A DNA stretch of 64,000 nucleotides from an uncultured Saprospiraceae bacterium. Its GTDB lineage: Bacteria; Bacteroidota; Bacteroidia; Chitinophagales; Saprospiraceae. A program made the position numbers and the translations under genes. Position 1 is the stretch's first letter. The number at the start of each line of letters is the position of its first letter. Below are positions 1 to 64,000 of the stretch, piece after piece. The stretch is taken from positions 1-64,000 of the forward strand of contig CALLWB010000101.1 of the NCBI GenBank assembly GCA_938016265.1. The letters run 5' to 3'. Under the pieces are notes generated by a model. The model worked only from the letters and a program-made list of their open reading frames with translations, ran no database searches and had not been told where the DNA came from.

Positions 1-2457
1 ACCCTTGAACAATCAGTAGTCGATCAAGGACTCAGAGGTACTGGTGGCACTGGTGGTGCTGGTGGCGCGGGCGGCAGCGGCGGTATAGGAGCGGCAGGAG
101 CCACAAACTCAGAAACAGGAAATGGCGGTCGTGGTGGTAATGGTGGTCGTGGTGGAAATGGCGGTCGTGGACAAGATGGCGCATTCGGATTATCTGTAGA
201 AGTACAAAATGCTGGAACTGGTGCTGTTACCATAAATAGTGCAGCTCCTCCTACTGATGATATCTGTGCAGTAACTTATGGAGGTTGCACCAACTCTGAA
301 ATTGATCTTAGTCTTACCGCTGGCTCATGGAGTGGTCTTGATTTGCTTCAGGATATAATACCTGGATCAAGTTCGTATTCAAATACAGACTTAAATGTTA
401 TTGCTTATTATACGAGTACTGGACACAAAGATGTAAACATCTCTTCCGGTATGTATAACCGATTTTTATACATTGGACAGGATCGAGTACTTCCTGAAAT
501 CTCTGTTTCAAATGGCCCACTTTGTCCTTCGGATATGATTGATTTACAACTCACAAATGCAAACACCGTAAAAGGAGATGAAGAGTATGAATGGCTAATT
601 TATGAAAATGATCCAAATGCAAGCCTATACAACTCTACGTTGGCTTCTCCTGGAACAATTGTTCAACCACCAGCAGTTACTGCAGGTAATACTTATTATG
701 TAAGATTTAGAGTAAAAGACGCTTGTTGTGGATGGTCGATACCTGTATACGAGACGTTCTCCGTACAAGCCCAATCGATAGCTCCTACAATGGCTACGGC
801 CAATCAGGCATGTCCTGATAGTACGTTCGCATTGACCGCGTCTGGTGGATCACTAGCTCCTGGAGGATCGGAAGAATGGTTTATCGGTTCTTGTGGAGGA
901 ACGCCAGTTGCAGACCCTAACAATGTACCTGTTCCACTAGCACCTACAGACTATTTCGTCAGATATACAGACAACTGTGCAATAACTACTTGTGTTTCTG
1001 TTACAGTTACTCCAGCAATCGCTCCTACTCCTGCATCATTTGCAGCAGCGAATCCATTCAATCCTTGTCCTGGAGATCCAATGACATTAGTTGCCTTTGG
1101 AGGAAATCCTGGCACAAATGGACAAGAAGTTTGGTACGAAGGAGGCTGTGGTGTTGGTACACCTATAGATCCAATGATGATTATTACGCCTACCGTTCCA
1201 ACATCGTACTATGTGCGATTTGAAGCAGATTGTGGGACTACAACATGTTTGGAAGTTTTAGTATCTCCGCCAGCTGCATCAACAGCACCAACTTCTTTGG
1301 TTAGCTCGATTGCAGCTCCTTGTATAGGAGATGTAATTTCATTGACAGCAATGGGAGGAATGCCTGGTTCTACTGCAGCTCAATTGAGATATTATGAAGG
1401 CTCTTGTGGAGGAACTCAAATTTTTAATCCAAGTGCAGTGGTTGTAAATGCTACGACGGATTATTTTGTTCGATATGAAGACAACTGTGGTATGACTACC
1501 TGTGCTACCCTTACTATAACACCGGAGACCCCTTCAGTACTACCTTCTATGCTTACTGTTAGTAATAGCACGCCATGTACAGGAGAAATGATAACTATTG
1601 AAGCAGTAGGTGCTACATTGGGGACTGGAGCGACTTTAGCTTGGTATGATGGACCTGGAGGTACTGGAACGTTGTTAGGTTCTATGAATCCACTGAGTCT
1701 TTCTCCAATGGTAGACATGACAGTTTATGCCTACGTAAGTGGAGGTTGTAATACGGCGGAATCATCGACATTGATTGAGATAAGATGTGGTGGAGTTTCA
1801 GTAAGTGCAATGTTGGAAGGCCCATATGATGCAGGTACAGGACTTATGCGTGATGGTTTAAGAACAGGAGGATTGATTCCTGCAATGGAGCCTTATACTG
1901 CCCTTGGATATACTCATCTTGGCGGTGGTGGTGAAACGGTTGATCCACTTATCTTTAATGTTGCTGGAAATGATGCCATTATTGACTGGGTGTTTGTAGA
2001 ACTTAGAGCAGATGCAGACAATGCAACTGCCATCGCTACCCGATCAGCATTGATACAAGCAGATGGCGATGTAGTCGACGTAGATGGCGTTTCAGAAGTA
2101 TCATTTGATAACCTTGCTCCTGGAAACTATTGGGTTGTACTACGACATAGAAATCACCTTGATGTAATGTCTCCCACCTCAATTCTTGTTGACGGATCAA
2201 ACCCTGGAATACATGACTTTATTCTAGGAGGTGCATTTGGTACTGACCCTCTGAAAAGTCTAGGCACTGATTTTGGTCTATATGAAGCAGACTTCCAAAA
2301 CACAGGCACCATCGACGCTGCAGACAGAAGTGATGCATGGAACAACAGAAACCTAGTTGGCTACACCATTTATGATTCTAGCCTGGATGGTACTTGCAAC
2401 GCTGCAGAGCGAAGTCAATCCTGGAATAATAGAAACATCACCTCACAAATTCCTTAA
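1..2457 (+). CDS. Secreted glycine-rich, Ig-like repeat protein with dockerin-like C-terminal module (5' end missing)
   Basis: The reading frame is open from base 1, so the true start lies upstream; 818 codons are visible. The first ~60 residues are rich in Gly, with an NGGRGG hexad repeated. Then come about five Ig-like repeats of ~80 aa, each with a Cys-Pro/Thr-Gly-Asp start, a WYxGxCGG-type strand and a TDYFVRYxDNCG-type end, so paired cysteines are likely. The last ~220 residues form a module ending in two EF-hand/dockerin-like segments (DAADRS...WNNRN and AAERS...WNNRN). There is no classical T9SS type A domain; this module may be the surface-targeting signal instead (inference). It closely resembles the C-terminus of the large protein at 34364-40237. 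A terminator follows the stop. The role is unknown; a cell-surface or extracellular structural protein is most likely. Confidence 0.85.
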   Translation, partial: TLEQSVVDQGLRGTGGTGGAGGAGGSGGIGAAGATNSETGNGGRGGNGGRGGNGGRGQDGAFGLSVEVQNAGTGAVTINSAAPPTDDICAVTYGGCTNSEIDLSLTAGSWSGLDLLQDIIPGSSSYSNTDLNVIAYYTSTGHKDVNISSGMYNRFLYIGQDRVLPEISVSNGPLCPSDMIDLQLTNANTVKGDEEYEWLIYENDPNASLYNSTLASPGTIVQPPAVTAGNTYYVRFRVKDACCGWSIPVYETFSVQAQSIAPTMATANQACPDSTFALTASGGSLAPGGSEEWFIGSCGGTPVADPNNVPVPLAPTDYFVRYTDNCAITTCVSVTVTPAIAPTPASFAAANPFNPCPGDPMTLVAFGGNPGTNGQEVWYEGGCGVGTPIDPMMIITPTVPTSYYVRFEADCGTTTCLEVLVSPPAASTAPTSLVSSIAAPCIGDVISLTAMGGMPGSTAAQLRYYEGSCGGTQIFNPSAVVVNATTDYFVRYEDNCGMTTCATLTITPETPSVLPSMLTVSNSTPCTGEMITIEAVGATLGTGATLAWYDGPGGTGTLLGSMNPLSLSPMVDMTVYAYVSGGCNTAESSTLIEIRCGGVSVSAMLEGPYDAGTGLMRDGLRTGGLIPAMEPYTALGYTHLGGGGETVDPLIFNVAGNDAIIDWVFVELRADADNATAIATRSALIQADGDVVDVDGVSEVSFDNLAPGNYWVVLRHRNHLDVMSPTSILVDGSNPGIHDFILGGAFGTDPLKSLGTDFGLYEADFQNTGTIDAADRSDAWNNRNLVGYTIYDSSLDGTCNAAERSQSWNNRNITSQIP
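121..171 (+). repeat. 18-bp tandem repeat encoding NGGRGG
   Basis: Units at 121-138, 139-156 and 157-171 (the last is partial) differ only at a few positions and encode Asn-Gly-Gly-Arg-Gly-Gly. They lie inside a longer Gly-Gly-x stretch that starts near base 37. Confidence 0.8.
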
Positions 2458-2485
2458 TAAAAAGTCAATTTTTTAAATATATTTC

Positions 2486-2516
2486 AAAGGCCGCTTCGTA
2501 AGGAGTGGCCTTTTTT
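2486..2516 (+). terminator. Rho-independent terminator after the Ig-like protein
   Basis: Arms AAAGGCC (2486-2492) and GGCCTTT (2507-2513) are extended by a few inner pairs, followed by a run of six T. It lies about 30 bp after the stop codon at 2457. Confidence 0.8.
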
Positions 2517-2872
2517 GTAGAGGTTTCCATAACGATTTCGAAGCGTTTTGAATGTGGTCCGACTTTCAGCAGTTCAAAAAGTGATGGAACAGTGACGTCA
2601 GGTATTTAGTTCTTGACAAGTTGTTTTGCCAAGGCAAAAACCTTTAGTGCATTTGTCCCTAGTATATTTGATTATGGTTTTAAGTTAATGCTTAATTGGC
2701 ATTGGATTCAATACAAAATGATGTAATGCCGAATCATTAATAGCGCTCTGGGAGATGGTTTGTTGCACAATCGTAAACAATCTAAGAGTGTCCCTCTACC
2801 CTATTCTGATAGATTTGTGAAGCAAAAAAACGAGTCTCTATTTTCTACCAACTACCTGCTCCCCCAATACTC
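2517..2872. other. Intergenic stretch, no gene seen
   Basis: This separates two convergent genes. No convincing ORF was found. The only structure noted is a short palindrome TTTTGCC-AA-GGCAAAA at 2624-2639 of unknown meaning. Confidence 0.6.
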
Positions 2873-3784
2873 TTACTCATCATAGATAAGAATTTCCGCC
2901 AGGATACCGTAGTGGTCTGCCAGATCAATATCTTTACCGTCTCTATCCTTTCGTTTAGGGCGGAAGATGGTTTGTTTTCGGATCTTGGATTTTGTTGTCT
3001 GAGGGTCGATAAGGACATAATCCAATTGTGAGCAAGATTGATAATCTTTGTTCCAATAGTTGAGGGTGTCGTAGGTAAAGCTTCTGTTTTCGTTTATTGG
3101 CGGAGCGTCCTTTATTTGCAAAGTTTCCAACATTTGGCGAAAGGCTGGCTTATTTTTCCGTTGAGTATTCAGATCACCTACTAGAATGATCGGTACATTT
3201 TTCTTGCGAAATGGTTTTAAGATTTGGGAGAATATCTGTTTTATTTGGAAGAAGCGCGCTTTTTGATCTTGTTTTCTTCCTCCTGCCTGCAAGTGGGTGC
3301 CTGCAATTTGAAAAGTTTTTCCATCTTTAATTCCCTCGATTAACACACAACCTTTATTGGCAAAATAGTCAATTCCTTTTTTGTCATTAAAATAAATATG
3401 ATTTTTATACTTTATAGGAATTTTGCTCAATACTAAGACTCCAGTACTTTGTTTGAAGGTTATTTTTTTATTGTGTGGGCCAATCTGATAAGGGAAAACA
3501 GACCGTAGCCCTTTCTTGACTTTTGGAGTCGCTTTCTTATCAAATAGTTCTTGAAGAACAACAATATCGACATCCGTTTTTTTCAACTCTTCGATAATCC
3601 ATTCTGCCCGTTCGAGTTGCCGTTTTTGTACGATCATTCGAGGCAACATCTGGACATTCCAAGTTAAAACATTCAGTTTTATGCCATCTCCAAGTTCAAC
3701 TTCTGTAGTATTGGCAAGGCAAGATTTGCTGAAGGACAACAGCATCCATAGAAATATGCCAGAACATATTAAAAACTTTCTCAT
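2873..3784 (-). CDS. Secreted endonuclease/exonuclease/phosphatase (EEP) family hydrolase, sphingomyelinase-like
   Basis: The protein has 303 aa with an N-terminal signal peptide ending around residue 24. The EEP catalytic landmarks appear in order: TWNVQ (metal-site Asn), a Glu in VVLQELFD, GTHLQAGG (His), GDLNTQ (Asp/Asn pair), QLDYVL and a terminal ADHYG (His general base). The spacing and GTHLQAG motif resemble bacterial sphingomyelinase C and related phosphodiesterases more than DNA exonuclease III, so the substrate is probably a phosphodiester, either lipid or nucleic acid. It starts 33 bp after the NhaC-like gene on the same strand and is probably its operon partner. The export signal places it in the periplasm or outside the cell. 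The exact substrate cannot be read from the sequence. Confidence 0.85.
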   Translation of the reverse strand: MRKFLICSGIFLWMLLSFSKSCLANTTEVELGDGIKLNVLTWNVQMLPRMIVQKRQLERAEWIIEELKKTDVDIVVLQELFDKKATPKVKKGLRSVFPYQIGPHNKKITFKQSTGVLVLSKIPIKYKNHIYFNDKKGIDYFANKGCVLIEGIKDGKTFQIAGTHLQAGGRKQDQKARFFQIKQIFSQILKPFRKKNVPIILVGDLNTQRKNKPAFRQMLETLQIKDAPPINENRSFTYDTLNYWNKDYQSCSQLDYVLIDPQTTKSKIRKQTIFRPKRKDRDGKDIDLADHYGILAEILIYDE

Positions 3785-3817
3785 TCTCAGTAGGTTAGTT
3801 TGATGGGCATTCTAAAC

Positions 3818-5878
3818 TTATCCATCAATTTTTCTGCCAAAAACTTTGATTACTCCATATAAAACAGCAATACCTACCCCTATATTCAAAAGATATGGAG
3901 TTCCCAGCAACGTTGCAAAGTAACCAATGATCATACTGACCACTCCAACCAACAATGCGTAAGGCAGCTGCGTTCGAACATGTTCGATATGATTACAATC
4001 AGTAGCCAACGAACTTAATATAGTCGTATCAGATATCGGTGAGCAATGATCTCCTACTACTGAAGCAGCAAGCACTGTGGCAATGACATTGTACATAATT
4101 TCCCATTGTGTATCCAGTGGAATTCCACTTTCCGAACAAACTTGCCAGGTAATCGGAATAGCGATCGGATACAGAATAGCCATCGTTCCCCAACTAGATC
4201 CCGTAGAAAAGGAGATCAGTGCCGCCAGTACAAAAATAACCACCGGTAGCATATATGGATTCAATTTGCCAAGAAACCCACAGGCAAGAAAATCAGCAGT
4301 GTGCAGCTCCCCAGTTATTTCTGCAAGCGACCAGGCAAGCACCAGAATAACTACAGCAGGTAACATAGATTTAAAACCTGTCATCATCGTATTCATGGTA
4401 TCTACGAGTCCCATAATTCGACCACCAATCGTCAGTAAAATTGCAAGTCCCAATCCGCTAAATGAGGCCCAAAGTAAAGCAGTATACGAATCAGCATTCC
4501 CAACAAGAGTGCCCAGTTTATTTTGCTCAGTCCCTCCTTGAGGGTAAAGTTTATCCAGGTTTTCCCAGACTGCCGTCCATGAATAAACCAAGGTGTCCAG
4601 TCCTTCTTTCTCTAGTAGCAATTCATGACATCCTTCCATCCCCGTCTCCATTAACCCATAAATAGTTACGAAAATAACTCCTAAGACAGGAATGATCGCA
4701 TTGTACCATCGGAGGGGTGCATTCTCAATCGGACTAAGGTCTTCCACATCCCCTTCTCTGGTGACTTTTCCTTTTTGCGGAGCCACAATTCCTTTTTTAC
4801 GTGCTCGGATTTCTGCTTTATACATCGGGCCAAAGTCCTGATCCATTAAAATGATCATTACAATAAAAATCAAGGTTAATACCGGATAAAAGGAATACTC
4901 CAGCGAGTTTAGAAAAGCGGAATAAGCAGTCGGTGTTTCTACCCCCTTTAGCCCGGCAAAGCCAGCCTCTATCTGACCAATTTCGAATCCGATCCAAGTA
5001 GTAATAAACGCCAAAGATGAAACTGGAGCAGCGGTACTATCAACAATGTAGGCTAGTTTTTCTCTTGATACTTTGAATCGGTCGGTGGTTGCCCGCATCG
5101 TATTTCCTACGATCAACGTATTTGCATAGTCATCGAAAAAAATAAGCAAGCCCAACAGCCAGGTGATCAACTGCGATCTTTTTGCGGAGGTTGCTAGTTT
5201 TGAAAGCTTTTGAACGACACCAGCCATACCTCCATTTCTGGAGATTATTGCCACCATACCTCCAATCATCAGTGAAAAGACGATAATTTGAACATGAGAA
5301 GAATCGGTCAATGCATTGGTCACATATTTTGTAATGGTGGACCATAAGACCATAAAGAACTCCTTTACTCCTAATCCCATCCCAGAAGCTACAAATGCGC
5401 CAACTAGCACCCCGGTAAATAAGGAAACAATGACCTCTCGGAATATCAAGGCAAGTAATATGGCGATAAGTGGCGGGAGCAATGACAACCAAAGTGGCAT
5501 TTTTTTAGAATAAAAAACGCCGTCATCTCTTTTTCCAACATAAATTAGTTCGAGATTGCAATCGGTGTTCAGAAAATTGATCCCTTCTTCAACCTTCAGT
5601 TGGGCTTTATTGTCTGTGAATTGTAAAATTATAGGTTCCTTACCATAGATAATTGATGTTTTAAAACTTCCTGGCTGGCTGGTGGTAAACTCCAGTATAG
5701 GTTGTTTTTGGATTTCGACAATTTTCAAAGAATAATCAAGGAGTGGGACGATCTGGATTGCTGCTCCTTCTACTTGGTTATTCACCTGACAATCAGCCTT
5801 CTTTATACTAAAAAGTAGAAGAAGAAATGTGCAAAATAAAAGGAAATGACATTTTGTTCTCATAGACATAATTAGCAT
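3818..5878 (-). CDS. NhaC-family Na+/H+ antiporter with an N-terminal extracytoplasmic domain
   Basis: The protein has 686 aa. Residues ~130-686 form a polytopic membrane protein of the Na+/H+ antiporter NhaC family, with the signature region FDDYANTLIVGNTMR and conserved STAAPVSSLAF and TGSSWGTMAI segments. It probably exchanges sodium for protons across the inner membrane. Unusually, the transporter is preceded by a signal-peptide-like hydrophobic segment (residues ~10-30) and ~100 soluble residues predicted to face the periplasm. Two further Met codons (residues 4 and 6) could be the true start. The downstream EEP hydrolase follows after 33 bp. Substrate specificity (Na+, or organic-ion exchange as in some NhaC relatives) is not certain. 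Confidence 0.85.
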   Translation of the reverse strand: MLIMSMRTKCHFLLFCTFLLLLFSIKKADCQVNNQVEGAAIQIVPLLDYSLKIVEIQKQPILEFTTSQPGSFKTSIIYGKEPIILQFTDNKAQLKVEEGINFLNTDCNLELIYVGKRDDGVFYSKKMPLWLSLLPPLIAILLALIFREVIVSLFTGVLVGAFVASGMGLGVKEFFMVLWSTITKYVTNALTDSSHVQIIVFSLMIGGMVAIISRNGGMAGVVQKLSKLATSAKRSQLITWLLGLLIFFDDYANTLIVGNTMRATTDRFKVSREKLAYIVDSTAAPVSSLAFITTWIGFEIGQIEAGFAGLKGVETPTAYSAFLNSLEYSFYPVLTLIFIVMIILMDQDFGPMYKAEIRARKKGIVAPQKGKVTREGDVEDLSPIENAPLRWYNAIIPVLGVIFVTIYGLMETGMEGCHELLLEKEGLDTLVYSWTAVWENLDKLYPQGGTEQNKLGTLVGNADSYTALLWASFSGLGLAILLTIGGRIMGLVDTMNTMMTGFKSMLPAVVILVLAWSLAEITGELHTADFLACGFLGKLNPYMLPVVIFVLAALISFSTGSSWGTMAILYPIAIPITWQVCSESGIPLDTQWEIMYNVIATVLAASVVGDHCSPISDTTILSSLATDCNHIEHVRTQLPYALLVGVVSMIIGYFATLLGTPYLLNIGVGIAVLYGVIKVFGRKIDG

Positions 5879-6066
5879 CCAATTTACCTATTGATATTTA
5901 TAATTTTCAATAAATAAAACATTAATTTGGTTATTTAATTTTGAGCTGGAATAGTACGAAGTAACATTTTAGATTAAGATTGCGTTATCTTTATAGAACG
6001 GGAGAGGTTCTATTATTAAAACAACTACTTCAACAAAGTTAGTTAATAATTAAATGCACAACACCA

Positions 6067-8301
6067 ATGTTTATGAACAATCGTTTACTTTTCAACACGT
6101 TACTAGCTATTTTTTTCTGTTTTTCGAGTTATGCGCAACCTATTCTTGATCAGCAATCAGAAATTATTGTAGAAGATAATGGATTTCCTATGTGGAACCC
6201 GATGGCAGGTGGACTTAATAATCCGCAATATTCAGCAGCGGATTTAAATAATGACAACATAGATGATTTAGTAATTTTTGATCGCGAGGGTGATATGATT
6301 CTTACCTTTATTAATGGAGGAACTCCTGGGTTGGTCGATTATACTTTTTCTCCAGAATATGCTAAAAACTTTCCAGAAGTTGAAGATTGGGCAATGTTGA
6401 GGGATTTCAATTGTGATGGGGTAATGGATCTATTTATGTACTCCAATGTACCTGGAGTAGGTGGTATCACCGTTTTTAAGGGGTATTTTGATTCAAATAA
6501 CAGCCTTGCATTCACATTGGAAGAAGATTATCTTAAATATCCTTCCTTCAGTGGTTTCCCTATCAATTTATTTGTATCCAGAGAAGATTATCCTGCTGTT
6601 GATGATATTGATGGCGATAATGATTTGGACATTTTAACGTTTAGCCTGCAAGGCGGGTATGTTGAGTATTATCTTAACAAATCTGCAGAAATGGGATATG
6701 GATGCGATAGTTTGATTTTTGAACTTGCAGATGATTGTTGGGGACGTTTTTATGAAAGCGGCATTACAAACTCATTAGCACTTAGCCCAAGGCAGGATAG
6801 TTGTCCAGGAAGAACCAACTTCTGGGGCCAAAAAGGAGGCGTTCACATTGGATCGACATTGCTAACACTGGATCTAGACAATGATAATGATAAGGAATTG
6901 ATTCTTGGTGATGTCTCTTTTTCTGATTTGCTGATGGCAGTAAATGGGGGATCCGCAGACACTGCATACATGATCAATCAGGATTCTAGTTTCCCTAGTT
7001 ACGACGAATCTGCGTTAATTAATATTTTCCCGGCTTCGTTTTATATGGATGTCAATAATGATGGAAAAAAGGACTTACTTGCTTCCCCAAATGCTAAAAA
7101 TGTGTCTGAGAATGTATTTGTCACCTGGTATTATAAAAATGTAACTAACAACCAATTTCCAACATTTGAATTGCAACAAAAAGATTTGATTGGAAGAGGA
7201 ATGATTGATTTAGGGACGTCCTCCAATCCTGTTTTCTTCGATCATAACGGAGATGGATTGATGGATTTTATTGTGGGCAGTTATGGTCGTTACATAGCTG
7301 GTGGCACATATTTGTCTTCCCTTTTTCTATATGAAAACATAGGTACTCCAAGCATTCCAAGATACAACTTGGTCGATGAAGACTATGCACAACTTTCTAC
7401 TATACAAGAAAATGCGTTCAATCTGGATTTTGGCGACTTAGATGGCGATGGAGATGAAGATATGATTGTAGGAAAGGAAGATGGTAAATTTTTATACCTG
7501 GAAAATACAGATACCGGAAATGGATTGGCCGTATTCGCTACGATTGTTCCTAGTTATCAAGGTTTGAAAACTGGCCAAATAAGTACCCCTGAAATAGTTG
7601 ATCTGAACAAGGATGGACTATTGGATTTGGTAGTCGGTCAGAGAAACGGATTGATCACCTTCATTCAAAATGTAGGAACGGCAACTGCTCCAAATTTTGT
7701 TGAAGTAAACGATTCTTTAGGCTTGATGGACCCAAGAGTTAGCGGATTTCCTGTTGGCTATGGTGCCCCACGAGTCCGAGAGGAAGGCGGAGACTATTTT
7801 GTTTATTTGGGTAGCGAAGCAGGAGCCATCAAAAAATTTAAAGTAAATCAGGATAGTTTATATGCAGGCGCTTTCGATTTGGTAGACGGTGACTATGGGC
7901 AATTAAAACAAGGAGAGCGAATACGAATTGATATCCACGATATCAATAATGATGGAACCCAGGATTTTATTGTTGGAAACCGAAGAGGTGGAGTAGCAAT
8001 GTATTCCGAAGATGACATCCTTGGCACCGTAGACATAGAGGACGTGCTAATAGCTGGAGAAGCCCGGTTCGATATCCAGCCCAACCCAGTAGAAGAAACG
8101 CTTACCGTCCAATTGCACAATGACCTCAAAAAATCAGCAAAAATATCAATTATAAACGCCTTGGGCCAACAAATATATCACGTACAAGCAAATCAATCTA
8201 TCAACAACATTGATGTTGCCCCCCTTGCCGCTGGAGTGTACTTCGTGCAAGTCATTGAAGCCGGACAATCCCTTGGCACCTTGAAGTTTGTAAAAAAATA
8301 A
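6067..8301 (+). CDS. FG-GAP/VCBS-repeat secreted protein with T9SS sorting domain
   Basis: The protein has 744 aa with a signal peptide ending at SYAQ (about residue 24). The body carries repeated FG-GAP/VCBS-type blades with calcium-loop sequences such as DLNNDNIDDL, DIDGDNDLDI, DLDNDNDKEL, DVNNDGKKDL, DLDGDGDEDM and DINNDGTQDF. This predicts a beta-propeller like integrin alpha heads. The final ~80 residues form a T9SS type A domain: a QPNPVEE turn, a GQQIY strand, LAAGVYFVQV and a basic FVKK end. The protein should cross the outer membrane by T9SS and be attached to or released from the surface. Met3 is an alternative start. No ligand can be assigned. Confidence 0.9.
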   Translation: MFMNNRLLFNTLLAIFFCFSSYAQPILDQQSEIIVEDNGFPMWNPMAGGLNNPQYSAADLNNDNIDDLVIFDREGDMILTFINGGTPGLVDYTFSPEYAKNFPEVEDWAMLRDFNCDGVMDLFMYSNVPGVGGITVFKGYFDSNNSLAFTLEEDYLKYPSFSGFPINLFVSREDYPAVDDIDGDNDLDILTFSLQGGYVEYYLNKSAEMGYGCDSLIFELADDCWGRFYESGITNSLALSPRQDSCPGRTNFWGQKGGVHIGSTLLTLDLDNDNDKELILGDVSFSDLLMAVNGGSADTAYMINQDSSFPSYDESALINIFPASFYMDVNNDGKKDLLASPNAKNVSENVFVTWYYKNVTNNQFPTFELQQKDLIGRGMIDLGTSSNPVFFDHNGDGLMDFIVGSYGRYIAGGTYLSSLFLYENIGTPSIPRYNLVDEDYAQLSTIQENAFNLDFGDLDGDGDEDMIVGKEDGKFLYLENTDTGNGLAVFATIVPSYQGLKTGQISTPEIVDLNKDGLLDLVVGQRNGLITFIQNVGTATAPNFVEVNDSLGLMDPRVSGFPVGYGAPRVREEGGDYFVYLGSEAGAIKKFKVNQDSLYAGAFDLVDGDYGQLKQGERIRIDIHDINNDGTQDFIVGNRRGGVAMYSEDDILGTVDIEDVLIAGEARFDIQPNPVEETLTVQLHNDLKKSAKISIINALGQQIYHVQANQSINNIDVAPLAAGVYFVQVIEAGQSLGTLKFVKK

Positions 8302-8306
8302 TTGAT

Positions 8307-8404
8307 TGGTTGGGTTGGTTAATTGTTAATGGTATTTGTTGGTTATCGTGGACTTGTTTTGAATAGGTACCATTAACCAATCCCTTTTAACAATTATCCA
8401 ATCC
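8307..8404. repeat. Imperfect inverted repeat between convergent genes
   Basis: The left arm contains GGTTGGTTAAT and TTAATGGTA. The right arm contains TACCATTAACCAATCC and TTAACAATTATCCAATCC. They can pair as a long imperfect hairpin spanning almost the whole gap between two convergent genes. It has no clear T-run, so a role as a bidirectional terminator is only possible. Confidence 0.45.
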
Positions 8405-9226
8405 CTACTCCTTAAAATCTAGTTCGCTCCAAACGGGCAAATGATCAGAAATGGCTCTTGCTTCTTCAAGTGAGCCCAATTGCTGATACAAATCGATCGT
8501 TCCGGAAGCAATTTTTTTCATAAAAAAAGTAGGGAATAGTATATTGTCTATTGGATTGGCTAAATAGTCTCCATTGTCAATGGATCGTTTCAAGGTCGTT
8601 TTCTCTTTGGTTAAGACTTGCTTGTAGCCCATTTTCTTTAAAGGGAAAAATACGGTGTGGTGATGGACTAAATTCCAATCTCCACAAAAAACAATGGGCA
8701 ATTCATACCACAATGGTATTTTCTTGAAATATTTGACTTCACTTTCTGGAGCTTGATTGTGTCGAAGTGCGTGAAAATTTAACACCAAAAATTGCTTGCC
8801 TTCTGCCTCAAATTTGGCCATAAACGGCTCTCTGCAACAGATAGTTTTGAGCCGTTTATCCAACCACGGATCTCCTAGCAATTTCACCCGGGAGGTCTTC
8901 CAGAAAAAGGCGTAGCGCTCTTTGGCACCGCAGTCTCCTTCTTTGGTGGTGGGGTCGCTCAATCTCATATCCCATTTTGCTCCCGTTCTGTTTAGCTCGT
9001 CTAAAAGTTTTGCAGCAGCTTGTGGCCCTCTTGTTTCAAAAGTAGTATTGATCTCTTGCACCGCCAAAATGTCAATATCACGAACAATTTTAGCCATTGT
9101 AGCAATCTCCGAATCGCTTTTTGTTTGTCCCAAATGGCATAAATTCCAAGTAGCTATTTTGACAGAAGCATTTGCCCCTGTACTAAGTAGTAAACAGGCT
9201 ACAATAAAAATGATATTTTTTTTCAT
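8405..9226 (-). CDS. Exported EEP-superfamily nuclease/phosphatase
   Basis: The protein has 273 aa with a signal peptide (about residues 1-20, ending at GANA). EEP landmarks are visible: ATWNLCHLG, AVQEIN (metal-binding Glu), LNFHALRHN, FCGDWNLVHH and a C-terminal AISDHLPVW (His). The SDHLPVW ending is the usual DNase I-like/EEP signature. The substrate is probably DNA or another phosphodiester outside the cytoplasm. It begins 9 bp after the stop of the yggS-like gene on the same strand, so the two are probably cotranscribed, although no functional link is evident. It is only distantly similar to the EEP protein at 2873-3784. Confidence 0.85.
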   Translation of the reverse strand: MKKNIIFIVACLLLSTGANASVKIATWNLCHLGQTKSDSEIATMAKIVRDIDILAVQEINTTFETRGPQAAAKLLDELNRTGAKWDMRLSDPTTKEGDCGAKERYAFFWKTSRVKLLGDPWLDKRLKTICCREPFMAKFEAEGKQFLVLNFHALRHNQAPESEVKYFKKIPLWYELPIVFCGDWNLVHHHTVFFPLKKMGYKQVLTKEKTTLKRSIDNGDYLANPIDNILFPTFFMKKIASGTIDLYQQLGSLEEARAISDHLPVWSELDFKE

Positions 9227-9235
9227 TCTCCTAAT

Positions 9236-9895
9236 TTAACGAAACAACAAACTACCAATTCTAACCAGCGTACTCCCCTCCTCTACCGCAAGCTCATAAT
9301 CACCGGACATTCCCATGGAGATTTCCTTAAAGGAATCCTGCCTCTCTGAAAATTGATGTTTTTGAAGCGTATCAAATATATTTTTCAAGGTGCGAAATTC
9401 GGTTTTCACCTGCTCCTTGTCGGAAGTAAACGTGGCCATTCCCATTACCCCTACAATATTTACATTCTTTAAATCGGAAAACGCTTCATCACCAAGCATT
9501 TTTTCTACTGAATCCAAGTCAAATCCGTATTTTGTATCTTCTTCAGCAATCTTAAATTGTAGCAAGCAGTCTATAATACGGTCGTTTGCAACTGCTTGTT
9601 TATTGATCTCCTTTAGTAGCTTAAAACTATCGACAGAATGGATAAGTGTGATGAATGGAGCAATAAACTTGACCTTATTTCTTTGCAAATGGCCAATTAA
9701 ATGCCAATTGGCGTCGGAAGGAAATTGATCATATTTCTCCAGGAGCTCTTGTACTCTATTTTCTCCAAACGTTCGTTGTCCCTGAGTATAGAGCACTTTT
9801 ATTTGCGCAACGCTGCGCGTTTTTGTTACTGCAACTAAACGGGCATTATTTTCGTTAAGAAATTTAATTAATTCATTATAATTATTCTGATCCAT
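9236..9895 (-). CDS. yggS: YggS-family pyridoxal 5'-phosphate homeostasis protein
   Basis: The protein has 219 aa, near the usual family length. Conserved landmarks are the PLP-lysine region VAVTKTRS (Lys25), FGENRVQE, WHLIGHLQRNK, IHSVDS, MGMSGDYELAVEEGST and VRIGSLLF. The family folds as an alanine-racemase-like TIM barrel, binds PLP without known catalytic turnover and buffers vitamin B6 and amino-acid metabolism in the cytoplasm. It starts at an ATG 47 bp from the divergent DUF4296 gene, so the two share a short intergenic control region. The EEP nuclease gene follows after 9 bp. Confidence 0.95.
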   Translation of the reverse strand: MDQNNYNELIKFLNENNARLVAVTKTRSVAQIKVLYTQGQRTFGENRVQELLEKYDQFPSDANWHLIGHLQRNKVKFIAPFITLIHSVDSFKLLKEINKQAVANDRIIDCLLQFKIAEEDTKYGFDLDSVEKMLGDEAFSDLKNVNIVGVMGMATFTSDKEQVKTEFRTLKNIFDTLQKHQFSERQDSFKEISMGMSGDYELAVEEGSTLVRIGSLLFR

Positions 9896-9902
9896 AAATC
9901 TG

Positions 9903-9910
9903 TACCTTTG
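9903..9910 (+). promoter_or_regulatory. Bacteroidota -7 box of the DUF4296 gene
   Basis: TACCTTTG matches the Bacteroidota -7 consensus TAnnTTTG, 32 bp before the ATG at 9943. I did not find a convincing -33 TTG at the right distance. Confidence 0.5.
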
Positions 9911-9942
9911 TGTTAGCGCGGAGTAAATAAAAATCGAAGCAA

Positions 9943-10356
9943 ATGTCTGTCTTTTTTTTAGAAAAACTAATTCCTATTGTTCTTTTTTCCTTATTTCTGG
10001 TTAGCAGTTGCAAAGAAAAACCAATAGTTGTCGATCCGCCAACCATTCCAGAAGATAAAATGATACTTATGCTCACAGACATTCATATGGCAGAAGGTAT
10101 CGTTCAGGTGGCACCAAGGGAAGAGAAAGATAGCATGGCGCACTCTAGCTATCAGGCCATCTTCAAACATTACAATACCAATGAGGCTGAATTTGATAAA
10201 AATTTGAAAAGTTATTTGTCTGACCCTGTAGTTGCTGACCGAGTCTACACTACGATCATTGACAATCTAAGCAAACTGGAGTCAGAAAACAAATTACCAA
10301 ATGAAGTAAAGCTAAAGGCGGATTCTCCCCCAGTTTTCACGCCTAAAAATCGATAA
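9943..10356 (+). CDS. DUF4296-domain lipoprotein
   Basis: The protein has 137 aa. The N-terminus is a lipoprotein signal: a hydrophobic stretch followed by the lipobox LVSSC with Cys at about residue 23, so it is probably lipid-anchored in the periplasm or outer membrane. The rest matches the DUF4296 pattern found in Bacteroidota: IPEDKMILMLTDIHMAEG, then a YQAIFKHYNTNEAEFDKNLKSY-type segment and a YxxIIDNLSKLE helix. The function of the family is unknown. It is transcribed away from yggS with a 47-bp spacer that carries a -7 box. Confidence 0.85.
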   Translation: MSVFFLEKLIPIVLFSLFLVSSCKEKPIVVDPPTIPEDKMILMLTDIHMAEGIVQVAPREEKDSMAHSSYQAIFKHYNTNEAEFDKNLKSYLSDPVVADRVYTTIIDNLSKLESENKLPNEVKLKADSPPVFTPKNR

Positions 10357-10486
10357 TACTTAACATAAACTTTAGTCCTTAAACATATGAAAAGTGATAA
10401 AAAGCCTTAATTTGTTATACTTTATGCCGGTTTTACTATACCTTGAGTATACAGAAAATAGAAGAATTATCACTTTATTATACAAA

Positions 10487-10790
10487 ATGTTTACCCCTAG
10501 TTTACCTTTTGTCGTTTTACCTCATAAAGTAAATAAGGATGGTACCAACACTATCTACCTTCAATACATTAAATAATAGAAAGACAAATAGGCTGAGTTG
10601 TAATATTAAGATCAAGCCTTCCCAATAGTCAGAAAACTATCTTAAGGAGCGTGGTAAGGACGCACCTCCTCAAGCAAAAGAGATAAACCGTCTCCTAAGA
10701 CGAGAAATGGAACGTGCTGACAAAATTGTGCTACGATTGCTGAAGGAAAGGACGCTTTCCTATGGAAAGTTTAAAGATAAATTTCTTAGT
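10487..10790 (+). pseudogene. Remnant of a Bacteroidota tyrosine recombinase (integrase) N-terminus
   Basis: From 10487 one frame reads as the arm-type DNA-binding domain of Bacteroidota integrases (VNKDGTNTIYLQYI) and stops at 10574. A second frame (start near 10575) continues the domain: NRKTNRLSCNIKIKPSQ, then an in-frame TAG at 10626-10628 exactly where such integrases have Trp, then SENYLKERGKDAPPQAKEIN, LLRREMERADKIVLRLL and LSYGKFKDKF. The gene therefore has at least one frameshift and one nonsense change. It ends before the catalytic domain; no Arg/His/Tyr catalytic block follows. It is a fossil of an integrated element. Confidence 0.75.
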
Positions 10791-11284
10791 AGAGAAACCA
10801 CCTCCATGATTGGCCTTATGAATCTGTATTTTAAGACCAATTGCTGCTTGAGCGACGCAAATTGGTTGGAATAGGTTTCTTTGGGATTGTGTGTTAGCCG
10901 ATGATTGTAGTTCTTATCGATCGGATAATTTTGAAGAAATCCATTGATATTGGTGGCTACTGACGATTTTATTCGGCGGTATTCTTCTATTTGATTGGTT
11001 GTAAACGCTTTAAACTTTTCTTCTGATATCAGATCGGATCGTAGTTTGATTTCTGCATAAATCTTTTCTAGATACGCATTTCTTAAATAAAGCAAATAGT
11101 CCTTGACTTCCTGCGCAACATCACTACTCAAAGAAAAATGGGCGGCTGGATCATTTCCTTCAAGGGAAATACCTATGTTTTTTTTCCACTCTTGTGCCAG
11201 CGCATCACTTTCCTTTCTCAGTTCTTTAAGGTTTAAACTGTCTTTTTGAAAGGTTTGTTTGAATATATCAAACTGACAATTCAT
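10760..11284 (-). CDS. Hypothetical protein, possibly truncated
   Basis: The protein has 174 aa, is mostly helical in appearance and has no signal peptide. I do not recognise the family. Its last ~10 codons run antisense into the integrase remnant, which ends near 10790, so the original C-terminus has probably been lost and replaced by read-through into foreign sequence. The start is an ATG at 11284. The body is rich in Lys, Glu, Asn and Leu, for example the YLLYLRNAYLEKIYAEIKL segment. It may be a leftover of the same mobile event or a host gene broken by it. It has no obvious operon partner. Confidence 0.45.
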   Translation of the reverse strand: MNCQFDIFKQTFQKDSLNLKELRKESDALAQEWKKNIGISLEGNDPAAHFSLSSDVAQEVKDYLLYLRNAYLEKIYAEIKLRSDLISEEKFKAFTTNQIEEYRRIKSSVATNINGFLQNYPIDKNYNHRLTHNPKETYSNQFASLKQQLVLKYRFIRPIMEVVSLLRNLSLNFP

Positions 11285-11569
11285 CTTATTGGTAATAATG
11301 CGCAGGTTTTACCACGCTATTCAAGTTAAAAAATTCTAACTATAAATATTGCCATAAATATCAGGAACAACAACAACTTTCATCTAAAGTTTGATAAGCT
11401 ACATTATGAAAAGCAAAATTGATCGCTCGTCAAAATTCAAGGAGTTACCGTGGTTATGGTTTTTCTCTATTGGAATTGTACGATAGAAATCCCAATGTAA
11501 ATTGAACCATGAAAATCAACGCAGGGTTAACGTTTGGCAATTCCTTTTGGTCATCTTACTGAACAATAG

Positions 11570-14485
11570 TTAATACAAAATATCCTTAGGATACTTGCCA
11601 AAACGTTTTTTGAAGTTCCTCGAAAAGTTCTTTTCGGCTTTAAAACCAACAGAATACGCTACGGCCTTAACAGAAGAATAGGTCCTATTTTCAAGCATTT
11701 TTTTTGCTTCTTGAAAACGGACTTCATTAATATATTGCATCGGTGTAAGCCCAGTGAGTTGCTTTACTTTTCTGTTTAGTTGTCGGGTCCCAAGCTCTAA
11801 TTCTTCTGCCAAACTGGTAAGGTTAAAGCCGAAATCACTAATTTTTTTGATGGTGATTTGTTCTAATCTTTCAAGGAATATCAGTTCTGATTTATTCAAT
11901 CCTTTGTATTCAGCATTTTCTTCTTTGTTTTTCAATCTATTGTCTGCCAGATCAACAAGGTGGCCTAAATGTGCCTTTAGATTTTCTTGGACAAAGGGTT
12001 TGGTTAGGTAGTCATCCACCCCAATCCTCAGGAGGGAACCTCTGTCGTCAGACTTATTGCGCGCCGTTAACATCAAAATGGGAATTTGAAAATAGGCCTC
12101 GTGAGATTTAAGATGCTTTACGAGGGCCTCGCCACTCATACCTGGCATCATCCAATCTGTAATTATTGCTTTGGGGATTCTCTTTTCGATTTGTGCTAAC
12201 GCTTCTTTGCCATCGTGTGCAAAAGAAAGGTAGTAATCGTTTTGAAGAATATTATTCAGGTGAGAACATAAATCTAGGTTGTCTTCTACTATAAGAATAA
12301 AATCTTCAGGATATTCGTTTTTAAAAACGGTTGGCAGCTCAGTTTTTGTAGTCGACAGTATTCTTGGAAACAAGTAAGCAGGATGGCTCTCCTTGGATTC
12401 AGATGTTGATTTTATAGGGATGGTTACTTGAAACTCCGTTCCTGTTTCCTCTTCACTCTTTACTTGAATGTCGCCCTCAAGTACAGCAACAGTTTCTTTA
12501 CAAATTGCCAGCCCTAAGCCAACACCGCCCATTCTGGTTTTACTGTAGTTACTTGATTGGTAAAATCGGTCAAATATGTAAGGGAGATCCTCCTTGGCAA
12601 TTCCTTGTCCTGTATCAGTAATATAGAACCTTAGTTGTCCTTCTTCAATGGTATAACTTACAGTGATTTTACCAGATTCATTATTATATTTTAAAGCATT
12701 CTGAATCAGATTTTTTAATACCAACATCAATTTTTCAACATCGGTGATTAAGGTTAGTTTCTCTATTTGCGGATTCAAAAAAAGGAGTTGGATGTTTTGT
12801 TTTTTTGCCTTCGGAGAAAACTCCCACTTCAAATAAGTTAGCAATTCCTCCATGTTGAATGAAAATAAGTGAACCTTCTGGGCTTCCAGTTTACTTTTAA
12901 GCAAATCGAGAATTTGATTGCTCATATTGAGTAGCTGATTGCTGTAGGTGGAAATTACCTCAATTTTCTTGCGCGATCCTTCATCTTGTCCTTCCTTATC
13001 TAGCAGTTCATTTATTGAGCCTGAAATCAATGTCAACGGAGTTCTTAATTCGTGTGAAATGTTTCCAAACAAATTTTCCTTCATTTCCACTTCCTCTTTT
13101 AGCTTTTTCGATTGTTCTTTGATTATTTTACTTTGGTCAGCTAGCATTTTGTTCTTTTTTATAAGCTGCCAATATTGTAAACTGAACAATAAAACACCTA
13201 AAGTTAAAAAGAGCAACCCTATGCCTAAGTATCGAAGTTGTATAGATTTTACTTTGTTTTCACTAGCTAGTAGTTGAATTTTATTCTCTTTAATTTCATT
13301 ATCCAATTTCGACTGCATATAACCAGCCAACTTTAATGTCTTTAATTTGTATGATTTGTCCTCATGTTCTTTGTATTCTTTGTAGGTTTCGTAAGCATTC
13401 TTGTAGTCTTTTTTCTTTACAAAGAATTCAGCTTTATAAGCCGTAAAGTTAGCATTGTCGACTAAATTACTATCCCTTAAAAAGGCAGCTTCATTTTGAG
13501 TGATCAGATCATTGGCTCTATCTAGATCATTTGTTTCAGTCGCATATTGAATTTTTAGTAAAACACCATAAGGTGAATTGATGAGCGGTGATTTGAGTGC
13601 TTTATTAAACAGTCTCCTAGCATTATCATAATCCTTTACCTTTAAATAGTAAGAAACTCCAGTTTGGTAAAAGTTAAAAAATACTTGGGTGAATCGGTCA
13701 TCTAGTTGAACCGTATCAAAATTATTCACCTCTCTTGCGCCTATATCTATATAATATTGTGAAGAATCAAGTTGATCGATAGATATGTACAATTCAACAA
13801 GGTCACTACAATTAAAAATTACGTTGTATGCTCGATCCATAGAGCATAAGGATTGAGACCTTTTTAACCCCTCTTTTGAAAACTTGATGGCTTGTTCAAA
13901 GTCTTGATGGTAAGAATAAATGTAACTAATATTGCTAAGTGGATAAGTTACTTCATCCGGGCTGGAAGATAGTTTAAAATATTTGACAGACTCATAAAAA
14001 TAATCAAGGGCTTTCATCATATTTCCACTCATTAGATGAGCGCTCCCAATTTTATTGTTCGCTTTGGCAAAATATAACGGGCCTAGCTTTTTTGAAGAGT
14101 ATAAAAGTGATTTAGAGTAAAAAATTACAGAATCTAGGTTTGATTTTGCATCCCCAAAATAAAAAAAATCTGAAAGCGATGAGGAAAAATCATGAATCTT
14201 GTGAGGTTGATCAAGGTTAAGAGCTTCCTTTAAACCTATTTTTAGTAAAATCTTCTTCTGACTCGAAGGCAATACGTCATTGTTTGTTTCAATATACTGG
14301 TAAAATTCAGCTAAGCCAGCTTCTGTTTTTAGATTAAATTTCGCAATAATAATTGAAGTTTCCTTTTGGTCTACCTTTTGTTTTTCGCCGTCTGTTTCTG
14401 CACCTAGATTTATGGCAAAAAATAAAAAACAGAAGAAAAGTATTTTCTTTAATGGCTCTTTAGTATTTCCAATTGTATGTTTCAA
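11570..14485 (-). CDS. One-protein hybrid two-component system: TPR sensor, histidine kinase, receiver and AraC regulator
   Basis: The protein has 971 aa. The order is: signal peptide (to ~29), periplasmic TPR-like helical repeats (~60-400), one membrane helix (~417-440), a coiled coil, HisKA with phospho-acceptor His near 478 in GNISHELRTPL, HATPase_c (NALKYN, DTGQGIAKEDL, GVGLGLA), a receiver domain with Asp near 777 in ITDWMMPG, and a C-terminal AraC-type HTH (~870-971). It should sense a periplasmic signal and act directly on DNA. This architecture is common in Bacteroidota. The start is TTG; no ATG fits before the signal peptide. The regulated genes are unknown; the divergent M36 peptidase gene is the nearest candidate. 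Confidence 0.92.
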   Translation of the reverse strand: MKHTIGNTKEPLKKILFFCFLFFAINLGAETDGEKQKVDQKETSIIIAKFNLKTEAGLAEFYQYIETNNDVLPSSQKKILLKIGLKEALNLDQPHKIHDFSSSLSDFFYFGDAKSNLDSVIFYSKSLLYSSKKLGPLYFAKANNKIGSAHLMSGNMMKALDYFYESVKYFKLSSSPDEVTYPLSNISYIYSYHQDFEQAIKFSKEGLKRSQSLCSMDRAYNVIFNCSDLVELYISIDQLDSSQYYIDIGAREVNNFDTVQLDDRFTQVFFNFYQTGVSYYLKVKDYDNARRLFNKALKSPLINSPYGVLLKIQYATETNDLDRANDLITQNEAAFLRDSNLVDNANFTAYKAEFFVKKKDYKNAYETYKEYKEHEDKSYKLKTLKLAGYMQSKLDNEIKENKIQLLASENKVKSIQLRYLGIGLLFLTLGVLLFSLQYWQLIKKNKMLADQSKIIKEQSKKLKEEVEMKENLFGNISHELRTPLTLISGSINELLDKEGQDEGSRKKIEVISTYSNQLLNMSNQILDLLKSKLEAQKVHLFSFNMEELLTYLKWEFSPKAKKQNIQLLFLNPQIEKLTLITDVEKLMLVLKNLIQNALKYNNESGKITVSYTIEEGQLRFYITDTGQGIAKEDLPYIFDRFYQSSNYSKTRMGGVGLGLAICKETVAVLEGDIQVKSEEETGTEFQVTIPIKSTSESKESHPAYLFPRILSTTKTELPTVFKNEYPEDFILIVEDNLDLCSHLNNILQNDYYLSFAHDGKEALAQIEKRIPKAIITDWMMPGMSGEALVKHLKSHEAYFQIPILMLTARNKSDDRGSLLRIGVDDYLTKPFVQENLKAHLGHLVDLADNRLKNKEENAEYKGLNKSELIFLERLEQITIKKISDFGFNLTSLAEELELGTRQLNRKVKQLTGLTPMQYINEVRFQEAKKMLENRTYSSVKAVAYSVGFKAEKNFSRNFKKRFGKYPKDILY

Positions 14486-15016
14486 AATTATTTTCTTTAG
14501 TTAACATAGTCAAGATTAAAGAATCCTTTTTTTAATGTTAAACGACCTGAATAATTAATACTTTTTCAAGGCAGTATATGGATCAATAAACAAGAAATTT
14601 TTAATCATATATGCATAAAAGTTTATTCAAGTTACGATTTGAACATTTACTGCCCCATTCTCTATCTTAACACGATGAATGACAATGGTAGTTACGCAGA
14701 AATTTTCAGGAATTTGAAAAAAACATGGGTCATCAGCAGGAAACCTAGGGGCACAAAAAGGACATCAGGCCTATTGTCAGTGATTTAAACGGCCTGACAA
14801 TCAAAAAGTTTGGTAGATTGGCTTATCATTTGAAACCAAGATGCCTGAATGATAATTCATTTACGAGTTGTTACAACAAATTTTAACCTACTTATCTATT
14901 TAGAAGAATAGATTCATTTGGCTTGTTGTCTTATGTCAAAATCATAAAAACAAGACATTGAATTATTCAACATTAGTAGATCAACATTCACTAAAATTCT
15001 AAAACTTACTACTAAC
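14486..15016. promoter_or_regulatory. Long divergent intergenic region with an 8-bp inverted repeat
   Basis: This 531-bp gap separates the hybrid regulator (minus) from the M36 peptidase (plus) and holds no gene that I can support. A perfect inverted repeat ATTGTCAG (14773-14780) / CTGACAAT (14794-14801), 13 nt apart, could be an operator or a stem-loop. No consensus TAnnTTTG box was found near either start. Confidence 0.35.
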
Positions 15017-18000
15017 ATGAAAAAATTAATGTACTGTATTGTGATGGGAGTATTACTTCCGTTACTATCCTTTTCCCAACGTCAAATGATGAATGATGCT
15101 GATGTATTATCAGCAGTAAAATTAGAAATGGGAAACCAAATGACACAAAAAGAGCTCAACGCTTTTCAGTTAAAAGTGAACCGTTCAACCAAAAGCTCAA
15201 AAAGTAACATTGAACATTATTACTTCCTTCAAACCTTAAATGGAATCGAAATTCAAGGGACAGAATCAAGTATCCACCTAAAGCAAGATGGTAGTGTACT
15301 TAAATTCAATAATAAATTAGAACAAGATATCGCCAGACAATCCAATTTGAACGTGTCGTCTTCCATTAACCCTATCGAAGCCATCCAAGCTGCTAACAAA
15401 CACCTAGGTTTTAGCTCACCTGGTCAACTAGAGGTTCTAGAACATTCTTCATTGATCAACCGCGCTCAAAAAGTCAGTAAAGGAAATGTATCCAGACGCG
15501 ACATTCCTGTAAAATTAGTCTACCATAAGTTTGACAATGGAGAACTGGCCCTAGCATGGGATTTGTCCATCTATGAAACGGAGCAAGAGGAGTGGTGGAG
15601 CATAAGAGTCGATGCCAATTCAGGCGAAATCCTTGACCAAGTAAGCTGGATGGTTCACTGCAACTTTAGCGATAGCGAAGCAGTGCATAGCTGTGCTGAT
15701 CATTATGCGAAGACAAAATCCTTGGAAATTGCTCCTGCAGAGATCGAAGAAAAAACAGGATTTGTAGGCGGCTACAGAGTTTATGCAATGCCTACAAAAC
15801 ACGCTGGAGTTGGCAACAGAACACTAGTTACCGATCCAGACAACGCGTTGGCCTCTCCTTATGGATGGCATGACACGAATGGGGCTCCAGGTGCAGAATT
15901 TACAACGACTCAAGGAAACAATGCACATGCTTATGACAATGGGAATAATGCAGGCTATAGTGCTAATGGGGGCAACGGACTTTTATTTGATTTTCCACTA
16001 GACTTGACTCAGGATCCGGAACTGTACGAAGATGCAGGACTGACTAACCTTTTTTACTGGTCGAACATTGCCCATGATGTATTGTACCAATACGGGTTTG
16101 ATGAGGCAAGTGGAAACTTCCAGGAAAACAACTACGGCAAGGGTGGTATTGGTGGAGATTATGTATATGCTCGTTTCCAATCTGGTACAGTTTGCAATGC
16201 TACAATGGGAACACCGGCTGACGGTTCCAATCCTTCTATGACAAACTATGTTTGCAGCGGTAGGGATGGAGCTTTATCAAATTCTATAATCCTCCACGAA
16301 TACGCACATGGTCTCTCAAATAGATTGACTGGAGGTCCTGCGAGTGCTAATTGTTTGAGAAACGCAGAACAGATGGGAGAAGGATGGAGTGATTATATAG
16401 GATTGATGCTTACCATGCAAGCAGGTGATGTTGGAGCTACTCCTAACCCTATTGGGGAATGGTTCTTAAATCCTAATGGAATACGTCCTTACCCTTACAG
16501 TACAGACATGACTGTCAATCCTCATACCTATGCCAATAGCTTTAGCGGCACTTCTCAGCCTCACGGCATAGGATCGGTATGGTGTGTTATGCTATGGGAT
16601 ATGACTTGGGACCTTATAAATCAGTACGGTTTTGACGCTAACTTTTATACAGGAACAGGAGGAAACAACATCGCACTTCAATTAGTTGTTGAAGGGATGA
16701 AACTCCAACCTTGTAACCCTGGCTTTGTAGATGGACGAGATGCAATACTTGCAGCAGACCAGGCCTTATACGGAGGAGCCAATCAATGTTTGATCTGGGC
16801 AGCTTTTGCCAAACGAGGATTAGGAAAAAACGCATCTCAAGGAAGTTCTGCTGACCGATCTGATGGCAACGAGGCGTTTAATATCCCAATCAGCTGTGGA
16901 GGTACAGAATGTGAATTAACCATTGGATCTAGTACCTCGTATACTGATTATTTCGCAGCTTCTAATCAGTCAATTAGTGTAATTAGCAGTGGCGCCTGGA
17001 CAGCATCAACAACATCGAACTGGATTACAGTTACTTCATCAAGTGGTAATGGTAATGGTACAGTAACATTTAATGTTTCTGAAAATCTAAATTCCGTTTC
17101 AAGGACTGCAACGATTGAAATTACGTGCCAATCCTACACTGCAACTTTTTCGGTAACTCAGGGACCTGCGCCATGTGTTCAATCGTACAATTCAATTCCT
17201 TATAGTACAGGTTTTGAGTCCGGCTCAACAGATGCAAACTGGTGCTTGGAATCTTCTGAATTTGATGGAAGAATTGAGATCTCAAGTTCCCGATCTCCTA
17301 GAGGTAATTTCCATTTATTGATGGATATGGCTGTTGATGGCACATTTAATACAAATCAAGCCCGATTAGGTCTTGACTTGGCAGGTAAAAACACGGTTGC
17401 ACTGACTTTCTGGTGGAAGGAATTTAGCGATGAAACACATGTTGAGGATGGAGTTTTTATTTCTGATGATGGTGGAGCAAATTATACAAAAATTTATGAT
17501 TTGTCAGAAGGTACCACCACCTATCAAAAAGTATTTTTAAACTTAACTCAGTTCGCAATAGACAATGGGTTAAACCTTACCTCTACCTTCATTGTCAAAT
17601 TCCAGCAATATGATAATTATTCAGCCCCATCAGATGGGATTAGTATAGATGACATTACAGTCACAGAAATTAGTTGTAATATAGGTCAATCATGTGATGA
17701 CGGGGATCCTTGTACTATAAATGATGTAATCCTACCTAGTTGTGCTTGTCGTGGTACATTCGAAGATTCTGATAGCGATGGAGTGTGTGATGCAAATGAT
17801 CAGTGTCCAGGACAAGACGATATTCTTGACCTCAACCAAAATGGTACACCGGATTGTCTTGAAGTCAATTGTACTTGTACTGGAACGATTACTACTTTTC
17901 CGCATACAGAAGATTTCGAAATCGGTCTTGGAGATATCTGCCAAAATAATAGCGACAATTTCGATTGGACGATCTCATCCGGGGTAACTGGATCACTCGA

Positions 18001-19519
18001 AACTGGCCCACTTGGCGCTTACCAAGGTAGTAATTACTTCTATACAGAGTCTTCCGCTCCAAATATCCCAACAAAATTCGCTAGCTTCCATAGTGGTTGC
18101 TATGATTTAAGTGGTAAAAATCAAGCAAGTATAAACTTCTGGTATCACATGTATGGTGTCGCGATGGGAACCTTAGACCTTGACGTATCTACCGATGATG
18201 GTATAACATGGACAAGTGTTTGGTCGCTTACTGGAGATCAGGGAAATAGTTGGAAAAATGCCAATGTAGACATTAGTAACTATACTGGAGGGTCAATGAT
18301 ATATCGTTTTACTGGAACGACTGATGATAGTTGGACCAGCGATATGGCGCTAGATGTTATTACGGTTGATGTTGCTGGTGGACCAGGATGTACACCAGGT
18401 GCTTCTTGTGATGACAATGATGTCTGTACAACTGGAGATGTCTATGACGCAAACTGTAACTGTGCAGGTACCTTCCAGGATGCAGACAACGATGGTGTAT
18501 GTGACGCAAACGATCAATGTCCAGGAACGGATGATGCGATCATCGGAACAAGTTGTGATGACAATGATGTCTGTACCATAAACGATGTGTACAATACTTC
18601 ATGTAACTGTGTTGGAACGTTCCAGGATACTGACAACGATGGTGTTTGTGACGCAAACGATCAATGTCCGGGTACAGATGATGCGATCATCGGAACAAGT
18701 TGTAATGACAATGATGTCTGTACCATAAACGATGTATACGATACGTCTTGCAACTGTGTAGGAACGTTCCAGGATACTGACAACGATACAGTTTGTGATG
18801 CCGATGACCAATGCCCAGGTTTTGATGACCGTATTGATTTGAATGGAAATGGAATTCCTGATGCTTGTGAAACTTCATGTGTTAACACTACGACCAATTT
18901 CCCAACTTCTTCCTTGAGCCATTCTGGTTCTGGATCAAGTTCGACTACCTTGTCCTTTCCTTCAGGTACAGAAGAAGTTTCTTTTACGATCTCTGGTTTA
19001 AACAGTAGAACTAGAGGAAAGAAAAGTAATCGCTTTGTCGACGTCGTTACGGTTTCTTATTTAGATGGAAATGGTAATACAGTAACACAAGGAACTTACA
19101 GTGGAGCAAATACATCTACCGTAAATATCTCCATAACTACAGATGTCCAGTCAGTAACAGTCGCGCTCTCTAACGGACAGAATACCAATGTTACCGTTAA
19201 CGTTAATATTGGAACTGTCACTTACTGTGCTCCAGCAGCAAATGCTGTTAGGTTGACTTCTGCTGTGGATGTGAAAGCATACCCTGTTCCTTTTGAAAAC
19301 AACCTCAACATTGAGTTATCTCTACCAGGCTATGAAACGTCAAACGGTCAACTAACTGTCTACGATGTTGCAGGTAGAATGATTTACTCCGAAGAGGTAT
19401 CCTGGTCAAATCGTCTGGAAACAAGCTTCAATACTTCCAACTGGAATGCTGGGGTTTATTATATCTACTACGTTGATAGCAATTATAAAACAGTAAAAAA
19501 AGTATTAAGTATTAAATAG
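15017..19519 (+). CDS. M36 (fungalysin-like) secreted metallopeptidase with BACON, MAM-like, TSP3-like repeats and T9SS domain
   Basis: The protein has 1500 aa. Signal peptide (1-20), FTP/PepSY inhibitory propeptide (~50-215), then an M36 catalytic domain with the zinc motif HEYAH (His427, Glu428, His431) and the third ligand Glu455 in GEGWSDY. After it come a BACON-like domain (~640-725), a MAM/jellyroll-like domain (~730-890), a Cys/Asp-rich TSP3-like segment, a second MAM-like domain (~960-1125), three near-identical 49-aa calcium-loop repeats (~1130-1275) and a T9SS type A domain (YPVPFENN, GVYYIYY, KVLSIK). It should be secreted as a zymogen, matured by propeptide removal, and digest extracellular protein. 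A strong terminator follows. All catalytic residues are present. Confidence 0.93.
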   Translation: MKKLMYCIVMGVLLPLLSFSQRQMMNDADVLSAVKLEMGNQMTQKELNAFQLKVNRSTKSSKSNIEHYYFLQTLNGIEIQGTESSIHLKQDGSVLKFNNKLEQDIARQSNLNVSSSINPIEAIQAANKHLGFSSPGQLEVLEHSSLINRAQKVSKGNVSRRDIPVKLVYHKFDNGELALAWDLSIYETEQEEWWSIRVDANSGEILDQVSWMVHCNFSDSEAVHSCADHYAKTKSLEIAPAEIEEKTGFVGGYRVYAMPTKHAGVGNRTLVTDPDNALASPYGWHDTNGAPGAEFTTTQGNNAHAYDNGNNAGYSANGGNGLLFDFPLDLTQDPELYEDAGLTNLFYWSNIAHDVLYQYGFDEASGNFQENNYGKGGIGGDYVYARFQSGTVCNATMGTPADGSNPSMTNYVCSGRDGALSNSIILHEYAHGLSNRLTGGPASANCLRNAEQMGEGWSDYIGLMLTMQAGDVGATPNPIGEWFLNPNGIRPYPYSTDMTVNPHTYANSFSGTSQPHGIGSVWCVMLWDMTWDLINQYGFDANFYTGTGGNNIALQLVVEGMKLQPCNPGFVDGRDAILAADQALYGGANQCLIWAAFAKRGLGKNASQGSSADRSDGNEAFNIPISCGGTECELTIGSSTSYTDYFAASNQSISVISSGAWTASTTSNWITVTSSSGNGNGTVTFNVSENLNSVSRTATIEITCQSYTATFSVTQGPAPCVQSYNSIPYSTGFESGSTDANWCLESSEFDGRIEISSSRSPRGNFHLLMDMAVDGTFNTNQARLGLDLAGKNTVALTFWWKEFSDETHVEDGVFISDDGGANYTKIYDLSEGTTTYQKVFLNLTQFAIDNGLNLTSTFIVKFQQYDNYSAPSDGISIDDITVTEISCNIGQSCDDGDPCTINDVILPSCACRGTFEDSDSDGVCDANDQCPGQDDILDLNQNGTPDCLEVNCTCTGTITTFPHTEDFEIGLGDICQNNSDNFDWTISSGVTGSLETGPLGAYQGSNYFYTESSAPNIPTKFASFHSGCYDLSGKNQASINFWYHMYGVAMGTLDLDVSTDDGITWTSVWSLTGDQGNSWKNANVDISNYTGGSMIYRFTGTTDDSWTSDMALDVITVDVAGGPGCTPGASCDDNDVCTTGDVYDANCNCAGTFQDADNDGVCDANDQCPGTDDAIIGTSCDDNDVCTINDVYNTSCNCVGTFQDTDNDGVCDANDQCPGTDDAIIGTSCNDNDVCTINDVYDTSCNCVGTFQDTDNDTVCDADDQCPGFDDRIDLNGNGIPDACETSCVNTTTNFPTSSLSHSGSGSSSTTLSFPSGTEEVSFTISGLNSRTRGKKSNRFVDVVTVSYLDGNGNTVTQGTYSGANTSTVNISITTDVQSVTVALSNGQNTNVTVNVNIGTVTYCAPAANAVRLTSAVDVKAYPVPFENNLNIELSLPGYETSNGQLTVYDVAGRMIYSEEVSWSNRLETSFNTSNWNAGVYYIYYVDSNYKTVKKVLSIK
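18403..18830 (+). repeat. 147-bp tandem repeats encoding 49-aa Cys/Asp-rich units
   Basis: Inside the M36 peptidase gene, units such as SCDDNDVCTINDVY...DGVCDANDQCPGTDDAIIG recur with a period of 147 bp; the same CATCGGAACAAGTTG sequence is at 18541 and 18688. The copies are nearly identical at DNA level, indicating recent duplication. A more diverged copy lies near 17690-17860. Confidence 0.85.
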
Positions 19520-19540
19520 TAGTTGTTTCTCATTTTAGAA

Positions 19541-19576
19541 AAGGATTCGGTGTAAAAAGCCGAATCCTTTTTTTTT
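19541..19576 (+). terminator. Strong rho-independent terminator of the M36 peptidase gene
   Basis: Perfect 10-bp arms AAGGATTCGG (19541-19550) and CCGAATCCTT (19560-19569), a 9-nt loop, and a T-run to 19576. It lies 22 bp after the stop codon. Confidence 0.93.
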
Positions 19577-19718
19577 GCTCCAGTTTCGGCTGCTTCTGAT
19601 CACTTGACACTATAGCAAGAATTAAAAACATTCGATGGTATATAAATGTTAGAAAATTGATTGTCAATTGGTTTTGATAAATCCACGGTACAAACACAAG
19701 ATGGGAAAAAGTAGTGAT

Positions 19719-20042
19719 TCAGTTGCTAGTACAAAAAACCAACGTATTGAATTTTTTTCTTAGGGATTTTCTTGATTCCTCAAGAAGTGCACTCGTTAAT
19801 TTCTCATGTAAGTATTTAAGGCAATGTCTTGAATTATTAATTTTTTCTTCCTCAAAAAAACCGTCCAACTCCAATAAATCAAGTTTGTCCTTTCCATTTA
19901 AGAAATCAAATAGTTTTATGTATCCCTTGTCAACCTTATAGCTTTGATCATTAAGCTTGAAATTTGTTTTATAAGACTGAGACATTTGTTTTGTCAAATG
20001 AAATACGATTTCAGCCTTGCTACTTTTTTTCGATTTATTCAT
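19719..20042 (-). CDS. Small hypothetical protein
   Basis: The protein has 107 aa from an internal ATG at 20042; an upstream ATG at 20078 would add 12 hydrophobic residues. It is Lys-rich with predicted helices. The segment YIKLFDFLNGKDKLDLLELDGFF and the following CLKYLHEKLTSALLEE faintly recall the helical N-terminal region of large Bacteroidota hypothetical proteins, where a KLF...YLY..L..LR pattern precedes a longer helical body. If so this is a truncated copy. Its neighbours are the M36 terminator and the adhesin gene, with no operon partner. It could also be a chance ORF. Confidence 0.4.
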   Translation of the reverse strand: MNKSKKSSKAEIVFHLTKQMSQSYKTNFKLNDQSYKVDKGYIKLFDFLNGKDKLDLLELDGFFEEEKINNSRHCLKYLHEKLTSALLEESRKSLRKKFNTLVFCTSN

Positions 20043-20494
20043 AGTATCGGTTTGACATACTATGATAACGAGAAACATTAAACTAGGTTGTCTTTCTTGA
20101 TTAATGATAGCCTAAAAAGATTGGGGCGCCGCGCTACTTAGGTATAAAAGATAAATCCCTGTAATTCCTTGCCACAGCAACTATTAGATCCGCTCATCAT
20201 TAAATTGTCTAAACCTGCGATGTCTTATCTGACGATATCTGAAACTCTTCCAAATCTCTACAATACAACATCAACTTTCAAAACACAAAACTTCAAGAGA
20301 CTCCTCCTCCACAAAGCAAAGGCTACATTAGACCTCCCCTTCTACCTAAAAAAGTTTTATCATTAACATAACGAAAACAAAGACCAAAAATTGATCTTTA
20401 CTACCACATTCAATGTCACAAAATTGACTTTTTTTTATTTTTTCAAACTTAAATTTGAGCGAATTTCTCAGCAAATCATTCAAAAAAGCAACAA
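20043..20494. other. Intergenic region upstream of the giant adhesin
   Basis: There is no supported gene here; a 65-codon ORF at 20169-20366 has no coding character that I recognise. The promoter proposed for the adhesin lies at the right end. Confidence 0.6.
20424..20457 (+). promoter_or_regulatory. Bacteroidota-type promoter of the giant adhesin
   Basis: TTG (20424-20426), 23 nt, then TAAATTTG (20450-20457), which matches the TTG ... TAnnTTTG consensus. The box ends 37 bp before the ATG at 20495. Confidence 0.65.
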
Positions 20495-23400
20495 ATGACA
20501 ACTAATCAAATCAAGAAAGGCATTTCTCTTTGTTTTTCACTTTTTCTATGCACAGTCTTTGTGTTTGGTAACTCAATTAAAAATGAGTTGGCCTCAAACA
20601 ACAAGACTTCTTTTGATAAATCAGAAAGATATTTTGTTGATCAGTCTGTACATGAATTAAATTACCTTCTCGAAGGTACAAACATCAAATCAAACAAAAA
20701 TTATCATGTATTTTCCCATGGGAAACCTGGTCAATTATGGATAAACGACCAATGGTTAACACCTATCCAAATTGCAGAATGGCTTTCGAAAGCAGCACCA
20801 AAAGACGTGCAGCAAATTAACATCTATGGATGCAACTTTGCTAAAGGAAAAAAAGGAAAAGCAGCTTTAGATTATATAGAATCTGAACTCGGAGTTCCTA
20901 TAGCAGCCTCCAACGACATAACTGGACAAGATGGCGATTGGGATTTAGAAGTGGGAAATGGAGAACATGCAATCCAATTACATCAACACGAAGGAAATCT
21001 TCAAGGATTTATTGATTGTGCAACGATAATTTCTGATGACGATGACTACTTCATGGAAGTTGGAGATTCCAAAGTAAAGGATGGGTATACCTATGTAGCT
21101 GTAAACACCTTGATTGATGGGGGGACCAAATCGATGCCCGTCATAAACGGAGAAGACTTTCATCCTACAACACAATATTGGGGCAGTGATGGATATCTAG
21201 CAGTATTTGACCCTAATTGCAATCAAATTTTTGGTAGCTACATTGGAGGAGACATGCGAGACGATATTTATAGCTTAACGGTAGATGATAATGGTAATTA
21301 TTTTGTTACCGGAAAAACGGAATCCACAGATTTCCCTACAACAGATGGTACGTCTGTTGCCTCTGGGACTTTTGCTAGTTTTATCCAAAAGTATACAGCA
21401 GATGGTACTTTGGTTTTTTCAACAGTTTTTGGAGAGACAGACAACGTATTCGATTACGAAATCATAGTAGACGGAACAGATATATATGTGGTAGGAGAAA
21501 ATGAGTCAATTAACTTTCCTACTACAGACGGAACCACATATCAAGATGGAGGAGGAGACGGATATCTAGTAAAATATGATGGGTCTGGCAACTTAGTTTA
21601 CTCAACACTATTGGGAGGAACAGGTCATGATAGAATCTATAAAATAATCGTAATAAATGGATGTGCTATTATGTCTGGCACAACTAGATCTTCAGACTTT
21701 CCAACTACAGATGGGAGCGTATATTCTGGCGGGCTAGACGACGCTTTCCTTACCAAATATGATGCTACTGGAAACTTAGTTTTTAGCACAATTTATGGTG
21801 GGTCTAATCATGACAATCAAGATCTCATTTCGATGGAGTCCGATGGTAATTTTATATACATTTCCTCAAGAACAAGAAGCCCGGACTTTCCTACTACAGA
21901 CGGCAGCATCTTCAACGGAGGATCCTCCGACGTGTATCTAAGAAAATATGATTTAGCAGGGAATTTGATCTATTCTCAAGTTTTTGGAGGGTCATCTGCT
22001 GAGGAGCCATTTGGAATGCAAATAGTAAATGGCGATATATTCATTTCAGGTTATACAACAAGTCCCGATTTCCCAGTCGTAAATGGAGTTGGACATGCTG
22101 GATCGTCTGATGTTTTTTTAACCAAATTTGATGCAAATGGGAATATCATTTTTTCCACAATGTATGGTGGCGGCTCATCCGATAGTTTTGAAAATTTTTA
22201 TGTTAATGCTGCAGGAGAAGCTTATCTTGTTGTAGCCGCATACGACCCTCTCACTACGGATGGAACAAGTGGACGCGGAATGAGTTTTGTCAAATACAAT
22301 GCAGATGGGTCCCTGTGTATTGCCTCCTTAGTCAATTTGAATGTAACCTACCAATTTTACGGTTGTTTGGAAGTACAGGGTGATACCCTCCGAACAGTCC
22401 TCTTTTCAGATATAGGTGATGGAAAGGGCATTAGTACAGACGGCAGTGTTGACCACGCTGGATATGACATTGGCGTTCTCAAATATGTTTTGTGCACACC
22501 AGATCCAATAATCACAACAGACACCTTATCGTTTGATGAAATTACAGTTTGTGAGAACTCACTTGTTGATCAAATCATCGGTATGCCCCAATTTATTGAT
22601 GGATCTCAATTCCCTCAAATTTATACAAACGGAATCATTGGTGACCAACAAGATACAGAGCTAAATTATCAATGGCAAGTAAGTGCAAGTAGTTCAGGTC
22701 CTTGGACCGATATCCCAGGTCCTTTAGCTCAATTACAAAATTATTCACCTTCGCCTTTAACAACCTCCCAATATTATCAAAGATTAACAAAAACATCAGA
22801 ATGCTGTGGAGGAACAATTGTCTCGACATCAGATGTTGCTGCTGTACTGATCGGACCAGAAGCTGCACCAACAGTAGATGCAGGAGGCACCTTTTATACT
22901 TGTCCTGGATTTGCTGTGACTATTGGCGGTTCTCCTGCAGCCACAGGTGGAACGCCACCCTATTTATTTGATTGGGAAAATGGAACATATTCTGTAGAAA
23001 ATCCAACGGTAACTACCTCTCAAAATCAAGTTTATACTTTACTAGTAACAGATGCAAATGGATGTGTTCAAGTAGACCAAGCAACAGTAAGTGTTTACCA
23101 AGCAGATGCAGGAGCAGATGCCTCCGTTTGCGATGGAGCTAGCACTTCTATTGGAGGAACCCCTTTACAAGGAATCCCAGTAGTACCCGCAGGAGATACC
23201 CCACCAGCAGGGACCTACAGTATAGCTTATGATTGGACGCCCAAAGATGGAAGTTTAGACTGTACAGATTGTCCCAATCCTGCTGCCACACCAATAGTGG
23301 AGACCGACTATACACTTTCAGTTACGTTATATTTCCCTGACGGAACTACCTCCTGCCAAACTACTGATATGGTATCAGTAAGAGTCATAACTGGCCCTCC

Positions 23401-26400
23401 TGCTTCTTTAACCATTCCAGATGTTGTAGTCTGTTTGGGAGAGGTCATCGAGCTAGGAACAAACCCAGCTCCGATAACCAGTACAACAATCAGTGCAGTT
23501 AGTCAAACTGACGAAAGCCCGACAGGATGGACAGGTACACCTGCCAATCTAACAGACGGCGATCTAAACACAGGTGCTTCGACAACTAACGGAAACACAG
23601 ATTTCATTGTCATCGATCTAGGCCAAGTAGAAACAATCAATAATATTAGTTTATCATCCAGACCAGGAGATAGCAATTCCAGTTCAAATTTATGGTATAG
23701 TACTGATGGGCTTACTTATACAATGTTTTACGATATTCAATATGCTCAGCGCCAACAATTGGACATTAGTTTCCCAGAAATAAGTGCACAGTACATCAAG
23801 TTACAATCTGCTTCCAACTATGCCAACCCAAGTATTTCCGAATTTTCCGCTTTCTATGATTATGTTTATACCTGGTCACCAGGCGATTACTTAACAACAA
23901 ATGGTTCAAGCGCAACCTTTGACCCTGGCAACATAGATATGCCTGTTCCAAACGCAATTACTTACACAGTTTCAGCCGTTTTAGGTGAGTGTGCTTTCTA
24001 CGAGCAAGTGACAGTAGCGGTTATAGAAGCTAGAGCCGGTGAAGATTTCTGTGGACCTAGAGTAGTTGGAGAACCAGATAGAACACCAGGTATCGATGAG
24101 ATATACAGCTGGTCTATCATTTCTGACCCTGCAATAACAACTGGTTCTGGTAGTTTTCTTGGTGCACCAGATCAAGATCAGGTTTCAGTTTCAGCCTCAG
24201 TAGGAGGAGATGTGGGCTATGAACTTACTACGACTTATACATTAGGTGGTTCTATGGGAATTTGTAGAGACACTGTAATAGTACCTGAAGACTGCTTAAC
24301 CTCTTGCGATATTGTAGTTTCACCGGATGGTTGCCCGGATTTTGATGAAGGTTCTGTTGGACTATTGGGTATTCCACCAAACAACGACGATCCTGCCAAT
24401 TGGACATATAGTTGGACATCAAACTTAGGTATGGATGGACTGGACAGCTATAATACTCAAGCTGTAAATCTAACTGATAATATTACAAGAACCTATACAG
24501 TCACGTTCACTAGTATTCTGGACCCAACGTATACTTGTTCTTATTCAATGGAAGTGAATAGTCCTTCATTTACAGCTCCGTCAATCAATGTCACTTCTCC
24601 AATTACCGTTTGCAAAGGAGATCCTGTGAATATAGGAGACCCTGCTAATAATCCTGGATTCACCTATGCCTGGTCAAGCGGTAGCCTTCTAGATGACCCG
24701 ACTATCAGCTATCCAGAAGCAACCGTATTTTCCACAACAGAATTTACAGTTATGGTAACTAGTATAAGTAGTGGATGTAGTATACTAGATACAGTATTGG
24801 TAATGGTTCCAACTGCTGCAAGTGCCGGACCAGATTTAAATGTTTGTGACAATGGAGTTGTAAAAATTGGAGCAAACATCTCATCTGATTTGACTTATAG
24901 CTGGGAACCTGTTGGGGCCGATTGGAGAAACGGTTCTGGACCAACAGATCCTACACCAGAAGTATTTGTGGCAACAACACAAGATTTCATCCTTACGGCA
25001 ACTGACCTATCAGGTACCTGCGTAAGTATTGATACAGCAACTGTTGTAGTAGAATCTCTCCCTCCTCCTCTAACATTACCTGATTTAGATTTTTGTCCAG
25101 GTCAAGCGACGCCTTTAGTTTTAGGTGTTAACTCTGCAGGAACTAATCTAGTACCTGCTGGCTATTCCTACACTTGGAATCCTTCTTCGGTTTCTTCCTC
25201 TACAATAGCAAATCCAGAAGTTAATACACCGCTCCCAACCACCCCATTTACCTATGAATTAACGATAAGTACTCCTGGGGGATGTAGCCAAAAAGCAACC
25301 CAAACATTAAATCCTGTTATATCTCCACCTCTAGTAGGTGGAAATCAAACGATCTGTCTAGGAGAATCGATATTTATTGGTGATGAAGCAAACCAAACAG
25401 GACCTGACATTTCCTATAGTTGGGATCCAGCTACGGACTTGGATGACCCTACATCCATAAATCCAGAATTCACACCAACTAGTGTCGGAACATTTACATT
25501 TACAATCACAAAAAACAATACTACACTCGCTTGTAATAGCACAGCAGAGGTTACTATTTTAGTTAAAGAAGTAACTCCACCGAGCCTAGTGCCACAAACA
25601 ATTTGTGAAGGTGAAAGTGTTTTGATTGGTCCTGCTGGAGACCCTTTACTTTCTTACTCCTGGGATCCTGTTACTGACTTAGATGATCCGTTTATAGCAA
25701 ATCCGACCTTTACAGGAACAACCAGCACAAACTATACACTTATTGTAATAGATGGGAATGGTTGCACAGCAGAAGCTTATACATCAGTCACAGTAAACGG
25801 ATCTTCAAGCCTTACTGTAGACTATCCAGATATTGAAGTTTGTTCAAATGAGACAACTAGTACTATTTTCGAAGGATCTGTTTTACCTGTTGGAAGCTAT
25901 AGTTATAACTGGTCACCAGCAAGCTTTTTGAGCAGTTCAAACGAAGCCAATCCTACATTTCTTATACCTGGAAATGGTTCTTACGAATACGTTTTAGAAA
26001 TCATTGATCAAACTAATGGATGTTCTTTGTTTGATACGCTTAATATTAATGTAGCCATTTGCGGTGACGCTGTTATCGGCAATTATATTTGGCTAGATGA
26101 AAACGGTGATGGGGTTCAGGATGCTGGAGAACCAGGAATACCTGGTGTAGTTGTAGAGTTAAAAGATAGTGCAGGAAATGTGATAGCAACGACAACTACT
26201 GATGCGAATGGTGGATATATATTTACTGATCTCCTACCAGGAGACTATACAGTGACTGTCTTATCAGGTCTGCCAGCGGGATTAGAACCGACCTATGATG
26301 AAGATAGCGGCACTGCTGGCCCTGATCAATCAACTGTGGTTACTGTTGCCAGTGGTGATGAACATATGACGGCAGACTTCAGTTACAATTACAACACGTC

Positions 26401-29400
26401 CGCCGAAACTGATACGCCAAGCATGGCAGATACAGGAGCTATTGGGGATCATATCTGGAATGATGCAGATGGAGATGGTGTGCAAGATCCTGGAGAGTCA
26501 GGAATAGCTGGTGTAACTGTAAATTTATATACTGATCCAGATGGAGATGGAGTATACGATACATTAGCAGGGACAACGACAACAGATGCAACAGGAAACT
26601 ACATTTTTGATGGTTTACCACCTGCAGCTTATGTAGTAGAAGTTGATGATACCACACTACCAGCAGGATTTACCACCACACCGACAGGTGATCCAGATGG
26701 TGATGGCGACAATACTGCTGAACCTATCATACTGGCACCAGGTGATGTTATTTTAACACAAGACTTTGGATATAACAATCCAACAACCTATACCATAGGA
26801 GATACGGTATTCATGGATGCAAATGGTGACGGCATTGTTGATGCTAATGAACCAGGTATTTCAGGTGTAACCGTATCCTTAGAAGACGCAGCTGGAAATG
26901 TGATCGCTACTACTACTACTGATGCAAATGGAAACTATAGTTTCCCAGGAATAGTAGATGGAACCTATACCGTAGTCATTACAGATACTGACAATGTACT
27001 AGGAGAGCTAGACCCAATCAGCGACCCTGATGGTGGATTGGATAACACGTCTACTATCACAATCTCAGGAGCCGATGATTTAGATCAAGATTTTGGATAT
27101 GCTCCAGATGGTCATAGTCCAGGAGATGGTTTGATAGGAGACATGGTTTATATTGATACAGATGGTGATGGTGCCGCAACTGATGGAGAGGGAGTAGAAG
27201 GTGTAACAGTCAATCTCTATGCTGCTGATGGAACAACCTTGTTAGCTACAACGACGACGGACGAGAATGGGAATTACTCTTTTGGAGGACTAGACCCAAC
27301 AGCGACCTATGTGGTTGATGTCGATGAGACGACCCTTCCTGGAGGTGATGTTTATACCAACATGGAAGATCCAGATGCTGGAACATTAGGAACTTCAACG
27401 GTAGATTTATCCGCTGCCATAGATGGAATCAACTTAGATCAAGACTTTGGTTATGTAGCAACAAATCCAGTCAGTATAAGTGGTTCCTTATGGGAGGATA
27501 CAAATGCCGATGGGACTTTTGATGCTTCAGAAACAGATATATTCGCAGGTGTTACTGTAAATCTTTATGATGCGGATGGTAACGTTATCGCAACGACTGT
27601 AACAGATGCAAGTGGCAACTACTCTTTTGACAATTTGCCTCCTGGAATCTATACAGTATCTGTGGACGATACGGACGAATCGTTGCTAGGTTACTGGCAT
27701 AGTCTAGGCCTAGATAGCGAGCCTTCCACGACAGTGGTTGATGCATCTGCAGGAAGCGTAACTGATGTTGACTTTGGATATTATATCGAAGGAGCCAGTT
27801 TAGGAAACTTTGTTTGGAATGACACCAACGAAGATGGAATACAAGATGCCGGTGAACCAGGAATTGAAGGTGTCCTTGTAACCTTAGAAATTGATTATGA
27901 TGGAGATGGAGTACCAGAGATAACTGTAGTAGACACTACGGATGCTTCTGGACATTATGACTTTGGCAATCTATTATTGGATGAAGATTACACTTCAAGT
28001 GGGACTGTCATTTATACCATAAGTGTTACTACACCGACAGGCTATGTAGCAACTACAACGGATGTCAATTCTAATGGTAATGACCTTGAAGATTCTGATG
28101 ATCCTACGGGTACCGTTGCAACCGTCGTACAAGGAGCTAATGATGTTATATCCAATGCTGATCCAACCCTGGAGAATCCAGAGGCGTCATACGATTTTGG
28201 ATTTAACAGTACCAATACAACTGATTGTTTGGATGATTTCAATAATACCCCTTATGAAACTCCAGTAGTTGGTGATGTAACAACCAATGATTGGGATAAA
28301 GAGGGAGACACTCAAGTAACCTTTACTGAAGTAAGTGGAATACCAGCAGGAGAAGGTTCTGTGGTATTTAATCCTGACGGGACCTATACGTATACTCCAC
28401 CACCTTTATTTAGTGGAGAAACCAGTTTTGTTTATGAAGTATGCGATAGCGGCACTCCTGAGGCCTGCGATACAGCAACGGTTTATATTGAAGTATTAGA
28501 ACCATTAAGCACAGAAGAAACAAGTGTCATAGCGAATCCAGACGCAAACAGCACAGAAGTCGGAGTCACTGCAACAGGTAATATTCTCTCCAATGATATT
28601 GATCCTGAGTTTGATCCTATAGAGGTAACAACACCAATTACTAATGTAGTAGTTTCAGGACTGGATGAAGATGGAAACATCGTACCAAACGCAGGAACTC
28701 TTACTATAAATCCTGATGGAACGTATACCTTTGTTCCTACTGGTACATTTACGGGAATTGTAACTCACCCCTACTCCATTGGGAATAGTAATGGGACAGG
28801 TGACACCGATAATTCATTGTTGGTGATCCATGTAATTGACGATCAAGGAAATGATACTTTTGCAAATGATGATGCTGAATTTACGGATAAAAACGTACCT
28901 GTCAGCAATGATGTAATCACCAATGACTTTGATCCTGAAGACAATACACAAACTGTAACTGCATTTGACTCAGATTCTGACGGAAATGGAAGTACAGAAA
29001 TTCCAGGTACTATAGGAACAGCCACCACAGTTGGTGGTAATGATCCAACAGGAGCCTATGTAGCTAATGCAGGTGATTTAACGCTTAATGCTGATGGAAC
29101 TTATACTTTTGTTCCTGCACCTGAATTTGTTGGGAATGTTATTATTACCTATACCATTTGTGATGGAGTTAATCCTGAAGAAGCTTGTGATGAAGCAACA
29201 CTAGTTATTACCATACAAGGAACAGATAGAGATTATGGTGATGCACCAATAGCTTATCCTGATGCTTGGCACCGCTTGATAACTGATGTTGATGGTGACA
29301 AAGTATTGGATGGGGCGACAGATGTATGGCTAGGTATGAATACGAGCTTTGAGGCAGCTCAACTGAATAGCACCGATGCTACAGGTGATGATTATGATGA

Positions 29401-30292
29401 TGGTATCACTTTTGGGGCCAATCCAGGGCAATTCCCTCTGAGTGCAGTAGCAAATACGAGTTACAACATTGATATTTTGGTAAATTCATCGCAACCAGAT
29501 ACGGTATATTATGGATTGTGGATTGATTGGGATAATGATGGTGTTTATGAAGATTTCTATTCAGGGTCCCAAGCAACAGCAAGTCCCGCTACGGTATCGG
29601 AGACAATTATGACTCCAGCAACAGTTGGCACGGTGGTAAACATTAGACTGCGTGGTGATGATGACGAGTTTGTTGCAGGAGACTATATGGGTGGAAAAGC
29701 GAATGGGGAAGTAGAGGATTATCAAGAAGAAATTATCTTACCTATAGAGTTGGTTAGTTTTGTTGGAAACGCAAAATCATGTGTAAACCACTTAGAATGG
29801 GCAACAGCAAGTGAAACAAATAATGACTATTTTGAAATGCAAAGAAGTTTTGATGGTGTTTCATTTGAACCGATCGCAGAGATTGCAGCAGCTGGTAATT
29901 CTCAAAACATTCAACTGTATTCTTATCGGGATGAGATAGATTCAAAAGGCGAAGTTTATTACAGGTTAAAACAGGTAGACACCGATGGAAGTTCTTCCAT
30001 TAGTCACGTGGTGGTTCTGAAAAGCAACTGTGAGGACAAGAAACTTATGGTCTTTCCAAACCCAACTACGAATGTATTGAAGGTAAGTGTTAATATCCCA
30101 AGTGAGGAACAAGGGGTGCTGTTAATAACTGATATGCTAGGAAGGGCACTACAAGAAATCCCTGTAACTCTAGAGATTGGTAATAATCTTTTTGAAATCA
30201 ATACCAGTAAGCTAGCAGAGGCGCATTATTTCATCAATTTGAAAGGTGATAATTTTTATACCAAACCGGTTAAATTTAGTGTAATACGGTAG
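20495..30292 (+). CDS. Giant T9SS surface protein: DUF4347, SBBP-like repeats, discoidin-like, SdrD B-like, cadherin-like and GEVED domains
   Basis: The protein has 3265 aa. Order: signal peptide (1-26), DUF4347 (~35-170, with FSHGKPGQLWINDQ and YGCNFAKGKKG), about six SBBP-like propeller repeats (~190-650, each with an SxDFPTTDG element), many Ig/PKD-like units (~720-1850) with an F5/8-type-C/discoidin-like insert (~1000-1125), six SdrD B-like calcium-binding domains (~1858-2570, GDxVWxDxNGDGxQDxGE motifs), three tandem-95/cadherin-like repeats (~2575-2905, NPDGTYTYTP motifs), a GEVED domain (~2911-3080, DYGDAP...NGEVEDYQE) and a T9SS type A domain (~3185-3265). It is probably a long calcium-stiffened adhesin for surface contact. 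It has its own promoter and terminator. Confidence 0.93.
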   Translation: MTTNQIKKGISLCFSLFLCTVFVFGNSIKNELASNNKTSFDKSERYFVDQSVHELNYLLEGTNIKSNKNYHVFSHGKPGQLWINDQWLTPIQIAEWLSKAAPKDVQQINIYGCNFAKGKKGKAALDYIESELGVPIAASNDITGQDGDWDLEVGNGEHAIQLHQHEGNLQGFIDCATIISDDDDYFMEVGDSKVKDGYTYVAVNTLIDGGTKSMPVINGEDFHPTTQYWGSDGYLAVFDPNCNQIFGSYIGGDMRDDIYSLTVDDNGNYFVTGKTESTDFPTTDGTSVASGTFASFIQKYTADGTLVFSTVFGETDNVFDYEIIVDGTDIYVVGENESINFPTTDGTTYQDGGGDGYLVKYDGSGNLVYSTLLGGTGHDRIYKIIVINGCAIMSGTTRSSDFPTTDGSVYSGGLDDAFLTKYDATGNLVFSTIYGGSNHDNQDLISMESDGNFIYISSRTRSPDFPTTDGSIFNGGSSDVYLRKYDLAGNLIYSQVFGGSSAEEPFGMQIVNGDIFISGYTTSPDFPVVNGVGHAGSSDVFLTKFDANGNIIFSTMYGGGSSDSFENFYVNAAGEAYLVVAAYDPLTTDGTSGRGMSFVKYNADGSLCIASLVNLNVTYQFYGCLEVQGDTLRTVLFSDIGDGKGISTDGSVDHAGYDIGVLKYVLCTPDPIITTDTLSFDEITVCENSLVDQIIGMPQFIDGSQFPQIYTNGIIGDQQDTELNYQWQVSASSSGPWTDIPGPLAQLQNYSPSPLTTSQYYQRLTKTSECCGGTIVSTSDVAAVLIGPEAAPTVDAGGTFYTCPGFAVTIGGSPAATGGTPPYLFDWENGTYSVENPTVTTSQNQVYTLLVTDANGCVQVDQATVSVYQADAGADASVCDGASTSIGGTPLQGIPVVPAGDTPPAGTYSIAYDWTPKDGSLDCTDCPNPAATPIVETDYTLSVTLYFPDGTTSCQTTDMVSVRVITGPPASLTIPDVVVCLGEVIELGTNPAPITSTTISAVSQTDESPTGWTGTPANLTDGDLNTGASTTNGNTDFIVIDLGQVETINNISLSSRPGDSNSSSNLWYSTDGLTYTMFYDIQYAQRQQLDISFPEISAQYIKLQSASNYANPSISEFSAFYDYVYTWSPGDYLTTNGSSATFDPGNIDMPVPNAITYTVSAVLGECAFYEQVTVAVIEARAGEDFCGPRVVGEPDRTPGIDEIYSWSIISDPAITTGSGSFLGAPDQDQVSVSASVGGDVGYELTTTYTLGGSMGICRDTVIVPEDCLTSCDIVVSPDGCPDFDEGSVGLLGIPPNNDDPANWTYSWTSNLGMDGLDSYNTQAVNLTDNITRTYTVTFTSILDPTYTCSYSMEVNSPSFTAPSINVTSPITVCKGDPVNIGDPANNPGFTYAWSSGSLLDDPTISYPEATVFSTTEFTVMVTSISSGCSILDTVLVMVPTAASAGPDLNVCDNGVVKIGANISSDLTYSWEPVGADWRNGSGPTDPTPEVFVATTQDFILTATDLSGTCVSIDTATVVVESLPPPLTLPDLDFCPGQATPLVLGVNSAGTNLVPAGYSYTWNPSSVSSSTIANPEVNTPLPTTPFTYELTISTPGGCSQKATQTLNPVISPPLVGGNQTICLGESIFIGDEANQTGPDISYSWDPATDLDDPTSINPEFTPTSVGTFTFTITKNNTTLACNSTAEVTILVKEVTPPSLVPQTICEGESVLIGPAGDPLLSYSWDPVTDLDDPFIANPTFTGTTSTNYTLIVIDGNGCTAEAYTSVTVNGSSSLTVDYPDIEVCSNETTSTIFEGSVLPVGSYSYNWSPASFLSSSNEANPTFLIPGNGSYEYVLEIIDQTNGCSLFDTLNINVAICGDAVIGNYIWLDENGDGVQDAGEPGIPGVVVELKDSAGNVIATTTTDANGGYIFTDLLPGDYTVTVLSGLPAGLEPTYDEDSGTAGPDQSTVVTVASGDEHMTADFSYNYNTSAETDTPSMADTGAIGDHIWNDADGDGVQDPGESGIAGVTVNLYTDPDGDGVYDTLAGTTTTDATGNYIFDGLPPAAYVVEVDDTTLPAGFTTTPTGDPDGDGDNTAEPIILAPGDVILTQDFGYNNPTTYTIGDTVFMDANGDGIVDANEPGISGVTVSLEDAAGNVIATTTTDANGNYSFPGIVDGTYTVVITDTDNVLGELDPISDPDGGLDNTSTITISGADDLDQDFGYAPDGHSPGDGLIGDMVYIDTDGDGAATDGEGVEGVTVNLYAADGTTLLATTTTDENGNYSFGGLDPTATYVVDVDETTLPGGDVYTNMEDPDAGTLGTSTVDLSAAIDGINLDQDFGYVATNPVSISGSLWEDTNADGTFDASETDIFAGVTVNLYDADGNVIATTVTDASGNYSFDNLPPGIYTVSVDDTDESLLGYWHSLGLDSEPSTTVVDASAGSVTDVDFGYYIEGASLGNFVWNDTNEDGIQDAGEPGIEGVLVTLEIDYDGDGVPEITVVDTTDASGHYDFGNLLLDEDYTSSGTVIYTISVTTPTGYVATTTDVNSNGNDLEDSDDPTGTVATVVQGANDVISNADPTLENPEASYDFGFNSTNTTDCLDDFNNTPYETPVVGDVTTNDWDKEGDTQVTFTEVSGIPAGEGSVVFNPDGTYTYTPPPLFSGETSFVYEVCDSGTPEACDTATVYIEVLEPLSTEETSVIANPDANSTEVGVTATGNILSNDIDPEFDPIEVTTPITNVVVSGLDEDGNIVPNAGTLTINPDGTYTFVPTGTFTGIVTHPYSIGNSNGTGDTDNSLLVIHVIDDQGNDTFANDDAEFTDKNVPVSNDVITNDFDPEDNTQTVTAFDSDSDGNGSTEIPGTIGTATTVGGNDPTGAYVANAGDLTLNADGTYTFVPAPEFVGNVIITYTICDGVNPEEACDEATLVITIQGTDRDYGDAPIAYPDAWHRLITDVDGDKVLDGATDVWLGMNTSFEAAQLNSTDATGDDYDDGITFGANPGQFPLSAVANTSYNIDILVNSSQPDTVYYGLWIDWDNDGVYEDFYSGSQATASPATVSETIMTPATVGTVVNIRLRGDDDEFVAGDYMGGKANGEVEDYQEEIILPIELVSFVGNAKSCVNHLEWATASETNNDYFEMQRSFDGVSFEPIAEIAAAGNSQNIQLYSYRDEIDSKGEVYYRLKQVDTDGSSSISHVVVLKSNCEDKKLMVFPNPTTNVLKVSVNIPSEEQGVLLITDMLGRALQEIPVTLEIGNNLFEINTSKLAEAHYFINLKGDNFYTKPVKFSVIR

Positions 30293-30326
30293 AGTTTACT
30301 GATACGAAATTCGACTTAGATAAAGA

Positions 30327-30358
30327 GTCGTCTCCTAGTTTGGAGGCGGCTTTTTTTT
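30327..30358 (+). terminator. Rho-independent terminator of the giant adhesin
   Basis: GTCGTCTCC (30327-30335) pairs with GGAGGCGGC (30342-30350), with two G-U pairs and a 6-nt loop, followed by eight T. Confidence 0.85.
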
Positions 30359-30549
30359 ATGGAATAGTGACAAATTTGGACGGTCTGGAAGTCTTTCCCC
30401 TTTGGCGTTTTAAATCCTGCTGCGTTTAGTTTCTTGCTGATACTATTTCTGTTTTTTATACATGAGCGCTTCCAAACGAGTACTTTTCACAACATGGATG
30501 TCAATTCTAATTTTGCTTGTATCCTTCTCATCTTAAAGTCAACCACCTA

Positions 30550-30686
30550 CAAATTGCCATTTTTTATCGACAAATTGCCATTTATATTTACAATATGTCA
30601 TTTTATTTTGTAAACTTGCATAAATAAACTAAATAAAACCTAACTAACCAACAAAAAATACAATAAATGCCATTTTATTGGCAATT
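30550..30686 (+). promoter_or_regulatory. Repeated TGCCATTT operator-like sites upstream of the XRE gene
   Basis: TTGCCATTT occurs at about 30554 and 30575, and ATGTCATTT at about 30595, with core spacing of 21 and 20 bp (about two helical turns). A fourth copy, at 30668-30683, forms the near-palindrome TGCCA-TTTTAT-TGGCA. All lie in the 180 bp before the XRE-family regulator, as expected for autoregulatory operators (inference). Confidence 0.5.
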
Positions 30687-30733
30687 TTAGTTATTATAAT
30701 GGATTATTTTGTAAGAAAAACAAAATCAACCTA

Positions 30734-31102
30734 ATGAAAGTAAATGAAAGATTAATTCTACTGCTCCAAACGGAAGGTATCAAACAGACTGATTTTTCAA
30801 AAAAAACAGGCTACCCTAGAACCAATCTAAACAACTTTTTAAACGGAGTAACAAAAATGCCTAAGGTCGATTTGATCGAGGCAATTCTAATATTTTTCCC
30901 TCATTGGAATATAAGGTGGATATTATTAGGAGAGGGAGAACGATTTTTCGTTGGTAACAATGCATCACTAATTGATCCTGACGCCCTAGAAAAAGAGGAG
31001 CTAGAAATAAAAGTAGCCAGATTATCTGAACAACTAGAAAACTGCAAGGCACATTTGAAAGACAAAGAAATGATTATATCTTTACTGACAAAAGAAAGTT
31101 AA
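30734..31102 (+). CDS. XRE-family HTH regulator with C-terminal coiled coil
   Basis: The protein has 122 aa. Residues ~5-60 form a Cro/CI-type helix-turn-helix: a helix with RLILLLQTEGIKQTDFSKKTG, then the recognition region YPRTNLNNFLNGVTKMP. The WxxRWILLGEGER segment after the HTH is frequent in Bacteroidota XRE proteins. The C-terminal ~40 residues, rich in Glu, Lys and Leu, are predicted to form a coiled coil for dimerisation. The gene is preceded by repeated TGCCATTT sites, so it may repress itself. It stands alone between the giant adhesin and the PhoB/PhoR-like pair; whether it controls either is unknown. Confidence 0.88.
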   Translation: MKVNERLILLLQTEGIKQTDFSKKTGYPRTNLNNFLNGVTKMPKVDLIEAILIFFPHWNIRWILLGEGERFFVGNNASLIDPDALEKEELEIKVARLSEQLENCKAHLKDKEMIISLLTKES

Positions 31103-31233
31103 TTGAATGTTCCATGTTATTTAGCATTAAAAATAGACTGTGTTTTGTACATTTTGTTTACCTACTGTTTACCCCTAAATATTTTAACAAAAACTAAAAT
31201 CATGCAAATCAATAACTTAGATAACATTGCATA

Positions 31234-31279
31234 CTTAACATAAACTTAATCTCCCATTTTCTAATCAACCATACTTTTG
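31234..31279 (+). promoter_or_regulatory. Pho-box-like site and -7 box upstream of the PhoB/PhoR-like pair
   Basis: CTTAACA (31234-31240), TAAA, CTTAATC (31245-31251) has the 7-4-7 direct-repeat plan of Pho boxes. The -7 box TACTTTTG (31272-31279) matches TAnnTTTG and lies 20 nt downstream, so the second half-site occupies the -33 position as in activator-dependent promoters. The ATG is at 31314. Binding by the encoded regulator is inference. Confidence 0.55.
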
Positions 31280-31313
31280 AATTACATTTAATGCTTACAC
31301 CATAAATAAAATT

Positions 31314-32000
31314 ATGAGTTTATCTGAAGTTAGGATTTTAGTCGTTGATGATGAAGAAGATATAATCGAATTTATCAGTTATAATCTTGAAAAAGAAGGT
31401 TATTCTGTGGGAACCGCCAAAAATGGTACAGAGGCCATAGAGAAGGCAAAAACCTTGGACCCTCATCTTATCATTCTCGATATTATGATGCCTGAAATCA
31501 ATGGGATTGAAGTGTGCCGGACCTTACGAGCCTTGCCAGAATTTCAGGCGACACTTATTGCCTTCCTCACTGCAAGAAATGAAGATTTTACCCAAATTGC
31601 CGGCTTTGATGTTGGTGGGGATGATTATATTTCAAAACCAATCCGACCACAAGTCCTGCTAAGCAGAATCAAAGCTTTACTCCGAAGAAGTACTCAATTG
31701 AACATGGATAAGTCGGAAATTATTACTATTGGAGATCTGATTATTAATAAAGAGAATATTACCGTCCAAAAGAACGGGGAAATTATTGAATTTGCTAAAA
31801 AAGAATTTGAACTTCTGTCGCTGCTTGCCTCCAAACCAGGTAAAGTGTTTACAAGGCGGGAAATTTTTTCTAAAATTTGGGGACCAGAAGTTATTGTAGG
31901 CGATCGAACGATAGACGTCCATGTTAGAAAACTTAGAGAAAAACTAGATTCCTCCTATATAAAAACAGTAAAAGGTATTGGTTATAAGTTTGACTTTTGA
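31314..32000 (+). CDS. OmpR/PhoB-family response regulator
   Basis: The protein has 228 aa, the usual length. The receiver domain (~6-120) has the acidic pair Asp12/Asp13, the phospho-acceptor Asp56 in IILDIMMPE, a Thr in FLTARN and Lys near 107 in ISKPIRP. A winged-helix DNA-binding domain (~130-228) carries EFELLSLLASKPGKVFTRREI, GDRTIDVHVRKLREKL and a GIGYKF end, as in PhoB/OmpR. The kinase gene follows after 3 bp, so the two form one transcription unit. The upstream site resembles a Pho box, which suggests autoregulation and a phosphate role, but the sequence alone does not prove the signal. Confidence 0.93.
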   Translation: MSLSEVRILVVDDEEDIIEFISYNLEKEGYSVGTAKNGTEAIEKAKTLDPHLIILDIMMPEINGIEVCRTLRALPEFQATLIAFLTARNEDFTQIAGFDVGGDDYISKPIRPQVLLSRIKALLRRSTQLNMDKSEIITIGDLIINKENITVQKNGEIIEFAKKEFELLSLLASKPGKVFTRREIFSKIWGPEVIVGDRTIDVHVRKLREKLDSSYIKTVKGIGYKFDF

Positions 32001-32003
32001 TCT

Positions 32004-33071
32004 ATGAATTTATTTATCTCCAAAAATCCGACTCCTTTAGAATTGGGCAGGTATTCTGCTACGATTATTACGCTTGCCAACTTCTTTTGCCTGGTAGGCA
32101 TTAAATACGTGTTTTATCCAGCCATTTCCTGGTTTTTTATGCTAGGAATTTCTGTGGTAATTTTTGCTGTTTCTTACTTTCTGATTCTAGAAGTATTAGA
32201 ACGGTTTATCTACCGAAGGGTGCAGTTGATCCATAAAACAATCCATCGCCAAAAAGCGCCCAAAGATGCACCCAACGAAAAATTGAATCTTCAAAACCGT
32301 ATTCTTGATGACGTGGAAGAAGAGGTGATTTTATGGGCCAATACCCAGAAAAAAGAAATTGATGACCTCCGTAAACTAGAAAAATATAGAAGAGATTTCA
32401 TTGGGAATATCTCGCATGAATTAAAGACTCCAATTTTCAATATGCAAGGGTATTTGTATACACTTATTGAAGGCGGTTTGTATGACGAAAAAATTAACCT
32501 GGCCTATCTAAAAAAATCAACCTCCAATCTCGAACGACTGAGCCTGATTGTAGAAGACCTTGATATGATTTCCCAATTCGAATCACAACGAATAATACTC
32601 GAGCATAGTAAATTTGATATCAGAAGTTTATGCCTTGAACTTTTCCAGCATTTAGAGATGACAGCAAAGGAAAAAGGCATCACCTTTTTTATTAATGAGG
32701 ACACCGAACAACCTTTCTATGTTTGGGCCGACAAAGAACGAATCCGACAAGTCCTAATCAACCTAATGACCAACTCTGTTAAATACGGAAAAAAAGGCGG
32801 ACAGACAAAAGTCAGCTTCTACAAAGTAGATAAACTGTCTTCTCTTATAGAAGTATCCGACAATGGTCTAGGAATCGAGGAGCAGCACTTGTCAAGGCTC
32901 TTTGAACGGTTTTACAGAGTATCTACCAGTCGGTCCAGAAACGAAGGCGGCACAGGCCTCGGATTGGCTATTGTCAAACACATGATTGAAGCACATAACC
33001 AGACGATCAATGTCCGTAGTACTCCAGATATCGGTTCTACCTTTGGCTTCACCCTTGAAAACCCCAAATAA
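32004..33071 (+). CDS. PhoR-like membrane sensor histidine kinase
   Basis: The protein has 355 aa. Two membrane helices (~18-38 and ~42-63) enclose almost no periplasmic loop, followed by a linker, HisKA with phospho-acceptor His138 in GNISHELKTP, and HATPase_c with N box NLMTNSVKYG, G1 DNGLGIEEQHL, F box FERFYRVSTSRS and G2 GGTGLGLAI. No PAS domain is visible, so the kinase is shorter than E. coli PhoR and probably senses through the membrane or a partner protein. It starts 3 bp after the response regulator and should be its cognate kinase. Confidence 0.92.
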   Translation: MNLFISKNPTPLELGRYSATIITLANFFCLVGIKYVFYPAISWFFMLGISVVIFAVSYFLILEVLERFIYRRVQLIHKTIHRQKAPKDAPNEKLNLQNRILDDVEEEVILWANTQKKEIDDLRKLEKYRRDFIGNISHELKTPIFNMQGYLYTLIEGGLYDEKINLAYLKKSTSNLERLSLIVEDLDMISQFESQRIILEHSKFDIRSLCLELFQHLEMTAKEKGITFFINEDTEQPFYVWADKERIRQVLINLMTNSVKYGKKGGQTKVSFYKVDKLSSLIEVSDNGLGIEEQHLSRLFERFYRVSTSRSRNEGGTGLGLAIVKHMIEAHNQTINVRSTPDIGSTFGFTLENPK

Positions 33072-33114
33072 TACCAGGAATTACGGAAAAGTTTGCCAGT
33101 GGAATTTTGATCTA

Positions 33115-33411
33115 CTATAGATGCTTATCTTGCTTAGCATTCCTCTCCACTTTTTTTTTAATCCAGGCCACGTAGTTTATTATTTTTGGATGACTTTTAA
33201 GCAGCTCCAGGGTATAGTAAGATTTTCCCATTTCTTTCTCAGGGATAAACTTGTGGACCTCTCGATGGCAGGATTTACATAAATCTATAGTTTCGTTCAT
33301 TTCTTCTCTGGAGAAGTTTTTCTTGAACCATTTATTTCGGTGCAGGGTACGCGGTATAAGATGATGGCGGGTGACGATTGTTTTCTGTTCACACAACACG
33401 CAAGACTTCAT
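33115..33411 (-). CDS. HNH-family nuclease-like small protein
   Basis: The protein has 98 aa. It has the HNH/zinc layout CVLC near the N-terminus, RHHLIPR (paired His), an Asn in NETIDLCKSCH and a final HREVHKF, giving Cys4, Cys7 and a later CxxC pair for a structural zinc plus the catalytic His-His and downstream His. Stand-alone HNH proteins of this size are widespread; some are nickases, most are uncharacterised. It starts 8 bp after the stop of plsC on the same strand and is probably cotranscribed with it, without an obvious metabolic link. Confidence 0.8.
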   Translation of the reverse strand: MKSCVLCEQKTIVTRHHLIPRTLHRNKWFKKNFSREEMNETIDLCKSCHREVHKFIPEKEMGKSYYTLELLKSHPKIINYVAWIKKKVERNAKQDKHL

Positions 33412-33419
33412 AATTAGAG

Positions 33420-34172
33420 TTATTTTCGATCCTTTAGTCGATTCAACATAATTGACTGTACATTTAGTTTCAATTTTTCCAAATCATTTAAAGAAAGGCC
33501 GGAGGTAGAAATTGGTCCATCCCAATGGCAATGAATCTTACCGGGTTTCAATTCCCAGGATTTAGAGGGATTGGTCAATTTGTCCGCATCCAAAATCGTG
33601 TTTACCAAAACTGGAACTTGGTTGTCTATCGCTAGTTTAAATGCGCCATCATAAAAGGATTTCAGAGGTTCTTCGGTTCTGTTTCTTGTCCCTTCTGGGA
33701 ATATTAAAATGGACATTCCATCTTTAAGATGTTTACCCATCACTTCAAAACTTTCCTCTTTAGCGACCGCATCCGAAAGATTTATTGAAATGCACAACTT
33801 TTTTATCAGATTTCCCATCACGGGTATTTTCTCATTTTTGCTTTTACTCAAAAACTTAAAAATAACAGGACTGGTGATTTGGTTGGTAAATACATCCAGA
33901 ATCGATTTATGATTACTAACAATCACAAATGACTTTTGCTTTATCTTCTCTATTGAAAAGTGAAATTGAGGCTTGTAACGGATTAATATAAACCAAGAAA
34001 CTAGTCGGGCAAAAATCTTATAGCCCAATCCAAGCAGAAATGATTCCGTCCTACGACCAAACAGGAATAAGATGACCGAACTCAGTAAAAGATAGACAGG
34101 TAGGAATAAACCCATAACCAGCATCCCATACACCGACCAAACAAATCCCCCTAAGCGTAAAAAGAAATTCAT
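33420..34172 (-). CDS. plsC: 1-acyl-sn-glycerol-3-phosphate acyltransferase
   Basis: The protein has 250 aa. An N-terminal hydrophobic region (two predicted membrane segments, ~1-60) is followed by the PlsC acyltransferase domain with block I NHKSILD (the HX4D catalytic pair), a block III-like FPEGTRNR (substrate-phosphate binding) and a VPVLVN segment. It should acylate lysophosphatidic acid to phosphatidic acid at the inner membrane in phospholipid synthesis. The small HNH gene follows after 8 bp. The upstream gap carries the terminator of the large gene at 34364-40237, so plsC probably has its own promoter. Confidence 0.9.
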   Translation of the reverse strand: MNFFLRLGGFVWSVYGMLVMGLFLPVYLLLSSVILFLFGRRTESFLLGLGYKIFARLVSWFILIRYKPQFHFSIEKIKQKSFVIVSNHKSILDVFTNQITSPVIFKFLSKSKNEKIPVMGNLIKKLCISINLSDAVAKEESFEVMGKHLKDGMSILIFPEGTRNRTEEPLKSFYDGAFKLAIDNQVPVLVNTILDADKLTNPSKSWELKPGKIHCHWDGPISTSGLSLNDLEKLKLNVQSIMLNRLKDRK

Positions 34173-34299
34173 AATTGCAATTTATAATAAAATGCCAATT
34201 CCTCAAAAAGGTTTAATCTTTCTTATAGTTAATGGTAGGTTGTTGGTCCCATTTTGCCAAATACACCATTTTCCCGCTTAACCTTTATACCACTAAAAA

Positions 34300-34340
34300 A
34301 TAAAAAACGCCTGATTCAATTTCTTGAACCAGGCGCATTT
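34300..34340 (-). terminator. Rho-independent terminator of the 1957-aa secreted protein
   Basis: On the minus strand CGCCTGGTTCAA (34335-34324) pairs with TTGAATCAGGCG (34319-34308), with one mismatch and a 4-nt loop, followed by a T-rich run (34306-34300). Confidence 0.9.
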
Positions 34341-34363
34341 TTATTGTCAACAACTTATACCTA

Positions 34364-37300
34364 CTAAGGTACTTTAGTCGTAACGTTTCTATTATTCCAT
34401 GCTTGGGCACGTTCAGCAGCATCACAAACTCCGTTCAAGTTTGAATCATCCTGAAGGTAACCAGTAAGGTTTCTGCTATTCCAAGCAGCACTACGGTCTG
34501 CAGCATCTACAGCGCCATTAGCGTCAAGATCACTTTCATACAGAACATAAGTAGTTCCAACTAACTTCTGAGGATTAGTACCAAAAGCACCTCCTGGAGT
34601 AAAGTCAAGTGTTGGATTCACTACAGATCCCAGAGTTACAGCAACATCAGACATGATTGCAACGTGGTTACGATGTCTTACCGTTACAAAGTAGTCACCA
34701 TCAGGTATTCCTGCAAATAGAACAGGAGAAACACCATCAATATCTACCAGACTTCCGTCCGCTTGAAGTAGTGCAGCACGTGTTCCCATTACCATAGTGT
34801 TCGTAGTTGCATCTCTTAATTCAACAAATGCCCAGTCAATGATTGCATCAGGACCAGTCACGTCAAATACAGTAGAAGCAACAGTTTCTCCACCACCAGG
34901 TCCACTATGTGTGAATGCAGCTAAAGCAGTATAAGGCTCCATAAGCGGTAGTAAACCCATAGCTCGTAAGTCATCTTTCATCAAACCAGTAGCCTGATCA
35001 AATGGTCCCTCTAAGATAAACTTAACATCCAATGCAACACCTGCTGCAACTGGAGGAGCACAAGTAATATCATATACCCAGCCATCAAATGTTCCAGAAC
35101 CATCAGATTCAAACTCAAACGTTAAACAACCACTTGGGTGTGTAGAAGTAATTGGAGTGTTAAGTGCACCTCCTGGTATTTCTGTACCATCTGTAGCTGA
35201 CTCCCAGCAATGTCCTGCAACAGGACCTATCAGTGGGTCGGTCAAAGCATCACCATCATAAATAAATAATGCATCCCAGCATGTTCCTATAGCGCGTCCT
35301 TCAACTTCAAACGAAGTAAATGTTACAGTTATAACATCTCCTGGATTATCAGGACACAATGTCCAAGTTATAAGTTCATTATCACCGTAAACCCCTGCAG
35401 CTCCGCCACTATCTGCTTGAGAAGTTCCACATATTGGACTACAATCAGTAGTTAACCCAGTTGCGAAAGCATCACAGTTTGGATCATCTACAGAAAGAAG
35501 ATCAAGATCAACAACAGTTCCGTTTGGATAAGTACCAAAGTTGTACATTCCAACTGCAGTTATACCCGTCAGAGGAGTAGTTCCTTGATTATCTTGTAGT
35601 GTATATGTAGTACTACTTCCCAATACAGTAATATCAAGTATTAGTTCAAAGTTATTATCATCCAAACAGTTGGTCGCAACAGATGCAACTGGTGCAGTAC
35701 AAACAGCACCATACACACAAATTGTAAAATCTGTTGTTGCTGGTGTTGTACTAGACCATGCATAAACTCTAACAAAGTAGGTATTACCAATTGTCAAACC
35801 AGTAGCATTGATCGTAGGATCTATTCCTAGATCAGCACATCCAATACTTACTAAAGCGGTACAAGGTCCTTCAAACAATTCTACAACACCATCAAAAGCA
35901 TCCACCAATTCAATAGTAGGATCAGTTGACAATGCTTGGAAAGAATACCAAACATCATCATTTGCAGTACCAAGGCAACCAGCAATACCAGAATCAGTAG
36001 CTGCATCTAGATTACCAGGTACTGGAGTTCCGCAAGCTAATGCATCTTCTTGAGTTAAAGAGATAGCGCCAGCACAATCATCATTTGCAGGAGGAGGTGT
36101 ACAATCCATTGCTGCAGTAAATAAAGCTAAAGAATCTAGATTACATAACGCATCTGCAGTAAAGAAAGCAGAAACATCTACATCCAAACCATCAGCAGTC
36201 AATCCTGTAAGCGTAACCGTTTGAGGACTTGTTCCAATTGGGAATGTTTGACCATTGATGTCAATCAATCCAGTAGCAGGCTGATCAGTATAAGTGATTA
36301 CGATATCTTGAGTATAAGTATTTGTTGCAGGACTACAAGCACGTTGCGCTCCTGCAGTTAATTCTGTAATTGCACAAGCCGTTGGAGTTACTAATGTTGG
36401 TACTAAACACCACTGCAGAAGCACACCATCGTCACCTCCAGCATCATCAACAACAGAAAGAATCCAGTCACCATCAAACGTTTCACCATAGAAGTCAGCA
36501 AGGTTGCCTGAAGGAGTAGTAAAAGTACCAATAGTTGGTGTACCACAAACTATTGGATTTGCTGCCTCATCATCGAACTCAGCATTGATGTTATCATTTC
36601 CAAGACATTGATCAAACATAACGTTTACTACAGTACCTGAAGGACTGGTAAGAGTTATATCTAAATCTCCAAGGAATGTGTGATCAATAGCGATGATAAC
36701 ATTGATATCAGATAAAACCATTGGACCAGTACCTGCAACAGTAATGGTGTCCATTGGATCATTGAGATCATCAATAAGAGCACCTGGTGAGCTTGTATAA
36801 GCGCCACAATTGTCAGTAGCTGGTGGTGTACAATCTGTAGAAATACCAGTTACAACAGCATCACAAGTGGAATTATCAACAGATAATAAATCAAAATCAA
36901 CGATTGTTCCATTTGCATAGGTACCATAGTTATACATACCTACTGCAGCAAGACCTGTAAGAGGTGCAGTACCCTGATTGTCTTGAAGGGTATAAGTTGC
37001 ACTACTTCCTAGTGCAGTAAGGTCAAAAATTACTTGAAAACTAGTATCTGTTAAGCAATCTGCTGTAATAGTACCTGTTGGCAATGTACAAGAAAAATCA
37101 TATGCACAAAGTTCGAAATCACCAACTTGGTCGTTACCATAATCCCAAACTCGTAAAAAATGAGCACCAGGAGTTAAACCAGATAGCGCAAACGGCCACC
37201 CTGTAGCAAACTCTGTACATCCTATTTCTGTTAATGTCCCACAAGCGCCTGAATACAGTGCTCCTGCAAGAGAAGTGTAATCGACAGTACCAACATCAAA

Positions 37301-40237
37301 TATGATAGATCCTGTAGCAGGTATAGTAACTTCAAACCAAAGATCACCTCCTGCATAACTTCCGCATGATGGTGTACCTTCTGCTGAGTCTGTTGCTCCG
37401 ACATTGGTTCCTAGTGAATAAGTACTACAAGAGTCAACTTGAACGGTTAATAGTTCAGCTGCACCACAAAGATCATTTGCTGGTGGAGGTGTACAATCTT
37501 CAGTTACTGATGCTACTAAATCACAATTTAAATCATCAGTAATCAAATCAAAATCCACTACTGTTCCATTTGGATAAACACCATATGGATACATCCCAAC
37601 TGCAGTAATACCTGTAAGTGGGGCAGTACCCTGATTATCTTGTAAAGTATAACTAGCACTAGATCCTAAAGCAGTTAAATCAAAAATCACTTGAAAACTA
37701 GTATCTGTTAAGCAATCTGCATTGATAGATCCAGTTGCTGGAGTGCATGAAAAATCATAAGCACAAAGTTCGAAATCACCGACCTCGTTGTTACCATAAT
37801 CCCAAACTCGTAAAAAATGAGCACCAGGAGTTAAACCAGATAGCGCAAACGGCCACCCTGTAGCAAATTCTGTACATCCTATTTCTGTTAATGCCCCACA
37901 AGCGCCTGAATACAGTGCCCCTGCAAGAGAAGTGTAATCTACTACACCAACATCAAATATAATTGATCCTGTAGCTGGTATTGTAACTTCGAACCAGAGA
38001 TCACCTCCTGAATAACTTCCGCAGGTTGGTGTTCCTTCTCCTGAATCTGTTGCTCCGGCATTACCTCCTAGTGAATAAGTACTGCAAGAGTCAAGCTGAA
38101 CTGTTAACATTTCAGCTGCACCGCAAAGATCATTTGCTGGTGGAGGAGTACAATCTGGAGCAGCTGTAAATAAAGCTACTGAGTCAAGTCGACAAGCTGG
38201 ATTTGCATCAAAAAATGCAGCAACATCAACCGCTGCACCATCTGCTGCAAGACCTGTCAATGTAACAGTTTGTGGGCTTGTGCCAATAGCGAATAATTCA
38301 CCATTTACGTCTAGCATACCGGTAGCTGGTGGATCAGTAAACGTAACAACAACATCTTGAGTATAAGTAACAGTAGAAGGATCGCAAGCAGTTTGTGCAC
38401 CTGTAGTTAGTTCTGTAATTAAACAAGAAGAAACCATTCTGATTTCAAAATTATCAACGAAAAAATCAAAATCTTCAGCGTCGTCTACTGTTCCTTCACT
38501 ACCCCAAAATGCAAATTGTGTATCACCTGAATAAACAGACAAGTCTACAATATAGTTATCTCCTGTATTGGATGGAGGATTTGTAGTAGCATTCCAAGTA
38601 TAAATAGTAGTCCATGTTGCTCCACCATCTGTAGAAGCTAACAATTGGACTTCATCATCAGATCCCATAGCAGAAGCAGCAGTACTTCCAAAGTCGGTCA
38701 CTCCTACATCAAAAGACAATTCCCAAATTCCTGGTGTCGATAAATCAAATGCTGGAGAAAGAATCCAATCCCCCGTTCCAGTATTCCATAGATTAATCTT
38801 AGCAGCACCGGTCGTCCCTGCATTCAACCAACCATCCGCTACCCAATCTCCAGTACCTAACCCGGTAGGTCCTGTAGTTGGATCACCAGTAGAAGCTTCT
38901 TCCCAACAGATTCCTGGGAAAGTTGTAAAGTCTTGAAGATAATAAGGTACTATTGCAGCACAAGGTGTTGAAAATGCGAATGGTCCTCCCCATGGAGATA
39001 ATGAAGCAGTTGAAGGGGTTGTAAATGCTCCATTAGGAATCACACTAGTACAAGCTGCGTTTGTTGTGCAACCGTCTATTGCATTGATACCGCTAAAGGT
39101 CCAATCGCCAACAGCGAAAGTAGCTGTAGGTGTAGATCCAGTTACTCTTGCAGCCCAACCATCAAGGTATTCCCACGCAGTTCCAGTTCCATCTGCATTT
39201 ACATCTCCAAAAACGTCGATTAACGCACCATTCTCAAACAATTCGATGGCGTCGTCTCCATTTATACTAAAACTACCGTTTGTATAATCAGCCGCCACAC
39301 CAAAGTAAGCTAAGAATTCTGCACTTGAACTTGTTATTGTGATATAGCTACCAGCGGTTGCTGCTACTGCAGGGAACGTAAAGTCCGCCCCATTAGAACC
39401 ACCGCCATTAAAGGTAGTTCCAACACCGTAGATGCTTAGATCAGCAATATTGTTGATAACATATAGCTCAACACCTTTTGGAGTTCCACCTGAAAGTGGA
39501 CCATCGAAAACTGCTGAAATAATCATCGAAGGTGCTGGTGCACCTCCACCGCAATCTTCTTGAACATAAAATTCATAATCAGTAGCCGCAGTAAGACCTG
39601 TTACAGCTTCAGGGTTTCCAGTAGCTGGCATTCCTACACCAGTTGGTGTGGTACCAGCCGTCACTAGCTCAATACTTGCAGTAGATCCTGGATTAGAGGA
39701 AGTCCAACCAAGATCTGCGCTTGTAGCAGTAACATTCGTTGCAACTCCTCCACTAGGTGCCACAGAGCATGCTGGAGTTAAGTCTACTGTAATATCAAAC
39801 GTTGTCGACTGTGGAGCAGGATAGGTTGAAATTGTAATGTAATACGTCGTCCCTCCTGTAAGTGACAGACCAGTTGCACTTCTAGTACCAGAACCTGATC
39901 CAGTATCAGATCCAACACAATTTGTTGAAACATCTGGGCAACCTTCTGTAATGTGAAGTCCAGACCAGATGGCGACACCTGCAAGATTCACATCAACGAC
40001 CTCGTTAGCCGCAGGTGTGTATTCGTAGACATAGTCATCGCCCGTTATGTAATTGTTACTACAAGGACTTACGGAATAGTCATCTCCAAAACCCGCAGTA
40101 TTCAAGCCTGCGGCTGAAAACGGGAGCGCTGAAATGACATCGGGTGTCGTACAAGTAGCACCGACCTGGGCATAGGCCAAATTGCTTGTAAGAAATAACC
40201 CGATAAATAGGGTAAATAAGTAATTAAATATTTTCAT
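34364..40237 (-). CDS. Large secreted mosaic protein (PPC-like, FN3, LTD-like, MAM-like, P-domain, CUB) with dockerin-like C-terminal module
   Basis: The protein has 1957 aa. Signal peptide (1-24, ending AYAQ), a pre-peptidase-C-like domain (~25-156), FN3 (~157-232), a lamin-tail-like domain (~233-405), a MAM/jellyroll-like domain (~430-600), a tandem pair of 219-aa PPC-like units (~697-1133), a proprotein-convertase P-domain (~1135-1290, DHTFLGDLDITLTSPSG), another PPC-like domain (~1400-1500), a CUB-like domain (~1605-1735) and a C-terminal module (~1740-1957) with two dockerin-like segments ending in WNSRN and WNNRN. No peptidase site was found. The C-terminal module matches the partial protein at 1-2457. 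Upstream is an 11-bp-periodic TTAA array. It is probably a surface or extracellular protein-binding scaffold. Confidence 0.88.
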   Translation of the reverse strand: MKIFNYLFTLFIGLFLTSNLAYAQVGATCTTPDVISALPFSAAGLNTAGFGDDYSVSPCSNNYITGDDYVYEYTPAANEVVDVNLAGVAIWSGLHITEGCPDVSTNCVGSDTGSGSGTRSATGLSLTGGTTYYITISTYPAPQSTTFDITVDLTPACSVAPSGGVATNVTATSADLGWTSSNPGSTASIELVTAGTTPTGVGMPATGNPEAVTGLTAATDYEFYVQEDCGGGAPAPSMIISAVFDGPLSGGTPKGVELYVINNIADLSIYGVGTTFNGGGSNGADFTFPAVAATAGSYITITSSSAEFLAYFGVAADYTNGSFSINGDDAIELFENGALIDVFGDVNADGTGTAWEYLDGWAARVTGSTPTATFAVGDWTFSGINAIDGCTTNAACTSVIPNGAFTTPSTASLSPWGGPFAFSTPCAAIVPYYLQDFTTFPGICWEEASTGDPTTGPTGLGTGDWVADGWLNAGTTGAAKINLWNTGTGDWILSPAFDLSTPGIWELSFDVGVTDFGSTAASAMGSDDEVQLLASTDGGATWTTIYTWNATTNPPSNTGDNYIVDLSVYSGDTQFAFWGSEGTVDDAEDFDFFVDNFEIRMVSSCLITELTTGAQTACDPSTVTYTQDVVVTFTDPPATGMLDVNGELFAIGTSPQTVTLTGLAADGAAVDVAAFFDANPACRLDSVALFTAAPDCTPPPANDLCGAAEMLTVQLDSCSTYSLGGNAGATDSGEGTPTCGSYSGGDLWFEVTIPATGSIIFDVGVVDYTSLAGALYSGACGALTEIGCTEFATGWPFALSGLTPGAHFLRVWDYGNNEVGDFELCAYDFSCTPATGSINADCLTDTSFQVIFDLTALGSSASYTLQDNQGTAPLTGITAVGMYPYGVYPNGTVVDFDLITDDLNCDLVASVTEDCTPPPANDLCGAAELLTVQVDSCSTYSLGTNVGATDSAEGTPSCGSYAGGDLWFEVTIPATGSIIFDVGTVDYTSLAGALYSGACGTLTEIGCTEFATGWPFALSGLTPGAHFLRVWDYGNDQVGDFELCAYDFSCTLPTGTITADCLTDTSFQVIFDLTALGSSATYTLQDNQGTAPLTGLAAVGMYNYGTYANGTIVDFDLLSVDNSTCDAVVTGISTDCTPPATDNCGAYTSSPGALIDDLNDPMDTITVAGTGPMVLSDINVIIAIDHTFLGDLDITLTSPSGTVVNVMFDQCLGNDNINAEFDDEAANPIVCGTPTIGTFTTPSGNLADFYGETFDGDWILSVVDDAGGDDGVLLQWCLVPTLVTPTACAITELTAGAQRACSPATNTYTQDIVITYTDQPATGLIDINGQTFPIGTSPQTVTLTGLTADGLDVDVSAFFTADALCNLDSLALFTAAMDCTPPPANDDCAGAISLTQEDALACGTPVPGNLDAATDSGIAGCLGTANDDVWYSFQALSTDPTIELVDAFDGVVELFEGPCTALVSIGCADLGIDPTINATGLTIGNTYFVRVYAWSSTTPATTDFTICVYGAVCTAPVASVATNCLDDNNFELILDITVLGSSTTYTLQDNQGTTPLTGITAVGMYNFGTYPNGTVVDLDLLSVDDPNCDAFATGLTTDCSPICGTSQADSGGAAGVYGDNELITWTLCPDNPGDVITVTFTSFEVEGRAIGTCWDALFIYDGDALTDPLIGPVAGHCWESATDGTEIPGGALNTPITSTHPSGCLTFEFESDGSGTFDGWVYDITCAPPVAAGVALDVKFILEGPFDQATGLMKDDLRAMGLLPLMEPYTALAAFTHSGPGGGETVASTVFDVTGPDAIIDWAFVELRDATTNTMVMGTRAALLQADGSLVDIDGVSPVLFAGIPDGDYFVTVRHRNHVAIMSDVAVTLGSVVNPTLDFTPGGAFGTNPQKLVGTTYVLYESDLDANGAVDAADRSAAWNSRNLTGYLQDDSNLNGVCDAAERAQAWNNRNVTTKVP
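36840..38150 (-). repeat. 657-bp tandem duplication inside the large secreted gene
   Basis: Two adjacent units of 657 bp (219 codons) share long stretches of identical DNA; for example the segment starting CACAAAGTTCGAAATCACC at 37105 recurs at 37762. Each encodes PPPANDLCGAAE...GDLWFEVTIP...TPGAHFLRVWDYGN. This is a recent domain duplication. Confidence 0.85.
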
Positions 40238-40278
40238 AGTTATTAGTTGGTTAGATAATAGATATTGTATAGTTGTCG

Positions 40279-40318
40279 TAAAGATAATAGTTAAAGTTTA
40301 GTTAACATTAACTTAAGG
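40279..40318 (-). promoter_or_regulatory. Triple 11-bp TTAA repeat (Pho-box-like) and -7 box before the large secreted gene
   Basis: On the plus strand GTTAAAG (40290), GTTAACA (40301) and CTTAAGG (40312) recur with an exact 11-bp period. A -7-like box TATCTTTA (minus strand, 40286-40279; one change from TAnnTTTG) lies 3 nt away and ~42 bp before the ATG at 40237. The arrangement resembles the site upstream of the PhoB/PhoR-like pair (inference). Confidence 0.5.
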
Positions 40319-40644
40319 TAGATTTTAACACGCAATAAATCAACATCACAGAACGGCCATACAATATTTCACCAATAAGTACATTTACAAAATTTAAGCA
40401 AACCCGTCGCGAGATAATCAACCGACAACAATACAATTAGTTGCATAACAAATAAATATATTTATCGCCAATCAATTACGTATACACACCAAAACCATTC
40501 ACATTTTAATTTATCTTTATGTGTTTTTGTGGTTATTGTTAAAAATTCCTGCTACGCATTCCTTAAATAGATTATTTTTTTCAGATTGTTGGGGGAAGAA
40601 TTTTTCATTATTTAAAAATATAATAATTAGATCATTGCTGATTA
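40319..40644. other. AT-rich divergent spacer, no gene seen
   Basis: This lies between the large secreted gene (minus) and mutS (plus). It is very AT-rich and has no supported ORF or RNA. Confidence 0.55.
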
Positions 40645-40672
40645 TTGAAATCATTTAAAAATCTTATTTTTG
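40645..40672 (+). promoter_or_regulatory. Bacteroidota-type promoter of mutS
   Basis: TTG (40645-40647), 17 nt, then TATTTTTG (40665-40672), an exact TAnnTTTG match. It lies 28 bp before the TTG start at 40701 and supports that start, because an upstream extension would leave no leader. Confidence 0.75.
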
Positions 40673-40700
40673 CCATCATCTAATCTTCAAATCAAATCTG

Positions 40701-43334
40701 TTGGCCAAAAAGAAAAAAGTAGCAGCGTCTAAAGCAAAAAGAGTAACTCCTTTGATGCAACAGTATAATACTGTAAAAGCGAAGTATCCAGATGCCATCC
40801 TTCTTTTTAGAGTCGGTGATTTTTACGAAACCTTTGGAGAGGATGCGATTACAGCCTCCAGTGTTTTAGGAATAACACTTACCGCCAGAAATAATGGCGG
40901 TGATCAAACCCCTCTTGCCGGTGTCCCCTACCATTCACTAGATACTTATTTACCACGATTGGTTCGCGCCGGATATCGGGTAGCATTATGCGAACAGCTG
41001 GAAAAACCTAGTAAGGAAAAGAAAATTGTTGCACGTGGAGTTACAGAGGTAATAACTCCCGGCATTGCTACCAACGACAAATTGCTTGATCACAAGGCAA
41101 ATAACTTTCTAGCTTCCATCCACTATGGGAAAAAGGGATATTTTGGAATTTCTTTTCTTGACATGTCTACTGGAGAATTTCTAGTATCCGAAGGAAATAA
41201 AGCCTATATCGATAAGTTGCTGCAAAGTTTTAATCCTTCGGAGGTCATATTTGGCAAATCCAGAGCAAAGGACTTTCATCAGCAGTTTGGAAACGCGCAC
41301 TACACCTATCCGTTGGACGATTGGATTTTTGCCTACGATTTTACAAGAGAGAAACTGCTAGGTCACTTTTCGGTACCTACTTTGAAAGGGTATGGTGTGG
41401 AAGGGTTGGATCTAGGGCAGGTGGCTTCTGGTGCTATTCTTTATTATTTGACGACTACGGAGAACAATAATGTAAAACATATTACCTCCATCAGCCGTTT
41501 GCAACCGGATAAGTTTGTTTGGCTAGATCGGTTTACTATTCGCAACTTAGAACTGTTGCACAGTCCGCATGAAACGGGCATTCCACTCATTCAGATTTTG
41601 GATAAAACAATTTCCCCAATGGGCGCCCGCCTACTAAAAATGTGGGTAGCCATGCCTCTAAAGGTAAAGAATGACATCATTGCGCGCCATGAAATAGTCC
41701 AGTTTTTCATCTTAAATCCAGACATTCGGGATGAAATCGTTCAGTTTGTCCAACAAATTGGAGACATCGAACGATTGATATCGAAAGTCCCCTTAGGCAA
41801 AATAAATCCAAGGGAAGTCGTCCAACTCAAACGGGCACTTTTTGCCATCGAACCCGTTAAAAAGATATTAGCGAAAAGCGGAAATGAATACTTAAAACTA
41901 ATTGGTGAAGGGATTAATCCCTGTGAAGGCATGCGGGCTAAAATTGAGAAAGAAATTAAAGACGATCCACCAATCAATCTTGCAAAAGGAGGCGTCATGG
42001 CAGATGGCACCAACAAAGAGCTCGATGATCTTCGGAATATTATTAATAATGGTAAAGATATTTTGCTGAATATCCAGCAGGAAGAAGCACAAAAAACGGG
42101 TATTACCAATTTAAAAATTGGGTTTAACAATGTATTCGGCTACTATCTTGAAGTCACCAATAAGTATAAAAACCAAGGACTTGTACCAGAAAATTGGATT
42201 AGAAAACAGACCCTCACTGGTGCAGAACGATATATAACTGAAGAACTAAAAACACTGGAAGCAAAGATATTGGGTGCGGAAGACAAGGCCGTTCAGTTGG
42301 AGGACCAGCTATTTGTGCAATTGACTAATTTTTTGAATGAATTTATTGTTCCTGTACAACATAATGCAAACTTGATTGCCCGATTGGATTGCTTGATTGC
42401 TTTTGCGAATATTGCAGTAAAAAACAATTATTGCAGACCGGAAATGACCGATGACCTAGAAATAAATATAATAGAGGGCCGCCACCCTGTAATAGAGAAG
42501 TCGTTGCCAATAGATGCACCTTACGTGCCAAATGACATATATATTAATAACGACGATCAGCAAATCATAATGATCACGGGGCCCAACATGTCTGGTAAGT
42601 CAGCCGTTTTGCGACAAACCGCGTTGATCACCTTGATGGCGCAGATGGGTAGTTTTGTACCTGCTAAATCGGCTAAAATTGGCTGGGTAGACAAAGTGTT
42701 TACTCGGGTAGGCGCTTCTGATAATATTTCTTCTGGCGAATCTACGTTCATGGTGGAGATGAATGAAACGGCAAGTATATTGAATAATGTATCTGACCGA
42801 AGTCTTATTCTGCTGGACGAAATCGGAAGGGGAACCAGCACCTATGATGGTATATCAATTGCCTGGTCCATCGCCGAATATTTGCATAATAATCCGGAGG
42901 CACATCCTAAAACCTTATTCGCTACTCACTATCACGAGTTGAATGAGTTGGCCAATAAGTTTGACCGCATCAAAAATTACAATATTGCTACAAAAGAGGT
43001 CGGTAAAAAGGTGATTTTCCTTCGCAAACTGATCGCAGGAGGCAGTAAACATAGTTTTGGGATACACGTAGCAAAAATGGCAGGCATGCCTAAACAAATT
43101 GTCAAACGGGCAACTGATATCCTAAAAACGCTTGAACAAAAGAGCATTGACAATAGCGATATCACTCCTACCCTAAAACAGATTCCTAACGAACCCTACC
43201 AACTCAGCTTCTTCGATATGGCTGACCCAAAGGCTGCAGAAGTGGTAAAATTATTGGAAAGTCTTGATGTCAATTCGCTTACGCCTATTGAGTGTATGAT
43301 GAAATTGAATGAGTTGAAGGATAAATTGCTTTAG
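40701..43334 (+). CDS. mutS: DNA mismatch recognition protein MutS
   Basis: The protein has 877 aa. The N-terminal mismatch-binding domain contains FRVGDFYETF (Phe-x-Glu at 41-43, the mismatch-stacking Phe and its Glu partner). Connector, lever and clamp domains follow. The ATPase core has Walker A GPNMSGKS (~628), STFMVEM, Walker B LLDEIGRGTS (~706) and the signature TLFATHYHEL. It binds base mismatches and recruits MutL for repair. The start is TTG, chosen because a good promoter ends 28 bp upstream and the Lys-rich start MAKKKK is plausible; the next ATG (codon 19) would still keep the FYE motif. It stands alone and ends before a bidirectional terminator. Confidence 0.97.
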   Translation: MAKKKKVAASKAKRVTPLMQQYNTVKAKYPDAILLFRVGDFYETFGEDAITASSVLGITLTARNNGGDQTPLAGVPYHSLDTYLPRLVRAGYRVALCEQLEKPSKEKKIVARGVTEVITPGIATNDKLLDHKANNFLASIHYGKKGYFGISFLDMSTGEFLVSEGNKAYIDKLLQSFNPSEVIFGKSRAKDFHQQFGNAHYTYPLDDWIFAYDFTREKLLGHFSVPTLKGYGVEGLDLGQVASGAILYYLTTTENNNVKHITSISRLQPDKFVWLDRFTIRNLELLHSPHETGIPLIQILDKTISPMGARLLKMWVAMPLKVKNDIIARHEIVQFFILNPDIRDEIVQFVQQIGDIERLISKVPLGKINPREVVQLKRALFAIEPVKKILAKSGNEYLKLIGEGINPCEGMRAKIEKEIKDDPPINLAKGGVMADGTNKELDDLRNIINNGKDILLNIQQEEAQKTGITNLKIGFNNVFGYYLEVTNKYKNQGLVPENWIRKQTLTGAERYITEELKTLEAKILGAEDKAVQLEDQLFVQLTNFLNEFIVPVQHNANLIARLDCLIAFANIAVKNNYCRPEMTDDLEINIIEGRHPVIEKSLPIDAPYVPNDIYINNDDQQIIMITGPNMSGKSAVLRQTALITLMAQMGSFVPAKSAKIGWVDKVFTRVGASDNISSGESTFMVEMNETASILNNVSDRSLILLDEIGRGTSTYDGISIAWSIAEYLHNNPEAHPKTLFATHYHELNELANKFDRIKNYNIATKEVGKKVIFLRKLIAGGSKHSFGIHVAKMAGMPKQIVKRATDILKTLEQKSIDNSDITPTLKQIPNEPYQLSFFDMADPKAAEVVKLLESLDVNSLTPIECMMKLNELKDKLL

Positions 43335-43603
43335 TTTTTTGTAAAGCGACACGTTTTGATGACGCAATTTTTTTGGAAGAGAGTAGACGGATTCCTTCAG
43401 GTTCTGCGTAGTGGTGAATTCATGCGCCTGCTACCTAAGAGCGACACCACTTATATCTATTACATAATTTTCCGGTAGAGCGTGGAAGACAAATGAATTT
43501 ACCTTCGTAGAAGATAGAACAGACACAATAGTAAAAATTGTCCTTCAACGAAGTGGTCACTCTACTTTACGTTTTGGTCCAGTAAAACGGATCTATCTAC
43601 TGC
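43335..43603. other. Spacer after mutS, no supported gene
   Basis: A 39-codon ORF (43359-43478) exists but resembles nothing that I recognise. Otherwise nothing was seen. Confidence 0.5.
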
Positions 43604-43645
43604 AAAAAAAAAGGGGAATCACAACAAAGTGATCCACCTTTTTTT
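43604..43645. terminator. Bidirectional terminator between mutS and mscL
   Basis: An A-run and the arm AGGGGAATCAC on the left pair with GTGATCCACCT and a T-run on the right (one mismatch region, ~5-nt loop). A-rich and T-rich flanks on the two sides suit termination of both convergent genes. Confidence 0.8.
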
Positions 43646-43662
43646 GGTTGTCTCTGCGTGGA

Positions 43663-44085
43663 CTATTTTTTCAATAAGTCACGAATCTCACCAAGTAATA
43701 CTTCAGATGCTGGTGGTTCTGCTGGAGCTTCTGCTTCTGCTTTCTTCACATTGTTAATACCTTTAACAACAAAGAAAAGAGCAATTGCAACCATTAAAAA
43801 TGCTAAGAAAGCATTGATAAAGTTACCCCAACCTAGTCCTACACCTTCTGCAGCTTTAAAGTCATCAAAGCTTTGACTTGCAGCTTTCCCCGTTGCAGGA
43901 GTCAACTCTGTATACAAGTTTGCAAAATCAGGCAAGTTTGCTGCCCATGAAACTAGTGGCGTTAGGATATCACCAACCAAAGAGCTGATAATTGTGCCAA
44001 AAGCCGCACCTAAAACTAGACCGACTGCCATGTCGACCATGTTACCTTTAATGGCGAATTCTTTAAATTCTGAAATCATACCCAT
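43663..44085 (-). CDS. mscL: Large-conductance mechanosensitive channel MscL
   Basis: The protein has 140 aa, a typical length. The N-terminal amphipathic helix and TM1 read SEFKEFAIKGNMVDMAVGLVLGAAFGTIISSLV, here with the conserved Gly-rich pore constriction. A periplasmic loop (~50-85) follows, then TM2 (FINAFLAFLMVAIALFFVV) and a cytoplasmic helical bundle tail (EVLLGEIRDLL). The channel opens under membrane tension to release solutes on hypo-osmotic shock. Its own promoter is clear: on the minus strand TTTG, 19 nt, TAATTTTG. Confidence 0.97.
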   Translation of the reverse strand: MGMISEFKEFAIKGNMVDMAVGLVLGAAFGTIISSLVGDILTPLVSWAANLPDFANLYTELTPATGKAASQSFDDFKAAEGVGLGWGNFINAFLAFLMVAIALFFVVKGINNVKKAEAEAPAEPPASEVLLGEIRDLLKK

Positions 44086-44121
44086 AGCGTAATATAAATT
44101 TAGTTAATTAATAAGTTGGGG

Positions 44122-44152
44122 CAAAATTAGCAATTAATTGACACTTTACAAA
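44122..44152 (-). promoter_or_regulatory. Bacteroidota-type promoter of mscL
   Basis: Minus strand: TTTG (44152-44149), 19 nt, TAATTTTG (44129-44122), an exact match to the Bacteroidota consensus, 36 bp before the ATG at 44085. Confidence 0.85.
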
Positions 44153-44165
44153 CCAATTTGTTTGG

Positions 44166-44984
44166 TTATTGAAGAATTCGCAGGGGTAAATCCCTTTGTA
44201 ACCAATTGTTAGAGGGGTATTTTGCAGTCACATCAATCAAATGCATAATGTAAGCATGACGCGAATACTTTGATCTATTTTTTTCACTAAAGTGAACCAC
44301 CCTACCATGTATTAAAACGAGTGTACCCAATGTTACGTTTAGCGCTCTTTTTGTTGAAAGGTTCCAGTCTGTTTTTTGAGCAACCAACTGCTCAAATTCA
44401 GTACCTGAATGGTCTGGTGTCCGTACATACCGTTCTTGCAATTTCTCCTTATGAGACCCCGGAATCGCCCAAAGGCAGCCGTTTTCAGTTGTTGCATCTT
44501 CCAAAGCAATCCAAGCACCAAGGCAAGTTTGCGGTTCTGTATACAAAAATGTAGAGTCGGTATGTGGTACCACTTTACCCCCTACTCCAGGAGCTTTAAA
44601 AATGTATTGACTTTGGATGATTGCTGGAGAAACATGTCCAAGTTGCCTGGCAATAACTCCCAATTTTTTCTGGTACGAAAAGCGCTCAAAATCGGGGTCC
44701 AAATCGTGTAAAGCATGTCCTATTTTATTAATTACTGCTTGATTATTTCCGTCAGGTTCTTCTTCAAAAAAACACCGAATTTTATCTCCACTTTCCAAAA
44801 AATAACTGATATCTGTCTTTTTATTGCCTGTTGTACTAAAAATAGCCGCTTCATTCTTCTTGCTGTTTTCGATTATTCGATTGATCTTGGTTCTCAATAT
44901 TTCTACTTCCGAAGCTGAAGCGTAATTTTCAATGATTAGGTATCCATTTCGTTGGAAGTCGGCAATTTGTTCGGTTGACAACAT
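44166..44984 (-). CDS. Phytanoyl-CoA dioxygenase (PhyH)-family Fe(II)/2-oxoglutarate oxygenase
   Basis: The protein has 272 aa. The N-terminal FQRNGYLIIENY pattern is typical of PhyH proteins. The iron site is His141/Asp143 in PHTDSTFL with the distal His231 in HGRVVHFSEKNRS; Arg242 nearby may bind 2-oxoglutarate. Other signatures are LGAWIALEDATTENGCLWAIPGSH. It should hydroxylate a small organic substrate in the cytoplasm; PhyH proteins act on very different molecules, so no substrate is assigned. The start is 2 nt from the stop of the aldose epimerase gene, so it is the third gene of a tight operon (TerB-like, epimerase, PhyH). Confidence 0.9.
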   Translation of the reverse strand: MLSTEQIADFQRNGYLIIENYASASEVEILRTKINRIIENSKKNEAAIFSTTGNKKTDISYFLESGDKIRCFFEEEPDGNNQAVINKIGHALHDLDPDFERFSYQKKLGVIARQLGHVSPAIIQSQYIFKAPGVGGKVVPHTDSTFLYTEPQTCLGAWIALEDATTENGCLWAIPGSHKEKLQERYVRTPDHSGTEFEQLVAQKTDWNLSTKRALNVTLGTLVLIHGRVVHFSEKNRSKYSRHAYIMHLIDVTAKYPSNNWLQRDLPLRILQ

Positions 44985-44986
44985 AA

Positions 44987-45940
44987 TTATTCTAAGTTTA
45001 TTGAAAAATAAGCATCAAACAATTCTTGCGGTTGTAAAACAAACAATCCGTCGTGATTATTAAATGCATTTGTAACACAACTCATTGGTTCAATCGCTAT
45101 AGATTTTCGGTTGGGAGGGATAAAAACCTGCAAAAATTGGTATTTGTTGGTGGTGTTTTCTTGTTCAATCATGAGTGTTGCGGCCTCCTCCGTATCTACT
45201 AATACCACTTTGGTTGCAGCACTTGATTCTAGCACACTAAATCCGGTATCAAATTGGGCATCTTTTATTTGTTCTGAAACTGAGAAAGAGGAGTACTCTA
45301 ATTTTTCTCCCGTAGGAATCATATTTTCATCGACCACCACTTGTTGGCAATTAGGAAGTTGCAAGTATAAATCATCTACTTTTTCGGTGGTCAGCTTGAA
45401 ATATGGGTGCCATCCGTCACCATAAGGCATCGCTGACGTTCCTAGGTTTTTCACGAGCGTTCTACAGGTAAGTTTGTTTTCTGAAAGGGTAAAAACAAGT
45501 GTTGTCTCAAAGCAAAATGGGAATCCCTCTAGTTCTTTGTTGTAGGTATAAACAAACTCTGCTTCTGCAAAATGAGTGGTGGTTTTTAATTCTACCATTG
45601 TAAATGGTTTATCCATCAAAAACCCATGAATAGCATGTCCTTGCCCTGGAAAATTAATGGGCAATTGATACGTCTCGTGCTCAAATGTAAACTTCCCTTT
45701 ATCCAGTCGATTGGGGAAGGGACTTAATTTTGCACTTTTTGCCCACTCCAATTGTTCCAGTTCATCGGAGGTTTGGTAGCCATCGATGACCTCCACTAGC
45801 TTTCCATTTTTTGTTCGGAGAAGCAGACTAAGGAGGGTCGATCCGAATTCAGGAACCAGTGTTGCGGTCGCTCCCGTTTGTTCGTTTCGCAATCGAATTT
45901 GGGTAAATTTGCCAAATGGCTCTTCATACACCTTATACAT
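44987..45940 (-). CDS. Aldose 1-epimerase (GalM)-family protein
   Basis: The protein has 317 aa. Landmarks of the galactose-mutarotase fold are FPNRLDKGKF, the His-containing GHAIHGFLMDKPF, a second catalytic-type His in DGWHPYFKL and the Glu of EPMSCVTNAFN near the C-terminus. These match the acid/base pair used to interconvert alpha- and beta-anomers of aldoses. The sugar is not determined. The start lies 3 nt after the stop of the TerB-like gene and the stop is 2 nt before PhyH, so all three genes are almost certainly one transcript. Confidence 0.9.
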   Translation of the reverse strand: MYKVYEEPFGKFTQIRLRNEQTGATATLVPEFGSTLLSLLLRTKNGKLVEVIDGYQTSDELEQLEWAKSAKLSPFPNRLDKGKFTFEHETYQLPINFPGQGHAIHGFLMDKPFTMVELKTTTHFAEAEFVYTYNKELEGFPFCFETTLVFTLSENKLTCRTLVKNLGTSAMPYGDGWHPYFKLTTEKVDDLYLQLPNCQQVVVDENMIPTGEKLEYSSFSVSEQIKDAQFDTGFSVLESSAATKVVLVDTEEAATLMIEQENTTNKYQFLQVFIPPNRKSIAIEPMSCVTNAFNNHDGLFVLQPQELFDAYFSINLE

Positions 45941-45943
45941 AGG

Positions 45944-46762
45944 TTACTTCAATTCATATTTGCCAAGATCATCCAAAAATCGATTTCTTAGATCAGCATC
46001 AATATCCATGATCAGGTTGGCTTCCTCCTCGTACATTCCATCACTGGAGACTGCGATTTTTTCAAGGAGGTCAACGAGAAGGTCGTATTCCGGATCAGGT
46101 CCGTTTCGTTGTAGTACGTCCATTGCTTTGTTATAGGTATCCTCTCGGGCATTTTCCTTTTTCAACTCATAGTTAAACGACCACAATATTCCCTCTCCTA
46201 GTTCATGGTCTTCTAAGATGGCTCTCAGCCTTTCAATTTCTTCTTTCTGGACTTCGCCATCTGCTTTTGCTACCAGGTAGACAATTTCTCCAAAAGCGGT
46301 ATACAACTGTTCTTTACTGACACCTGTCACCGAATTGGGAGTCTGAATGATTCGCTTGGCAACGCGTTCAATATCCTCCCGGTCCATCAATTCTTTCAAC
46401 TCTAAATCTTTCTTAAGTCGTTCTTTAAAGTCGTATTGAAAATTGAGGATAACTTCCTTTTCAGCATAGTCAAATCCCTCTGAAGCTTTTGCTACTTCTT
46501 CTAGAAACTCAAGTAGTCGAGCATACTCCGTGTCTGGTCCATGGTCCACAAATGTTTGTAAGGCTTTTTTATAAACCTCCGTTGGATCATTCTTTTTTTT
46601 CCGTTCATACTGGAAGGACCATTCAATTTCTTCTGCCCAGGGATGTTTGCTTAGTATTTCTTCTAAAGCATCCATCTCTTCCACTTGCACCTTTCCGTCT
46701 GCCATGGCCAGGACATAGATTAACTCTCCAAAAGAATCATACAGTCGTTCCTTTTCTACCAT
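45944..46762 (-). CDS. Duplicated TerB-like protein
   Basis: The protein has 272 aa, soluble, with no signal peptide. It consists of two homologous halves (~1-135 and ~145-272). Each starts with an L(Y)xxFGE(L/I)(I/V)YxxAxADGxVQxEE motif like the first helix pair of TerB/DjlA-type domains and continues with WSFxYExKKxN and xGPDxEYxxLLxxLE segments. The Asp-Gly-x-Val/Gln-x-Glu-Glu loop could bind a metal. TerB family members occur in tellurite/stress systems and membrane-stress signalling; no specific role is clear. It is the first gene of a three-gene operon with an aldose epimerase and a PhyH oxygenase. Confidence 0.8.
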   Translation of the reverse strand: MVEKERLYDSFGELIYVLAMADGKVQVEEMDALEEILSKHPWAEEIEWSFQYERKKKNDPTEVYKKALQTFVDHGPDTEYARLLEFLEEVAKASEGFDYAEKEVILNFQYDFKERLKKDLELKELMDREDIERVAKRIIQTPNSVTGVSKEQLYTAFGEIVYLVAKADGEVQKEEIERLRAILEDHELGEGILWSFNYELKKENAREDTYNKAMDVLQRNGPDPEYDLLVDLLEKIAVSSDGMYEEEANLIMDIDADLRNRFLDDLGKYELK

Positions 46763-46873
46763 TTCATTTAGTTTTAATATACTTCAAGTGAATTTATGAA
46801 TTAGCTTCAATAATACCAATTTTATTGGAAAACCGAGGATTACAAACCTTTTTTTTTGATGGGAATTATTCCA

Positions 46874-46908
46874 AATAAAAAAAGAGGCTTCAAATTATTG
46901 AAGCCTCT
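46874..46908 (-). terminator. Rho-independent terminator of the SprB-repeat gene
   Basis: A perfect 11-bp stem AGAGGCTTCAA (46883-46893) / TTGAAGCCTCT (46898-46908) with a 4-nt loop. On the minus strand it is followed by a T-run (46883-46874). Confidence 0.93.
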
Positions 46909-46934
46909 TTTCGGTAATACGTTGGAGAAAATTA

Positions 46935-49535
46935 TTATTTCAATAAAACAATTCTTCTCGTTACTACTTGGTTGTCAATAGTCAATTTAGCTAAGTAGAT
47001 ACCCGCTGGGTAGTCTGCAAGGCTAATCTCATACTGCTTAGTAGTAATGTTTTCATTTTGGAAAGACTCAATTTGCTGTCCTGTTAGGGAATAAACGGCC
47101 AACTGTACGTCCATAGCTTGATCCAATTCAAGAGTGATCTGAACGTCAGAACTTGTAGGGTTTGGCTGCACATTCAAAGCAGAAAGTCCTTCAATGTTAT
47201 CTTCTGTACCTACTAAGTTTTGAACAACGTATGGTCCATAAGATTCCGTACAATTGTTTGCATCCGTCAAAACAACGGTATAGCTTCCTCCAGCAACATT
47301 CGTAAGATCTTCAGAAGATTCTCCGTTTGACCAAGCAAATGTATAAGGCATTGTTCCACCAGATGGCATAAAATCAACTGCACCGTCGCCAGCTGCATTC
47401 ATCTCATCAGTTACCGTTGCTGCACCAGCTAAAGCTGCAGGCGCAGTAATAGGAATCATTGGAGAAGCTAATACACATCCGTTTGCATCAGTGATTGTTC
47501 CAGAATAAGTACCTGCTCCTAGATTCATAATATCTTCTGAAACTGAACCATTTGACCAAGCGTAGGTATATGGAGTGGTTCCACCAGTAGTAGTAATTGA
47601 AATTTCTCCAGTCATGTCACCAAAACAATCTAATTGAATGTTTGCTACATCTATCGTATATCCTAAAGCAGCTGGCTCAGAAACAGGAATTCCAGGAGAA
47701 ACAAGTGTACATCCGTTTGCATCAGTAATTGTTCCTGAATACGTTCCAGCAGCAAGACCAACGATATCTTCGGTAGCTGCTCCGTTTGACCAAGAAAAAG
47801 TATAAGGAGGAGTTCCTCCAGTCGTAGTGATTGCAATTGCACCATTAGTATCTCCAGCACAATCCAATTCAATAACTGTTGTCATAAAATCAATAACATA
47901 ACCTAAAGCAGCTGGATCAGAAATCACAACGTTAGACGCAACAAATGTACATCCACTTGCATCAGTAACTGTCCCAGAGTAAGTTCCACCAGGAAGGCCA
48001 GTCAAATCTTCATCAGCAGATCCGTTTGACCAAACAAAAGTATAAGGAGCAACACCACCAACAACCGTAATATTGATTGTTCCGTCTGCCATTCCTGTAC
48101 AAGTAACACCAGTTGCACCATCTACAGTAACATTTGGTCCGCCTGCGCTACCGACATTTACTGTCTCGGTAGTCATACAACCATTTGCGCCAGAAACAAC
48201 AACAGAGTAGGAACCTGCAGCCAAGTTGTTTGCAACCGCTGTATTTGCTCCATTACTCCATGCATAAGAATAAGGTGCATTTCCAGCGGTAACTGATGCA
48301 GTAGCAGAACCGTCATTTCCTCCACAGTTTTCAGGAGTTGAAGTTACGGCTACTGTTGGTGCAGGGCCTGTATCTCCTACCATTACTGTTCCGATTGCTG
48401 ATGTACCGCAAGCGTCATTGATTAAAACGGTATAAGTACCTGCTGAAAGGTTGGCAGCAGTTTGAGTAGTTTGATTTGCGGCAGCGGCATTCCACTGGTA
48501 AGTGTATGGACTTGCTCCGCCTGCAGGTACAACAGTTGCAGAACCATTACCCATAGAACACGTCTCATTAATAAATGTCGGAGTCGTTGTTATTTGATAG
48601 CCAGTAGGAATAAAATTCAACACTGTAGAATCCACAGAAATACCACAAGCAGTTCCTTGCGTATCAGTTGCATCGGCATATACAATGTGGTAGATTACCC
48701 AAGTTCCTCCAAGAGGTGGGATCATGTTTGCACTTAAAAGTCCTCCAAGATCTTCATCGATAGATACAGTACCCTGACCTGTCAAGAAAATACCACCAGC
48801 AAGTCCACCAGTTCCTCCTGAAGCATCAGAAAGCAACCAAGCATAGCCGCCAGTTGTAGGAGTATTAGGTACGGATTCTGTTCCATCTGTAGTAACGGTG
48901 AATGCTGCACCAGGACAAACATCAAATGTTCCTACTGGAGAAATATTCCCAACGGTACAAGCAGATACAAGTGAAATCTCAGTAAACTGAACACAGAACT
49001 GGCCAGTAGACAAGGTTCCTTGAAAGTTAAATCCATCGATAAGCATATAGTAAGTTACTCCAGCTGTTGTCTGAAAATCTAATCCAGCAGGGTATGGCCC
49101 CGTCGCACCAGGAATATCTTCATTGCAGGCCACATCGACTAAAGCTCCACAAGCACCAGTGTAGATAGCAATTTGAGTATCTCCATCAGAGATATAGTTG
49201 GCTCCTAAAGTACCACCACAATCTGTTGTCAATATGGAATAAAGTCCTCCATCACCAACAAAAGAAAACCACAAGGTGTTATCCAAAGCTGGAGCAGTTC
49301 CTGTTCCGTCCGGCTCACCGAAGCATGCAAAACCTGTTGCAGGATCGGCTGCTGTTGATGTTGCCATTGTATTGTCAAATGGTCCGGCAGTAACTGCGAT
49401 ACCATTTCCGCCACCTTGCAGGCTTGTTAAACTAACAGATCCTGTACAGACATTGTTAGCTGGTTGTGCGAATGCCAAGGAGCAAACGAACAACATACAT
49501 AATGTACTAAATAATTGAGAGTGAAATTTCATCAT
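46935..49535 (-). CDS. SprB-repeat secreted protein with T9SS sorting domain
   Basis: The protein has 866 aa. Signal peptide (1-23, ending AFAQ), a PPC-like N-terminal domain (~25-190), an Ig-like linker (~195-310), then about six SprB-type repeats (~315-770) of ~75-80 aa, each with a G(G/N)xxPYxYxWSNG core and a GxYxVxxTDANGC-type end. A T9SS type A domain follows (~785-866: QPNPTSSDV, GQQIESF, PAGIYLAKL, RIVLLK). SprB repeats occur in the mobile gliding adhesin SprB and many other large Bacteroidota surface proteins. This one is much shorter than SprB, so a gliding role is not implied. It has its own strong terminator. Confidence 0.92.
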   Translation of the reverse strand: MMKFHSQLFSTLCMLFVCSLAFAQPANNVCTGSVSLTSLQGGGNGIAVTAGPFDNTMATSTAADPATGFACFGEPDGTGTAPALDNTLWFSFVGDGGLYSILTTDCGGTLGANYISDGDTQIAIYTGACGALVDVACNEDIPGATGPYPAGLDFQTTAGVTYYMLIDGFNFQGTLSTGQFCVQFTEISLVSACTVGNISPVGTFDVCPGAAFTVTTDGTESVPNTPTTGGYAWLLSDASGGTGGLAGGIFLTGQGTVSIDEDLGGLLSANMIPPLGGTWVIYHIVYADATDTQGTACGISVDSTVLNFIPTGYQITTTPTFINETCSMGNGSATVVPAGGASPYTYQWNAAAANQTTQTAANLSAGTYTVLINDACGTSAIGTVMVGDTGPAPTVAVTSTPENCGGNDGSATASVTAGNAPYSYAWSNGANTAVANNLAAGSYSVVVSGANGCMTTETVNVGSAGGPNVTVDGATGVTCTGMADGTINITVVGGVAPYTFVWSNGSADEDLTGLPGGTYSGTVTDASGCTFVASNVVISDPAALGYVIDFMTTVIELDCAGDTNGAIAITTTGGTPPYTFSWSNGAATEDIVGLAAGTYSGTITDANGCTLVSPGIPVSEPAALGYTIDVANIQLDCFGDMTGEISITTTGGTTPYTYAWSNGSVSEDIMNLGAGTYSGTITDANGCVLASPMIPITAPAALAGAATVTDEMNAAGDGAVDFMPSGGTMPYTFAWSNGESSEDLTNVAGGSYTVVLTDANNCTESYGPYVVQNLVGTEDNIEGLSALNVQPNPTSSDVQITLELDQAMDVQLAVYSLTGQQIESFQNENITTKQYEISLADYPAGIYLAKLTIDNQVVTRRIVLLK

Positions 49536-49779
49536 AATAATTCGTAATTGTTGTTTAATAATTTTGTAGATCCCATTTTGGGAGTGCGAAATTAGTCAAT
49601 TATCTATTAATAATTGTAAAACAAATGTCATATAAGATGAAAAGCGCCTCAACAAAAGGGGGTAACTATCTGGCAACATCCCTATCTAAAAGCATTTCAT
49701 TAAAATAAATTAGGATTAAAAATTTCTTATGTCTGATAAAATTGTAGTTTTGCCTGAATTTCCACAGAACTGACAAATT

Positions 49780-51009
49780 TTGAACGGTAACCACCATAGG
49801 ACATATTTAGCATTTAAGTGTACCTGTCTATTGTTGTTTATGCTCCCACTATTTACCTATGGTCAGCAAAACACTCCCCAGCAAGACAGTACCATAAGGA
49901 AAAAATCAAATTGGTTGATTCTTCCAGCTATTAGTTATAGTCCGGAAACTAAATTCACCTTTGGCGGAGCGGTAATACACACCTTTGATTTAAACAAAGG
50001 TATGGGTAGTGCACGTAAATCTAACATAAAACTACTTTGTGTGTACACCACTGCTAAACAATTTTTAGTAGAAAGTCGGTGGGAAATTCTGACCAAGGAC
50101 GAATTGTTTTTTTTGAAAGGCCGAGCATTCTACCATAAATATCCTGACAGGAATTATGGATTAGGCAATGCTGCTGAGGCGCTGGTTGAGGAACATTACT
50201 TTGATGAAAACTTAATTGAAACCAACAATTATATAAATTTCAGTTCGAAACGGTTGCACTTTGCGGCGACTGTTGCTCGAAAAATGACTCGGTCGTTATA
50301 TATAGGTATCGACTACGAATTGGAAAGTCTGTTTGATTATAAGCTGAAAAGCGATTCTATATTTGTGCGTACTCCTGAGTTGTTTCAAAACCGAATAACT
50401 GGCACTCGTTCAGGTCTGGGGTGGAATCTGACTTACGATACGCGAGATAATCTGATCAGCGCTTATAAAGGTCAATATCTAGCTATTTCCAACAGGTATT
50501 ACCATCGTTGGATTGGTAGTGATTTTGATTATGGTCATTTAAAAATAGATTATCGGTTGTTTGTAAATACTATAAAAAACCAGGTGTTTGCGGTGAATCT
50601 GCTCCTTGAAAATAGATTTACTGACTCGCCTGAGTCTATACATTTTCGTGGATTGGCCAGGATGGGAGGTGCTGATTATGTAAAGGGCTATTTCTACGGC
50701 ACCTATCAGGATAAGCACCTGTTTGCATTTCAAACCGAGTACCGGATGCCTATTTTTAAGTTAAACCGGTTCCCAATTGTAAAGGGAGTGGGAATTGTAT
50801 TAATGTTTAATGGTGGCCATGTATACCGTAAACTGACAGACATCCAATTTAATACCATCCGAACCTCTATTGGTGGTGGATTTCGCTTCCTGGTAAAAGA
50901 AGACGAGCGGATTCATACAGGGATTGATTTTAGTTTAGGATTGCACAAGACGGCCGATTTAGACACTCGTCAGTATGGTATTTATTTCTTTTTAGGAGAG
51001 ACATTTTGA
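49780..51009 (+). CDS. BamA/TamA-like outer-membrane beta-barrel protein without POTRA domains
   Basis: The protein has 409 aa, starting at TTG because a TGA stop lies three codons upstream. Signal peptide to about residue 30 (ending TYGQ). The rest is an Omp85/surface-antigen (D15)-type beta-barrel: an ILPAISYSPETKFTFGG strand, LGWNLTYDTRDNLISAYKGQYL, a RGLARMGGADYVKGYFYGTY lid-like region and alternating strands to the C-terminal FLGETF, whose Phe end is usual for outer-membrane barrels. No POTRA domain precedes the barrel, so it is not canonical BamA; short D15-like proteins of unknown role are common in Bacteroidota. Its 3' end overlaps the photolyase gene by 28 bp tail to tail. Confidence 0.85.
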   Translation: MNGNHHRTYLAFKCTCLLLFMLPLFTYGQQNTPQQDSTIRKKSNWLILPAISYSPETKFTFGGAVIHTFDLNKGMGSARKSNIKLLCVYTTAKQFLVESRWEILTKDELFFLKGRAFYHKYPDRNYGLGNAAEALVEEHYFDENLIETNNYINFSSKRLHFAATVARKMTRSLYIGIDYELESLFDYKLKSDSIFVRTPELFQNRITGTRSGLGWNLTYDTRDNLISAYKGQYLAISNRYYHRWIGSDFDYGHLKIDYRLFVNTIKNQVFAVNLLLENRFTDSPESIHFRGLARMGGADYVKGYFYGTYQDKHLFAFQTEYRMPIFKLNRFPIVKGVGIVLMFNGGHVYRKLTDIQFNTIRTSIGGGFRFLVKEDERIHTGIDFSLGLHKTADLDTRQYGIYFFLGETF

Positions 51010-52352
51010 TTTTGTTGTTCGGCTTTAGCAAGTCCGGCCTTATAGACCTCTAGGCACCTTTGCCTGGCAAACTTATGATCTACCATAGGTTCGGGATAAT
51101 CCGCTGTTGCAAATTCAGGTACCCATTTCTTGACATAAACGAATTTAGCATCAAACTTTTTAAGCTGTGATTCAGGATTGAATATTCTAAAATAAGGTGC
51201 TGCATCTGTACCACAGCCAGCTGCCCACTGCCATCCGCCATTGTTGCTTGCCAGATCAAAGTCCAACAGTTTTTCAGCAAACCAGGCCTCCCCTTTTCGC
51301 CAATCAATCAGCAGATGTTTCGTTAAAAAACTTGCTACGACCATTCTTACTCGATTGTGCATGTATCCTGTCTCTGCCAATTCTCTCATTCCTGCATCTA
51401 CAAGCGGATAGCCAGTCTTTCCTTCTTTCCATTTTTCAAAATCTTCCTCCGCATCTCTCCACTCAATGAAATCATACTTCAGACGAAATGGATGCCCTAC
51501 AACATTAGGAAAATAAGCTAAGATCGTGGAATAGAAATCCCGCCAGATCAGTTCATTCAGATACGTCTCATTTAGATGTTGCGCATGGTTTGCTTTTTCG
51601 CGAATACTGATCGTTCCGAATCGATAATGGACGCCTAATTTTGAGGTACCATTTACTGCAGGATAGTCTCGTTGTTCACTGTAGGCTTTGATTATTTTTC
51701 TGGCGACTGATTTCTTAGGGAATGGTAAATCTGATCGTTCAAAACCTATATCATGGAGCCCCATTATTGGGAGTGGATCGCAATTATGAAAATTATCAGC
51801 ATATTTTAATGTCGGATAAGACTTTAGATAATAGGAAATGGGTTTCCCATCTTGATCTAATGTCATTCGAGACGCCAATTTTGCCTTCCATTTTCTACTA
51901 AAAGGAGTGAAAACGGTGTACGGCAACCCATCGTCTTTTGTTACTTCTCCCTTTTCGAAAATTATATGGTCTTTATACGTAAGTAAATCTATATTATTAG
52001 TCTTCAGAAGGTCTTTTATCTGCTGATCTCTGGAGATGGCATAACTTTCTGTATCTCGATTGGTGTAGACCTTGTTTATTGCGTATTCTTTGAGCAATTC
52101 TTCCCATACCTGCTTGGGTTTTCCATAACGGACAATTAAGGAAGAGCCAAGTTTTGACAATTGCTGACTCAGGTTGGTGATCGCATCGTGAATAAAAGTC
52201 ACCCGGCCATCCTTTTTATCTTGCAAATCGTCCAGAATCTCTGCATCAAAAATGAACAAGGGCAAAACCGGATTTGGTCCTTTTAAAGCTTTGTACAAGC
52301 CCGCATTATCTTCCAATCTCAAATCCCTTCTAAACCAAAAGATACTAATCAT
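50982..52352 (-). CDS. phrB: Deoxyribodipyrimidine photolyase / cryptochrome-family protein
   Basis: The protein has 456 aa. The N-terminal antenna-binding domain starts with the classic FWFRRDLRLEDN. The FAD-binding domain has LNELIWRDFYSTIL, the GYPLVDAGMRELAETGYMHNRVRM core and LDFDLASNNGGWQWAAGCGTDAAPYFRIFNP, which contains the Trp residues of the electron-transfer and lesion-binding region. These support light-driven repair of cyclobutane pyrimidine dimers. The start is 15 bp after the stop of nth, so it belongs to the minus-strand repair cluster. The 3' end overlaps the convergent barrel gene. Confidence 0.95.
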   Translation of the reverse strand: MISIFWFRRDLRLEDNAGLYKALKGPNPVLPLFIFDAEILDDLQDKKDGRVTFIHDAITNLSQQLSKLGSSLIVRYGKPKQVWEELLKEYAINKVYTNRDTESYAISRDQQIKDLLKTNNIDLLTYKDHIIFEKGEVTKDDGLPYTVFTPFSRKWKAKLASRMTLDQDGKPISYYLKSYPTLKYADNFHNCDPLPIMGLHDIGFERSDLPFPKKSVARKIIKAYSEQRDYPAVNGTSKLGVHYRFGTISIREKANHAQHLNETYLNELIWRDFYSTILAYFPNVVGHPFRLKYDFIEWRDAEEDFEKWKEGKTGYPLVDAGMRELAETGYMHNRVRMVVASFLTKHLLIDWRKGEAWFAEKLLDFDLASNNGGWQWAAGCGTDAAPYFRIFNPESQLKKFDAKFVYVKKWVPEFATADYPEPMVDHKFARQRCLEVYKAGLAKAEQQNQNVSPKKK

Positions 52353-52367
52353 AAATTGATGTTTGTT

Positions 52368-53030
52368 TTACTTGAATAAAGTTCGTCTGCCATATCGACT
52401 ACAAATTGGGCATTTTACCGGATCATGACTACGTGCAGGGCAGTATTCACGACCAAAAAAGATAATTTGCAAATGCAGCTTATTCCACAGATCCTTCGCA
52501 AAAATCCGTTTCAGATCCTTCTCCGTTTGTGTTACGTTTTTTCCGTTAGACAACCCCCATCGATAGGCCAATCTATGGATATGGGTATCTACCGGAAAAG
52601 CAGGATGTCCGAATGCCTGCGACATCACTACGGAAGCCGTTTTATGTCCTACACCAGGCAGTTTTTCTAATTCTTCAAAGGATTCTGGGACTTCTCCGTT
52701 ATGTTCCTCCAACAAAATATGAGACAATTTGTGGATCGCCTTAGACTTAGAAGGAGACAATCCGCAGGGTCTAATGATCCCTCGTATCTCTTCGACCTCG
52801 AGTTTGATCATTTCTTGTGGGGAATCTGCTTTACTAAACAGGGCGGGAGTGGTTTTGTTCACCCGAACGTCGGTGCATTGCGCAGAAAGTAAAACGGCAA
52901 TTAGTAAGGTATAAGTATCAGTATGATCAAGGGGAATCGGAGTTTCAGGATATAGTTCTTCAAGTATTTCTACAATCTTCTGTGCCTTCTCTTTTTTTGT
53001 TACTTGAAGTGTCTGGTGTTTTTTACTCAT
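52368..53030 (-). CDS. nth: Endonuclease III (DNA glycosylase/AP lyase) with an atypical Fe-S cysteine pattern
   Basis: The protein has 220 aa from the ATG at 53030, preferred over the in-frame ATG at 53075 because the next residues (MSKKHQ) resemble usual Nth N-termini. The helix-hairpin-helix LPGVGHKTASVV contains catalytic Lys130, and Asp148 sits in FPVDTHIHRLA, the two residues needed for base excision and strand cleavage at oxidised pyrimidines. The C-terminal Fe-S region has Cys197, Cys207 and Cys210 (C-x9-C-x2-C), but the fourth Cys of the canonical C-x6-C-x2-C-x5-C loop is absent. Photolyase follows after 15 bp. Confidence 0.92.
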   Translation of the reverse strand: MSKKHQTLQVTKKEKAQKIVEILEELYPETPIPLDHTDTYTLLIAVLLSAQCTDVRVNKTTPALFSKADSPQEMIKLEVEEIRGIIRPCGLSPSKSKAIHKLSHILLEEHNGEVPESFEELEKLPGVGHKTASVVMSQAFGHPAFPVDTHIHRLAYRWGLSNGKNVTQTEKDLKRIFAKDLWNKLHLQIIFFGREYCPARSHDPVKCPICSRYGRRTLFK

Positions 53031-53142
53031 GGATATTGGATCTTGGTGGGCAAAAGTACTAAAATAATTCTCCATGGATTAAATTCTATGGGAATGTTTT
53101 TCATCACAAATTTACTCGGATTTTTCTTTTGGAATGTTTCTA

Positions 53143-54261
53143 TCAGACATGATATTCCACTTCATGAGCTTCCCAAAGTTGTGGCATTTCCAATCTGTCT
53201 ATAAATCGCTCTAGGACTTTTGGAGGTATGGGATGTTCCCTCTTTTTGTTTCTTATAAGTAGCGTTTTATAATCGGTCTCTACATAGACCAATCTGACTT
53301 TTGCTTTATAGGAGGTCAGTAAATCAAAAAGGGCACTTCTTAATGATCTTGATAGATTGGTGGCATTCCAGACAAAATTTTGCTTTTTACGGAGATAACT
53401 TTTGGCTTCTTCCTTTGCCATTTGAATTACAATTCCTTGATTTTTCTTAGGAGAAATTTTGTGCGTTCTCCTAATGTTATCAAGAGAGACTATTGGCCAA
53501 TTTGCCCGATTTTGGCTTACCCAAGTATCTTTTCCTGCTCCAGGCAAACCACACATGACAGTTACTTCGCAGATGGTATCGTCAAAAGGTACGTAGTTGG
53601 GACTACTCCCCTTCTTGTTAAAATACGCATATCGAGCCAAACCGTTTTCGAATGGATGTGGACCATTCAGACTATAGTTTTCTTCCGCGAATTCCTTGAA
53701 ATAGTCAATTCTTCCCAGCATTTCCTTCTGGTCGTTGCAAACTCTTCCTAACATATCAGCCTTGGCTAGAGTCGCTACATTTTGAAGGTTTAAGTGCAAA
53801 CTTGCTTGAATTACCATCTTTTGAGGATCTCTTTTATCCCAAAACCAAATCGGCAGTCCATGATGTCTTATCAATTGGATAATTTCTTCCCTTTGCGGGA
53901 ATGGAATGGCCTCCGGGATCCCTCGGTACAACATGCCACGGGCAATTTGTGCTCCTTTTTTTGCGTGCCCAGGCGATCGGATTTGGCCATTTTCTGTCAC
54001 CGTGCACATCGGTTTTGCCAAATCGTGCATTAAAGCAGCCAAAAACAGCATAGATTGCACTTCCTCCGTATTTTCTTTCCAGGTAGGCAGGTTGATCAAT
54101 TCTTCCACCACCATCTTGGTATGCGTCAAAACATCTCCTTCAGCATGAAAGACAGGATCCTGAGGACAATCCGCTAATATTCTCAGCCAAGGATAAATGT
54201 GTAGGAGTGTATTCCAATCTATATCCTCTTTGTTTGATGCAGTATATTTGAACGTCCACAT
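53143..54261 (-). CDS. HD-Pnk: bifunctional end-healing enzyme (HD phosphatase plus 5'-OH polynucleotide kinase)
   Basis: The protein has 372 aa. The N-terminal HD domain has H47, the H79-D80 pair in LMHDLAKP, H99, paired H133-H134 and D169, the expected metal ligands. The C-terminal P-loop kinase domain (~232-372) has Walker A GLPGAGKD (238-245, with Lys244 and Asp245), an acceptor-binding SLDNIR (Asp261, Arg264) and an Arg-rich lid. This fits the HD-Pnk family characterised in Runella slithyformis: 2',3'-phosphatase plus 5'-kinase, which makes 3'-OH and 5'-PO4 ends for ligation. The RNA ligase gene lies just upstream (43-bp gap) and nth downstream (112 bp), so it is part of the repair series. 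Confidence 0.9.
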   Translation of the reverse strand: MWTFKYTASNKEDIDWNTLLHIYPWLRILADCPQDPVFHAEGDVLTHTKMVVEELINLPTWKENTEEVQSMLFLAALMHDLAKPMCTVTENGQIRSPGHAKKGAQIARGMLYRGIPEAIPFPQREEIIQLIRHHGLPIWFWDKRDPQKMVIQASLHLNLQNVATLAKADMLGRVCNDQKEMLGRIDYFKEFAEENYSLNGPHPFENGLARYAYFNKKGSSPNYVPFDDTICEVTVMCGLPGAGKDTWVSQNRANWPIVSLDNIRRTHKISPKKNQGIVIQMAKEEAKSYLRKKQNFVWNATNLSRSLRSALFDLLTSYKAKVRLVYVETDYKTLLIRNKKREHPIPPKVLERFIDRLEMPQLWEAHEVEYHV

Positions 54262-54304
54262 GAGATTTAATGATTGCTGATGTTTAAAGGTAGTTCAGTA
54301 GTTG

Positions 54305-55093
54305 CTAAATAAAAATATTTACCCCTTTCTTTAATTGATTTGGGACAATTGGACGATCCAGCCAATGGCTCTCCGCGTCGGCAATGGACTGGTAAAAACC
54401 AAGACGAACCCACTTATATCGTTCCTTTACCAGGCCATCCTCCTCTACTTTGATGTACAGCCCTTCCATAAAATTCGTACTATCTGTTTCTTTTATGATT
54501 TGCTCTGAGCGGAGGTTTTGTGATTCGCTTAGTTTCTTTAAATCATCCAGGTGGTGCTCGTTGATAAAGTGAGATTTCCCTACAAAATCAGTCAATTCTT
54601 CGAGGCGATTCAATTTACCTTCAAACAATACTTTTACTGGGTGAACAAAAGGGACTGCTTTACAAAAAGACTTACGTTCGTTGGTACTTAGAAAGGTTTC
54701 TTCTATTTGGTCATAGATATCAAACTCCATGAAGTAGTGCGGCAAATCAGTGTAAAATACCGTATGTTTTGCATAGAGCCATTCCCCATACATTATATAC
54801 CGATTACCTAATAGCTGATGCAAGGGTTGTGCAAAAGTATTTGCCCAGGATTTGAACAGATCAAAGTGTTTCTCTCTAGGGCCGCCAGTAAGATAGTGCC
54901 CCCTACTCTGCAGTTGCAGCTTCCCGGAGTCGGAAAAACTGATTCCGCAGTTGGCGCCATCTACCTTCTCCTCGACGACAATGTGTCTACCAGCAATATT
55001 GGAGAAAGGCACACTTTTGAGGTCTTCATCGCCAGCTTGGAGTCTGGAGCCTTGCAAATGTTGTGTTCTTGGATATTTGTTGATCTGTATCAT
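54305..55093 (-). CDS. ATP-dependent RNA ligase (nucleotidyltransferase superfamily)
   Basis: The protein has 262 aa from the ATG at 55093, chosen because it overlaps the methyltransferase stop as ATGA. A longer in-frame version (to 55159) would overlap that gene by 70 bp. Motif I is EKVDGAN with nucleophile Lys43; GEWLYAKH is motif III-like; EGLYIK is motif IV and KERYKWVR motif V. The RNA_ligase (PF09414-like) pattern supports joining 5'-PO4 and 3'-OH ends with ATP. HD-Pnk, the end-healing partner, is 43 bp downstream. No separate DNA-binding domain is present. Confidence 0.88.
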   Translation of the reverse strand: MIQINKYPRTQHLQGSRLQAGDEDLKSVPFSNIAGRHIVVEEKVDGANCGISFSDSGKLQLQSRGHYLTGGPREKHFDLFKSWANTFAQPLHQLLGNRYIMYGEWLYAKHTVFYTDLPHYFMEFDIYDQIEETFLSTNERKSFCKAVPFVHPVKVLFEGKLNRLEELTDFVGKSHFINEHHLDDLKKLSESQNLRSEQIIKETDSTNFMEGLYIKVEEDGLVKERYKWVRLGFYQSIADAESHWLDRPIVPNQLKKGVNIFI

Positions 55094-55833
55094 GACTTTT
55101 TTGCTATGACGAGCATATGTTCGTGGGTATAGCTTATTTTTATATTGTGAATGCCGCAATTATTGAAGTGGGCGGTGACACTTTCCTTGGTAAACAGATT
55201 AATGTGTTCTTCATTGTCGTCTTCTTTTGAAGGCATAGAACAGATGATCCAGTCACTTGCTACTCTTGTTATTTCCTGGAAGGCGCTTTCCAAATCATCG
55301 ATATGTTCCAGAACTTCCAGGGCGGTGACTACTTGAAAACTATTATTCTCGTAGGGAAGTTCCCGTACATCGTGATTTCTTGCATTAAGCAAATCATATC
55401 CTCCATTTTTGAGCGCTAATAGGTCATCTACGTGGACTTCTTTTTTGTCAATGCACTCCACTTTTGTTTTTGGAAATTTGTCTAAAAAGGGATATAAAAA
55501 AACGCCTCTTCCTGTTCCGATGTCCAATAAACTAGAAGGGCGAATACTGCTAAACAAACCAAGCAAAACCAACACTCGTGGCAATCCTCTGGTTCTTTTG
55601 AACGGATATAATTTCAATTCGTGTTCTTTACCATAATGAAATATACCTTCTACCTCTTCCGGTGATAAATCCTCTAGTGGTTTCTCTAACAGTAGTTCCT
55701 CACCCGACAATTTTCCCCTGACATAGGCTGCTGCTATTTTTGCAAAATATTGATCGTTGTGTTCCATAATTTTTTGGGATATTCTTCCCCTACAATCAGG
55801 TAGGTTATTTTTAATGCGTTTAATCACCTCCAT
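55090..55833 (-). CDS. Class I SAM-dependent methyltransferase, first gene of the RNA-repair series
   Basis: The protein has 247 aa from the ATG at 55833; an ATG at 55767 (MEHNDQYF) is an alternative. A longer frame from 55878 would start inside the preceding terminator and is rejected. SAM motif I is LLDIGTGRG (102-110), an acidic residue in VECIDKKEV follows, then VVTALEVLEH and IICSMPSKED. The E173-x-x-E176-H177 plus H210 arrangement resembles the metal site of Hen1 RNA 3'-end methyltransferases, but EVLEH is also common in generic methyltransferases, so this is only suggestive. The stop overlaps the RNA ligase start by 4 nt, so translation is probably coupled. Confidence 0.85.
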   Translation of the reverse strand: MEVIKRIKNNLPDCRGRISQKIMEHNDQYFAKIAAAYVRGKLSGEELLLEKPLEDLSPEEVEGIFHYGKEHELKLYPFKRTRGLPRVLVLLGLFSSIRPSSLLDIGTGRGVFLYPFLDKFPKTKVECIDKKEVHVDDLLALKNGGYDLLNARNHDVRELPYENNSFQVVTALEVLEHIDDLESAFQEITRVASDWIICSMPSKEDDNEEHINLFTKESVTAHFNNCGIHNIKISYTHEHMLVIAKKS

Positions 55834-55834
55834 T

Positions 55835-55867
55835 AAAAATAAAAAGGCCGGAAAAGTTCCGACCTTT
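55835..55867 (-). terminator. Rho-independent terminator of the TonB receptor gene
   Basis: Arms AAAGG-C-CGGAA (55843-55853) and TTCCG-A-CCTTT (55857-55867) with one mismatch and a 3-nt loop. On the minus strand it is followed by a T-rich run to 55835. It separates the receptor from the methyltransferase gene. Confidence 0.85.
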
Positions 55868-55907
55868 GAAAAATTCATTAAAATGACCCTCGAAAAAATT
55901 GTCTTTT

Positions 55908-58619
55908 TTAGAAGTTAAAACCCAAGCGAGCAAAGAGATACGTGCCATCTGACCCCATTTGTACAGAATCATTAAAACCTCCCTGATCTGTCCAGCCGTC
56001 ATACTGCTGTGTCGGATAAGTATTCAACAGATTATTAGCTCCAGCCGTAATTCTTAAATTATCAATAATCTGAAAGCTTAGACTTAAGTCTAGCGTCCCT
56101 GCGGCCTTATAAGTGTCCGTTGCAATAGGAAACAACGCATCCGCATCCGCCTGCGACATTGCTGGAGTATCAATCCACTGAAAGTCTTGCAATTGGACTT
56201 CACTAAACTGTGTATAGGTCAATATTGCGTCAAATTTCTTAGAAGAATAACCGACATTCAATCCAAGTTTGAAGTCCGGAGCTGCAGCCTCCAAATAAGC
56301 TTGAGAAAATGGTCCGAAAAAGGTAAACTCATTCAGATCACCAGAATTTATTGCCAGTATCTCTGTATTGTTGAAATTTGCAGCGAGCCCAGCAGTAATG
56401 GCGTCATTATCATTTAAGTAATGCTTGTAACTAACCACTAAATCAACTCCTGAAGTCCTGGTGTCTACTCCATTTGCAAAAAACTGCGCAGCCTCTGCAC
56501 CAACATTCAAATCAGAAGCATCAAACACGTCGGTAAGAATAATCCGATCTTTTACATTGATCAAATATCCATCAACAGTTGCTGTAAATCCACCCGTTTT
56601 ATACGTGACTCCAGCCGCATAGTTTTGTGCTTTTTCTTCCTTCAATGCATCGATACCAAATGCTTTAGCTACCGTACTTGTGTTGGAAGCCAGCAACGTT
56701 CGCAATGATGTACCTGCAACGATATTATTAAACAACAGATTGTAGTGAATTTGAGCTAAAGAAGGCGCTCTAAAACCAGAAGAAGCCGAGGCTCTAAGCG
56801 ACAAACCATCCATCACTATATATCTGGCAGCCAATTTATAATTGAAAGTACTACCGAAATCACTATACTTTTCAAATCGAAGGGCTGCTGCAATCAAAAA
56901 CTCTTCTGTAGCATTAAGTTCTACATCACCGTAGAAACCAATATTCGTTCTATTTTCATCAACTTCATTTGCTGGCGAGTATCCTGGAAATCCCTGGGAA
57001 CCACCAGATGGCTCCTGCCCAAATTCATTGACAAAAGGTTGTTGGATAGCTGGATTGATAATCGCAACTCCATTGGTATCATAAGTAGCATAAGAACCTT
57101 CTTCGCCAGCAAATATTCTGAAATTCTCTGATCGAAATTCAGACCCAAATGCAATGTTCAGTCCAGCAAGGACATCACTTCGATATTTGGAGAAGTCCAT
57201 ACTTGTCACATTCATACTCAAGCTATGCCCTCCAGCATCAAATTTAGTAGGAGAAGCGTCCCCTAAAGATGCATTATTGGTTCCGGTTATATAATAATGG
57301 AAGTTATTATTGCCATAGGTATGGCTAAAGTCTGCATTCCAATCATTTTTGATACTATGACGAACCCCCAGCGTTGCTTCAGTATCTCCAATTTTTGAGG
57401 TAATGTGCGGGGTAAATCCATTCGGATATAAAGAGGCAACTGCTCTTGAATCACCATCTGCCCCAGGAGCTCCTCTGCTAAAAGCGAAGGCGTCTGTGCC
57501 TCTGTCACTGCCTCCTCCTACAGCATACAGTTCTGTCTGGTCAGATAAAGGAAGTGCAGCATTTACCAGGTATTGGAATTGATCGACTGCAGCAGATCCA
57601 TATCCTTTCCGCCAATCAAAACTTGGGCGCAACGTCCGATCCTTCGTCATGTATTCTGTTGTCATATTGATAAAACCGCCGTTTTTGCCTAGGCCTAATC
57701 CATAATTTAAGTCAACTTTGGCGGTATTCCCATCAAAAGCTTTGTCTTTCCCATCCAGTCGATTTTTTCCATCGATGTTAAATAGCTCCGGTTCCCATTC
57801 GTCCTGGGTATCGAATATCTCCTGAGCATACCCAGCACCAACTTTTGTCAAGTGGGCACCATAAGTTACTGCGCCCTTTATGCCATCCGTTTGGTCATTT
57901 AGAACGATGTTTATCACGCCAGCAATGGCGTCAGAGCCATATTGAGCGGAAGCTCCGTCTCTAAGTACTTCAATTCGTTTTATTGCGGTGACGGGAATTG
58001 CATTCATGTCGGTTCCTGTGTTTCCTCGGCCACGAGTACCAAAGACATTGACGAGAGAGGATTGGTGTCTTCTTTTGCCATTGATCAAAACGAGTGTTTG
58101 ATCTGGCCCAAGTCCTCTCAGGGATGCAGGATCAACATGGTCCGCCCCGTCGGAGCCAGACTGTTTGGTAGCATTGAAGGAAGGGGCTGCATATTGTAGG
58201 ATTTGATTGATGTCTACCCGACCGTTTGCTGAAGTCAGTTTAGCTACATCGATGACATCCACTGCTACTGGAGAATTGGTGGCCGAGCGATTGTAACTTC
58301 TGGATCCGACTACCTTTACTTCTCCTAGTGTCAATCCTTCGCTCATACTGACACTAAGCGCTGATTTTCCATCTAAACTTAGCTCTTGTTCTTTGAAGCC
58401 GATATATTTGAAGACCAAGGTTGATTGAGGGGAGCGGACCGTTATTTCGTAGGCGCCGTTGAGGTCTGTGGTGGTACCATTGTAGGTGTCTTTTTCGGCG
58501 ATATTGACACCAATAAGTGGTTGATTATTAATATCGGTGACTGTTCCGGTAACCGTATGTTGGGCATTTAACAAAATAGTCAACGCTAAAAGCATCAACA
58601 ATAATAGATTCTTTTTCAT
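55908..58619 (-). CDS. TonB-dependent outer-membrane receptor
   Basis: The protein has 903 aa from the ATG at 58619; an upstream in-frame ATG would add 12 residues before the signal peptide. After the signal peptide (ending LLNAQ) comes a carboxypeptidase D regulatory-like domain (VTDINNQPLIGVNIAEKDT, ~20-95), a plug domain with RRHQSSLVNV and a VLRDGASAQYGSDAIAGVINI segment, and a ~20-strand barrel ending in Phe (LGFNF). It imports a ligand across the outer membrane using TonB. No SusD-like partner is adjacent, so it is not an evident SusCD polysaccharide system; siderophore, vitamin or other ligands are possible. A terminator follows. Confidence 0.92.
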   Translation of the reverse strand: MKKNLLLLMLLALTILLNAQHTVTGTVTDINNQPLIGVNIAEKDTYNGTTTDLNGAYEITVRSPQSTLVFKYIGFKEQELSLDGKSALSVSMSEGLTLGEVKVVGSRSYNRSATNSPVAVDVIDVAKLTSANGRVDINQILQYAAPSFNATKQSGSDGADHVDPASLRGLGPDQTLVLINGKRRHQSSLVNVFGTRGRGNTGTDMNAIPVTAIKRIEVLRDGASAQYGSDAIAGVINIVLNDQTDGIKGAVTYGAHLTKVGAGYAQEIFDTQDEWEPELFNIDGKNRLDGKDKAFDGNTAKVDLNYGLGLGKNGGFINMTTEYMTKDRTLRPSFDWRKGYGSAAVDQFQYLVNAALPLSDQTELYAVGGGSDRGTDAFAFSRGAPGADGDSRAVASLYPNGFTPHITSKIGDTEATLGVRHSIKNDWNADFSHTYGNNNFHYYITGTNNASLGDASPTKFDAGGHSLSMNVTSMDFSKYRSDVLAGLNIAFGSEFRSENFRIFAGEEGSYATYDTNGVAIINPAIQQPFVNEFGQEPSGGSQGFPGYSPANEVDENRTNIGFYGDVELNATEEFLIAAALRFEKYSDFGSTFNYKLAARYIVMDGLSLRASASSGFRAPSLAQIHYNLLFNNIVAGTSLRTLLASNTSTVAKAFGIDALKEEKAQNYAAGVTYKTGGFTATVDGYLINVKDRIILTDVFDASDLNVGAEAAQFFANGVDTRTSGVDLVVSYKHYLNDNDAITAGLAANFNNTEILAINSGDLNEFTFFGPFSQAYLEAAAPDFKLGLNVGYSSKKFDAILTYTQFSEVQLQDFQWIDTPAMSQADADALFPIATDTYKAAGTLDLSLSFQIIDNLRITAGANNLLNTYPTQQYDGWTDQGGFNDSVQMGSDGTYLFARLGFNF

Positions 58620-58655
58620 ATTAATTTGGTTTGATAATGGAGAAAATTGGATCAC

Positions 58656-58968
58656 ATAGCATGTCGGATCAACAATTTAACAAATATTTCATTTATTTAA
58701 TTTATTTATTTCAAAATAATTGAATCTAGCGGCCTACTGCACTGCGGAAGGAAGGCTTTAATTCTGGCTTTCTCCTATTTCCTTCAGTAAACTGAACCTT
58801 AACATGAGTTAGGCCTAAAACCGCATTAATCGACACCATCTGGCCCTAGTCAAAAGGCTAGGGTTGTTGATCATTAGCGGTATCTACTGAGTAGTTTCAT
58901 TAATTTTTATTTCATCATCCTCCTTTAGAATCAAAAAAATTCCCTAACATTGCGCAAAAATTATCGAT
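58656..58968. other. Divergent spacer with a CCCTAG hairpin
   Basis: This lies between the TonB receptor (minus) and the patatin gene (plus). It holds a small perfect hairpin CCCTAG (58844-58849) / CTAGGG (58858-58863) of unknown role. No ORF or strong promoter was found, only a near-match TAACATTG (~58942) before the patatin start. Confidence 0.45.
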
Positions 58969-59730
58969 ATGCTAGGAATTTGTTTGTCAGGTGGAGGAGC
59001 TCGAGGTATGGCTCATATAGGTGTACTTAAAGCGCTGGAAGAACATGCGATTTTCCCGGATGCTATATCTGGAGCCAGTGCAGGATCAATAGTCGGATCA
59101 TTGTATGCTTCAGGTATGAGCCCTACAGAGATTCTGGATATGGCGAAACATCAAAGTTTGTTCAAAGCTTTCCGACTTGGCTTACCAGGTACTGGATTGA
59201 CCAATTTGTCTTACCTCAAGGATATTCTTAATGAGAACATCACCCACGATTCCTTTGAAACCCTTCGCAAAAAACTATTTGTCTGTGTTTCTAACTTGCA
59301 CAGTGGTGAATATGAAATATTAAACACCGGTTCATTATATGATGCGGTAGTAGCAAGTTCTTCCATACCAATTTTCTTTGAGCCTGTAGAAATTGAGGGC
59401 AAAAAATACGTAGACGGTGGTCTATTGAATAACCTGCCCATTGAGCCGCTAAAAGCGTCATGTGATCTCGTGATTGGAGTAAATGTAATGCCTCACGGCC
59501 CTGTACCTAATACTAAAGTAGACAGCATGTTAGACATTGGGCATCGCGTCATGGATTTAATTGTTTGGTCGAATGTAAAAGACAATCTTGCGCAGTGTGA
59601 TATTGTAATTGAGTCAAAAGGCGTATTTGAATACGGTATTTTTGATTTTAAGAAAACAGAGGAAATTTACCAATTAGGGTACGACGAGACGGTTAAACAA
59701 ATCCCTGAAATTTTGAAGAAAATTTTATAA
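58969..59730 (+). CDS. Patatin-like phospholipase (RssA-like)
   Basis: The protein has 253 aa with no signal peptide. The oxyanion loop SGGGARGMAHIG is followed by the nucleophile elbow GASAG (Ser37). Asp149 in VDGGLLNNLP completes the Ser-Asp dyad. This is a patatin/cPLA2-type lipid acyl hydrolase, probably cytoplasmic or membrane-associated, acting on phospholipid or lysophospholipid. The length and motif order match bacterial RssA-like proteins. It is transcribed alone, opposite to the ClpA-like gene downstream. No T9SS or barrel part is present, unlike PlpD-type secreted patatins. Confidence 0.93.
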   Translation: MLGICLSGGGARGMAHIGVLKALEEHAIFPDAISGASAGSIVGSLYASGMSPTEILDMAKHQSLFKAFRLGLPGTGLTNLSYLKDILNENITHDSFETLRKKLFVCVSNLHSGEYEILNTGSLYDAVVASSSIPIFFEPVEIEGKKYVDGGLLNNLPIEPLKASCDLVIGVNVMPHGPVPNTKVDSMLDIGHRVMDLIVWSNVKDNLAQCDIVIESKGVFEYGIFDFKKTEEIYQLGYDETVKQIPEILKKIL

Positions 59731-59814
59731 TTGGTTATTGGGTGTATTGAGTTATTAGATTAAATCGTTAATCCATAAGTTCTTTGAATACTTTCCACTA
59801 CTTACCAAATCTCC

Positions 59815-62800
59815 CTAAGCTTGTCCAGCATAAATTAGCAACTTAAATTCATTGACGGTGATATTGATATCGGTGGTAAATCCTGTTCTGATATCAGTCA
59901 AGGTGTTGGTACCATCATAGACGCGGACTACCTTCCAGTTTTCCTCCTCTGTCTTCTCCTCGCTGTGAGGAACAAGATTGAGTTTGATGGGCAAGGGAGT
60001 TTGGTGCGTGACGTAAAACAAATGGATTCCTTGTTCTTTTGCTAGTAATTTTTGGATGCCATAGCCTTCGATGGAAATCTTATTCCATTTTTTGTGCACC
60101 TTGAACTCCAGTTCTAAATTTTCAAAAAAGGTCTCATAGTGCTCCAACAGATATTCCATTTCAGATTTCCCCATGTTGGTGATGCATGATTCTAATTGGA
60201 GATCAATTTTGTCGATCTTCTTTTTCCGGAACCCCTTGGAGGATAGTTTTAAAAACTCCACGCTAAAAAAATCATTCAAGTACTCACTTTGTGCCTTATC
60301 AAAATGGGTTTGCCCATACTTATAGATATCACGTAATTCGTCCAGGCCTTCTTTTTGGAAAAACTTGTCTTTATGCATTTCTCTTAGCCCCTTGTTGTTG
60401 TAGTCATCCCGCTTTGCGATAAAACTAGAAAACTTCACCCGTTTCAAGCGCATCGGAATAACAGGATTGGACTCAATAATGTCATGACCATACCCAAGTT
60501 CTCTCCGTTTTAACAACTCGCGAAGATCGCCAAACCGATCTCTAAAATTGTAGGAGATAATCGTTTGACTATCCATCTCGCCGGTATATATCATAGTAGT
60601 CGGCGCACTAGGAATAGATTGTTCTATATGGTCAAGTTCTCTGAGAAGATTTCTATAAAATCGTTTCCCTTTATTTTCGTCAGGTGTAGAAGGCAGCCAG
60701 TCGGAATTAATTGCCTCTACAAAATCAAGTGGGGTTACTTTTGGATAAAGTCGATTGTCTTTGAGTATGATTTCAAAAATAATAGGTCGTTCCGAGTAAG
60801 TGGCCACCAATTGTTCCGCTGACAAAGTAGTGAGGTCGCGTTCTATCTGGCGTTTGAGTGCTCGTCCGCCCATTTTTGCATTGAAGCCGCGGCGAGCGAC
60901 CCATTCCAAGGCATTGGGAGATATATTTAATATAGTTGTCCGACGCACAAACCCATCTCGGCTCAGCAATTCTTTGATTTGCAGCTGTGCAATATTCAAA
61001 ATATGATCCAACTCCAATGGATTGAAAATGACAATCCGATTTATTCGGTTTACAAATTCCGGGCGGAACTGGCGTTCTACTGCTTTTTTGAAAATGGCCG
61101 ATTCTTCCTGCGGAGAGGAGGTAAATCCCAGTTTTGTCCCTGCATCCCGAGCTCCGACATTGGAAGTCATAATGATCACGGTATTCGAAAAATCTACTGT
61201 TCTTCCCAGGCTATCTGTCAGACGTCCGTCGTCAAGTACCTGGAGCAGCAAATCGTGAATTTTTGGATGCGCTTTTTCAATCTCATCAAACAGAATTATA
61301 CCGAAGGGTTGATAGCGGACGCGGCCCGTCAATTGTCCTTGTGGGTTGTGGTAATCTCCGATCAATCGCTGGACGGCGTATTCATCGATGTATTCATTCA
61401 TATCGAACCGCATCAAATGATCTTCGCTGCCCATCAAATAGTTGCACAATACCTTTGCGGCTTGAGTTTTACCAACACCAGTAGGTCCAATAAACAGGAA
61501 CGAACCAAGGGGTCGATCCGGATCATTCATTTTGGCTTTTATCACATGAATGACATCACTCAGGCATTGAACTGCTTCTTGCTGTCCTACGAGGTTTTGG
61601 GCGATGGTTTTATAGACTTCGTCCTTTTCGAACAAGTAAGTTTCGTCAAATATTTCTTGGTGTAGTCCGCTAATCTCTTCAAATTCTTTTCTTACCTCGA
61701 GGGAATCGATCAATCCAAATTTGTACTTGTTTGCCAGTTGTCTTAGGAAATTGACCACGCTACCAGGCAGTGCTTTTCGTTTCCAATAATTCCTGTGGAT
61801 GGTAAATAATTGGCTAATTGCTAGTGAATTGATTTGGCAGCCAAATTCGAGTTCCAGTACTTTTCTTTGTTCGGCCACCATTTTTACGGAGGTCTCTAAA
61901 TCTGGTTCAGAGACTCTGATCACCTGGAAAAGGTCGGCGAAACGGCGGTCTTTTTCTTGAAGGACTTTCCACTCTTCAGGCGTGGCGATGAGGATCATCT
62001 GAAACAACCGTTTTTCGAGGTAAGGCTTCAGGACATCGCTGAGTGTCATGCTATTTTGTGAAGACTTTCCGATTCTGAGCATAGCGACGATATTGTCTAC
62101 TACGATTTTATCAGTCGCTCTGCCAAACTCCATTCTTCGGACGCGGACGTATTTTAGGATGGCTTCGAACCGTTTTTGCCACATCCCAACGATGCTCATA
62201 CCGGAGATGATTCGGGTGGGGTCAATATTCCACATACGTTCTTGCCGTTCGAACTGAACTTTTATATTTTTTGTCCGGTATCGGTAAACGACTTCATGGA
62301 GAATACTTCTTTTGCCCACTCCTTCATCCCCAACTATTACGATGGGTGAGTTGTCTAGTTGATAGATGATATTATAGATTCGATCAACTAGTGATTCTCT
62401 GTAAAATGCCCGTTTCAATTCGGTGGGATAAAGCTCATTCATATCATATCCTACCTTTTCGATCTCTACAGAACCTTCAAAATCTTCACTTCCGCTTAAC
62501 TTATTGAAGATAAAATCCAGGGAAGAAGTTTGGAATGGGAATTTGCTATTTTTTATGTCTACGTTGACCTTTGCGGTGGTGATAAACTCTCCTTTGGTGG
62601 CGGTATATTCATTGATATCAAAATCATCACCATCTTCTTTTTTGTTCCTTTTCACAAAATCAATGATAAAGTCTTCTACTTGTCCTTGGATATCATATTT
62701 TCCTTTGTGCCCTTTTTTTGCCATAAAAACATGGCTATTGAACGCTGGCAACAACACAAAACAGTGCTCTTTTAGAACAAACCAGGAAACGGCGAACTTT

Positions 62801-63084
62801 CCGGAGACATACTGTTTTCCGGCGACAAAGTCCATTTTAAATATTTTGAATTCTAATTTTGGATTGAACTTGTACCAAAGTAATTCTTCCAAGGTATCTC
62901 TGGAAAGTTGTACGCCTTTTAGCCGATGTCTGATTTCTTTTTTAAAATTGGTTAATGCCTTGTCAAATCGGCGATCGGAAGCTCCTGGATAGTTAAAAAA
63001 AAGAGGTCTTAGGAAATAGGCTGGCTTTTCTCCTAGTTTAATGTTTTGCACCAATATTGGGAACTCAAAAGCGATATAACTCAT
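59815..63084 (-). CDS. Divergent ClpA/ClpB-like double-AAA ATPase with PCRF-like C-terminal region
   Basis: The protein has 1089 aa. Residues ~1-210 do not resemble the Clp N-domain. AAA-1 (~225-440) has Walker A GDEGVGKRS, but its Walker B region reads KIVVDNIVAM with Asn where Glu is expected, so ATP hydrolysis there may be impaired. AAA-2 (~495-760) is complete: GPTGVGKTQ, ILFDEIEKAHP, TSNVGA, FRPEFVNRI and GGRALKRQIE as in ClpA/ClpB. The last ~300 residues are unusual; the region near 990-1050 (SEMEYLLEHYETFFENLELEF, then IEGYGIQKLL and KEQGIHLF) resembles the PCRF domain of release factors but lacks GGQ. It is probably an unfoldase of unknown substrate. No ClpP-docking loop (IGF/IGL) was evident. 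Confidence 0.8.
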   Translation of the reverse strand: MSYIAFEFPILVQNIKLGEKPAYFLRPLFFNYPGASDRRFDKALTNFKKEIRHRLKGVQLSRDTLEELLWYKFNPKLEFKIFKMDFVAGKQYVSGKFAVSWFVLKEHCFVLLPAFNSHVFMAKKGHKGKYDIQGQVEDFIIDFVKRNKKEDGDDFDINEYTATKGEFITTAKVNVDIKNSKFPFQTSSLDFIFNKLSGSEDFEGSVEIEKVGYDMNELYPTELKRAFYRESLVDRIYNIIYQLDNSPIVIVGDEGVGKRSILHEVVYRYRTKNIKVQFERQERMWNIDPTRIISGMSIVGMWQKRFEAILKYVRVRRMEFGRATDKIVVDNIVAMLRIGKSSQNSMTLSDVLKPYLEKRLFQMILIATPEEWKVLQEKDRRFADLFQVIRVSEPDLETSVKMVAEQRKVLELEFGCQINSLAISQLFTIHRNYWKRKALPGSVVNFLRQLANKYKFGLIDSLEVRKEFEEISGLHQEIFDETYLFEKDEVYKTIAQNLVGQQEAVQCLSDVIHVIKAKMNDPDRPLGSFLFIGPTGVGKTQAAKVLCNYLMGSEDHLMRFDMNEYIDEYAVQRLIGDYHNPQGQLTGRVRYQPFGIILFDEIEKAHPKIHDLLLQVLDDGRLTDSLGRTVDFSNTVIIMTSNVGARDAGTKLGFTSSPQEESAIFKKAVERQFRPEFVNRINRIVIFNPLELDHILNIAQLQIKELLSRDGFVRRTTILNISPNALEWVARRGFNAKMGGRALKRQIERDLTTLSAEQLVATYSERPIIFEIILKDNRLYPKVTPLDFVEAINSDWLPSTPDENKGKRFYRNLLRELDHIEQSIPSAPTTMIYTGEMDSQTIISYNFRDRFGDLRELLKRRELGYGHDIIESNPVIPMRLKRVKFSSFIAKRDDYNNKGLREMHKDKFFQKEGLDELRDIYKYGQTHFDKAQSEYLNDFFSVEFLKLSSKGFRKKKIDKIDLQLESCITNMGKSEMEYLLEHYETFFENLELEFKVHKKWNKISIEGYGIQKLLAKEQGIHLFYVTHQTPLPIKLNLVPHSEEKTEEENWKVVRVYDGTNTLTDIRTGFTTDINITVNEFKLLIYAGQA

Positions 63085-63778
63085 CTTCTATTACAGGCTC
63101 AGCAGTGTTTTATGTTGAATATGTCGCAAAATACAATAAATATTTATTAATTGGTTAATTGCGAAGTGGTATATCAAAGGATTCGCCTTCTGTTTTCTAA
63201 ACCAAAATCTTGAAAATCAAACTCCTTGTAAAGACTTTAAACATAGCAAAGAAACATGCATTTGAACTATTTTAAAAGGTGGAGGAGATAAACTCTTGAA
63301 ATTCGCATTCTACCAAGATTCTAAGTGATATAATTCAAATCTTAATGCTTCAAATTATAAGTGTGGGAAAAGCGTAAAAAACATTCTATTATTCTTTTAC
63401 ATAAATAAAATTAGTTAAATTAGTTTGAAATATTAACACCCTAATTAACCCTAGACCAAAATCTATTTAGCATCTCATCAGTTTTTAATTTTTGTTCCAT
63501 CTTTTGCAAATGCAACACCAATTCAATCAGGATCTTGTGAGCAATCCAAGCCTCTTAAAACGGAATCCAACAAATTAAAAACTAAAACTTTGAAGCCCAA
63601 ATGAGTTATCTCCCTACAATCATTAGAATAGTCAAATCTCCCACCTTCCCTAATTATTGGAAAATTCTAAGTCAAAAAATCAATCCGTTGAAACTAATTG
63701 TAGGCAGTCAAATTGACACTAAAGAAGAAAATTGCAACCTCAGCAGTTAGTTTCATTTGTTTTCTATTTCGTTCCTTC
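63085..63778. other. Long AT-rich intergenic region, no supported gene
   Basis: A 49-codon ORF (63601-63750) is present but has no recognisable features. No terminator for the following gene, RNA gene or clear promoter was identified. It is the likely regulatory region of the secreted gene starting at 63809. Confidence 0.5.
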
Positions 63779-63808
63779 ATGTTCAATTCATTAATCAATC
63801 CCTCAACT

Positions 63809-64000
63809 ATGTACAATTCAATTAAATTTTCCCCATTCCTTTTAATTTTAGGATTTTGCTTGATCGCGATTTATGGCAGTGCTGCTACAATTCAACCTGT
63901 TGCCTCTGGTTATTGGAATAACAACAATACTTGGCCAAATGGAGTTCAGCCTACCGTAAACGATGATGTCGTTGTCCCTTCTGGCATGACGCTTACCATG
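63809..64000 (+). CDS. Start of a secreted protein (3' end beyond the window)
   Basis: Only 64 codons are visible. A signal peptide (hydrophobic LLILGFCLIAIYGSAA) is followed by a GYWNNNNTWPNGVQPTVNDDVVVPSGMTLTM-type sequence (shortened here), which resembles the start of a G8-like or beta-helix domain: SGxWxxxxTWxxGxxPxxxDDVVVPxG. Such domains begin many large Bacteroidota extracellular proteins, often with a T9SS domain at the far end. An in-frame ATG at 63779 is an alternative start but adds 10 residues before the signal peptide. Function cannot be assigned from this fragment. Confidence 0.7.
   Translation, partial: MYNSIKFSPFLLILGFCLIAIYGSAATIQPVASGYWNNNNTWPNGVQPTVNDDVVVPSGMTLTM

Follow-up and report, generated by a model that had tools for sequence, protein, structure and literature searches.

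The gene under study, F1, lies on the minus strand (59815..63084) of the window, the whole 64,000-nucleotide stretch analysed from an uncultured Saprospiraceae bacterium, and was delineated by ORF analysis, Pfam and orthologue searches as encoding a Clp-type AAA+ ATPase with a GGQ-less C-terminal region resembling release factors (RFs). The ORF is unbroken, starts with ATG and yields a product of 1089 amino acids (P0001) in which Pfam matches above the cut-off were obtained for AAA_2 (residues 524-683) and ClpB_D2-small (690-761), whereas the first ~205 and the last ~325 residues gave none at E up to 1. Orthologues with 38-63% identity were detected in 16 of 59 relatives, the genome itself not counted, and were full length or nearly so with the sole exception of one starting at query residue 195. 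Family-wide counts refer to 48 F1 rows (>38% identity over >1000 aligned columns, with P0001 and L071_8 added), 46 of them distinct (L074_3 equals P0001 and L043_6 equals L080_6), with L050, L064, L067, L068 and L072 excluded as partial loci; alignment A1 comprises 33 sequences, without L052 and L061, whose C-terminus is cut off, and alignment A2 comprises 34, without L048. Besides the genome itself, a search of 395 Bacteroidota genomes with A1 yielded a single weak match (E 8.7e-5 over 65 columns), which we rejected as due to chance because that sequence is neither RF nor Clp (RF HMM E 0.028, four-sequence search).

A sequence-only reading of this gene had described a ClpA-like AAA ATPase, and the protein is indeed of Clp type, with two AAA+ domains followed by D2-small, but in a clade separate from ClpA/B/C. 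The first AAA+ domain, D1 (approximately residues 225-480; 61645..62412, minus strand), is degenerate: in P0001 Walker A reads GKRS and Walker B VVDN, the catalytic Glu being gone (replaced by N in 47 rows and by D in the remaining one of the 48), and 41/48 rows have H, K or R directly after the Walker A lysine. Judged from these motifs, D1 appears incapable of ATP hydrolysis. D2 with its D2-small part (residues 490-761; 60802..61617, minus strand) retains Walker A/B, sensor 1, Arg finger and sensor 2, an intact set of motor motifs from which ATPase activity itself is inferred. Its pore loop is remodelled to GDYHNPQG (residues 576-583; 61336..61359, minus strand) in place of GAPPGYVG..., and as GYVG was found in none of the 48 F1 rows, nor in the aligned examples of the paralogues F2 and F3, canonical threading may not occur. 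Alignment with E. coli ClpA placed a ClpP-docking-like tripeptide, LGF (residues 652-654; 61123..61131, minus strand), at the position of IGL, which is occupied by VGF in the ClpC-like protein of the same genome; such a tripeptide is present in 43 and missing from 5 of the 48 aligned rows, and docking of ClpP by this loop is inferred. In ClpA, ClpP is met by the D2 face, and since the RF-like tail of F1 comes after D2, tail and ClpP might compete.

The N-terminal domain (residues 3-178; 62551..63078, minus strand), previously called unrecognised, remains without a Pfam match at E up to 1, neither HicB nor Clp_N being found in P0001. The AlphaFold (AF2) model (pLDDT 83.7) resembles the antitoxin HicB in a VIA search whose rows 1-8 had Z values of 7.9-6.5, the next row falling to 4.1; six of the eight are titled HicB and the other two, 3kwr and 5yrz, are presumably HicB-like. 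A Z under 8 can reflect a common arrangement and Foldseek gave only E 0.13, so the likeness is tentative; it concerns the fold alone.

The RF-like region spans residues 802-1089 (59818..60681, minus strand) and was delimited with an AF2 model, structure searches and hhalign. The model of residues 764-1089 (pLDDT 83.6, pTM 0.85) matched class-I RFs above all else, at ranks 1-17 in Foldseek, where the first unrelated match had E 0.26, and in rows 1-42 of 50 in VIA, the best being E. coli RF2 (1gqe; Z 13.0, 225 residues, model positions 39-326). Identity across these structural matches was low (13-23% in the RF rows). In a comparison of profiles, which does not depend on the structure model, the F1 tail aligned by hhalign with 50 RF1/RF2 sequences at P 6.9e-5 (score 42.5), and cutting out the GGQ-bearing domain 3 of the RFs (99 columns, starting at column 235) improved this to P 1.6e-7 (score 59.0, 102 columns). 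Among 12 sliding deletions of domain-3 size, the score rose only at start 225, which nearly coincides with domain 3 (62.0), the other 11, some clipping part of domain 3, reaching at most 42.8. With an earlier alignment of 15 RFs the score was 37.5, against a maximum of 24.0 for 41 unrelated neighbour families, 25.7 for reversed RFs and 24.1 for the reversed query.

The same helix-strand and E-x-G-x-H motif are paired in the profile comparison; in P0001 the motif is EQGIH (residues 1017-1021; 60022..60036, minus strand), equivalent by alignment and profile comparison to ESGxH/ETGVH of RFs. Within LLAKEQGIHLF (residues 1013-1023), E, G, H and F are invariant across the 33 aligned C-termini, so the motif is not a chance resemblance. 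Further on, VRVYD...TDIRTG (residues 1053-1068; 59881..59928, minus strand) corresponds to IRSY...KDLRTG in domain 4 of RF2; its R-x-Y and D-x-R occur in 33/33 rows and are aligned to RFs by hhalign, and the G-x-x-E tip is retained in 27/33. The structural match, together with the gain obtained without domain 3, indicates more than a PCRF domain: that the tail comprises RF domains 1, 2 and 4, the likeness reaching the last residue, is well supported. The PCRF-like C-terminus proposed from sequence alone therefore holds for domain 2 and falls short in extent, since domains 1 and 4 are present too; a fold unrelated to PCRF, which would have refuted the proposal, was looked for and not encountered. 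Its statement that no GGQ domain follows is likewise borne out: P0001 has no GGQ, nor does the part beyond residue 700 contain one in any of the 48 F1 rows or of the additional F1, F2 and F5 proteins that were inspected.

Direct sequence searches contributed little. The A1 profile against PDB sequences returned three chance matches and no RF, and across the 33 C-terminal members Pfam assigned no family to P0001 at E up to 1 and PCRF to one member (E 0.011), amid comparably weak matches to 26 families. PF03462 run over 30 relatives picked out one F1 orthologue (G017, E 0.26), among many weak matches and without proof, and an RF HMM against 82 F proteins gave a best F1 value of E 0.078 (reversed controls, 0.62). 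This silence of Pfam on P0001 alone and of the PDB profile search, with the low identity in the VIA rows, is what could be said for a convergent likeness or a structure-prediction artefact; the reading is already largely refuted, and we give it very little credence, by the model-independent profile match that strengthens once domain 3 is removed and by relatives from another phylum, L164_7 and L168_4, which pass the Pfam PCRF cut-off of 24 with 36.4 and 37.4 bits. The L164_7 tail, moreover, retrieved a single record at E up to 1e-3 from 72,556 plasmid records, and that record is annotated prfB (E 6e-5, 82% covered).

Phylogenetic analysis separated F1, F2, F3 and F5 from ClpA/B/C-like rows at 100/100, with the ungrouped row L167_6 nested in F3; three intended rows lacking the exact Walker motif, including the genome's own ClpB, were not in the tree. 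By this tree F1 belongs to a clade of its own beside ClpA/B/C, with paralogues F2, which is RF-tailed, and F3, which has no tail. An F3-like protein was found in 17/17 and an F2-like protein in 16/17 F1-bearing genomes. Of the 7 F1 genomes in the second phylum, 6 carry F2-F1-F3 as a consecutive run, whose genes overlap by 4 bases in L071; the Saprospiraceae have them on separate contigs. The RF likeness of the F2 tail was weak with 8 sequences (probability 1.9 to 12), no better than one unrelated control (probability 3.8; score 24.2 versus 24.5), and with 14 sequences reached a probability of 74.6 to RFs without domain 3 and 86.6 to F1, with no fresh controls. The more diverged second-phylum F1 tails, six taken by themselves, gave only 9.4, and F1 against two F5 tails only 6.6. 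No translation gene and no secretion gene was recognised among the F1 neighbours inspected, the former among those that recur. A neighbouring double-AAA gene (L074:14789-17431; its family in 15 compared loci) was considered as a partner and dismissed as not specific to F1, since it occurs in 42/60 relatives, many without F1.

F1 could not be equated with ClpA, ClpB, ClpC or ClpV. It shares with ClpA/ClpC the D1-D2 layout, ClpB_D2-small and the D2 motor motifs, and has a [LIV]G[FLYW] loop where ClpA has IGL, but differs in its separate clade, the lost D1 Walker B Glu, the missing D2 GYVG, the HicB-like N-domain without Clp_N match and the RF-like tail. The best NCBIfam score was for ClpB, strongest over D2, yet at 339 bits it is far under the cut-off of 1232, as are ClpA (317 versus 993) and the secretion-system ClpV (TssH, 252 versus 885); E. 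coli ClpB, moreover, has no ClpP-like loop and F1 has one. PADLOC matches to DolB and PDC-M37B fell on the D2 ATPase and the stretch leading into it (467-648), the one to mad8 on part of D1, and a role as a defence system was therefore rejected. With RF1/RF2 (PF03462 PCRF plus GGQ domain) F1 shares the fold of domains 1, 2 and 4, the E-x-G-x-H, R-x-Y and D-x-R motifs and, mostly, the G-x-x-E tip, but it lacks the GGQ domain and places the remainder behind a Clp ATPase. RFs read codons with the tripeptide PxT or SPF, which, as judged by eye, is not present in F1 rows; the loop is shorter and has been exchanged, mostly for H-x-x-P-[LIV]-P or similar, the stretch after E-x-G-x-H reading HLFYxxHxxPLP or the like in most of the 33 rows. 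PrfH, a bacterial RF homologue that has GGQ and is not fused to an ATPase, appeared at VIA row 46 (Z 7.2). Balon and Pelota/Dom34, the latter likewise not known to have GGQ, are RF relatives that occupy the A site of the ribosome; they are of the aeRF1 family, not of bacterial RF1/RF2, and are not known to have an AAA+ motor.

Known bacterial ribosome rescue proceeds by tmRNA-SmpB, ArfA/ArfB or RqcH, with degradation after release. An RF-tailed unfoldase suggests an undescribed machine acting at the ribosome, and, if true, an unfoldase with its own RF mimic would put an ATP-driven motor at the ribosome itself. In our best explanation, which taken whole we rate as evenly balanced between right and wrong, the C-terminal region arose from a bacterial RF of class I that shed its GGQ domain, and F1 forms part of a machine for remodelling or proteolysis that is directed to ribosomes, most plausibly to stalled or idle ones, ribosome binding being inferred. 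F1 would assemble with RF-tailed F2 and tail-less F3; the tails would settle in the factor site or A site of the ribosome but would neither read stop codons nor release peptide; and ATP hydrolysis by D2 would then remodel a ribosome-associated protein or pass a protein to ClpP via the LGF loop. The genome encodes its own RF1, RF2, ClpP and tmRNA, so F1 need not replace them. We advance only tentatively the fuller proposal of a three-subunit F1-F2-F3 Clp-like machine that places GGQ-less RF mimics in the A site and works on ribosomes that are stalled or idle, perhaps together with ClpP; this would be a bacterial pathway of RQC or ribosome remodelling for which the literature searched gave no counterpart.

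With its codon-reading loop shortened and exchanged for another sequence, the tail could have lost ribosome docking, and recruitment to ribosomes or stalled nascent chains, as the sequence-only reading envisaged, remains an inference in the absence of binding data. A real if lesser possibility is that the domain derived from an RF survives merely as a scaffold, a relic that serves subunit assembly or the binding of a protein partner without ribosome contact; the exchanged codon-reading loop, the loss of the GGQ domain, the greater divergence of the second-phylum tails and the lack of a recognised translation gene among the recurrent neighbours fit this, while the strict conservation of E-x-G-x-H, R-x-Y and D-x-R (33/33) and largely of the G-x-x-E tip, and the retention of the domain by two different paralogues, F1 and F2, speak against it. 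The tail might instead plug the A site of idle ribosomes and be loaded or removed by the AAA+ part, as a hibernation or reactivation factor. Precedent exists in Balon, a relative of RFs that lacks GGQ and is reported to occupy the A site of bacterial ribosomes (PMC10901736), but Balon is of a different, aeRF1-type fold family, no stress-operon link was seen for F1 and expression data are lacking, and we consider such a role unlikely. A ribosome-directed machine subunit remains the reading that we prefer.

Within this one clade the RF remains form a series, from a GGQ-less domain 3 in L168_4 (our own reading of that sequence) through F1, without domain 3, to F3, without a tail.

The F1 gene of the window (59815-63084, minus strand) is a single open frame encoding 1089 residues, in which Pfam recognized AAA_2 (residues 524-683) and ClpB_D2-small (690-761), with AAA signals below the cut-off at about 227-375; the first ~205 and the last ~325 residues had no Pfam assignment. 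The top NCBIfam models were ClpB (339 bits, cut-off 1232) and ClpA (317, cut-off 993), and because both scores fall below their cut-offs F1 lies outside these two equivalog families. A gene predicted from its GGGARG motif to encode a patatin-like phospholipase lies downstream on the opposite strand (58969-59730, plus) and was not seen as a recurrent F1 neighbor.

Our computations identify F1 as a Clp-like motor bearing a release-factor (RF) tail without the release domain. The sequence-only reading had described this C-terminus as PCRF-like and lacking a GGQ domain. In hhalign, the F1 family matched 15 RFs with a score of 37.5, against at most 24.0 for 41 unrelated neighbor families, 25.7 for reversed RFs and 24.1 for the reversed query. 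With a larger template of 50 RFs (26 RF1 and 24 RF2, E. coli included) the score was 42.5 (P 6.9e-5), rising to 59.0 (P 1.6e-7, probability 94%) once the GGQ-bearing domain 3 was cut from the template. When a deletion of this length was instead slid along the template to 12 positions, a gain was obtained only where it nearly coincided with domain 3 (62.0), the remaining 11, some of them cutting domain 3 from one side, reaching at most 42.8. Since the alignment improves specifically on removal of domain 3, the region is best read, from profiles and predicted structure, as a release factor minus its GGQ domain. The PCRF likeness was thus recovered but proved too narrow a description, as the alignment without domain 3 extends through PCRF into the domain-4 signature; the proposed absence of GGQ agrees both with this improvement and with the lack of the motif in the family members examined. 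Counting against an RF relationship, an RF HMM reached a best E-value of only 0.078 on F1. Also counting against it, single-sequence Pfam and a profile search of PDB sequences with the C-terminus were silent.

Structure prediction also placed the region with class-I RFs. An alignment of 33 F1 C-termini contained 12 invariant columns, including E, G, H and F of E-x-G-x-H-x-F as well as R-x-Y and D-x-R, and yielded an AlphaFold2 model with pLDDT 83.6 and pTM 0.85. Foldseek returned 456 PDB matches at E ≤10, of which all seven at E ≤0.001 and all of ranks 1-17 were class-I RFs (rank 18, E 0.26), taking the 8akn, 4v63 and 9d7r chains to be RF1, as their titles do not name the chain. Query-normalized TM-scores were only 0.20-0.28, which a difference in the placement of domains would lead one to expect. 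On structural re-alignment (VIA), the best match was E. coli RF2 (1gqe) at Z 13.0, with 225 residues superposed at rmsd 3.8 (model 39-326 against RF2 6-362), and many other rows at 2.4-3.0 Å over ~126-137 residues. Rows 1-42 of the best 50 were RF1, RF2 or mitochondrial RFs, assuming likewise for 8akn, 4v63, 9d7r and 5o2r, and row 43 was a designed helical protein (8.2).

Two proteins from the phylum of the unclassified bacterium at locus L071 (genome G451), L164_7 (1169 aa) and L168_4 (1188 aa), share the Clp core of F1 and carry tails that pass Pfam PCRF (36.4 and 37.4 bits, respectively; cut-off 24). A local RF HMM run on 82 proteins gave E-values of 2e-14 and 1.4e-10, against 0.62 for the best reversed sequence, and their profile aligned with RFs over 306 columns (P 4e-14). 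Contrary to F1, removal of domain 3 lowered their score, from 106 to 89. A search of 72,556 plasmid records with the L164_7 tail gave a single match, which carries the annotation prfB. L168_4 (L168:4676-8242, minus strand), which has N-terminal HEAT repeats, seemingly keeps a domain 3 with GGQ replaced, in our reading of its sequence, and is possibly a transitional form. Other long Clp-like ATPases occur in this phylum (L165, L167, L171, L173 and L174), some adjoining genes read as FHA-domain or Ser/Thr-kinase genes; those tails inspected did not look RF-like.

In 48 F1 rows, the Walker B glutamate of the first AAA+ domain was replaced by N (47/48) or D (1/48), and the residue following the Walker A lysine was H, K or R in 41; the motifs of the second domain (D2) were retained. 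The GYVG pore-loop motif was absent from all 48 rows. At the position of IGL in E. coli ClpA, 43 rows have a tripeptide [LIV]G[FLYW]; the ClpC-like protein from the same genome has VGF there, and E. coli ClpB nothing resembling it. The D2 pore loop was 4-7 residues short of that of E. coli ClpA in ten aligned examples of F1 and its paralogues F2 and F3. The genome also encodes ClpP, tmRNA and its own RF1 and RF2.

The loop past E-x-G-x-H is shorter than in RFs, and most rows have H-x-x-P-L-P there or a close variant. The G-x-x-E tip contacts the first base of the stop codon in RFs and is present in 27 of the 33 C-termini. We propose that the tail would dock at the ribosome but, with its loop shortened and unlike that of RFs, would leave stop codons unread; the motor might then remodel something bound there or feed it to ClpP. 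ClpA presents the end of D2 to ClpP, which would put the F1 tail on the exit side, so by this analogy the ribosome may be an anchor rather than the threaded substrate. As reported for Balon, GGQ-less RF relatives can occupy the bacterial A site (PMC10901736); Balon has the aeRF1 fold, unlike the F1 tail, which is of the bacterial class-I type. Among the papers listed by a literature search that did not cover subscription papers or preprints, none dealt with a Clp-release factor fusion.

The predicted N-terminal domain (pLDDT 83.7) resembles HicB antitoxins: VIA rows 1-8 had Z 7.9-6.5, with HicB in the title of six and the other two presumed HicB-like, and the next row had 4.1. With a Foldseek E-value of just 0.13, this is a fold-level lead only.

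In the tree, F1, F2 and F3 each formed one side of a branch (support 100/99) and, together with the F5 pair, itself unresolved (54/90), split from ClpA/ClpB/ClpC-like rows at 100/100. The F2 tail is also RF-like, though on weaker evidence (probability 74.6 to RFs without domain 3 and 86.6 to F1); F3 has no C-terminal tail. Near full-length F1 occurred in 7 of 149 genomes of the L071 phylum, that of G585 beginning at residue 143 at a contig end. The gene row F2-F1-F3 was found in six of the seven, G585 having its pieces on short contigs, with 4-base overlaps at both junctions in L071 and at the first in L159. In Saprospiraceae the three genes lie on separate contigs. Among matches listed for the F1-bearing genomes there, with match span and ORF length as criteria, an F3-like protein was present in 17/17 and an F2-like one in 16/17 (exception G009).

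Among matches listed, F1 occurred in 17 of 60 genomes (its own and 59 relatives), all of one family, those of the relatives being at 38-63% identity to the window protein, with the G009 match starting only at residue 195. For the remaining 20 members of that family and the 23 genomes from other families, the matches listed looked like ordinary ClpB/ClpC-type ones. A C-terminal profile found, in 395 Bacteroidota genomes, only the genome of origin and one stretch judged to be chance. Scanning species genomes yielded 39 F1 loci under the titles Saprospiraceae, Saprospirales, Aureispira, Phaeodactylibacter, Chitinophagales or Bacteroidetes, plus L071; the majority were full length. HAD-phosphatase-like and UbiA-like families were each present in 12 compared loci (L043, L059, L078, L057 and others), mostly just downstream and often accompanied by genes read as Maf-like and ferredoxin-like, a context we read as housekeeping with no obvious link to F1. 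An 880-aa protein outside the window (L074:14789-17431; contig C101:69788-72427), with what we read as two CbbX/SpoVK-like AAA domains, belongs to a family found near F1 in 15 compared loci, yet widespread without it.
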